Virus record (IMG/VR): IMGVR_UViG_3300042154_000709
Location: 1-29,599 of that record
Reading direction: 5' to 3' (one strand)
DNA: 29,599 nucleotides
Source of the DNA: a virus
Shown here: one piece after another, positions 1-29,599 of the stretch
Layout: each line of letters starts with the position of its first letter
Position numbering within the stretch: position 1 is the stretch's first letter
Notes under the pieces: generated by a model
The model's database searches: none
What the model saw: only the letters and a program-made list of their open reading frames with translations
What the model was told of the DNA's origin: nothing
Translations under genes and position numbers: made by a program

Positions 1-99
1 GTTTTCAAACTCGAATACATAATAAGGATTAGATAGTGTTGAGCTTTCTGTAAGCGTCAAAACAATTGTGTTAAGTATATCTTTTTCAATGTATATCAT
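1..99 (-). CDS. 5' fragment of the 116-aa portal-operon gene (duplicate by overlap)
   Basis: The minus strand from the ATG at 97-99 reads MIYIEKDILNTIV and continues off the left edge. It is the same DNA as the start of the complete gene at 29221-29571, repeated by the 127-base terminal overlap. It is not a second gene. On the circle the complete copy follows the terminator at 131-158 and the motif at 101-130. Confidence 0.9.
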   Translation of the reverse strand, partial: MIYIEKDILNTIVLTLTESSTLSNPYYVFEFEN

Positions 100-127
100 A
101 ACTATAATGTTAATCTTAAAAAAAAGT
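1..127. repeat. Terminal direct repeat, left copy
   Basis: These bases are identical to the last 127 bases of the window (29473-29599). The repeat carries the 5' end of the 116-aa gene and its upstream motif, and reading continues sensibly across the join, so the contig closes into a circle of 29,472 bp. Exactly 127 bases is the overlap expected from a k=127 de Bruijn assembly, so it is probably an assembly overlap rather than a biological terminal repeat. Confidence 0.95.
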
Positions 128-130
128 TCA
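101..130 (-). promoter_or_regulatory. Putative late promoter 1 (portal/lysis operon)
   Basis: On the minus strand TGAAC (126-130) is followed after 15 bases by ACATTATAGT (101-110), one base before the ATG at 99. It lies directly after the U-tract of the terminator at 131-158, so a new transcript must start here for the portal operon to be expressed independently. It is one of five matching two-box motifs in front of late genes. The assignment to the phage sigma-like protein is inference. Confidence 0.6.
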
Positions 131-158
131 CAAAAAAAGGGAAGCTATTAACTCCCCT
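131..158 (-). terminator. Rho-independent terminator after the tail tube gene
   Basis: Minus-strand RNA folds AGGGGAGU with GCUUCCCU (138-158; two G-U pairs, loop UAAUA), followed by a run of seven U (132-138). It starts 22 bases after the stop codon of the gene at 180-686 and closes the capsid/tail block before the portal operon begins. Confidence 0.8.
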
Positions 159-179
159 CTCTTTATTTACAAGGTATTT

Positions 180-686
180 TTAAATCAATCCACCAATGAT
201 AGTAGGGTCAACTTCGTAAGCTAAGTTCTCGTTTTCTGCGATGAATGTAACAGAGTATTTAGAACCGTCTGCTTTTGCTGTTCCTGAACCCTCAGCAGTT
301 GCTGAAAGTTGAGCATAAGGGAAGTACCAATATTTACCGTTAGCATCTTTAACGATTAAAGCTAAGTCTCTTTGTCCCTCTGAAAGGATTTTGATAGCCT
401 TAGATTTTGAAGCCTCACGTCTGTGGAACATCAAAGTAACTGTTGCTGTAACGAAAGAAGAACCGTTTGCGAAATCTACCGCAGTTTCCTCTGTAAAGTT
501 ACCTGTGTTACGTCTAAATTCAAATGCTACATAGTCAGAAGATACTACTTGAGCGTCTACCATGTACGAAGCTGAATCGATTGTAGTCGAAGTGATGTTA
601 TCCATATCATTGATATAGATAGCAGTGATTCCCCCGATGTTATTATCACACCCTTTTGTGATTGCTGTAAGTGTTGTACAAGACAT
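180..686 (-). CDS. Probable major tail (tube) protein
   Basis: This 168-aa protein has no membrane segment. It is rich in Ser, Thr, Ala and short beta-type stretches, as expected for a siphovirus tube subunit. It starts MSCTTLTAITKGCDNN and has a central segment TATVTLMFHRREASKSKAIK. It is the last gene of the capsid block, directly after the major capsid gene and isolated from it by a hairpin at 702-733. Strong late structural genes are often insulated in this way. The assignment rests on size, position and composition. I see no catalytic motif. It could instead be another abundant virion protein such as a head decoration protein. Confidence 0.6.
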   Translation of the reverse strand: MSCTTLTAITKGCDNNIGGITAIYINDMDNITSTTIDSASYMVDAQVVSSDYVAFEFRRNTGNFTEETAVDFANGSSFVTATVTLMFHRREASKSKAIKILSEGQRDLALIVKDANGKYWYFPYAQLSATAEGSGTAKADGSKYSVTFIAENENLAYEVDPTIIGGLI

Positions 687-701
687 ATTTTTAAAATTTA
701 T

Positions 702-740
702 AAAAAAAGGAGGGAAGAATTAACCGCCCTCCCGTTTTTT
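702..740 (-). terminator. Bidirectional hairpin terminator between capsid and tail tube genes
   Basis: GGAGGG (709-714) pairs with CCCTCC (727-732), with a further G-U pair possible on the minus strand. The minus transcript continues into seven U (702-708). The plus strand also has six T after the hairpin (735-740), so it could stop transcription from either side. It lies between two highly expressed structural genes and may act as an attenuator or mRNA 3'-end stabiliser, because the downstream tail gene has no obvious promoter of its own. Confidence 0.75.
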
Positions 741-756
741 AAGTTAATATTTATTC

Positions 757-1674
757 TTATGAGTAAAGAACAATCTCTGTTGGGTTAACGTAAGAGAAAC
801 CAACTTTCAAGTTTGCACGTGAACGTAAGTAAGGCTCTGCAACTGTATCAGCTAAGTTAACAGCTTTGATTGCTTTTCCGTCTCCCTCGCCATCGAAAGC
901 GTAAATCATGTTGTTCTTAACAGTAGCAACCATGTGGTTGTTTGGCATACCCTCAGCTACAACAACTTTAATACCTAAGAAAGTCAAAGCTAATGGAGTT
1001 GTAATGTATGTTTGAGTGTTACCTGAAGCTGTAGCCAATTCCAAAGCGTTAGCAACATTCGAAGCAACGTATAAACGTAAGTCTGCTTTTTTACGAGAAA
1101 CTGTTGACGGTAAAGCGTTGATTACTTTTACGATTTCAGCGATAACGTTAGAACTTGTAATTGTAGCTTTTGCTACGTCGATGATTGCTGTATCAGCTTT
1201 CATTTTTTTAATGTAACCGTCACACAAAGCCAAAGTATCGTCTTCGCTTGTTGTGTCTCCTTGCCAACGAATCAACTCAACATCTTCGCCGATTTGTTTC
1301 GCCATTTCTCCCCAGTAGAAGTTCATGAAAGAAGCTACTGAAAAGTCTCCGTTTGAACCTTGAGCCATTTGCAAAGCTAAGAAAGATTGCTCTAAGTCAA
1401 ATTGACAAAGTTGAGCCATAGCTGACAATGCACATACGTCGATGTCTACTGCGTCTAATGAATCAGTAGGTGCTGTAAAGTTACAAGTTGATGCTTGTAA
1501 GATATTACCAAAAGTAACGTTAGCTAATTTAGTAGCACTTTTAATTCCTGGCAAAGTACGGTAGTTGTCTACTGTATCTTCAGCCAAGTAAGAACGACCG
1601 TAAAACTCGTTCGGGTTTGGACACAATAAAGCGTTTGTTTCGATGTCCAAGTCAAATTTTAAATTTCTTTCCAT
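757..1674 (-). CDS. Major capsid protein (HK97-type expected)
   Basis: This is a 305-aa protein without membrane segments. It lies immediately after the protease/scaffold gene (4 bases between them) and before the probable tail tube gene, which is the normal place for the major capsid protein in tailed phages. The C-terminal half contains a typical capsid pattern: a segment on displayed values in the virion (LRLYVASNVANALELA), then LTFLGIKVVVAEGMPNN, then a closing beta strand PTEIVLYS. The Gly/Asn-containing DGEGDGKAIKAVN segment may be a loop. Cys is unusually frequent in the first 110 residues (about six). The codon pattern is more regular and GC-richer than in early genes, as in a highly expressed gene. 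The HK97 fold itself is inferred, not seen. Confidence 0.8.
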   Translation of the reverse strand: MERNLKFDLDIETNALLCPNPNEFYGRSYLAEDTVDNYRTLPGIKSATKLANVTFGNILQASTCNFTAPTDSLDAVDIDVCALSAMAQLCQFDLEQSFLALQMAQGSNGDFSVASFMNFYWGEMAKQIGEDVELIRWQGDTTSEDDTLALCDGYIKKMKADTAIIDVAKATITSSNVIAEIVKVINALPSTVSRKKADLRLYVASNVANALELATASGNTQTYITTPLALTFLGIKVVVAEGMPNNHMVATVKNNMIYAFDGEGDGKAIKAVNLADTVAEPYLRSRANLKVGFSYVNPTEIVLYS

Positions 1675-1678
1675 TTTG

Positions 1679-2650
1679 TTATTTTTTAGAAAATGCGTCT
1701 CTGAACGCGTTAAATTTTTCGTGAGCTGATAATTTAGTTTCTTTTAATTCCTCTTCGATAGGCTCAACTTCCACCTCTAAAGAATTTTTTAGTTCTGCAA
1801 TTACTTGCAACAATTCGTTAACTTTTTCGTCTAACAAAGGTGTAACGATAGCAAGGATAGCCTCAGCATCTGCTGTTGGGTCGACTGCCATTTCAACTTC
1901 TTCAGTTGCGACTTCTTCCTCAACAACTTCCTCCGTTGCCATTTCTACATCTTCTGTTACTTCTTCTTCGACTACTTCAGTTTCCATTACAACCTCTTCG
2001 GTTGGTGCATCTAATACTTCGATAACTTCTCCGCCTTTTACAACGTAGATTTTACCCTCGATTAGGTGCTCTCCATCTGGTAACTTCATACTATATTGAT
2101 TATTTAATTCCGTCTTTTGTTCGTTCAATTTCATACCTAAGAAACCCTCAATCGAAAATCCTACTTGGTTACTCTTTACAAGTTCGTTGTAGTAATCTTC
2201 GTCTGTTACCTGAGCGGTTAACATCAAAGTACCTTTTGGTACGTCAATTCCGTACGCTTTTGCTTTGTCGTTTTTAGGGTCTTGAACTATCCACGCTTCT
2301 AACACATAAGCAGGGACTTTATTTTCCGCATCATGCTCAATGTTAAAAATATCTTTGTTAGATAAATTTGACATAAACTTAGCGTGTATCTTTTCAATCT
2401 CTTCGGCCGTAAATGAAACATAGTACTCTTCGCCCTCGTCATTTCTATAAATCTCCATAGGAATCATAGCAGGTGCAACGATACGCATTTTAACCTCGTC
2501 AGCGAAATACATTTGTTCATGTGAATTGAACGCTACTCCTTTAACTTTAACCGCAGGACGTGACGTAAAAGCAATCATTTCGATTCCTAAGTCCTCGCCC
2601 TCGCTATATTCAGGGTCAATAGTAATTTTGTAAGTAGGCAATTTATCCAT
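1679..2650 (-). CDS. Prohead protease (XkdF-like) fused to an acidic scaffold-like tail
   Basis: This is a 323-aa protein. Residues 1 to about 205 resemble XkdF/prohead serine protease-type proteins: a GIEMIAFTSRPAVKVKGVAF start, a NIEHDAENKVPAYVLEAWIV segment with a candidate catalytic His, TLMLTAQVTDEDYYNELV and VGFSIEGFLG. Ser in the GFSIEG segment is the likely nucleophile by analogy. Residues about 215-265 are a repetitive acidic stretch of E, V, T and M (TEEV/EEEV/MATEEV units). The C-terminal 60 residues are helical and charged, like a scaffold or delta domain. The role would be capsid assembly and maturation, with self-cleavage. It starts directly behind the late-type motif at 2652-2682 and immediately precedes the capsid gene. 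Confidence 0.75.
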   Translation of the reverse strand: MDKLPTYKITIDPEYSEGEDLGIEMIAFTSRPAVKVKGVAFNSHEQMYFADEVKMRIVAPAMIPMEIYRNDEGEEYYVSFTAEEIEKIHAKFMSNLSNKDIFNIEHDAENKVPAYVLEAWIVQDPKNDKAKAYGIDVPKGTLMLTAQVTDEDYYNELVKSNQVGFSIEGFLGMKLNEQKTELNNQYSMKLPDGEHLIEGKIYVVKGGEVIEVLDAPTEEVVMETEVVEEEVTEDVEMATEEVVEEEVATEEVEMAVDPTADAEAILAIVTPLLDEKVNELLQVIAELKNSLEVEVEPIEEELKETKLSAHEKFNAFRDAFSKK

Positions 2651-2651
2651 A

Positions 2652-2682
2652 CTTATTATGTAGATATAAAATTATTTGTTCA
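2652..2682 (-). promoter_or_regulatory. Putative late promoter 2 (protease/capsid/tail tube)
   Basis: On the minus strand TGAAC (2678-2682), then 16 bases, then ACATAATAAG (2652-2661), one base before the ATG at 2650. It shares its exact spacing with the motifs at 12880 and 6882. It lies in the 62-base divergent gap between the protease gene and the plus-strand pair, back to back with a host-type -7 box at 2690-2697. Confidence 0.65.
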
Positions 2683-2689
2683 AAAATTG

Positions 2690-2697
2690 TATATTTG
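2690..2697 (+). promoter_or_regulatory. Host-type -7 box for the plus-strand gene pair
   Basis: TATATTTG is an exact match to the Bacteroidota -7 consensus TAnnTTTG, 15 bases before the ATG at 2713. No good -33 TTTG is present at 19-20 bases. The nearest TTTG (2675-2678) is only 11 bases away and overlaps the opposing late motif. The promoter is therefore probable but incomplete, or needs an activator. Confidence 0.5.
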
Positions 2698-2712
2698 TTA
2701 AAAAATTAGTAT

Positions 2713-3255
2713 ATGGTAACAATTGGAAAAAATGAAATCCCTAACAAGTCAACTGAGTTGAGCGTTAAGCAATTTACAAAAGTCAATGAAATTTTAAGAA
2801 GTGAAAACGAACCTATTGAAAAATGGTATCAAGTTTTTACGTACTTAGGTGCGGACGAAAGCGACATTAACGACTTAGAATTTGACGAGTTCAAAGAGGT
2901 CGTTCGTCTTTTTAACGATAGCGAAAGTAAGGACTTAGAAATTCAGCGCACTATCGAGATTGACGGATACACTTACGAAGCATACAAAGAAGAGTTTAAG
3001 GTTTCTGTAAAAGACTTAAAAGCAATTGAAAAATTAATAGCTAAGAATCCTAACTCTTATATTGCTGAAATGGTTGCAGTGTTGTATAAGCGTACCGACT
3101 TAACAGAAAAAGAACATTACGAACCTGCACACATCAAACACAAAACTACTTTGTTCGCTGACCAAAAGGCATCGTTTGCTTTACCTATCATTTGGCACGT
3201 TGCTAAGAAGATGACGAATGAAATAGAAAAAGCTGAAGATGAAAGCGTGGCATAA
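2713..3255 (+). CDS. Putative tail assembly chaperone, first protein (gpG-like)
   Basis: This is a 180-aa, mostly acidic, helical soluble protein, starting MVTIGKNEIPNKSTELSVKQF. Its size, acidity, the LSVKQFTKVNEIL/WYQVFTYLGAD pattern and its place between capsid/tail tube and tape-measure genes fit the short tail-assembly chaperone of siphoviruses. That chaperone works on the tape measure and is not part of the virion. It overlaps the next gene by 17 bases. It is one of only three plus-strand genes in the genome, with a host-type -7 box just upstream. The function is an inference from position; no motif proves it. Confidence 0.5.
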   Translation: MVTIGKNEIPNKSTELSVKQFTKVNEILRSENEPIEKWYQVFTYLGADESDINDLEFDEFKEVVRLFNDSESKDLEIQRTIEIDGYTYEAYKEEFKVSVKDLKAIEKLIAKNPNSYIAEMVAVLYKRTDLTEKEHYEPAHIKHKTTLFADQKASFALPIIWHVAKKMTNEIEKAEDESVA

Positions 3256-3958
3256 CGTAACAGTCGAAACATTCATGGAGTTAAGGGGGTTGGAAACAAT
3301 CCCTTTTGATTCTCCATTTGATTTGGAACTTGAAAGGCTGTCAATCTTAACCGATACCGACATCGAAGAGTTGCAAAATTTAGACCTATCCGAGTTTAGT
3401 AAGTTAACAAAGGAGTATGCTTGGGTAAAATCCGCACCTGCAAAGAACTTTAAACAAGAAATAAACGGGTTTCACTTCAAAGAATGGTACACACTCGGGG
3501 AGTTTATAGACTTAAACCATCTATTTGAAAACGAAGCACAAAACTTTGACAAGATTTTAAGCATTTTATTCCGAGTTTTTAAGCAAGACGAATGGGGCAA
3601 CCGTGTTTTTGAGCCTTTACAGTTTGACTTAGAACAACGCAAACACGAATTTAAAGACGTTCTAATCAATGATTGCTTTGGTGGTGTGGTTTTCTTTGTT
3701 GAGTTTAGGGATAACTTCTTAAAAGTGTACGAAAATCTATTTAATCCTGTTGTTGAAAGTGATGAATTAGAAGAGAATGACTTAGATGCTGAAGATATAA
3801 AAGCCGAAGAAGAAGAAAAGAAACTATCTAAGTTTAGTTGGGAACGTTTAATATTTGATTTGAGCGGTGGGGATTTGACAAAGGTAGACCAACTTACTGA
3901 CCTACCTATTATCTTAGTGTTTAATATGCTTTCAATGAAGCAAACTTACGGAATTTAA
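3239..3958 (+). CDS. Putative tail assembly chaperone partner (gpT-like position)
   Basis: This is a 239-aa acidic protein without membrane segments. It has a charged low-complexity stretch near residues 175-200 (DELEENDLDAEDIKAEEEEK). It begins inside the end of the preceding gene, in the +1 frame relative to it. An in-frame TAG lies five codons before its ATG, so expression is by translational coupling, or by a +1 (not -1) frameshift inside a very short window. Its last four bases overlap the convergent minus-strand gene at 3955-4380. The chaperone role is inferred from pairing with the previous gene and from position. Confidence 0.5.
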   Translation: MKAWHNVTVETFMELRGLETIPFDSPFDLELERLSILTDTDIEELQNLDLSEFSKLTKEYAWVKSAPAKNFKQEINGFHFKEWYTLGEFIDLNHLFENEAQNFDKILSILFRVFKQDEWGNRVFEPLQFDLEQRKHEFKDVLINDCFGGVVFFVEFRDNFLKVYENLFNPVVESDELEENDLDAEDIKAEEEEKKLSKFSWERLIFDLSGGDLTKVDQLTDLPIILVFNMLSMKQTYGI

Positions 3959-4380
3959 AAAGGTGTCATTGGTGCGGTTGGCAAGTTCGGGTAAGGACTG
4001 TCAATCCAATTGAACTGAATACTAATTTTAGGATTGTTAAGTATTCGAGCCATTTCCAAAAGTGGGTATTTTTCAAACTGCCAAGCAATATATTCCTGAG
4101 TTACTTCAGCAAGTATAGCTTGTACATCGCTACGTCTTAACCAATTATCAGTTATCGAATAAGGCGGTATCCCTCTACTCGTTCCCTCATCTAAAAACAA
4201 ATAATAAAACATCGCGTTTATCGTCATGTTAATCGTGTTTAGTTCGTTCCCAGTCATTGCGGAAATTCTAACCGATTCATACAACGCGCCCGTGTCGACC
4301 AATCCAAGCGACCTAATCTCTTGCTGTAATGACCTCGCTAACTTGTTACGTGTAGCGTATTTAACTTTAAAACTTGCCAT
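3955..4380 (-). CDS. HK97 gp10-like tail completion protein
   Basis: This is a 141-aa protein. The segment SLGLVDTGALYESVRISAM (about residues 24-42) is typical of HK97 gp10/neck-type proteins (L-x-D-T-G-x-L-xx-S), followed by a beta-rich part with DEGTSRGIPPYSITDNWL. It would sit at the head-tail joint. It follows the tail terminator-like gene with two bases between them and is the last gene before the plus-strand pair. Its stop overlaps that of the convergent gene by four bases, and no terminator separates the two directions. Confidence 0.7.
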   Translation of the reverse strand: MASFKVKYATRNKLARSLQQEIRSLGLVDTGALYESVRISAMTGNELNTINMTINAMFYYLFLDEGTSRGIPPYSITDNWLRRSDVQAILAEVTQEYIAWQFEKYPLLEMARILNNPKISIQFNWIDSPYPNLPTAPMTPF

Positions 4381-4382
4381 GT

Positions 4383-4826
4383 TTAATCTCCTATCTCAAA
4401 CGGTATATCATTTACGCAGTATTGGTCAACTTCAAACGTTATACTCATTTGCCACCCCGCTACATAATCTAAATCAAAGTTATTGACTGGGATTAATGTA
4501 GGTGCTTGAGCGTCTATGCTTAAATCTGACCCTTGACTGAAGTACAAATATAAGTCATTTAAAATTAAATTCGTATCACTTAAAATAGTGTTTATATTAG
4601 CGCGGTCTTTTTGTATAATATCCACACAGTAAATATCCATAGCAAAGATATTCGTATTTTCGCCCATCGTTTGGCTAATAGGAACGTAAAAAACAAGCGG
4701 ATACTTTTCATTTAAGGTGCTGAAGTTTGGCATCTGCTCTCTGAACTCCCCCGCGTTTTTCTTAATCTGTAAATGTTGTTGACAAAACCCGTCAATCGCA
4801 TTTAATAATTTTATGTAGCTTGTCAT
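4383..4826 (-). CDS. Probable tail terminator protein
   Basis: This is a 147-aa soluble alpha/beta protein. It has a helical start (MTSYIKLLNAIDGFCQQH), a strand PLVFYVPISQTMGENTNIFAMDIYCVDII, and a final strand ITFEVDQYCVNDIPFEIGD. Length, this alternating pattern and position between tape measure and gp10-like genes match tail terminator (gpU-like) proteins of Bacteroidota siphoviruses. Its ATG overlaps the tape-measure stop codon (four bases), so it is translationally coupled. No sequence motif is decisive. Confidence 0.55.
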   Translation of the reverse strand: MTSYIKLLNAIDGFCQQHLQIKKNAGEFREQMPNFSTLNEKYPLVFYVPISQTMGENTNIFAMDIYCVDIIQKDRANINTILSDTNLILNDLYLYFSQGSDLSIDAQAPTLIPVNNFDLDYVAGWQMSITFEVDQYCVNDIPFEIGD

Positions 4827-6880
4827 AGTGTAGAACCTAAATCGATTATTTTCATTTTATTTTGTGTCGCTGTAATTTCAGTCTCACTTACAACCGCTTG
4901 AACTGTTACCGTTTGATTTGATTGCATTGATTGACTTGTTAAATTGTTCGCGTTGTTTCCTTGTCCAAACATATTAATTGACGGTGTAGCTACCGAAGCA
5001 CTTGAGGCACTTGCTGAAGTACCGCCACCACCACCCGAAGCCGAAGCACTTGGATTGCTTAACAATGCTTTAGCCTTAGCTACGTTCGTTAAGATTTGAA
5101 CGATACCCGAAGCGTATTGCGCTATTCCTGCTGTTCCACCAGTTACTGCATTTAATGGATTTGCTTGAGACATTGCAACGAGTGAACTAATAGCCTTTGC
5201 TGTATCGATTGCTATTTGAACTAAAGCAGTAGCCTTTTGGAATTTCTCGAGTTTCTTTTGGTCATTTATAAATATCTTTCCAAGTTGATTAATACCGTCA
5301 TTAACTTCAGTTGCAAAATTTAATAAAGCATCACGTTTATTTTTTGCTTGTTCAATACTTTGTAAAGCGTATTTCTTTTGAATGTCAGCAGTTTCTTTTG
5401 CTATTTGGTCTTCGATTGCTTTTGTATCTTCCCCGTATTTTTTAGCTTCTTCTAATAACGTAAAATATTTGTCACGTACTGCATTTATTTCTTTGTCTTC
5501 AGCAGAAAGTTGTGCATCTGACAAAAGCGTTTGTTGTGCTTCGTAACGTGCTAAAAACTCGTTATATGTTTCTTGTTCTTTTATTTTAGCTTCTTGAATA
5601 CGTGCATCTTCTTTCGCCTTTTTGTCGGCTTCTATTTTATCAGTTTCAGCTTGTTGTTGTGTCTCAAGTTGTTTAATGATTATAGCTTTTTCACTTGCTA
5701 AATACTTTTCATTCTTTTGAGTTTCCTCAATTGCACGTTTGTACTTTAAGTTTATAGTTGCTATTTCTTTCGCTTCACCATCTGCCATTATAGCGATGTT
5801 TGCATCTTCGATTAGCCTTGAAACTTCAGCACGGTTTTTAGCGTATTCTTTTTGCGCTTCAATTCGTTTTTTATTAGCCTCTTTACCAGCATCAACACTT
5901 TTCTTATGCGCTTCGTCTTCAGTTTTTTGAGCATCAACAACGTGTTTCTTTTTAATGTACTGAATTTCATTGTTTGAAGTAGTCATTAAAGTACGTTGCT
6001 CCTTTAGTTTTGCTTTTAAATCTGCGACCTCTTTAGCGTCATAGTCTCCCGAAGCTACCATGTTTTGTATGCGCATTTGGTAAGCCTTAGCATAAGCGTA
6101 AGCAGTCGCTTTGATTAACCGTTGTTTTTCAAGTTCTAACTTGTAAGTGCTTTTACCTTCTAATTGAGCCATTCGAATTTCTTGGTCAATTGCTGTGATT
6201 CTTTTATCTGAAGCATCTTTGTAAGCATCTGCTCTTTTCTCCTGTGCTTGTGCCGCAGCCTCAGCCGCTTCCTCTTCAGCAAATGAAGTTAAGCCTAACC
6301 AATCTAAGAAATCTTTAATTGATTGTACTACTAAGTCAATAGCGTCTCCAATTGCACCAAAGAATTTACCTATCGCATTTAACACTGGTTTAAGTATTCC
6401 AAGTTTAGACATCAACGCTACAATAATAGCAACAATACCCGCAATAATAGCACCTATTAAAAAGATTGGATTTGTTAAAAGCGTAGCACCAAAAGACATG
6501 AAAGCCTTTGCCATCGTTCCAACAATAGAAATTAAACCTTTCAACTGTGTGCCTATTTCAGCAGGACTAATAGACTTTAACGAACCTGCGAATAGTTTAG
6601 CCGATTGAGACGCTCCCTCGAAATCTAAGTCACGTATTTGGCTACCCATTAATCCCAAAGCATTACTTGTACTTTCAAACTTCGAACCGCTTGAGAATAC
6701 TGCTACTTGCTCGTTTGCATCTTTTAGTCTATCGTTTAATTCCCCCGCTCTTTGTGCGAGTTGTTGCATTTGTTCGGGGTCGGTAGCATTTGCTAACTCC
6801 CCTTTTATTTCTCGTATTTCCTTTTTTAGTTGCTGAAGTCCGCCTAACTTAATTGGAATTTCTATTGCTTGTTGTGCCAT
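4823..6880 (-). CDS. Tail tape measure protein
   Basis: This is a 685-aa protein. It has an N-terminal coiled coil (residues 10-60, LQQLKKEIREIKGELAN), a hydrophobic Gly-rich region about 120-165 (LTNPIFLIGAIIAGIVAIIVALMSKLG), long charged coiled coils rich in A/E/K/Q about 200-540, an AIDTAKAISSLVAMSQANPLN segment, and a Gly/Ser/Ala-rich C-terminal part (GGGGG near 625). This is the standard domain order of tape measure proteins, which set tail length and pass into the host envelope at injection. It is short for the family, so the tail should be short, on the order of 100 nm if about 1.5 angstrom per residue applies. It starts at the putative late promoter at 6882-6912. Confidence 0.9.
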   Translation of the reverse strand: MAQQAIEIPIKLGGLQQLKKEIREIKGELANATDPEQMQQLAQRAGELNDRLKDANEQVAVFSSGSKFESTSNALGLMGSQIRDLDFEGASQSAKLFAGSLKSISPAEIGTQLKGLISIVGTMAKAFMSFGATLLTNPIFLIGAIIAGIVAIIVALMSKLGILKPVLNAIGKFFGAIGDAIDLVVQSIKDFLDWLGLTSFAEEEAAEAAAQAQEKRADAYKDASDKRITAIDQEIRMAQLEGKSTYKLELEKQRLIKATAYAYAKAYQMRIQNMVASGDYDAKEVADLKAKLKEQRTLMTTSNNEIQYIKKKHVVDAQKTEDEAHKKSVDAGKEANKKRIEAQKEYAKNRAEVSRLIEDANIAIMADGEAKEIATINLKYKRAIEETQKNEKYLASEKAIIIKQLETQQQAETDKIEADKKAKEDARIQEAKIKEQETYNEFLARYEAQQTLLSDAQLSAEDKEINAVRDKYFTLLEEAKKYGEDTKAIEDQIAKETADIQKKYALQSIEQAKNKRDALLNFATEVNDGINQLGKIFINDQKKLEKFQKATALVQIAIDTAKAISSLVAMSQANPLNAVTGGTAGIAQYASGIVQILTNVAKAKALLSNPSASASGGGGGTSASASSASVATPSINMFGQGNNANNLTSQSMQSNQTVTVQAVVSETEITATQNKMKIIDLGSTL

Positions 6881-6881
6881 A

Positions 6882-6912
6882 CTTATAATGTATAGTAAAA
6901 ATTAAATGTACA
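6882..6912 (-). promoter_or_regulatory. Putative late promoter 3 (tape measure)
   Basis: On the minus strand TGTAC (6908-6912), then 16 bases, then ACATTATAAG (6882-6891), one base before the ATG at 6880. The second box is identical to that at 12880. The first box has one change from TGAAC. It overlaps the 3' end of the 890-aa gene, so it is an internal promoter inside the tail operon. Confidence 0.55.
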
Positions 6913-9574
6913 ACGTAACTGTAATTATAAAGCTACGTGTGTAATCACTTGGTAAAACACCATTTTCTGACGCTCCGTTGTGATAAGTATTAATGAATAG
7001 ATTGTCGCCCTCACAGTAATACTCAACAAAGTGTTTGTCAACTATTGCGTTGGTGTTTTCAATGCTATAAACTACATTCTCAAACGAATCAGTAATCCCG
7101 TAATCCTCAAGGCTAAAACCTGAAAGCGCATAATGTCCTTTGCCTATGTAACTTGGTGTGATATTAAATCCAAAAGTATTAATCAATTCCACAACCTCAG
7201 GCGCATTAGTTCCGCTTTGTGTTAGCTTAGCTACATACACCTCTTTGTTAAGTTGTGGCACACCGTTAATGACATTAGCTGTAATTGATTTTACGACAAT
7301 TTCGCCATCGTTTGCTGTTTGTCCTATTTCGCCTGTTACCGAACCGCCACCGCTTACTACATTGTTGTTATTAAAGAACTTGTCAATCACATCGCCTATT
7401 ACTTGAGTAGTTCCAGTATAAGGTTGTTTAGGTTTTGTCTTGAATGGTGGCAAGTCTACTTCGTCGTCAATTGTTAAAAGTTCAACTTTCGTTAATTGGT
7501 TCGTGTTTGCGTTGTAGTCATTGATTGAATTGATAGACCACCAACTGTTATTGATACGTATTTTATCGTTCAACTTTAGATTAGCTATGTCGTTCGCTCT
7601 TAAATCAAAATAAGCGGTTAACATTTTACCCTTGTTAATTTGGTTTACTGTACGTCTCCAATAAATATTATAAAGGTTATTCGCTGTAATGCTTAACGGA
7701 TTGTAAAAATAATAGTCACACGTTGCGTAGTTGATGTCAAATGTAGGTGTTAACGGATTGTCAAAGTGAGTAGCGTATGAATATTGGTTATCTTCAACCG
7801 TACTACCTACGTAATTCTCAATGATATAATTAGCAGTCGAAGTAGTCAACTCCCCATCGTACAAAATACGTATGTTAGTGTTCGGACTTGCACCGCTCAA
7901 CGCTGGAACGTAAGCACCAAAAGTAGTTTTTAAAATAGGTGTCGGACTGAATGTTAATTCCTTGCGCTCTTCGTCTTTGATATATTCGTTGTCAAAAGTA
8001 AATGATACTTGACCATATACTTCGTTAATCTGAGCAAAGTAAGTTTTGTTAATATCGTCCGAATCCTGCTTATATGAAAGTGTTAATTTCTTTTTTGTTA
8101 ACTCAGGCAAGAATGTAATTGATTGCTCACGGTCTTTTGCAAGTTTCTTTGTCCAATCCTTAACCGCTCCGCTATCGTAGTAATTATCGCGTGTGATTAA
8201 TATTAAGTTATTCGGGTTTGTTGGGTCAATGTCAACGTACAAATTGTACATATTGAATATCGACTTAATAAAATCCGATTGCTTTATCTTTTTAGGTACG
8301 TAAAAATTGACATCAACTGTTGAGTTGTATCCTGTGATGTTTGAACTTGGTGTTAATGTAGCTTCGAATCCTGTAACATTCCAACCAATAGCAACGTTGT
8401 AAGAAGTACCCGAACGCTCAAACAATCCCGTAACACCACAACCTAAATCCAATTTGAATGTAATATCGTCCGTAGTTACTAAGTTGCTTAAATTGACAGT
8501 AGTTAAGATTGACGCTGTGTGTATTGTAGTTGTACCCGTTGCAAGTGTACCCGAATATGTGTAAGTATCTAAAACGATATTTTGTTGTAACACACCGTTT
8601 TTAAATACTTTTAAGCGTGTTTGGTAAATAGCTTGACCACTTTGCCCCGCCTGAGTAACTATGTTTAAAATTCCCCCGCTTGAATTGGTTAGTTTTATAT
8701 TGTAAGTTATCGGAATAGACACCTCGATACTTTCGCCACTCCCTAAATTGAAAGGACTGTTATATGTTCCCGTTGTTGGGTCGAATAAATTGTAGTTATC
8801 TTGTGTTTCAGTTACCCCAGTTAAAGGCTCTGATAATCCCGTAGACGCGTTGAAACTTGAATGAGTGCCACTTGCTGTAAATGCTTTATTGAATATTACG
8901 TTATAAGGACTAAAATCAGTTTTATTAATGTCTCCATTAAAAGGAATCAACAACCTTTCAAAGCGTTCGTTTGCTATTGTAGCCCATGAATAACTAAATC
9001 CTGCACGCGCGAAAATCCTATCGAAGTATTCTTTTGCAAAGATAGCAGGTTTAAATTCCTTTAGTGGGTAAGTGTTTAACGGTGCATACGGTAAAATGTA
9101 TTTGTATTTGTCCGTGTTTGAAAAGGTATTGATAACCTCATCGGCTGTGAGCAAGTGGTTAAAGTCGCTGAAGTCTAAGTCAGTCAACTCAGCACTACCT
9201 AACTTTGTAAAGAAATCACTTTGCGAATCCTTAACGATTACGCTATATTCAACGTCTTGTTCAAAAGCTGAAGTAGATTGTAGTTTGTTTACCGCTATCA
9301 ATTGCAAGTAAGCATCTTCGACGATTGGAATTTCGTCTTGTAATACCGTGCAACGTGTTAACGCATTTATGTTAAACGTACCTGTTTGAATGTTGATGTC
9401 GTATAAATGACCTAACAATTGATTGTTGTTATCGTCCCCTACTAAAGTAATCGTTTTTGAAAATGTACCTTTTCGAGTACTTACATCACGAATATCGGAA
9501 ACCTTAAACGTAATCGGAAAATTTGATGTGTCCTTTACATTTAGGTATCCGTTTTCTATTTGTATCTTAACCAT
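6902..9574 (-). CDS. Large tail tip / baseplate protein
   Basis: This is an 890-aa protein, the largest of the genome, and mostly beta. It starts MVKIQIENGYLNVKDTSNFPITFKV and continues with RKGTFSKTITLVGDD. This is the start seen in large tail proteins of Bacteroidota siphoviruses, which occupy the place of Dit/Tal-type proteins downstream of the tape measure in virion order. Residues 415-560 contain FYVPKKIKQSDFIKSIFNMYNLYVDID and TLSYKQDSDDINKTYF, resembling a baseplate hub-like domain. The final 150 residues look like a separate beta domain. It overlaps the 496-aa gene by eight bases. The exact role (hub, Dit or Tal) cannot be fixed from sequence alone. Confidence 0.65.
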   Translation of the reverse strand: MVKIQIENGYLNVKDTSNFPITFKVSDIRDVSTRKGTFSKTITLVGDDNNNQLLGHLYDINIQTGTFNINALTRCTVLQDEIPIVEDAYLQLIAVNKLQSTSAFEQDVEYSVIVKDSQSDFFTKLGSAELTDLDFSDFNHLLTADEVINTFSNTDKYKYILPYAPLNTYPLKEFKPAIFAKEYFDRIFARAGFSYSWATIANERFERLLIPFNGDINKTDFSPYNVIFNKAFTASGTHSSFNASTGLSEPLTGVTETQDNYNLFDPTTGTYNSPFNLGSGESIEVSIPITYNIKLTNSSGGILNIVTQAGQSGQAIYQTRLKVFKNGVLQQNIVLDTYTYSGTLATGTTTIHTASILTTVNLSNLVTTDDITFKLDLGCGVTGLFERSGTSYNVAIGWNVTGFEATLTPSSNITGYNSTVDVNFYVPKKIKQSDFIKSIFNMYNLYVDIDPTNPNNLILITRDNYYDSGAVKDWTKKLAKDREQSITFLPELTKKKLTLSYKQDSDDINKTYFAQINEVYGQVSFTFDNEYIKDEERKELTFSPTPILKTTFGAYVPALSGASPNTNIRILYDGELTTSTANYIIENYVGSTVEDNQYSYATHFDNPLTPTFDINYATCDYYFYNPLSITANNLYNIYWRRTVNQINKGKMLTAYFDLRANDIANLKLNDKIRINNSWWSINSINDYNANTNQLTKVELLTIDDEVDLPPFKTKPKQPYTGTTQVIGDVIDKFFNNNNVVSGGGSVTGEIGQTANDGEIVVKSITANVINGVPQLNKEVYVAKLTQSGTNAPEVVELINTFGFNITPSYIGKGHYALSGFSLEDYGITDSFENVVYSIENTNAIVDKHFVEYYCEGDNLFINTYHNGASENGVLPSDYTRSFIITVTLYI

Positions 9575-11057
9575 TGATTGCGTTTTGATTTGCTAATTTA
9601 ACAGTTAGCTTTTGCTTAATAAGGTTCTTATTCTTTTGTTTAAACACTTCAAATGAATTATCTTGTACTAAACAAGCAAAGTATTGACCGTTTACTTTTA
9701 AGTACGTCTGAGGACTTGTAATTAGCTCCTCAAAATAGATAGCCATTGCTTCGCTCATGTAGTTAGTATTCAGTTCGATTGTCTTTTCTACTTTCGTGTT
9801 TAAGTAGGTCATTCCGAAATCGCTTGTTTCATATCCCCACTTACCGTCTGTAACTGCTCCTTGTATGTCACGGTTATAGCTGTCACGTGTGACGTTGCCT
9901 TTATCGTACGCTCTCAACTGAAAAGCAAAAGAACTAAATGACCCCATGCGGTCTAAGAACAAAATCTCGTAATCTTCAATCTTACAACGTCTATCGATAC
10001 AAACATTATAAACCTCGCTGTATTCAGTTACTAAGTCGTTGTTGACAAATTGGAAAGTGTACCATTCTGTATCGTCTTTGATTAGTCCTGCCGTCCCTGA
10101 AATTACTGTACTCGGATTTGCTGAAGCACCTACGTTAACCATGCTTGTAACATCGTCATTTGTTAGGTTGTAAACTAACTCGTCCCCGTTGCTATTTACA
10201 AATAAAATCGAACCGTTTGTAATGTAGTTATTTGCTAAAGATAAATACAAGTCTTGAGTTGGTGTAATACAGAAACCGTCCAAAGGTTGGTTTGTTAAGA
10301 ACTTAACCGTACTTGTAAGAACTGAATCCAAACACTGTAACGCTTCAAATGTGCCACCGTCTGCGATTACCCTGTCGTAAAACTCTAAATTAAATTGATT
10401 GCTCAAATAGTTGTAACTTGAATACGTTGTAAAGTCTGCGAAACTTTGCGCACCGTTAAACACTACCATGTCATCGAGTGTGATAATGTCAGTGTCAACC
10501 GTCTTTTGGTTGTTTGCGTATCTTACCGTTCCGTCAATTGACGTACTCGTTACATCTGAAAAAGCTGAATTAACAATGATATAGCCTGAGCCTTGACCTA
10601 TTACAGTAAAATATCCTTGTAGGTTTGGATTAGCTACTCCACCATCTGCTTGGTCAATATAAACTTGGTCGCCTACAACAAATGGATTTGTAAATGTAAT
10701 CTTTACGTTACCGCTGTCAGACGTTAAACTACTTGTGTAAGCGTAGCTCTCGACATACTCTTCGCCTACCTTTAGAAAGTATTTAAAGTTCGTGTTTAAA
10801 GCAGTCCCGAAGTTAGGAAACAAAGGATTGAAATCGTTTGTAACGTAAGATTGTAAAATGCGCGATAGGTCAATGTTACCGTATCCATTTGGATAGTCTG
10901 GCAACACTTTAAATTCTCCTATCTTTGCGCTTGTCGTTGCATTGTAAAGCGTGAATATATACTTAAATCCGTCTTTGTTTTTGTTAGTCGAATCGTATAT
11001 AAAACGCAATTGGTTAAATGCAGGACTAAAACTGTATGGAACTGCTATGGTATTCAT
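9567..11057 (-). CDS. Tail tip / minor structural protein
   Basis: This is a 496-aa protein, beta-rich with many Asn, Thr and Tyr. It starts MNTIAVPYSFSPAFNQLRFIYDS and has a GNIDLSRILQSYVTNDFNPLFP segment near residue 60. CIDRRCKIEDYEILFLDRMG near residue 350 is followed by SFAFQLRAYDKGNVTRDSYN. It belongs to the tail-tip set because it overlaps the 890-aa protein by eight bases and the 98-aa gene by four bases. It probably works as a partner of the 890-aa protein in the tail tip. No enzyme motif is visible. Confidence 0.55.
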   Translation of the reverse strand: MNTIAVPYSFSPAFNQLRFIYDSTNKNKDGFKYIFTLYNATTSAKIGEFKVLPDYPNGYGNIDLSRILQSYVTNDFNPLFPNFGTALNTNFKYFLKVGEEYVESYAYTSSLTSDSGNVKITFTNPFVVGDQVYIDQADGGVANPNLQGYFTVIGQGSGYIIVNSAFSDVTSTSIDGTVRYANNQKTVDTDIITLDDMVVFNGAQSFADFTTYSSYNYLSNQFNLEFYDRVIADGGTFEALQCLDSVLTSTVKFLTNQPLDGFCITPTQDLYLSLANNYITNGSILFVNSNGDELVYNLTNDDVTSMVNVGASANPSTVISGTAGLIKDDTEWYTFQFVNNDLVTEYSEVYNVCIDRRCKIEDYEILFLDRMGSFSSFAFQLRAYDKGNVTRDSYNRDIQGAVTDGKWGYETSDFGMTYLNTKVEKTIELNTNYMSEAMAIYFEELITSPQTYLKVNGQYFACLVQDNSFEVFKQKNKNLIKQKLTVKLANQNAING

Positions 11058-11350
11058 GCGAATAAGTGTTTCGGATTGTTTGGTGTTATTGCGTTATCGA
11101 ACTCAATCTCTAAGTCAGTCATAACGTCAACGTGGTAACCTTTCAAGTACGTAGCCTCTTTGATTACTTCCATGTTCTCAACTACTGCGGGTGTGTCTAC
11201 TATTTTACCAATGTAAACTACTGCTTGAGTACTTTGTGAGTACGTGTTTATCTCGTTACCGTTTAAATCAGTTGTGTTAATCAAAACGCCTTTAGCTAAT
11301 AAATCAGCAATGGCGCTATCGTGGTCGGTGTATATTAGTTTTGCTATCAT
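11054..11350 (-). CDS. Small tail-region protein of unknown function
   Basis: This is a 98-aa acidic soluble protein, MIAKLIYTDHDSAIADLLAKG at the start. It overlaps its upstream (receptor-binding candidate) and downstream (496-aa) neighbours by four bases each as ATGA, so all three are co-translated. It may be a chaperone or a small structural component of the fibre or tip. Nothing in the sequence tells which, and I do not recognise a family. Confidence 0.6.
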   Translation of the reverse strand: MIAKLIYTDHDSAIADLLAKGVLINTTDLNGNEINTYSQSTQAVVYIGKIVDTPAVVENMEVIKEATYLKGYHVDVMTDLEIEFDNAITPNNPKHLFA

Positions 11351-12510
11351 ATCGTGGTAAGTTGTGCAAGTTGTGTGTTAGTTAATCGTGTTTTCCAAAG
11401 GGCAATCATATTATGGTTAACCATTGTTTCAACACCTAAATTAGTTTGGTAATTTAAAGCAAAAGCAGAAGTAGCAGGAATTGAAGCGCTTGAATCCGTA
11501 CCAATTAAAGAACCGTTAATATAAAATGCAACATCGTTATTTTTATATGCCAAAGCGATTTTACACCTTCCACTATTTACAGACGAAACTATTAAAGCCT
11601 GTTGTGTACCGTCTACTATTTCAGCATAAATATTACCAGTAGATAAAAATTTATTAATAGTTATATAGTAACTTGAACTCACACCAAGTAAATTGGCTAA
11701 AACTCTAAAAAAACTTGTATCTAAATTAGAATTAATATCCAAGAACATAGTCCCCTCAGTTTGTCCTATCAAAGAACTAATCCCCGTCTTACTAATTACA
11801 TCTGCGTTTCGTGTTACACTTGCAGAAGTAGTAGGTATGTAAGAAGTAGCGTAAGAACCTAATTCCATTTGTGCGCCATAAACTAAAATATCGGCACTTG
11901 AAGAAGTTAAACCATCAGATAATAAAAAACGTGGATATGTTTGTAATCCACTTGTTGAGATATTAAAAGTATATCTTACCCATTGATTTGTAAGAGTAAT
12001 TAATTTATTCCCAGTTACTCCATCATTTAAAAAACATATAGTAGGAGTACCACTTAATGATTTGATGTAAACAGTATAAGTGTAAGCTATTAATGGAGTT
12101 GTATCAATTACTTGCAATATACTTGAATAACCACCAGTTGTAAATGACATTTGAAGTCTTGTTGCATTGGTTGTTCCATCAGGAGAAACTCCATAATTTG
12201 GTGTTATAACTTGAGTTCCATTTAAAACGTCTTTTCCCCAAATAGCATTATTTACATTATTACTTTGTAAACAAACATTCGTTCTTTGTGGCTCTACTAA
12301 TATACTCGGACAACTTCCGTTTGTGTAGTCTAAACGTGGTACGTTACTCGCTACGCTTTCAATCAATCCGCTTGAATTAACTCGTGTCGCTGTGGTTGCT
12401 CTTGTTACTGATAAATCTCCAGAGCCTGAACTTGGAACTACCGAATACAACTTACCCGCTTTCGTTCCGTTTGGTGTTACAACTAAAGACGCTGTATCTA
12501 ATAAACTCAT
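11347..12510 (-). CDS. Receptor-binding / tail fibre candidate with lectin-like domains
   Basis: This is a 387-aa protein rich in Ser, Thr, Asn and Gly. The N-terminus (about 1-75) contains VTRATTATRVNSSGLIE and a RLDYTNGSCPSILVEPQRTN segment. Both recur in Bacteroidota phage fibre-like proteins. Residues 90-240 look like a carbohydrate-binding beta sandwich ending GAQMELGSYATSYIPTT. Residues 245-387 look like a LamG/concanavalin-type sandwich (GTMFLDINSN..., AYKNNDVAFYINGSLIGTD). The role would be host glycan binding at the tail tip. The central DNA (about 11480-12290) is visibly more AT-rich than both ends, which suggests exchange of the binding domain. Confidence 0.6.
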   Translation of the reverse strand: MSLLDTASLVVTPNGTKAGKLYSVVPSSGSGDLSVTRATTATRVNSSGLIESVASNVPRLDYTNGSCPSILVEPQRTNVCLQSNNVNNAIWGKDVLNGTQVITPNYGVSPDGTTNATRLQMSFTTGGYSSILQVIDTTPLIAYTYTVYIKSLSGTPTICFLNDGVTGNKLITLTNQWVRYTFNISTSGLQTYPRFLLSDGLTSSSADILVYGAQMELGSYATSYIPTTSASVTRNADVISKTGISSLIGQTEGTMFLDINSNLDTSFFRVLANLLGVSSSYYITINKFLSTGNIYAEIVDGTQQALIVSSVNSGRCKIALAYKNNDVAFYINGSLIGTDSSASIPATSAFALNYQTNLGVETMVNHNMIALWKTRLTNTQLAQLTTI

Positions 12511-12878
12511 ATTTCTAAATTATTTAATGTTTGTATCATGCAATTTTTTGCTTCGAATACCGTTCCCGAAGTCTTACTCATTCGTGTTATCATAGTTTCT
12601 ATTAGGTCGTTAGTTGCTTTCATTTCAACTGCTAAAGCCTCAATCCATGAACCGTTAACAGTTCCCGTAGCACCGAAGTCCTCAGCTAAAGCCTGAATGA
12701 AACTTTCGCCTAAGTCTACATTAGCATCGAAGTAAGTACACAACGCTTGTTGGTAGTTTCCATTCTCAGCTACAATGCCAAAGTGTCCCGCTATCGTTTG
12801 CCACCAATCGCCATTCGTAGTCGTTTCTCCTAACACGTTTGCAATTTCTTGCACCCAATTTTTAAAAGTGTTTTCCAT
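12507..12878 (-). CDS. 123-aa repeat protein at the head of the tail-tip block
   Basis: This is an acidic protein built of about five degenerate repeats of 18-21 residues with the pattern I-x-x-[IL]-A-x-x-[FL]-G-x4-N-G-x-[WF] (for example QTIAGHFGIVAENGNY, QALAEDFGATGTVNGSW). Aromatic and NG positions recur. It could be a helical-repeat adaptor, or a trimeric fibre stalk or attachment element for the receptor-binding protein encoded next, with which it overlaps by four bases. It starts directly at the late-type motif 12880-12910. No function is known to me. Confidence 0.6.
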   Translation of the reverse strand: MENTFKNWVQEIANVLGETTTNGDWWQTIAGHFGIVAENGNYQQALCTYFDANVDLGESFIQALAEDFGATGTVNGSWIEALAVEMKATNDLIETMITRMSKTSGTVFEAKNCMIQTLNNLEI

Positions 12879-12879
12879 A

Positions 12880-12910
12880 CTTATAATGTGTTCAAATTTT
12901 GTTTAGTTCA
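12880..12910 (-). promoter_or_regulatory. Putative late promoter 4 (tail-tip block)
   Basis: On the minus strand TGAAC (12906-12910), 16 bases, ACATTATAAG (12880-12889), one base before the ATG at 12878. This is the cleanest copy of the motif. It sits in the 32-base gap between the large terminase gene and the 123-aa gene. A second TGAAC lies inside the spacer directly before the second box. Confidence 0.65.
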
Positions 12911-14059
12911 TTAGAAACTAAAATACGAATTATCTGTGTAGTATTGTTCTTTTACAAAGCGTGTAGCGTACCTAATAGCGTCCATCGCGTCATCGAACAT
13001 CTTAACAGGTTCATCGATTATATTGTCGCCTACCTTTTTCCATTTGTAGTTGTCGTATTCTCGTTTCATGTTCGGGTCGTTCTTACAATAGATTCCGAAT
13101 GTCTTAACGTCATCGATACCTTTTTTAACTTCCTTGTTTGCGTTGTTTACGTTGTATCCTGCTACCTGAAGTTCGGCTATAATTTCGGGACGTGAGTAAT
13201 CGGCAAGTATATCCGTGTTTTGGTCTATCCCTAAGTCCTGCATTTTTTGAATAAGCAACGAAGTAGTAAGATAACTCTCGTAGATAATCGGCTCGATGTA
13301 TAAGTCTTTTTCATTATGCCAAACTTTTACTAAGGCAGTCGGGTGGTTGTAACCAAAGTCAAGACCATAAACAAACGATTGAAAGCGTAAAGGTCTTTCG
13401 TCTATGAATGTCCAATTGCTGTATATGTTCTGTTTGCTTATCGCTCGTTCCCCTAAAGCGTAGATTTGATACAATGCTTCATCTGTTCTTTTTAAGTCCT
13501 CTATTTGTCTCTTAATCGATTCGGGTAAGAATGGATTGTCTTTGTACGTGGATTTGATTATGGTCGTTTCGTCTTTTGGTAGTTCGTAAAGCCATGAAGC
13601 ACTATCGGACGGGTTGTAATCAAATATCATTTTAGATTCAGTACGCATATTCAACTGTTGGAAATCTTCAAACCATAACTCATTCGCTTCATTGCACCAA
13701 CCTAAGTCACGCTTACGCCCTCTAATCTTTTGCTCATCGTCAACACTAAAGAACTCCACTATCGAACCGTTTGGAAACTTGTAGATATTCTCGCTCATGT
13801 TATGACTTGACTTGTCGTAGATTTCTAAGTCTTTCATGATTTCGAAAAAGTCACGCATCACGGTAGCACGTAAAGCAGGGAACGTCTTACGAACGATTGA
13901 CACTACCTTATTAGGATTCTGTAAACACCATACTATAATTAACTGACAAAGGGAATAAGTCTTAGACGACCTACTCCCCCCTTGATTAACTACAAATCTA
14001 TTCTCGCTGTTTAAGGATTCCCAGTTCTTTTGGAATATCTTAGTCGATTTGATTTTCAT
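12911..14059 (-). CDS. terL: Terminase large subunit
   Basis: This is a 382-aa protein. It has a Walker A motif GGSRSSKT (residues 27-34), a Q-[LI]-rich helix after it, and an acidic segment GWCNEANE (about 121-128) that provides the Walker B/catalytic Glu. The RNase H-like nuclease half has YGLDFGYNHPTALV (about 209-222), ADYSRPEII (about 271-279) and MFDDAMDAIRYA (about 353-364) with the expected Asp residues. It is a PBSX-type terminase: an ATP-driven motor and nuclease that packages DNA through the portal. It overlaps the small subunit by 20 bases. It is somewhat short but all motifs are present. Confidence 0.95.
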   Translation of the reverse strand: MKIKSTKIFQKNWESLNSENRFVVNQGGSRSSKTYSLCQLIIVWCLQNPNKVVSIVRKTFPALRATVMRDFFEIMKDLEIYDKSSHNMSENIYKFPNGSIVEFFSVDDEQKIRGRKRDLGWCNEANELWFEDFQQLNMRTESKMIFDYNPSDSASWLYELPKDETTIIKSTYKDNPFLPESIKRQIEDLKRTDEALYQIYALGERAISKQNIYSNWTFIDERPLRFQSFVYGLDFGYNHPTALVKVWHNEKDLYIEPIIYESYLTTSLLIQKMQDLGIDQNTDILADYSRPEIIAELQVAGYNVNNANKEVKKGIDDVKTFGIYCKNDPNMKREYDNYKWKKVGDNIIDEPVKMFDDAMDAIRYATRFVKEQYYTDNSYFSF

Positions 14060-14459
14060 TCGTTACTATCTGAATTTCGATTTTGCTTATGTCTTTGCCA
14101 TTCGTTGTTACATCTGTTTTCTCAGTCAGTCCGTTTAAGCGTTGTGTAATGCTTGGATTAAACTGCCCTACCATACCGCCCTCGATTTGGTCTTGACGGA
14201 TTAAACGTCTTATACGTGAACAGATATTCACATATTCCAAATAACGCCCGTCTCGATTCTCGAAATATTGATGAACGCAACAAATTGTATCTTCGCAAAA
14301 GTTAAGAAAACCCTCGAATGTTAACGGTGGTTTATGGAACTCTGAGACTACTCCTTTTGGTGTTGCCTTTTGTATTTCTCTTGGTTTTAAGTTCTTCTTG
14401 TACTCTTCGAATAGTTCGTATAGCTTCTCTGGTGTTTCTATGTATTTATGCTTTGCCAT
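14040..14459 (-). CDS. terS: Terminase small subunit (DNA-packaging gp3-like)
   Basis: This is a 139-aa protein directly before the large subunit. Residues 1-60 have MAKHKYIETPEKLYELFEEYKKN and TFEGFLNFCE, and about 95-120 have EGGMVGQFNPSITQRLNGLTEKTD. This pattern is typical of terminase small subunits of the P22 gp3-like type, which bind the packaging site and load the large subunit. The end is acidic and flexible. It belongs to the unit that starts at 14874 together with two small genes. Confidence 0.8.
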   Translation of the reverse strand: MAKHKYIETPEKLYELFEEYKKNLKPREIQKATPKGVVSEFHKPPLTFEGFLNFCEDTICCVHQYFENRDGRYLEYVNICSRIRRLIRQDQIEGGMVGQFNPSITQRLNGLTEKTDVTTNGKDISKIEIQIVTNENQID

Positions 14460-14470
14460 TGTTCGTGTTT

Positions 14471-14647
14471 TTATAGTGCGTAATGCGTTAGAAATTCGTC
14501 CTCGCTTATCATGTCAATTGATATGCTGTTGTGGTCATCGGGAAAATTATAAATAACGAAGTGTGTCTCGCTATCTTTTAGCATAGTCATTATTTCGTAT
14601 GCTCTTTTCTGCATATTCTTACCGTAGCAAATTAGAAAGTATTTCAT
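14471..14647 (-). CDS. 58-aa small protein before terminase
   Basis: The ATG at 14645-14647 gives MKYFLICYGKNMQKRAYEIM..., ending ...FLTHYAL with TAA at 14471-14473. The start overlaps the stop of the upstream 76-aa gene as ATGA, and the next gene starts 11 bases after the stop, so it fits the operon tightly and fills an otherwise open 184-base gap. It is acidic with alternating strand and helix pattern. Function unknown. Confidence 0.7.
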   Translation of the reverse strand: MKYFLICYGKNMQKRAYEIMTMLKDSETHFVIYNFPDDHNSISIDMISEDEFLTHYAL

Positions 14648-14874
14648 TCTTCCTCTTCTTGTTGTGGTTTTGCTTTTCTTGTTCGTGTTTTTTTAGGCTT
14701 TTCTTCCTCAATTCCTACAAATTTTGTAGTTTCAAAGATATGTCCGAAACCCATTGCACGTAAATAGTTGTGTTGGCTTGGCTTTACCTTGTCAATTTCG
14801 ATTCTGACTTCGCCTAAAATGCTATCGTATTTTGAAATTACTTTTCCGTAGTATTCCGCTTTAATTTTGCTCAT
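14644..14874 (-). CDS. 76-aa protein with a basic-acidic tail
   Basis: MSKIKAEYYGKVISKYDSILGE starts a small beta-type domain of about 55 residues, followed by a Lys/Arg-rich linker (KPKKTRTRKAKP) and an EEEE end. The basic tail suggests nucleic-acid contact. It is the first gene of the terminase unit, 11 bases downstream of a late-type motif that lies inside the end of the sigma-like gene. The position suggests a packaging- or late-stage role, but I do not recognise a family. Confidence 0.65.
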   Translation of the reverse strand: MSKIKAEYYGKVISKYDSILGEVRIEIDKVKPSQHNYLRAMGFGHIFETTKFVGIEEEKPKKTRTRKAKPQQEEEE

Positions 14875-14885
14875 CTTTTTTTATT

Positions 14886-14914
14886 TAAAATGTTAATTTT
14901 TCAACAATTGTTCA
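14886..14914 (-). promoter_or_regulatory. Putative late promoter 5 (terminase unit)
   Basis: On the minus strand TGAAC (14910-14914), 16 bases, ACATTTTA (14886-14893). The first box is exact and the second has one change from ACATTATA. It overlaps the last codons of the sigma-like gene. Unlike the other four copies it leaves 11 A-rich bases before the ATG at 14874. Confidence 0.5.
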
Positions 14915-15441
14915 AGCTCCCGAAGTTCCTTTTTTATTTCTGTTATCATTCCGTGTGCTGTGCCTACGCTTATATCGAAGTGACTTGCCAATTCTCGTAT
15001 TGTGTATGCTTTTTCTTTCTGTTTTGACAGTCTTAGGAACGTATCGAAGTACACTCGTTTTACTTTATCGGTTAAGCTATCTCTGTATATGTCTAAAATA
15101 GCTTTGTAACGGTTTATATTTAGTTCAATTATTATAGCATTCGTGTTTTCGTCATCTACTATTTCAGCTATGTAGTCATTTTCAACACTTGTTATTATTT
15201 CTAACTTGCTTTTTGACTGCCAAAGTAACTCACATTTGATTAAATGACTAAAATAATACTTGACCTCATGGTCTAAAGTTGGTGTTTTTCCTTTTATGTC
15301 GTGTTCAATATACGAAAGATAGGCGTTGTTAATGACAGTATCGCAGTCAAGGTTAGATTTTAATCTACTTAGAAAGTAATGCGTGTACCGACTTACTTCG
15401 TTGTAGTTTTCAGTGAGTAGTTTATCGAGAATAGCTTTCAT
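14893..15441 (-). CDS. Sigma-70/ECF-like RNA polymerase sigma factor (candidate late regulator)
   Basis: This is a 182-aa protein. The N-terminal half is helical with NYNEVSRYTHYFLSRLKSN and DTVINNAYLSYIE, placed like sigma region 2. The C-terminal part (about 127-178) has a region 4-type helix-turn-helix: a V-[FY]-x-[TL]-F-L-R-L start, AYTIRELASHFDISVGTAHG, then a recognition-helix end KKELRELEQLL. The size fits a two-domain ECF sigma. Phage sigma-like proteins switch host polymerase to late promoters. Here five identical-spaced two-box motifs lie at the late units, the first at the very end of this gene. The region 2 match is weak, so it could also be a region 4-only HTH regulator. Its start overlaps the upstream gene by 20 bases. 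Confidence 0.65.
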   Translation of the reverse strand: MKAILDKLLTENYNEVSRYTHYFLSRLKSNLDCDTVINNAYLSYIEHDIKGKTPTLDHEVKYYFSHLIKCELLWQSKSKLEIITSVENDYIAEIVDDENTNAIIIELNINRYKAILDIYRDSLTDKVKRVYFDTFLRLSKQKEKAYTIRELASHFDISVGTAHGMITEIKKELRELEQLLKN

Positions 15442-15628
15442 ACCAATTGAAAAAATCTTTTAAATATTGCTTTCTCACTACTCCTGAGCAAAAGCATTTT
15501 GTAAAGTTCTCGTTTGTAATCCGTTCTTTTATCGTTTTTAGCTTGTTTAAGACACTTTTACTCTCTTGAACGTGCTGTGTTTCCAATCGGATACTTTCGA
15601 TATATTCTATGTCAATTTCTGTAAGCAT
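15422..15628 (-). CDS. 68-aa small protein before the sigma-like gene
   Basis: The ATG at 15626-15628 gives MLTEIDIEYIESIRLETQHVQ. The longer reading from a GTG at 15715 would run deep into the upstream gene and adds an implausible hydrophobic stretch. It is helical and charged, with a CFC motif in NFTKCFCSGVVRKQYLKDFF near the end. It overlaps both neighbours by about 20 bases. The location suggests it is expressed together with the sigma-like protein and could be its partner or anti-sigma. That is inference only. Confidence 0.6.
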   Translation of the reverse strand: MLTEIDIEYIESIRLETQHVQESKSVLNKLKTIKERITNENFTKCFCSGVVRKQYLKDFFNWYESYSR

Positions 15629-15855
15629 AAATCTAAGGTGTAAGATATTAAAGAAACGAGACAAGCATAAAAAAAGTTGCCCGTAATAATCCAAGCTGAC
15701 CAAAACCCTACACATTTATAACATGAAAGTGAATGATGTATCCAATTTGTAACAAATGTCGGTCTAAAAAACTCAAAGACGTAGTCAATTGCAAAGTGTA
15801 AAGGCTCAAATTTAACAAACCACCATGCGAACGCTACTAATAAAATAATTGTCAT
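15607..15855 (-). CDS. Small membrane protein with a CxxC-GFW motif (DUF1360-like)
   Basis: The start chosen is the ATG at 15853-15855 (MTIILLVAFAWWFVKFEPLHF), giving 82 aa. The longer reading would need a GTG inside the terminator. It has a hydrophobic N-terminal segment (1-14), then SCYKCVGFWSAWIITGNFFYACLVSLISYTLD. A C-x2-C-x-G-F-W motif before a transmembrane helix resembles DUF1360-type phage and bacterial membrane proteins. Function unknown; superinfection exclusion or a lysis role are possible. It is first in the unit with the 68-aa and sigma-like genes. Confidence 0.65.
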   Translation of the reverse strand: MTIILLVAFAWWFVKFEPLHFAIDYVFEFFRPTFVTNWIHHSLSCYKCVGFWSAWIITGNFFYACLVSLISYTLDLCLQKLT

Positions 15856-15869
15856 ATATAATTTTTTTG

Positions 15870-15877
15870 TAAATATA
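15870..15877 (-). promoter_or_regulatory. Possible host-type -7 box for the sigma-like operon
   Basis: TATATTTA on the minus strand matches TAnnTTTG at seven of eight positions. It follows the terminator at 15892-15919 and lies 14 bases before the ATG at 15855. A -33 TTTG is not recognisable because that position falls in the T-tract of the terminator. It would give the sigma-like gene its own expression after the recombination operon ends. Confidence 0.4.
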
Positions 15878-15891
15878 CAACTATTTTTAAA

Positions 15892-15919
15892 TAAAAAAAG
15901 CACCCCGTTAAGAGTGCTT
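15892..15919 (-). terminator. Rho-independent terminator after the recombination operon
   Basis: AAGCACUC pairs with GGGUGCUU (15898-15919, one U-G pair, loop UUAACG) and is followed on the minus strand by seven U. The stem overlaps the last codons of the HTH gene at 15908-16129. It separates the recombination operon from the sigma-like operon. Confidence 0.85.
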
Positions 15920-16129
15920 CCATTTTATGTTATTAAGTGCCTTACCTATTCGCTGTAAAGTTTCCGTGTTTAAACCGCCCTCGTGTCGTAAAAACTTATT
16001 AAGCTGTCCTTGTTGTAACTTACTACGCTGGCAAAACGCTCTCGGACTTTCGCACGTATTCTCAAAGTGAACTTGCATCGCTTTACGTGTTATCTCCTCA
16101 ATGTTTATTATTGCATCTATTGCTTTCAT
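15908..16129 (-). CDS. Small helix-turn-helix DNA-binding protein
   Basis: The ATG at 16127-16129 gives 73 aa, MKAIDAIINIEEITRKAMQVH, one base after the SSB-like stop codon. The longer reading starts at TTG and is not needed. Residues about 31-63 have SPRAFCQRSKLQQGQLNKFLRHEGGLNTETLQRIGKALN, a Cro/XRE-like helix-turn-helix pattern with a final scaffold helix. It could repress the early promoters once recombination genes are expressed. It ends within the operon terminator. There is no opposing cI-like gene, so lysogenic control is not suggested. Confidence 0.6.
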   Translation of the reverse strand: MKAIDAIINIEEITRKAMQVHFENTCESPRAFCQRSKLQQGQLNKFLRHEGGLNTETLQRIGKALNNIKWKHS

Positions 16130-16130
16130 G

Positions 16131-16376
16131 TTAGAAAGGTAAATCGTCAACTTCGTTTTTTTGTTGTGTAGGATTAGCTGGGATAGGTGTATCAGCTTTG
16201 TATGGTTCTGTAATCTTAACAGAAAAGAAAGGCTTTCCGTCTTTTGTTTGTTTTACCCACATTGCGATTTGTTTGTCTACACCATCTACATTGATTTTCC
16301 CTCTGTAAGTTGGTTGGTTTCCTGTTGCAGTTTCGTTCTTGAAAATTGCTCCAGCGTTTGTGTTGTCGTACTCCAT
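16131..16376 (-). CDS. Small SSB-like / DUF736-like protein with SSB-type C-terminal tip
   Basis: This is an 81-aa protein. NTNAGAIFKNETATGNQPTY, GKINVDGVDKQIAMWVKQ and GKPFFSVKITEP match the pattern of DUF736-type proteins (short OB-like beta domain, about residues 5-58). The end is a linker rich in Pro and Gln, then EVDDLPF. An acidic tip closing in D-D-[LI]-P-F is the protein-docking tail of bacterial SSB. The role would be coating ssDNA and recruiting host or phage replication and recombination proteins. It lies between the exonuclease and HTH genes and behind an ERF annealing gene, so it completes an annealing recombination set. The DNA-binding activity is inferred. Confidence 0.65.
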   Translation of the reverse strand: MEYDNTNAGAIFKNETATGNQPTYRGKINVDGVDKQIAMWVKQTKDGKPFFSVKITEPYKADTPIPANPTQQKNEVDDLPF

Positions 16377-16387
16377 TTGTTTTGTTT

Positions 16388-17071
16388 TTAAATTAAACCT
16401 TTTAACATTTTATAATATTCTCTTGCTATTTCTACTTTCTCGATTATCTTTTCTATTGCTTTTTCGTCACGTTCAACAATGTAACGCTTTACTCTTAGTT
16501 TACTTGGTATGTTGTCGTAATTATGTTTCAATTGCACTTCGTGTCTTAAATCAATGTCCTCGTCAATTAGTCCCGCTTTCCAGTGCGCACGTCTTACTTC
16601 GTCCTCAACTATTTGTAAAGGTGTATTCATTAAACAATAAACCAATTCAGCTTGTGTTTTATCCGTGAGCCACATATAACCCTGCAACTGCCAGTAGTAA
16701 TCCTTATTTTTTAAATCAGCTTCAAACATAGGATAGGTATCTAAAGACCAACTGCACTTTATATCAGCTAATAGTGAATCCGTGTTAATGTCAGGTTCTC
16801 CAGTTATGTAATCATTTGTAAAACGCTCCGTGTTTTTAACTACAAACTCCCAATCGAATTGCTCACTTGCAAACTGTATCGCTTCATCTTCCATTTCAAG
16901 TCCTTTGTCAGTATAGCGTGAACTAAACTCTTTACGGTAACCGAACTCTAACTCGTTAAATAAATCTTCGATGTAACTCTTTGCTGTTTGACTTAGAACC
17001 TCGCTTTTGCTACGAGGCTCTACAAGTAACTTGCCCAAACTTGAGCATCTAAATAATGGTTTATCCAACAT
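16388..17071 (-). CDS. PD-(D/E)XK exonuclease, YqaJ-like
   Basis: The ATG at 17069-17071 (MLDKPLFRCSSLGKLLVEPR) is preferred over the TTG at 17077; 227 aa. The nuclease core has GLEMEDEAIQFA (about 60), a motif TGEPDINTD (about 90) and ADIKCSWSLDTYP (about 103) giving D...D-x-K, and YYWQLQGYMWL (about 127), as in lambda-exonuclease/YqaJ-type enzymes. The role would be resecting dsDNA ends for the ERF-type annealase. A charged coiled end (DEKAIEKIIEKVEIAREYYK) follows. It overlaps the HNH gene by 11 bases and leads into the SSB-like gene (11 bases between). Confidence 0.85.
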   Translation of the reverse strand: MLDKPLFRCSSLGKLLVEPRSKSEVLSQTAKSYIEDLFNELEFGYRKEFSSRYTDKGLEMEDEAIQFASEQFDWEFVVKNTERFTNDYITGEPDINTDSLLADIKCSWSLDTYPMFEADLKNKDYYWQLQGYMWLTDKTQAELVYCLMNTPLQIVEDEVRRAHWKAGLIDEDIDLRHEVQLKHNYDNIPSKLRVKRYIVERDEKAIEKIIEKVEIAREYYKMLKGLI

Positions 17072-17555
17072 TTTCAATATTTTTTAAATTAAAATCTCTT
17101 AATTTTATAGCTTCATCTAAAGTTTTGCAATAACCTAAATCATATTTATTTTTATTTCTGTTAAATAGTACTCTAAATTTACCATTAACATTATAAATAT
17201 TACTGTTATTTGTATTACTGTTTTTACCTCTTAATATATTTTCAGTATGTGTTATTACTCTTAAGTTATCTAATTTGTTATTAGTTCTATTATTATCAAT
17301 ATGGTCTACTACAATTCCTTTTTTAGCTACATGATTTAAAAATGCTTCTGCAACAACAACATGAATGTATTTTGTTTTAATAATATTGTTTTTAGAAAAT
17401 GATAATTTTAAATAACCAACATCGCTATTTTTATTTGGCTTTAAAATACGTTCAAAATTTGCAGTTCCATTTCTCGGTAAACTCTTAACTCTACCTAAAT
17501 TACTAATTTCATATAGTCCCTCATATCCGACTACTGGCAACCAAAGTTCATTCAT
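17061..17555 (-). CDS. NUMOD4-HNH homing endonuclease
   Basis: This is a 164-aa protein. Residues 4-27 carry the NUMOD4 motif (LWLPVVGYEGLYEISNLGRVKSL), then a beta strand YLKLSFSK. The HNH core is HVVVAEAFL (about 66), VVDHIDNNRTNNKLDNLRVIT (about 82-102), and the C-terminal part HTENILRGKNSNTNN is followed by a YNVNGKFRVLFN DNA-binding repeat. It cuts DNA to spread itself. Its DNA is far more AT-rich (Asn/Lys/Ile codons) than its neighbours, which marks it as acquired. It sits between a structured leader and the exonuclease gene, so it may have separated that gene from its original leader. Confidence 0.85.
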   Translation of the reverse strand: MNELWLPVVGYEGLYEISNLGRVKSLPRNGTANFERILKPNKNSDVGYLKLSFSKNNIIKTKYIHVVVAEAFLNHVAKKGIVVDHIDNNRTNNKLDNLRVITHTENILRGKNSNTNNSNIYNVNGKFRVLFNRNKNKYDLGYCKTLDEAIKLRDFNLKNIENVG

Positions 17556-17576
17556 TTTTTTTTACAGTTAAATAAC

Positions 17577-17649
17577 GCAGTTAAAAAGAAACGTGGAAGG
17601 TGTAACTGCTTCACTTTTCAAACGGCTAATTACTTCCGTTCTATCCACG
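17577..17649 (-). promoter_or_regulatory. Structured leader B, predicted pseudoknot
   Basis: Minus-strand RNA, 5' to 3': CGUGGA (644-649) pairs with UCCACG (592-597), with a further G-U pair possible only on the minus strand. A hairpin AACGG/CCGUU (636-640 with 621-625) lies inside. GCAGUUA (603-609), inside the loop, pairs with UAACUGC (577-583), downstream of the first helix. This makes an H-type pseudoknot ending about 21 bases before the ATG. It has the same order as leader A at 22069-22145 with different sequences. Confidence 0.5.
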
Positions 17650-17652
17650 CAT

Positions 17653-17683
17653 CTAATATACAAATAATAATTTAATTTACAAA
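17653..17683 (-). promoter_or_regulatory. Host-type promoter for the recombination operon
   Basis: On the minus strand TTTG (17680-17683), 19 bases, TATATTAG (17653-17660). The spacing equals that of the promoters at 18397 and 24274. The -7 box has two changes from TAnnTTTG only in its last four bases. Transcription would begin about at the first helix of leader B. Confidence 0.55.
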
Positions 17684-17714
17684 ATTAATTTTCCGAGTGA
17701 TGAACAACGTACAA

Positions 17715-18233
17715 TCATAACATTGCTTTTTGCTCGGGTGTTAACTCGAATTTTAATAAATCGTCTTTCTTAGCTTTACCATCTTTGATTGCTTGTAATG
17801 CTTTAACAAAACGCTCATCGTTGATAGGTTGCTTTTTAGGTTCGTGTTTTACTTGTTGGCTGTTATCTTTTGAATCAGGGTCGCTTTCTGTTTCATCAAT
17901 TAAGAATAAACCATTTAGCGCATACTTACGTGCATAACTTGACGCAGTACCTGTACATTGCTCCGAAGACATTCCTTTGTGGTCTCCTAACTCAGCAAAA
18001 CCGTTTACTTCAATTACTTTATTTCCACTCCTTAAAGCAGCAGTTGCTTTTAAAAATAGCTTACTACCTACTTGAACTATGTCATCTGATAAGACTAATT
18101 CTAATTCGTGTTTTTGTAGTAATGGTTTTAAAGATTCAAGTATTTGCTCTGCGCTTCTGTACTTGTACTTTCCGAATGAATTAAATGACCCTTTAGGACA
18201 CTTTAACTCTGCTTGTAATTTTAATAGATTCAT
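17715..18233 (-). CDS. ERF-family single-strand annealing protein
   Basis: This is a 172-aa protein. NSFGKYKYRSAEQILESLKPLLQ (about 17-40), LVLSDDIVQVGSKLFLKATAAL (about 46-68) and GTASSYARKYALNGLFLIDETESDPD (about 95-120) are the core of ERF-type annealing proteins (P22 Erf relatives). It would bind resected single strands and anneal them, with the exonuclease and SSB-like protein encoded downstream. The remaining 50 residues are a charged linker and a small helical end. It follows the 47-aa gene with an ATGA overlap and an A-rich start context. Confidence 0.85.
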   Translation of the reverse strand: MNLLKLQAELKCPKGSFNSFGKYKYRSAEQILESLKPLLQKHELELVLSDDIVQVGSKLFLKATAALRSGNKVIEVNGFAELGDHKGMSSEQCTGTASSYARKYALNGLFLIDETESDPDSKDNSQQVKHEPKKQPINDERFVKALQAIKDGKAKKDDLLKFELTPEQKAML

Positions 18234-18373
18234 CGTTGTTTGTTTTGTTTAAAAGCGTTAATATCTGTACATAATTTTGTACCATTTTCAAATTGAACTA
18301 AAACGTGTGTTTTATCAAAGTCTAATACTTTACACATTTTACCAAAATAATTAAGTTGTATTCCTTTTTTCAT
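18230..18373 (-). CDS. 47-aa small protein upstream of the ERF gene
   Basis: The ATG at 18371-18373 gives MKKGIQLNYFGKMCKVLDFD..., and the TGA at 18230-18232 overlaps the ERF start. It has three beta-like stretches (GIQLNYFG, CKVLDF, HVLVQFENGTK), suggesting a small SH3-like beta barrel. The last residues KQNKQR come from the A-rich start signal of the next gene. It is the first gene after the host-type promoter at 18397-18426. Function unknown. Confidence 0.7.
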   Translation of the reverse strand: MKKGIQLNYFGKMCKVLDFDKTHVLVQFENGTKLCTDINAFKQNKQR

Positions 18374-18396
18374 CGTTATTTGTTTGTTTGTTTCGA

Positions 18397-18426
18397 CAAA
18401 TGTAATACATTAATTTTAATACACAA
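18397..18426 (-). promoter_or_regulatory. Host-type promoter for the ERF operon
   Basis: On the minus strand TTG (18424-18426), 19 bases, TACATTTG (18397-18404), an exact TAnnTTTG. The spacing is identical to that of the promoter at 24274-24303. The following sequence has repeats of AAACA before AACGATG at 18373. Confidence 0.75.
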
Positions 18427-18448
18427 TACTTTTTTAAATATTTTTTAT

Positions 18449-18649
18449 TTATTCTAAAATTAAATTGTAATCATTTAAAAATTCATGCAACACATGACGT
18501 ACTTTTTCATATTCAGGTTCTTCTTTATCTGAATGTTTAATTGTATGTCTTAAACTTTGGTCTAAGTTCCAAACTACCAACTTCCAATACCCAGCATTTA
18601 ATGCAGTCATTGCTTCGTCTTGGTCTTCAAATTCAATTGTTATTTTCAT
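18449..18649 (-). CDS. 66-aa conserved phage protein of unknown function
   Basis: MKITIEFEDQDEAMTALNAGYWK starts a small alpha/beta protein; VVWNLDQSLRHTIKH and ...VRHVLHEFLNDYNLILE follow. This pattern (F-E-D-x-D-E-A, W-x-L-D-Q-x-L-R-x-x-I-K-H) is one I recognise from small proteins of unrelated phages, where the function is unknown. It overlaps NinG by 17 bases. It is the last gene of the first early operon, upstream of the ERF promoter. Confidence 0.65.
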   Translation of the reverse strand: MKITIEFEDQDEAMTALNAGYWKLVVWNLDQSLRHTIKHSDKEEPEYEKVRHVLHEFLNDYNLILE

Positions 18650-19175
18650 GTTCTTTTATTTTTAGTTTATATTCAGCTATTAGATTTTTTAATTCGTCTT
18701 TTGACCATTTACGAGTTTCATAGGCTCGGTTGCGTAATAATTCAAATTCATCTTTTCCGATTCTATTGATCAAGTTGTTTCCGTACTCAATTAGGTTGCC
18801 ACTTAAAAAGCTGTTACAGTGTTCACATTGTAAGTGTACATTCATTTCATCAAACCTAACATTTGAGTGTCCGCCTTGTGAGTAGAAATGTCCAGCATTT
18901 TTTTTACGTGGTGGTTTTTGACAACTTATGCAAACCAATCCTTCGTCACGTAATCTAATCCACTTGTTGAATACCTGTTGAGCAAGTTTCAAATAGTCCT
19001 GAAGCGTTAACAAATCCTCTTTTTGTTTCTTAACTTTTTCTTTTTTAATCTTTTCCAAGTTCTTTAAAGCTAACTTTGTCTTGGTGCAAACGAAACAAAG
19101 TCTATCGGTTGTCTTGTAAGGCACGAATGTAGCGTTACATTCTTTACAATTGCGGTCGTATATTGTTTTCATCAT
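18633..19175 (-). CDS. ninG: NinG-like recombination nuclease
   Basis: This is a 180-aa protein; the ATG at 19172 is an alternative start. Zinc-binding pairs CKECNATFVP (about 10) and CFVCTKTK (about 27) lie at the N-terminus. A second cluster CISCQKPPRKKNAGHFYS...GGHSNVRFDEMNVHLQCEHCN (about 82-122) is followed by SGNLIEYGNNLINRIG. This is the lambda NinG/Rap pattern, a Holliday-structure endonuclease that resolves recombination intermediates. It fits the ERF/exonuclease/SSB genes downstream. It overlaps the 75-aa gene by 32 bases. Confidence 0.9.
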   Translation of the reverse strand: MMKTIYDRNCKECNATFVPYKTTDRLCFVCTKTKLALKNLEKIKKEKVKKQKEDLLTLQDYLKLAQQVFNKWIRLRDEGLVCISCQKPPRKKNAGHFYSQGGHSNVRFDEMNVHLQCEHCNSFLSGNLIEYGNNLINRIGKDEFELLRNRAYETRKWSKDELKNLIAEYKLKIKEHENNN

Positions 19176-19371
19176 TTAATTTATTTAAAATGTTTACAAT
19201 CGTAAAGTAGTAAGGTAAATACGCTCTATTTCCTTTTTGGTTTTTAAGCACGTTTAACAGACTTTCTACTGTGTTCTTAATGTTTGGTATGTAACAACCT
19301 TTATGTAGCGTTAAATCACGGTTAAGTTCGTGTTTTTGTAGCTGAAACATTACTTCGTTTAGTGGTGTCAT
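19144..19371 (-). CDS. 75-aa helical protein of unknown function
   Basis: MTPLNEVMFQLQKHELNRDLT begins a helical soluble protein with a central part NIKNTVESLLNVLKNQKGNRAYLPYYF. It has no motif that I recognise. The start overlaps the stop of the membrane gene upstream (ATGA), and its last 32 bases overlap NinG. It is part of the first early operon. Confidence 0.6.
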   Translation of the reverse strand: MTPLNEVMFQLQKHELNRDLTLHKGCYIPNIKNTVESLLNVLKNQKGNRAYLPYYFTIVNILNKLNDENNIRPQL

Positions 19372-19631
19372 AGCTTTTCAATTTCTTTTGATTCCCAAAT
19401 AGTATCTATTTCGTATTTATCACATACATTAATTGAGTAATTCATAGGCATTAAAGTTTTGCCAATTAACTGCAATCTCATTCTTCGTTCAAAATGATTT
19501 TTAACACACGTTTTTTCAATGTAATAATTTTTACCATTTATTTGACCGTCCCATTTATTGTGTTTTATAGTTATTATAATTGCTAAAACTATAAATAATA
19601 AACTGCCAATAATTATAATTGATTTTTTCAT
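19368..19631 (-). CDS. 87-aa protein with one N-terminal membrane segment
   Basis: MKKSIIIIGSLLFIVLAIIITIKHNKWDG has two positive residues and about 18 hydrophobic residues, so it is an inner-membrane anchor or uncleaved signal. The remaining 60 residues are periplasmic by the positive-inside rule, with two Cys (KTCVKNHF, NVCDKY). A role in superinfection exclusion or host envelope change is possible. The start overlaps the upstream stop (ATGA). Confidence 0.6.
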   Translation of the reverse strand: MKKSIIIIGSLLFIVLAIIITIKHNKWDGQINGKNYYIEKTCVKNHFERRMRLQLIGKTLMPMNYSINVCDKYEIDTIWESKEIEKL

Positions 19632-19921
19632 AATAACTGCTTTATAGATTCTACTTCCTCACGCATCTTTTGCATTTCGACTTCATTCAAAATTAATGCT
19701 TTTTCTAAACTTATGTTTCTAAGCCTGTACGTTTTATTTTCATCAACTAAGTTGTATACCATTTCCTGAACATCTAATAGGTCATTGACGCTTTCTTTTT
19801 GCCACTTTATTAGTTCTTTTTTATGTGGTGCTTTCTGCTCAAGGTCGTCTAAAGCGAATTTAACACGGTGCAAAACAGTAGATAGTTGTGCTTTTCTGAT
19901 TAATACATCAAGTTCATTCAT
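19628..19921 (-). CDS. 97-aa coiled-coil protein
   Basis: The ATG at 19919-19921 (MNELDVLIRKAQLSTVLHRVK) is chosen because the longer reading starts at TTG. The protein is almost entirely helical with heptads (ALDDLEQKAPHKKELIKW, DLLDVQEMVYNLVDENKTYRLRN, NEVEMQKMREEVESIKQLL). It overlaps the 190-aa gene by eight bases and the membrane gene by four. It could be an inhibitor or adaptor of a host protein; no family recognised. Confidence 0.6.
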   Translation of the reverse strand: MNELDVLIRKAQLSTVLHRVKFALDDLEQKAPHKKELIKWQKESVNDLLDVQEMVYNLVDENKTYRLRNISLEKALILNEVEMQKMREEVESIKQLL

Positions 19922-20486
19922 AATCAAATGTATTTATATTTCTTTTAACATATTCTAAATTTTTTATTAAATGAAGTTTTGGCATTATTATCCATTTTGA
20001 AATTATATCTCCTTTTAAATGTGCATCATATTGGTTTATTCCTCTTGTAACACGACAAACTCTACCGTTAATTATTTCAATATATTTTTCATTAACCTGT
20101 AAAATATTTAAAATATATTTTCGACCAAACCAATTTAACTTTTCAAAATATTCTTGTTTTTCAAGATATGATAAAAATTCTGGTTCTGAATAGTAAGCAA
20201 TAGCAGCTACTTTATAACTTTCATCTTGTAATTCAATTTTTTGAACTTCATATACAAACTTTAAATCATGATATTTTAAACTATATTCTATGTATTTTTC
20301 AATTGTCATTTCTTTATCATTCATTTGAGCAATTGTGAAATCAACATCTAAATCATGTTTACAAAACAGAGCATATAATCTTAAAGGCTCACGTTCTTTA
20401 TCCGCTTTTCTGTTTTCTTTTTTTTCATCAATGTAATTTAATACATTTTGAAATTCTATTTTGTCGTTTTCTAATAAATATTTCAT
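19914..20486 (-). CDS. 190-aa protein of unknown function, very AT-rich
   Basis: MKYLLENDKIEFQNVLNYIDEKK starts a charged, aromatic-rich protein with TIEKYIEYSLKYHDLKF, FEKLNWFGRKYILNILQVNEKYIEIINGRVCRVTRGINQYDAHLKG and KWIIMPKLHLIKNLEYVK. No motif is recognised. Its DNA is noticeably more AT-rich than that of the helicase and DUF6291-like genes beside it, using mostly A/T third positions, so it may have been acquired separately. Its start has the TTTAACGATG context. It lies between the ATPase and the small early genes, so a replication or takeover role is possible but not shown. Confidence 0.6.
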   Translation of the reverse strand: MKYLLENDKIEFQNVLNYIDEKKENRKADKEREPLRLYALFCKHDLDVDFTIAQMNDKEMTIEKYIEYSLKYHDLKFVYEVQKIELQDESYKVAAIAYYSEPEFLSYLEKQEYFEKLNWFGRKYILNILQVNEKYIEIINGRVCRVTRGINQYDAHLKGDIISKWIIMPKLHLIKNLEYVKRNINTFDYE

Positions 20487-20488
20487 CG

Positions 20489-21409
20489 TTAAAAAGGTAT
20501 ATTTTCTGTAAAACTATTAAAACTATTTGTAATCGGTTCTTTTATTGGTGTGATGTCGTGGTTTCTTTTGATGACATCTTTACCAGCAACTTTAAATCCA
20601 AGCCCGTAATTGTAATCTAATAAGATAGGCTCATTCAATAGCGTTGGTTTACCACCCGTGTCAGTATCTTTGACTTTTACCACTTCAACCATTGTGTAAT
20701 TCCATAAGTTAGTGTGTTGTGTAAGTCGATGTACGACTAAAAAGTCATCTGCTTTATTTGCAAAAGCTTTACCGCCCTCAATATCCGATTTCAAAGGTGG
20801 CATAACGTGACCCGACCAATCATGTTTTTCAGGATATATAGCCGACCTGCGACCACTTGCGCTACTTGGGTGCGCATTTACATAAATACTTTTTCCCGTC
20901 TTTGTAAACTGCTTTAAATCGTTTAACACATCGTAATTGGAACTGTAACTCATCGGTGTTTTTAAACCGTTAAATGGGTCAATTAAATGAATATCGCAAT
21001 CCGCTTTGATAAAGTCCGACATTAAGTCCTCAGGAGTGTAACGTATTGTGTTGTCAATGAATTTAAAATGATGTTCCATCTTCATTTCGAATCTGCGAAC
21101 CTCTTTGTAAGTTAAATCCATGAACTTTTTTCCCGCATACATTTGGATTAAATCTCTCATTACTTTACCCTGATAGTTTTCATCCATAAATAAACAGATT
21201 TTTAAATCATGGTTTGTAACTAACGAAAGAAAGTACCATTCCATAAAGTATGTTTTACCTACGTTATCATGTCCGAGAATGATATTAAACTGTCCGTGTT
21301 TATGTACGAAGTGTTTATCTAAATCACAACCTAACTTTAAACCCGTTGGAACTTTTCCGTCAAGGTAATCATTTAAGTATTTTGTGCTATGTCCGTTTTC
21401 TAAAATCAT
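20489..21409 (-). CDS. RecA/DnaB-type replicative ATPase (helicase candidate)
   Basis: This is a 306-aa protein. The Walker A motif is GHDNVGKT (about residues 44-51) after FNIIL. Walker B is CDIHLIDPFNGLK (about 138-150). A polar motif ...KSIYVNAHPSS (about 172-182) fits DnaB-type motif 3, and DDFLVVHRLTQ (about 221) a further strand. There is no primase or N-terminal domain. The role would be a fork helicase, or a RecA-like ATPase acting with host primase and polymerase, as no polymerase is encoded here. It overlaps the DUF6291-like gene by four bases, as in paired initiator/helicase genes. Confidence 0.75.
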   Translation of the reverse strand: MILENGHSTKYLNDYLDGKVPTGLKLGCDLDKHFVHKHGQFNIILGHDNVGKTYFMEWYFLSLVTNHDLKICLFMDENYQGKVMRDLIQMYAGKKFMDLTYKEVRRFEMKMEHHFKFIDNTIRYTPEDLMSDFIKADCDIHLIDPFNGLKTPMSYSSNYDVLNDLKQFTKTGKSIYVNAHPSSASGRRSAIYPEKHDWSGHVMPPLKSDIEGGKAFANKADDFLVVHRLTQHTNLWNYTMVEVVKVKDTDTGGKPTLLNEPILLDYNYGLGFKVAGKDVIKRNHDITPIKEPITNSFNSFTENIPF

Positions 21410-22053
21410 TGCATTTGTTTTATTTGATTAACTTGTTTCATTACGTTATTCATGTAGTCGTCTTTCGTTTCGTCTTTTTGTTGTTTAGGCAAATATGGTA
21501 AAGTATTTAATAACGTAGCTTTCCAATTTTTAATTTTTGTCAACTTTCCTGCTTTATTAGTACACCAATCACTTGAAATCCAAGCATCGTATTTTAATCG
21601 TAACGATTCAATGTTTACATCAGGACTTTTTTCGATTCCATAAGCCACAAACATTTCTTTAGTTGGTATAGTATTAATTACATTTACATTTACATTAACA
21701 GTATCATTAACATTAACAGTTGAATTTGTTGAGCTTTGTTGAACAAAATTAACATTTGTTGAATTTGTTAAAGTTTGTTGCTGTTCTTTTGCTAATCTAC
21801 GAGCTTCAGCACTTGCTTTACCAGCATCACTTCGAACTCCCTTTGTTTTTTCCCACTTAATTAAATCACGTTTCATTTGCAATTTAATAGGCTCAAACGC
21901 TAATAAAATTAAAGGGTCGTTTGTTTGTGGATTCTCATCGTTAACATATGCAAACATATGCTTTAATAATTGCCCTGCTTTTTCATCTGACAACATATCA
22001 ATAATTGTACGTTGGTCTGAATACAACACAAAAGATTTTTTTCCTTCTGCCAT
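21406..22053 (-). CDS. DUF6291-like replication protein (DnaD/initiator-like position)
   Basis: This is a 215-aa protein. Residues 5-70 (KKSFVLYSDQRTIIDMLSDEKAGQLLKHMFAYVND and LLAFEPIKLQMKRDLIKWE) match the DUF6291-type domain common in Bacteroidota phage replication genes. A low-complexity linker follows (NSTVNVNDTVNVNVNV, about 109-126), then a C-terminal part with LRLKYDAWISSDWCTNKAGKLTKIKNWKATLLNTLPYL, which looks like a DnaD/DnaB-loading tail. The probable role is loading the ATPase encoded next. It is the first gene after leader A. Confidence 0.7.
   Translation of the reverse strand: MAEGKKSFVLYSDQRTIIDMLSDEKAGQLLKHMFAYVNDENPQTNDPLILLAFEPIKLQMKRDLIKWEKTKGVRSDAGKASAEARRLAKEQQQTLTNSTNVNFVQQSSTNSTVNVNDTVNVNVNVINTIPTKEMFVAYGIEKSPDVNIESLRLKYDAWISSDWCTNKAGKLTKIKNWKATLLNTLPYLPKQQKDETKDDYMNNVMKQVNQIKQMQ
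21676..21720. repeat. Hexanucleotide-like repeat inside the DUF6291-like gene
   Basis: Units CATTTA / CATTAA repeat about seven times, with one interruption (GTAT). They code Val-Asn repeats in the linker between the two domains of the replication protein. Slippage here would change linker length without disturbing the reading frame. Confidence 0.7.
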
Positions 22054-22068
22054 AATTTTTTAAAATGC

Positions 22069-22145
22069 GAAAAGCCATCAATCGAGGTGCGTAGGATAAC
22101 CTTTTCATGACAGCTTTTCAGTAAAATTTCGTGAAGTTCCTACGC
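22069..22145 (-). promoter_or_regulatory. Structured leader A, predicted pseudoknot
   Basis: Minus-strand RNA, 5' to 3': GCGUAGGA (22138-22145) pairs perfectly with UCCUACGC (22089-22096). GAAAAGCUGUC (22109-22119), inside this loop, pairs with GAUGGCUUUUC (22069-22079), downstream of it: 11 pairs, two of them G-U. These two G-U pairs are A-C mismatches on the plus strand, so the fold is possible only in the minus transcript. A short hairpin (UGAAG/CUUCA) around the 5' strand is an alternative. The second helix ends about 15 bases before the ATG. Confidence 0.6.
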
Positions 22146-22153
22146 TTCATGCG

Positions 22154-22185
22154 CAAATATACTAATTTACTTTCATACTTTCAAA
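22154..22185 (-). promoter_or_regulatory. Host-type promoter for the replication operon
   Basis: On the minus strand TTTG (22182-22185), 20 bases, TATATTTG (22154-22161), an exact TAnnTTTG. It lies inside the 3' end of the DnaA-like gene, and transcription would start just before leader A. Confidence 0.7.
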
Positions 22186-22587
22186 TCTTTTTTGTAAAAT
22201 AATTTGACTAATTACAAAGTTGTTCGTCTTTTCTTCGTATTCCCCAGTATAATACTCTGAATCTTTAGCCATTTCCCATATAGCCTTAATATAAGCCATG
22301 TCGTGAATCTGAATCATGTTAGATACTGTTTTAACTGAGTGCATGATTGTAACGTGGTCACGGTTTAAAAGTCTACCTATCTCGCTATATCCATAACCAG
22401 AAGCGAATAATAAAGCGTGTACTACTTGGCGGTATATCTTTATGTTCGTTATTCTGTTTTGTCCTGTTATTAAGTCAAAATCTAAAGGACAATAGCGTTG
22501 TATTCTAACCATGTCAAAGTTGCCTATCTTATTCCAATTTAATTGGTTCTTTAATCTCATTCGAGTTCCGTGTGAATCGTATTTCAT
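22162..22587 (-). CDS. DnaA domain-IV-like DNA-binding protein
   Basis: This is a 141-aa protein. Residues 36-95 contain IYRQVVHALLFASGYGYSEIGRLLNRDHVTIMHSVKTVSNM, the signature of the DnaA C-terminal (domain IV) helix-turn-helix: IG-x-L-[FL]-N-R-D-H-V-T-I-M-H. It would bind a DnaA box. The ATPase part is missing, so it is a stand-alone binding domain and may guide replication, or compete with host DnaA. Its 3' end carries the promoter of the next operon. TTATCCTAC in leader A only partly resembles a DnaA box (TTATCCACA). Confidence 0.75.
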   Translation of the reverse strand: MKYDSHGTRMRLKNQLNWNKIGNFDMVRIQRYCPLDFDLITGQNRITNIKIYRQVVHALLFASGYGYSEIGRLLNRDHVTIMHSVKTVSNMIQIHDMAYIKAIWEMAKDSEYYTGEYEEKTNNFVISQIILQKRFESMKVN

Positions 22588-22673
22588 TTGTTCTTTTTTG
22601 TTAAGTTTATTATTTTATTGGTAACAATTATACCAAGTATAAATGATATTACTGTATAAATGTTAAAGTGCAT
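22584..22673 (-). CDS. 29-aa single-pass membrane peptide
   Basis: The ATG at 22671-22673 gives MHFNIYTVISFILGIIVTNK and ends IINLTKKNK. It is one membrane helix of about 17 residues followed by a positively charged end. It starts one base after the upstream stop, and its TGA overlaps the next ATG, so it fits the coupled chain. It may be a small regulator of membrane processes. No family is recognised. Confidence 0.55.
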   Translation of the reverse strand: MHFNIYTVISFILGIIVTNKIINLTKKNK

Positions 22674-22674
22674 T

Positions 22675-22935
22675 TTAATCGTTTTTAAAGTTTTGTTTGT
22701 GCCATTGACGAAATGCAAGTCCGATATTATGTTGTTGCTCAACTATTGTTAAGTCAGTGCCTCGCATTAATAGTTCGTCTTTTTGTCGTATTTCTTTGAT
22801 TAGCAAGTTACATTTGTTTTTAAGTGACTGCGTAAACACGGAGCTGTTTAAATCCTCCATGAAGTCAGCTAAAACAGGAAGCACTCCGACCAGTGTTAAT
22901 AGCTTTTCTATTTCCTCTTTGTTTGGTTGTTTCAT
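22675..22935 (-). CDS. 86-aa helical protein of unknown function
   Basis: MKQPNKEEIEKLLTLVGVLPV starts a mostly helical soluble protein, with QSLKNKCNLLIKEIRQKDELLMRG in the middle and an EQQHNIGLAFRQWHKQNFKND end. It shares start signals with the gene upstream (a 21-base repeat at the ATG). I do not recognise a domain; a role as a small host inhibitor is possible but unsupported. Confidence 0.6.
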   Translation of the reverse strand: MKQPNKEEIEKLLTLVGVLPVLADFMEDLNSSVFTQSLKNKCNLLIKEIRQKDELLMRGTDLTIVEQQHNIGLAFRQWHKQNFKND

Positions 22936-23135
22936 TGTTCTTGTTGTTTAAATTGTTCACTACAATACACCCATTCTAAGACTATTTCTCCATCTTCAAA
23001 AGTATCACTACCACTATATGAACACCATTTACAATCTACATAATAAACTACTTCATACCATTGAGTACTTCCTAAATCGTTTTGATGAGATATTTTAGCC
23101 AACACAGGTTCTAATTCAATTGGGATTTCTTTCAT
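22932..23135 (-). CDS. 67-aa protein with a WC-x-Y core
   Basis: MKEIPIELEPVLAKISHQND starts a beta-type protein with WYEVVYYVDCKWCSYSGSDTFEDG and VLEWVYCSEQ, three Cys in all. The CKWC pair could bind zinc. Its C-terminus KQQEQ is written by the A-rich start signal of the next gene. Function unknown. Confidence 0.6.
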   Translation of the reverse strand: MKEIPIELEPVLAKISHQNDLGSTQWYEVVYYVDCKWCSYSGSDTFEDGEIVLEWVYCSEQFKQQEQ

Positions 23136-23335
23136 TGTTCTTGTTGTTTAGTTATAATTTTCTGTTGTTCAATTGTTATAGTCTTTTGTTTAAGGTTATT
23201 AATTACACTCAAATAATCCAAGTAAAGTTGCATATTAAAAGAACCGCCTTTATCTTTTGCACAACTTATTTTCTTTGGTTCTCGCCACCAATTAGCCATG
23301 CTTTGAATGTTTGCTTTTGCTGTTTGTCTTTTCAT
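23132..23335 (-). CDS. 67-aa basic protein of unknown function
   Basis: MKRQTAKANIQSMANWWREPKK starts a basic segment, then GGSFNMQLYLDYLSVINNLKQKTITIEQQ forms a helix. The last residues KQQEQ again come from the start signal of the next gene, within the 21-base repeat. The start overlaps the preceding stop. It may bind DNA because of its basic start, but that is only a guess. Confidence 0.55.
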   Translation of the reverse strand: MKRQTAKANIQSMANWWREPKKISCAKDKGGSFNMQLYLDYLSVINNLKQKTITIEQQKIITKQQEQ

Positions 23336-23529
23336 TTTATTTGATAATTAAAAGGTTCGTGTTTTCCTTGTTGTATTCCGTTGTTTAACTGAATATCCTC
23401 TTTGCTTATTTTAAGCGTTTCTAATGACTTTAACTTTCGTTTTGGTATCATTGTATTAAATAGTATGATAAACACCGTTAAAACGAATAAAAGACGGTTT
23501 AAATATTTATCGTTAATCTTCTTCTTCAT
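23332..23529 (-). CDS. 65-aa single-pass membrane protein
   Basis: MKKKINDKYLNRLLFVLTVFIILFNTMIPKRKLK is a short basic start, a hydrophobic segment (13-28) and a basic stop, so this is one membrane helix. The remaining 30 residues are polar. It overlaps the zinc-motif gene by 17 bases at the start and the 67-aa gene by four at the end. Function unknown. Confidence 0.6.
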   Translation of the reverse strand: MKKKINDKYLNRLLFVLTVFIILFNTMIPKRKLKSLETLKISKEDIQLNNGIQQGKHEPFNYQIK

Positions 23530-23680
23530 AATCTTCTATTTCTGTAAATCCATAACCTAAACAATCTTCGCAAGTTACTTCGATGTAACAACCGCCACAA
23601 CAATCGTTACTTCCGTTTCTGCAATTCATTCGCTCAAGTGTTCCTGTACCCTCACAAGTTTCGCACTCAATTTCTTTCAT
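23513..23680 (-). CDS. 55-aa DnaJ-type zinc-motif miniprotein
   Basis: The ATG at 23678-23680 gives MKEIECETCEGTGTLERMNC, with CCGGC in the middle and CEDCLGYGFTE near the end. Two C-x2-C-x-G-x-G motifs are the zinc-binding repeats of DnaJ-type proteins. The spacing forms one zinc pair, possibly with the CCGGC in a second. It could mimic a DnaJ zinc region to bind host chaperone or a nucleic acid. It ends in an acidic tail (EDYEEED) and is coupled to its neighbours. Confidence 0.75.
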   Translation of the reverse strand: MKEIECETCEGTGTLERMNCRNGSNDCCGGCYIEVTCEDCLGYGFTEIEDYEEED

Positions 23681-23895
23681 ATCTCAGCTATTTGTTTGAT
23701 TAGTTTATTATAACTTGCTTTCAATCTTTTGATTGCTCTATCGTAAACATCAATATCGTTTGCACAATCTTGTAATACTTGGGTAAAGTGTCTGTTTTCC
23801 CACTTGTTGTAAAACTCACAAGCATTTCTTTTCTTGCTTTCAAATGCGCTAATCATATCGAGTAACGCAATTGCTCTTTCGTGTAACTGTCTCAT
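23677..23895 (-). CDS. 72-aa helical protein of unknown function
   Basis: MRQLHERAIALLDMISAFESKK starts a fully helical protein with CANDIDVYDRAIKRLKASYNKLIKQI at the end. It has a coiled-coil character with Cys at two positions. Its start overlaps the stop of the 26-aa membrane peptide, and its end overlaps the zinc-motif gene by four bases. Function unknown. Confidence 0.6.
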   Translation of the reverse strand: MRQLHERAIALLDMISAFESKKRNACEFYNKWENRHFTQVLQDCANDIDVYDRAIKRLKASYNKLIKQIAEI

Positions 23896-23972
23896 CTGTA
23901 TAAACCGCTTAAGATAAATGCTGATAATGCTACTAATCCAATTACTAAATTTTCAATTGTTTCTTTTTTCAT
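23892..23972 (-). CDS. 26-aa single-pass membrane peptide
   Basis: The ATG at 23970-23972 gives MKKETIENLVIGLVALSAFI and ends LSGLYR. It is an amphipathic-then-hydrophobic helix with flanking charges. The start context (TTTAACGATGAAA) is the same as that of other early genes here, and its TGA overlaps the next ATG, so translation is likely despite its size. Confidence 0.6.
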   Translation of the reverse strand: MKKETIENLVIGLVALSAFILSGLYR

Positions 23973-24023
23973 CGTTAAAGTTTTTAAAGTTAAATGTGCG
24001 TTACAGTCGCACCCCTGATATTT

Positions 24024-24242
24024 TTAGTAAGGTCTTTTATTCATTCCGTAAGCTGACATTTCTATAAATCCTAATTTATTACATTTTTTGTTTGAATTTA
24101 TTTTTCCCCATCTAACCTTTTCTTCTTCTATGTTTATAGGGTTGTTTTTTACTTCTGCAAGTAGCTGTGCAAATAACTCAGGGCTGTAACTTAAATTTCT
24201 TTCTTTAATTAAATCGCTTGTTTTTTGTACAAAAGTTTTCAT
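24024..24242 (-). CDS. 72-aa early protein, first gene of the early operon
   Basis: MKTFVQKTSDLIKERNLSYSPE starts a helical soluble protein, with a basic second half (EEKVRWGKINSNKKCNKLGF) and an aromatic end MSAYGMNKRPY. It is the first gene after the strongest host-type promoter, so it is probably the first phage product made. No family recognised. Before its ATG stands AACAACGATA, one base from the usual AACGATG start context, which may be a lost start. Confidence 0.6.
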   Translation of the reverse strand: MKTFVQKTSDLIKERNLSYSPELFAQLLAEVKNNPINIEEEKVRWGKINSNKKCNKLGFIEMSAYGMNKRPY

Positions 24243-24273
24243 AATTTCTATTTTTTTATCGTTGTTTGTTTGA

Positions 24274-24303
24274 CAAATATATGCATTAAATTTAATTCAC
24301 CAA
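24274..24303 (-). promoter_or_regulatory. Host-type early promoter
   Basis: On the minus strand TTG (24301-24303), 19 bases, TATATTTG (24274-24281), an exact TAnnTTTG. It lies downstream of the terminator of the lysis operon and drives the whole early chain. The region before it is nearly pure A/T (24304-24360). Confidence 0.75.
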
Positions 24304-24390
24304 GACTTATTTACAATTTATTTACAATTATTTTTAATTTATTTTTGAAAGTATTGATTTTAAAGGGTTTTAGGACGAAACTTTTTTAAT

Positions 24391-24422
24391 AAAAAAAAAC
24401 CGCTATTAATTAAAATAACGGT
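24391..24422 (-). terminator. Rho-independent terminator after the lysis operon
   Basis: ACCGUUAUU pairs with AAUAGCGGU (24399-24422, one U-G pair) around a UUAAUU-like loop. The minus transcript continues into eight U (24391-24398). It lies 100 bases after the M15 endolysin stop. Together with the promoter at 24274 it forms the late/early boundary. Confidence 0.85.
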
Positions 24423-24441
24423 CTTTACAAACAAACTAACG

Positions 24442-24576
24442 ATGAAATTAGTACCTCAAAGTTATCAATTTACGTTCGACTGCGGACACCACAACCCAAA
24501 ACACGTAAATGACACTGTAAAGTTAACGAATATATTTAGAATAAACAGTTTTACCTGCTTTTTTTGTTGCTCTTAA
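24442..24576 (+). CDS. 44-aa zinc-ribbon-like miniprotein on the plus strand
   Basis: The ATG at 24442 gives MKLVPQSYQFTFDCGHHNPK and ends INSFTCFFCCS, with TAA at 24574-24576. CGH and CFFC, about 25 residues apart, fit a small zinc ribbon. The start context (AAACAAACTAACGATGAAA) is that of the early minus-strand genes. It lies in an otherwise gene-free 280-base gap and overlaps the M15 gene by 54 bases on the opposite strand. No plus-strand promoter is clear. It is either a real small gene or a chance reading with a good start context. Confidence 0.4.
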   Translation: MKLVPQSYQFTFDCGHHNPKHVNDTVKLTNIFRINSFTCFFCCS

Positions 24577-24969
24577 TACTTCCTTTCTATTCTTTGTACG
24601 TGTGTAGCTAATATGAAACCATGCGAAATATGTGTCAGTTCCAAACTCAGCAATTAATTGGTCGAACTCAAGGTTGTCAATAATCCAATCGAATAGTTTT
24701 TTGTCGCTTAATTCTAAGTCCATTGCTTGTCCTTTACAGTGTTGTGATGAACTTGAGCCACCGATAGCCCTATTCAAAGACGGACTTCTAAAGCCTGAAT
24801 TAATCTTAATCGGTTTGCCTACGTGCGCTCGTAATGGTTCAAATACTTTCTCACATAGTAACTCAGCATTATCTAATTGTTCAAGGCTCATTACGTTTTT
24901 AATTCCTGCTCTTATTGCAGTAGGTGAAAAGCAAAACTCTTCAACTGTTACGTGTTTACTTAAATTCAT
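24523..24969 (-). CDS. Peptidase M15 endolysin (D-Ala-D-Ala carboxypeptidase-like)
   Basis: This is a 148-aa protein. KINSGFRSPSLNRAIGGSSSSQHCKGQAMDLEL (about 53-85) holds the M15 zinc site with the H-x6-D pair (QHCKGQAMD). A later H lies in AWFHISYTRTK (about 115-126). It lacks a cell-wall-binding domain and a signal sequence, so it needs a holin for access. The role would be cleaving peptidoglycan cross-bridges at lysis, together with the holin and spanin upstream. It is the last gene before the terminator at 24391-24422. Confidence 0.9.
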   Translation of the reverse strand: MNLSKHVTVEEFCFSPTAIRAGIKNVMSLEQLDNAELLCEKVFEPLRAHVGKPIKINSGFRSPSLNRAIGGSSSSQHCKGQAMDLELSDKKLFDWIIDNLEFDQLIAEFGTDTYFAWFHISYTRTKNRKEVLRATKKAGKTVYSKYIR

Positions 24970-24972
24970 ATC

Positions 24973-25380
24973 TTAAAAATTGTTTAGGTAATTATATGCA
25001 CTTAGTATTATTTCTTTATTGTCTTGCAGTAAACCAATACCTCTATTACATTTATCACACAATAAGCCTCTAATTACTCCAGTATTATGGTCATGGTCAA
25101 CACAAAGATTTCTTTTAGTTTTTTGTTTTATATCCAATAAATGAATGTTACATATAGCACAACAACCTTTTTGTTCTATAAACATTTTATTATAGTCATC
25201 TATTGTTATACCGTAAGATTTTTTTAAATCAAAATTCCTTGTGTATTCAGTTCTATCTTTTAGTTTCATTTTTTTACTATGACACTCTTTACAATAAGAT
25301 TGAACACCTGACTTTCTATTTGCTCTTTTAACAAAATTACTTAAGTCTTTTTCTATTTTACAAATGCTACAATTTTTCAT
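24973..25380 (-). CDS. Endonuclease VII-like HNH nuclease
   Basis: The start is the ATG at 25378-25380 (MKNCSICKIEKDLSNFVKRA); the longer reading begins at TTG. Cys pairs C-x2-C (residues 4/7), C-x2-C (about 31/34) and a core CCAICNIHLLDIKQKTKRNLCVDHDHNTGVIRGLLCDKCNRGIGLLQDN (about 71-119) form the T4 endonuclease VII zinc/HNH pattern. It might resolve branched DNA before packaging, or it might be a selfish nuclease. Its DNA is much more AT-rich than that of the phosphoesterase next to it, which favours acquisition. Confidence 0.8.
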   Translation of the reverse strand: MKNCSICKIEKDLSNFVKRANRKSGVQSYCKECHSKKMKLKDRTEYTRNFDLKKSYGITIDDYNKMFIEQKGCCAICNIHLLDIKQKTKRNLCVDHDHNTGVIRGLLCDKCNRGIGLLQDNKEIILSAYNYLNNF

Positions 25381-26414
25381 CAAAAGTTGTGAGTTATACG
25401 AGCGACCTGTCCGTGTTGTTTATGGTGTATGAATCCTTCTACTGCCTTAGGAGAATATTGAAAACCTTTTTTGTGATGCCATGAATCCGTTCCGCTTGGG
25501 CTTCGTAATGCTTCAAATGTTACTCCGATGTAATCCTTTGCTACTTTATGGTGTAAATGGTGGCTATATATATACCGTCTTTCAGTAGTCGACCACATCA
25601 AAGGGAACTCAGTCGCTAATAAGATTGGAAGGTTATCCGTTTTTGCACCGTCTCCGTGCGTTGTTCCGATTAGGTTATTATAATACTTGTACGCTTTGCG
25701 ATGTCTTAAATTAACATCAAAAGAAATGTGTTTACAATTGGTAAAATATGCTTCAATCAATTGCATTAAAAAGAATCCATGCGTATAATCGTGGTTGCTT
25801 GGATTGTACATAACACGAACCTCAGCAATTGACATCAAACTTTCCAATAACTCAATGTAAAGTTGTTTAGCTTTCAAAAAGTTTTCGTACCACATTCCGT
25901 CTGTGTCCTGAGGTGTTCCGCTTGTTGTTGTTGATCGTGTGTTATCAGTGTGCAATATATCGTTTCCAGCTACAAATAAAATCATGTCAATCTCAAAACC
26001 TTTTGACTTGTCTAAAATTCCTTGCATACCCTCTTTGGCACGTTGTACTGCAATTTCTTGGTTGTACTCTTCTCCTGTTTCAAACACTGAACTTAACTTA
26101 CCGATGTGTAAATCTGCAATATCAATTACTAATAAGTGTCCGTCTTCACATTTATTACGCTTTATCTCTGGGTATTTAGGTGCTGAATCCTTTACAATTT
26201 CTACAATACCTTGTTTAAGTATTTCAAAATCTTTGTGGTTCTTGTTTTTGAAGTCAGGATTTGCAAAAAATAAACTTGCGTTTTTTGATTTTAACCAACC
26301 GTGTTTTACATCTTGGTGGTCTATTCCCATTTCATTCGATTCCTCTTTAATTGCACGGTACTGTTGTACGATTTCGTATTCCTCGCTTGTTATTCTCGGG
26401 CGAATCTTTGCCAT
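25380..26414 (-). CDS. Calcineurin-type metallophosphoesterase
   Basis: This is a 344-aa protein. The N-terminal 90 residues are a helical linker. The catalytic motifs follow in order: DIADLHIGK (about 94), FVAGNDILHTDN (about 147), MYNPSNHDYTHG (about 201), GTTHGDGAKTDN (about 251) and YIYSHHLHHKV (about 281). These are the metal-binding D-x-H, GND, N-H-D, H and H-x-H motifs of the family. Such proteins occur in Bacteroidota phages with unknown substrates; nucleic-acid processing is likely but not proven. It is part of the late portal/lysis operon, between spanin and endonuclease. Confidence 0.8.
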   Translation of the reverse strand: MAKIRPRITSEEYEIVQQYRAIKEESNEMGIDHQDVKHGWLKSKNASLFFANPDFKNKNHKDFEILKQGIVEIVKDSAPKYPEIKRNKCEDGHLLVIDIADLHIGKLSSVFETGEEYNQEIAVQRAKEGMQGILDKSKGFEIDMILFVAGNDILHTDNTRSTTTSGTPQDTDGMWYENFLKAKQLYIELLESLMSIAEVRVMYNPSNHDYTHGFFLMQLIEAYFTNCKHISFDVNLRHRKAYKYYNNLIGTTHGDGAKTDNLPILLATEFPLMWSTTERRYIYSHHLHHKVAKDYIGVTFEALRSPSGTDSWHHKKGFQYSPKAVEGFIHHKQHGQVARITHNF

Positions 26415-26440
26415 AAATAAAGTATTGTGCGTTTGGAACG

Positions 26441-26953
26441 CTATTTAAACTTAAATGCAATAATAAGCAAAATAATTAATATCGCTATCGGTATCCAAAT
26501 AGGGCGGTTTTTCTTGCGTTGTGTTTTTTGTTCTGATACTTTTACTTTAGTATCGTGTTTTACGTTGATTTTATGCGTTTTAAAAGCATAACGTAGCGAA
26601 TCAGTATATTTCTTTAACTCAAACTTTAAACTATCCTTAAATCGTCTTATTTCAAGTCTTTGATTAAAGCGTGTTTTCGGGTATAAAAATACATTTTGTT
26701 TTACTATTGTATCTTTTTGGGTATAATAATACTGGAAATAAGTAGTGTCTTTAGTTTTGATTAAGACTGAATCTTTTTGAAAGTAAGTTAATGTGTCGGT
26801 AACGTGTTCTATTTTACCGCCTTTCTTTTCGTATTTACGCAAGTGATATGAAGCTGAACAACTAAACAGAAACCCCCAAGCTATTGCTGAAGCTACAATA
26901 AACAAAACTAATTTAGCAACGTCTAAGTGCGGGAAGTTTCCTTTTGTTGTCAT
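26441..26953 (-). CDS. Spanin with unimolecular (u-spanin) architecture
   Basis: This is a 170-aa protein. Residues 13-32 form a hydrophobic signal ending FLFSC, a lipobox with Cys 32 as the lipidation site. A polar 110-residue middle with short beta/coiled stretches follows (VTDTLTYFQKDSVL, FQYYYTQKDTIV), and a C-terminal membrane segment PIWIPIAILIILLIIAFKFK closes the protein. A lipoprotein start and a terminal inner-membrane anchor in one chain is the layout of T1-type u-spanins, which fuse outer and inner membranes at lysis. It is coupled to the holin (four-base overlap). Confidence 0.65.
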   Translation of the reverse strand: MTTKGNFPHLDVAKLVLFIVASAIAWGFLFSCSASYHLRKYEKKGGKIEHVTDTLTYFQKDSVLIKTKDTTYFQYYYTQKDTIVKQNVFLYPKTRFNQRLEIRRFKDSLKFELKKYTDSLRYAFKTHKINVKHDTKVKVSEQKTQRKKNRPIWIPIAILIILLIIAFKFK

Positions 26954-27381
26954 AGTTCTTTTTTTATGTTCTTAGCTTTAATAATTAAATCAACTGCTTT
27001 GTTGATGAATGAATAGCCTTTTACTTTCTCAAATGATTCGTCCATTGACTTAACCTCAATTGATATTAATACAAGTGCGATTAACTTTGTGAATAAAAAC
27101 TCAACTGATACTACCGATTTTGTAAGTTCGTTAACGATAAAATAGTCTGAAGCATAAACCAACATAGTAGCCGTAACGTAGCTTAGTATCTTAGGGATAA
27201 AACCATGTCTAAAGTTTTTCGATGTAACACCTTGTCTCAATTGTTTAGCTTTCCAAACCCCGAAGCAAGTATCTAAAACAGTCGATAAAGCAACTAAGAT
27301 AATAATGCCTTTAATGGGTGCGAAAAACACGAACAACGCTTGTAAAAAATACGTATAATAAGTAGCAATAAAAGACTTCAT
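26950..27381 (-). CDS. Holin family protein
   Basis: This is a 143-aa protein with about three membrane segments (residues 8-35, LFVFFAPIKGIIILVALSTVL; 63-80, ILSYVTATMLVYASDYFIV; 92-110, FLFTKLIALVLISIEV). TCFGVWKAKQLRQGVTSKNFRHG between the first two is a basic loop typical of the phage holin family 4/Cph1-like proteins, and the end is charged. It would form the pores that release the M15 endolysin. It comes between the connector and spanin genes with four-base overlaps on both sides. Confidence 0.8.
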   Translation of the reverse strand: MKSFIATYYTYFLQALFVFFAPIKGIIILVALSTVLDTCFGVWKAKQLRQGVTSKNFRHGFIPKILSYVTATMLVYASDYFIVNELTKSVVSVEFLFTKLIALVLISIEVKSMDESFEKVKGYSFINKAVDLIIKAKNIKKEL

Positions 27382-27887
27382 ATAAACAAAATACTATCGT
27401 TAAATCCGTTTTCTTGTGTCTTTAATGGTTTAATGTCGCTATCTGTATTTAAATGACTTGTAAACTGTGGGTACAAATCTTTGTAAGTGCGTAAATAGTT
27501 AATCAAACGAACCTCGTAAAATGACGCTTTTTGTGCGTAGTGGTCTTGAGCAAAAGCTACCTCGCTTTGTGTTACTGAATTAGAATAGTCTCCATTCTGA
27601 ACTTGTAAACCTTTGTTTTTAAGTTGGTAACTCAATCCGAAAACTGCATCTTCAGCACTTCGCCACGCTACAATTGGCTTTATATATTCGACAAGTGTCT
27701 CCTCATCTGTTGTTAATGTTTCAGCGTTATACTTAGCTAACAAATATTTGTAAAAGTAAGTGCCTAAAATAGGCTGTACACGAAGGTCGCTCTGTGTACG
27801 TATGTAAGGTGTAACGTCTTTAACATCGACATTTGCTGTAATCGGTGTTTGATTTTTTAAATACGCTTCAGTTATAAAGTAATTCAT
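27378..27887 (-). CDS. DUF6712-like head-tail connector protein
   Basis: This is a 169-aa protein. MNYFITEAYLKNQTPITANVDVKDVTPYIRTQSDLRVQPILGTYFYKYLL is the typical start of DUF6712-type (gp6-like) adaptor proteins of Bacteroidota phages. AYWRSAED-like text (IVAWRSAEDAVFGLSYQLKNKGLQVQNGD) follows near residue 70-100, and an ARG-poor helical end. It would sit on the portal as head-to-tail adaptor. The portal stop and its ATG share one base (TAATG). Confidence 0.75.
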   Translation of the reverse strand: MNYFITEAYLKNQTPITANVDVKDVTPYIRTQSDLRVQPILGTYFYKYLLAKYNAETLTTDEETLVEYIKPIVAWRSAEDAVFGLSYQLKNKGLQVQNGDYSNSVTQSEVAFAQDHYAQKASFYEVRLINYLRTYKDLYPQFTSHLNTDSDIKPLKTQENGFNDSILFI

Positions 27888-29224
27888 TATACAGTAGTTG
27901 TAGTTGTTATTGTTTCAGTTGCTATCTGTGATTTCGTTTTGTCGCCACCGTCTACTGGTGGTAAACTTGCTAATGCACGTACCTCATTTTCTGTCATTGA
28001 CTCAAGTACTTTTGTAGCAACCAATGGAGACATTGCGTTTAAAGCGTCTGTCGTTTTCTTACCCGTTCCCTCTAATTCTACGATTGTTTCATTAACAATT
28101 TGGTAGTTGTTTAGTGTGAATGTAGCTTTAATCTTAGCGATTTTAAATAAGTCGTTTACTATCTTTTCAATCTTATGGCGTTGTGGATAGATTACGTTCT
28201 TTTCAAAAATGATATACGACTGTTTGATGTCAGACCCTGAGCCAAGTTTACCACTCACACGAATACCCATTAATATCGGGTCGATTGTATGCGCTTGACA
28301 TATCTTACTGTCAATGCTTTCAGTTGTTACTTGGAATAAGTTGTCGTTGTTGTTGGTTGGTATCGCTTCAATCTTCGGAAGTTGGTCTGCATTGTTAGCA
28401 AAGAAACTTAAAACTTTACCGCCGTTTCTTGCACCTTTTCCGCTTTCAATTGTTTTTCTTAATCCTGCTTTTTCCTCTTCGCTTTGTGGCTTTTTAGGGA
28501 ACATAAAAGCAAATGACGGGAAGATAGCGTTCAAGATATTAGACTTTTGTAAGTATGACATTTCGCCATCTAAGAAAGCCCAATTAAATGCACTTGTATA
28601 ACTTGGCAAAGGGTAAACGTCTTGGCCTACACAGTTCTTTTCGTACACATATAAGCACTCTCTTTGGTATATCTTACGGTCATAAGGGTAAATAGTTTCA
28701 ATGTCAATTTGACTTGTCCAATCGTCACAAATAAAGTATGTTAATTTGTCTTTTGACGTTCTAACTTTCTCCGCTCCTATGTGCTTAACACGAATTAAAT
28801 CATTGTTTGAGTTAAACACAAGTCTAAAATAAACACGGTTGTGTAAAATGTCGTCTTTTGTTATCTTATCCAGCAACTGTTCTAAGTCTACTTTTTTTTC
28901 AAAAGCGTAAACTTCCATCTTTTCAACTGCTGTAACGCTTGAATCCGTCTTAATTTCATAACCCCCGCCAATTGTAGCGTTGGTTTTAAAGTCAACTATC
29001 GCACCATGTAAAGGAGACGTGTAGTAAAGTTGGTTAATTAATTGCGGGTAAAAGTTATCAGCACCGAAACGGATATATCCGCTAACCTGTTGACGTGCAT
29101 TAACGTAAGGTAGTGACAAATTGCCCTCGCCTACTTTCATAAATGGACTTGAAAACGATTGATAGTTGTTACTTTCAACGCTTACGCTTTCGCTTTTTCC
29201 AATGTTAAAACCTAAAAATTTCAT
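27887..29224 (-). CDS. Portal protein
   Basis: This is a 445-aa protein. NARQQVSGYIRFGADNFYPQLINQLYYTSPLHGAIVDFKTNATIGGG (about 43-90) starts the typical portal wing region. Later there are helical crown/stem parts and AHTIDPILMGIRVSGKLGSGSDIKQSYIIFEK (about 320-350), which is common to portals of this type. It forms the dodecameric DNA gate at one capsid vertex. The Thr-rich end (TETITTTTTV) is disordered. It overlaps the 116-aa gene by four bases. Confidence 0.9.
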   Translation of the reverse strand: MKFLGFNIGKSESVSVESNNYQSFSSPFMKVGEGNLSLPYVNARQQVSGYIRFGADNFYPQLINQLYYTSPLHGAIVDFKTNATIGGGYEIKTDSSVTAVEKMEVYAFEKKVDLEQLLDKITKDDILHNRVYFRLVFNSNNDLIRVKHIGAEKVRTSKDKLTYFICDDWTSQIDIETIYPYDRKIYQRECLYVYEKNCVGQDVYPLPSYTSAFNWAFLDGEMSYLQKSNILNAIFPSFAFMFPKKPQSEEEKAGLRKTIESGKGARNGGKVLSFFANNADQLPKIEAIPTNNNDNLFQVTTESIDSKICQAHTIDPILMGIRVSGKLGSGSDIKQSYIIFEKNVIYPQRHKIEKIVNDLFKIAKIKATFTLNNYQIVNETIVELEGTGKKTTDALNAMSPLVATKVLESMTENEVRALASLPPVDGGDKTKSQIATETITTTTTV

Positions 29225-29571
29225 TCGTAAATTGAGTTAGTTAAGACACCATCGACAACCATTCTGCCCTCTTCAATTTCATGCAATCCCTCAACTGGGT
29301 TTGGTAAACTAAGATTTGGAACTGTTGCACTTTCATATACTTTGTAGCTGTATTGACCTATTACAAAAGTCACATCAACTCCTTCAGCTAATTCAAATTT
29401 ATTGTATCGTGGTTTTGAAGTCGACAAGTCAGGCGCATAGAAATAGATAGGCTCTGTCGCTGTGTTAAAATCGTTTTCAAACTCGAATACATAATAAGGA
29501 TTAGATAGTGTTGAGCTTTCTGTAAGCGTCAAAACAATTGTGTTAAGTATATCTTTTTCAATGTATATCAT
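29221..29571 (-). CDS. 116-aa protein, first gene of the portal operon
   Basis: MIYIEKDILNTIVLTLTESSTLS starts a beta-rich protein with YYVFEFENDFNTATEPIYFYAPD and KPRYNKFELAEG, a pattern of a small virion or neck component. It overlaps the portal by four bases and starts directly behind the late-type motif whose full form is at 101-130 (in the overlap). A fibre- or capsid-associated role is likely, but I cannot name a family. Its first 99 bases are repeated at the left edge of the window. Confidence 0.7.
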   Translation of the reverse strand: MIYIEKDILNTIVLTLTESSTLSNPYYVFEFENDFNTATEPIYFYAPDLSTSKPRYNKFELAEGVDVTFVIGQYSYKVYESATVPNLSLPNPVEGLHEIEEGRMVVDGVLTNSIYE

Positions 29572-29599
29572 AACTATAATGTTAATCTTAAAAAAAAGT
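29473..29599. repeat. Terminal direct repeat, right copy
   Basis: These bases are identical to 1-127. The join closes the circle, with the terminator of the tail tube operon (131-158) lying just past the overlap and the late-type motif spanning it (its first box at 126-130 starts inside the copy). Confidence 0.95.

Follow-up and report, generated by a model that had tools for sequence, protein, structure and literature searches.

Leader B, a stretch of RNA on the minus strand of a phage genome, features a structure that is almost certainly real. Comparison with related leaders shows that the RNA right behind the promoter can form a pseudoknot made of helix 1 (H1), a hairpin with a GUAAUUA loop and helix 2 (H2). 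The same comparison shows that the 5' strand of H2 can pair with two covarying partners, copy 1 within the pseudoknot and copy 2 just before the AUG. With roughly even confidence, leader B, the untranslated 5' part of a mobile cassette with an HNH homing-endonuclease gene, is read as a two-state translational switch. The window, the whole stretch of DNA that was analysed, is an entire IMG/VR record of 29,599 bases, and no near relative of the whole window was found in the phage collection.

Structure of leader B

Leader B (17650-17564, minus strand) is a predicted three-helix pseudoknot located directly 3' of a promoter and 5' of a NUMOD4-HNH ORF. The candidate Bacteroidota-type promoter (17653..17684, minus), read from the sequence, consists of TTTTG (17684-17680), 19 nt, and TATATTAG (17660-17653), and the same element precedes the leaders of relatives. 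It is followed by AT, the H1 5' strand GCGUGGA (17644..17650), UA, the inner hairpin GAACGG(AAGUAAUUAG)CCGUUU with its conserved GUAAUUA loop (17620..17641), and an A-rich linker, GAAAAGUGAA (17610..17619), that is conserved in alignments A1 and A7. The covarying H2 5' strand GCAGUUA (17603..17609), which has two potential partners, is separated by CACCU from the covarying H1' strand UCCACGU (17591..17597). A U-rich loop, UUCUUUU (17584..17590), leads to H2' UAACUGC (17577..17583), the copy 1 or decoy strand, after which come GUUAUU, copy 2 UAACUGU (17564..17570), AAAAAAAA and the AUG. The order promoter, H1, hairpin, H2, H1', H2', AUG had been proposed in the initial annotation and is borne out on this strand, where the crossing helices beat 200 of 200 shuffles. 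The range first assigned to the element, 17577-17683, has to be extended, since the leader reaches further, to the covarying copy 2 at 17570-17564. The conserved unpaired bases of the pseudoknot are GGAUAGA, GUAAUUA and UUGANAAG, and the GUAAUUA loop and UUGANAAG linker typical of related leaders (alignments A1 and A7) are present in leader B.

The pseudoknot was scored as the stacking sum of two crossing helices, with 200 dinucleotide shuffles as controls. The two crossing helices of leader B reach -26.9 kcal/mol and the three-helix model, with the hairpin included, reaches -37.0; neither value was matched by any of the 200 shuffles. Ordinary nested folding of leader B gives no signal (z -0.06), because a pseudoknot is expected to escape nested folding. 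The pseudoknot is retained in 18 diverged leaders, the coordinates of some of which were picked by eye before the shuffle test, a slight bias in favour of the structure. Two further tests are free of this bias. When the 125 nt that follow all distinct TAnnTT[TA]G sites (3,492) of the loci collected up to that point were scanned, 67 real sites scored -28 or lower against 2.5 shuffled ones, and at -30 the counts were 51 and 0.5. A blind test of 650 ORFs of the same loci gave z < -2.5 in 32, and the strongest were mainly NUMOD4-HNH and replication genes. A blind scan of all promoter-like sites with a descriptor of this leader type told real from shuffled sequence well only among the best scores (26 vs 1 at -34) and poorly below them.

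Covariation was determined in two alignments. Alignment A1, ten leaders of the same type as leader B (type B) without hand editing, has 98.9% of cells paired and 12 double-change cells vs 2.1 shuffled, and structures slid along it pair in only 32-40% of cells. Alignment A7, nine members chosen as diverged, also has 98.9% of cells paired, with 24 double-change cells vs 6.9 expected and 37-43% pairing for slid structures; the sequences are related, so that cells are not independent events. Double changes are found in all three helices of A7, and affect 4 of the 7 pairs of H1, 2 of the 6 pairs of the inner hairpin and 3 of the 7 pairs of H2 with copy 1. The H1 pairs of different members include GCGUGGA/UCCACGU, ACGAGGA/UCCUCGU, AUAGGGA/UCCCUAU, GUAUAUGGA/UCCAUAUAC and AUGCCGUGGC/GCCACGGCAU, and the H2 pairs include GCAGUUA/UAACUGC, GCGGUUA/UAACCGC, GCGUUUA/UAAACGC and UCGUUCG/UGAACGA. 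The pattern used to retrieve some members constrained the linker, the loop of the hairpin and some of the hairpin's 3' strand, and left the H1 and H2 bases free, so H1 and H2 are independent evidence. In leader B, H1, the inner hairpin and H2 covary and are arranged in the order of a pseudoknot, and homologous leaders keep the second helix, whose loss the initial annotation had named as a refutation. Covariation had originally been seen between leader B and leader A, a second leader of the window; two unrelated sequences cannot carry it, but it holds within type-B homologues.

Leader B had been described as no recognised riboswitch or ribozyme class, and indeed no Rfam covariance model reaches its gathering score for this leader. 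At E values up to 1, Rfam finds nothing in L132 or L106, two loci that carry type-B leaders, and neither leader class was found described in the part of the literature covered. Type B is thus a predicted, uncatalogued phage RNA class of which leader B is a member. A HEARO or IscB omega RNA was rejected, given that only NUMOD4 and HNH_3 domains are present and Rfam gives no match; a group I intron remnant, an HDV-like ribozyme and a ToxIN-type antitoxin RNA were dropped for want of an Rfam match and an unsuitable gene context.

Type B and the kissing-loop class

Type-B leaders precede NUMOD4-HNH genes, an AP2/HNH_3-like ORF (both Pfam matches under the cut-off), ORFs that are HNH-like by eye without a significant HNH match (L222 and L213), DUF6291 replication genes (L017 and L212, with L218 assigned via a near-identical protein start) and, in L211, an ORF that is primase-helicase-like by eye without Pfam support. 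In the isolate Polaribacter phage P12002L a type-B leader lies 5' of an annotated HNH homing endonuclease, with a score reached by 1 of 200 shuffles. The type-B core occurs in Bacteroidota phages and in contigs with Firmicutes-like signals, the hosts of most contigs being inferred from promoters and gene relatives. An exact-pattern scan of 84,980 host genomes did not find the core, so type B looks phage-specific within the scanned pattern. BLAST of the L212 leader against phages gave no match, and a search with model R1 returned the close clade only, plus false positives with a coding look. About 130 nt 5' of its type-B leader, L212 also carries a TTGACT/TATAAT-like promoter and another G+C-rich, possibly structured stretch. 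Found with replication genes and with unrelated HNH-type genes, the type-B element appears to be portable.

Leader A (22053..22149, minus) belongs to another class, type K. It features a P0 hairpin UGAAG/CUUCA, an H1 of 8 bp (GCGUAGGA/UCCUACGC) and an H2 of 13 bp, and its two crossing helices reach -36.9, matched by 0 of 200 dinucleotide shuffles. The type-K plan, common to leader A and most strong matches of the promoter-site test, runs from a P0 hairpin whose loop contains the H1 5' strand through an AU-rich linker, H2 5', ~10 nt, H1', ~8 nt, H2' and a U-tract to the AUG. The H1 strand in the hairpin loop would kiss the loop of a terminator-like hairpin (H2). Thirteen type-K leaders have 96.2% of H1 paired, with 24 double-change cells vs 6.7, and the pseudoknot is found in Cellulophaga phi19:3, Flavobacterium tooticki6-1, Olleya Harreka_1 and Flavobacterium FCV-1 (0/200 shuffles each). 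Additional type-K loci, among many, are L019, L020, L080, L085, L143 and L251-L254; their P0, H1 and H2 covary, they have no Rfam entry and they mostly lie before replication or HNH genes. In L125 (8548-8700) a version of leader A whose H1 differs by a compensatory change (GCGUGAGA/UCUCACGC) precedes a replication gene that looks unrelated, which suggests that leader and gene have been reshuffled.

Both classes feature crossing H1 and H2 helices behind a promoter and serve the same kinds of downstream gene. However, type K has a terminator-like H2 and other conserved loops, and its hairpin encloses the H1 5' strand, whereas the hairpin of leader B lies between the H1 and H2 5' strands and encloses neither. 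The topology which the initial annotation assigned to both leaders is therefore shared in the crossing of H1 and H2, but not in hairpin placement, helix lengths or the kissing loop of leader A. Short shared text, cited there as evidence of kinship, is no such evidence: TGAAAAG occurs 16 times in the window vs 9.8 expected, GCGTNGGA is at chance level, and H1 and H2 vary freely in relatives. Leaders A and B are, as predicted from these features, two different structural classes. Since both stand before HNH and DUF6291 replication genes, type B and type K look interchangeable rather than paralogous.

The mobile HNH cassette

The minus-strand genes near leader B are, in order, a DnaA-C-like ORF, leader A, the DUF6291 ORF (21406-22053), a helicase-like ORF, NinG, ERF (17715-18233), which is just upstream of leader B, leader B itself, the NUMOD4-HNH homing endonuclease ORF (17061..17555, 164 aa; Pfam NUMOD4 4.6e-13, HNH_3 2.3e-11), a RecE-like exonuclease (16388-17077) and an SSB-like ORF (16131-16376). 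Blastn of window positions 18300-16400 against uninterrupted relatives revealed that homology stops at 17684 and restarts at 17047. In L051, L053, L057, L058, L059 and L119 the stop of ERF and the start of the exonuclease overlap (ATGTTATGATA), with no leader between the two genes. A 5' remnant of the exonuclease (ATGATTGTACGTTGTTCATC) is left 5' of leader B, and the exonuclease restarts at an ATG that overlaps the HNH stop. The homology break, the remnant and the restart ATG indicate that promoter, leader B and HNH gene are a single putative mobile insertion of ~636 bp in the 5' end of the exonuclease gene, a cassette (17048..17683, minus) that also brought the new exonuclease 5' end. It is present or absent at a fixed site with intact flanks, and its endonuclease is putative. 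Leader B had been placed in a recombination operon; it appears instead to have entered with the HNH insertion, ERF and exonuclease abutting without a leader in close relatives.

The diverged contig L132/L077 carries a related leader and HNH gene at the equivalent position, and others lie at different sites in L093, L095-L098 and L146. The identity of the leader DNA far exceeds that of the HNH protein, at 94% vs 37% in L139 (the leader is 94% identical to L137/L139), 87% vs 48% in L133 and 92% vs 56% in L132. Leader B is apparently conserved far beyond its nuclease and travels with HNH genes. The ERF-exonuclease junction (window 17717-17047) holds other ORFs in L052, L054, L060, L061, L064, L083 and L097, one junction ORF among relatives being GIY-YIG by eye, and because different ORFs occupy it, the junction looks like an insertion hot spot. 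The same phage also has a second style of leader, unstructured and near-identical behind two more promoters of the window (18400-18360 and 24290-24250, minus), with the sequence TTTGTC(G)AAACAAACAA..CGAT.

A putative translational switch and its alternatives

In most type-B leaders the H2' strand is repeated between H2' and the AUG, as it is in leader B, with 2-10 nt from the 3' end of copy 2 to the AUG in most members. The two copies change in parallel with H2: UAACUGC..UAACUGC, UAACCGC..UAACCGC, UAAACGC..UAAACGC and GAACGA..GAACGA. In alignment A7 all cells (100%) allow copy 2 to pair with the H2 5' strand, and double-change cells number 8 vs 2.9. A recurrence test on nine representatives gave a combined p of 0.0012, to which distant members add little; copy 2 is weak in L192, L160 and L017 and absent from the L142 leader. 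The hosts of these Bacteroidota phages make little use of Shine-Dalgarno pairing. In contig L213, which has a TATAAT promoter, copy 2 lies within a Shine-Dalgarno-like UAGGAGG. Type K mostly lacks a start-site copy; an H1 5' strand of 6-8 nt repeated directly 5' of the AUG is clear in only four of its leaders (L143, L211, L068 and L170), where it parallels copy 2 of type B.

The two-state model is proposed because copy 2 lies 5' of the AUG and covaries with H2. If the H2 5' strand paired with copy 1, which would form first and close over H1, the A/U-rich start region would be free and the nuclease would be made. If the pseudoknot were opened or never formed, the H2 5' strand would pair with copy 2 and initiation would be blocked. 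When copy 2 is present, computed folding leaves the start region unpaired less often (0.42 vs 0.66). The two pairings are <2 kcal/mol apart, so the direction of the switch, with copy 1 taken as the on state, would rest on folding order. The most likely trigger would be a factor of host or phage origin that recognises the loop and linker, both of them conserved.

Among the alternatives, the one that survives best, although unlikely, is a translational operator like that of gp32, in which the 5' pseudoknot would nucleate a phage SSB or ERF that spreads over the unstructured UUUAA-repeat stretch and represses translation. The layout is that of T4 gene 32, whose operator has UUAAA repeats behind a 5' pseudoknot (PMC535899), and the SSB-like ORF lies two genes 3' of the HNH ORF with ERF just 5'. 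However, the repeat covaries with H2, which free protein-binding repeats would not need, and L212 has no UUUAA repeat. A riboswitch in which a small molecule of phage replication (e.g., a nucleotide) binds the pseudoknot and sets copy 1 against copy 2 is doubtful: the compact pseudoknot, its conserved unpaired bases and two alternative helices would suit one, but no Rfam family matches and no metabolic gene is among the downstream genes seen. It is improbable that the leader is a transcriptional element, an attenuator or a put-like antiterminator that would influence RNA polymerase from the transcript 5' end. The position directly behind the promoter and the terminator-like hairpin and U-tract that finish type-K leaders argue for it, but type B has no U-tract behind H2 and copy 2 before the AUG would be left unexplained. 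Very improbable is the view of the initial annotation that A and B are paralogues within a single RNA family that coordinates the operons of replication and recombination. In its favour, each is a pseudoknotted leader, their promoters are similar and both classes precede replication genes, but hairpin placement and conserved loops differ and leader B arrived with the HNH insertion; what stands is a probable functional parallel, two distinct leader classes serving the same two gene kinds. Hardly credible is a DNA operator whose repeats bind the HNH protein for autorepression, as I-TevI represses itself via a homing-site-like operator over its own promoter (PMC2988022), an idea that was rejected because the likeness of leader B to the uninterrupted exonuclease target is at shuffle level (188 of 200 shuffled leaders at least as high) and crossing, covarying helices are an RNA signature.

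Under the preferred two-state switch, a portable type-B element would allow the expression of an invading nuclease gene to be timed with that of replication genes. More tentatively, type B may be a new phage RNA switch class whose built-in decoy start-site strand makes it a portable expression part, placed before replication genes in phages of at least two bacterial phyla and captured by homing endonucleases for translation only during phage replication, with the kissing-loop class doing the same job. Structured leaders of phage genes have so far been known from a few model phages. The two classes described here, uncatalogued and with strong covariation, are found repeatedly among Bacteroidota phages and mark the starts of putative replication transcripts and of mobile nuclease genes. 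Both occur in sequenced isolates (Polaribacter P12002L for type B; the Flavobacterium, Cellulophaga and Olleya phages above for type K) and are open to probing and mutation now, which would bring the timing of translation in these phages, and the way homing endonucleases adjust their expression, within reach of experiment.

Compared with known systems, leader B is like H-type pseudoknot riboswitches such as SAM-V (PMC6061858) in that a pseudoknot would control translation, and unlike them in having no Rfam match and no assigned ligand. The T4/RB69 gene 32 operator shares a 5' pseudoknot followed by an A/U-rich, repeat-bearing start region and the replication context; however, it is ~28 nt, and an inner hairpin and a covarying second copy are not described there (PMC535899). 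The gene downstream of leader B is a nuclease, and the likeness is one of layout, the role of SSB being putative. For the T4-type homing endonucleases I-TevI, I-TevII, I-TevIII, segB and Aeh1 mobE it is established that RNA structures hide the start region, and these leaders also place structured RNA just 5' of the start codon with their own promoter nearby (PMC2988022). The T4-type leaders are simple hairpins on long read-through transcripts (PMC2988022), whereas leader B combines a predicted pseudoknot with a decoy copy, begins at its own candidate promoter and is of a type shared with replication genes.
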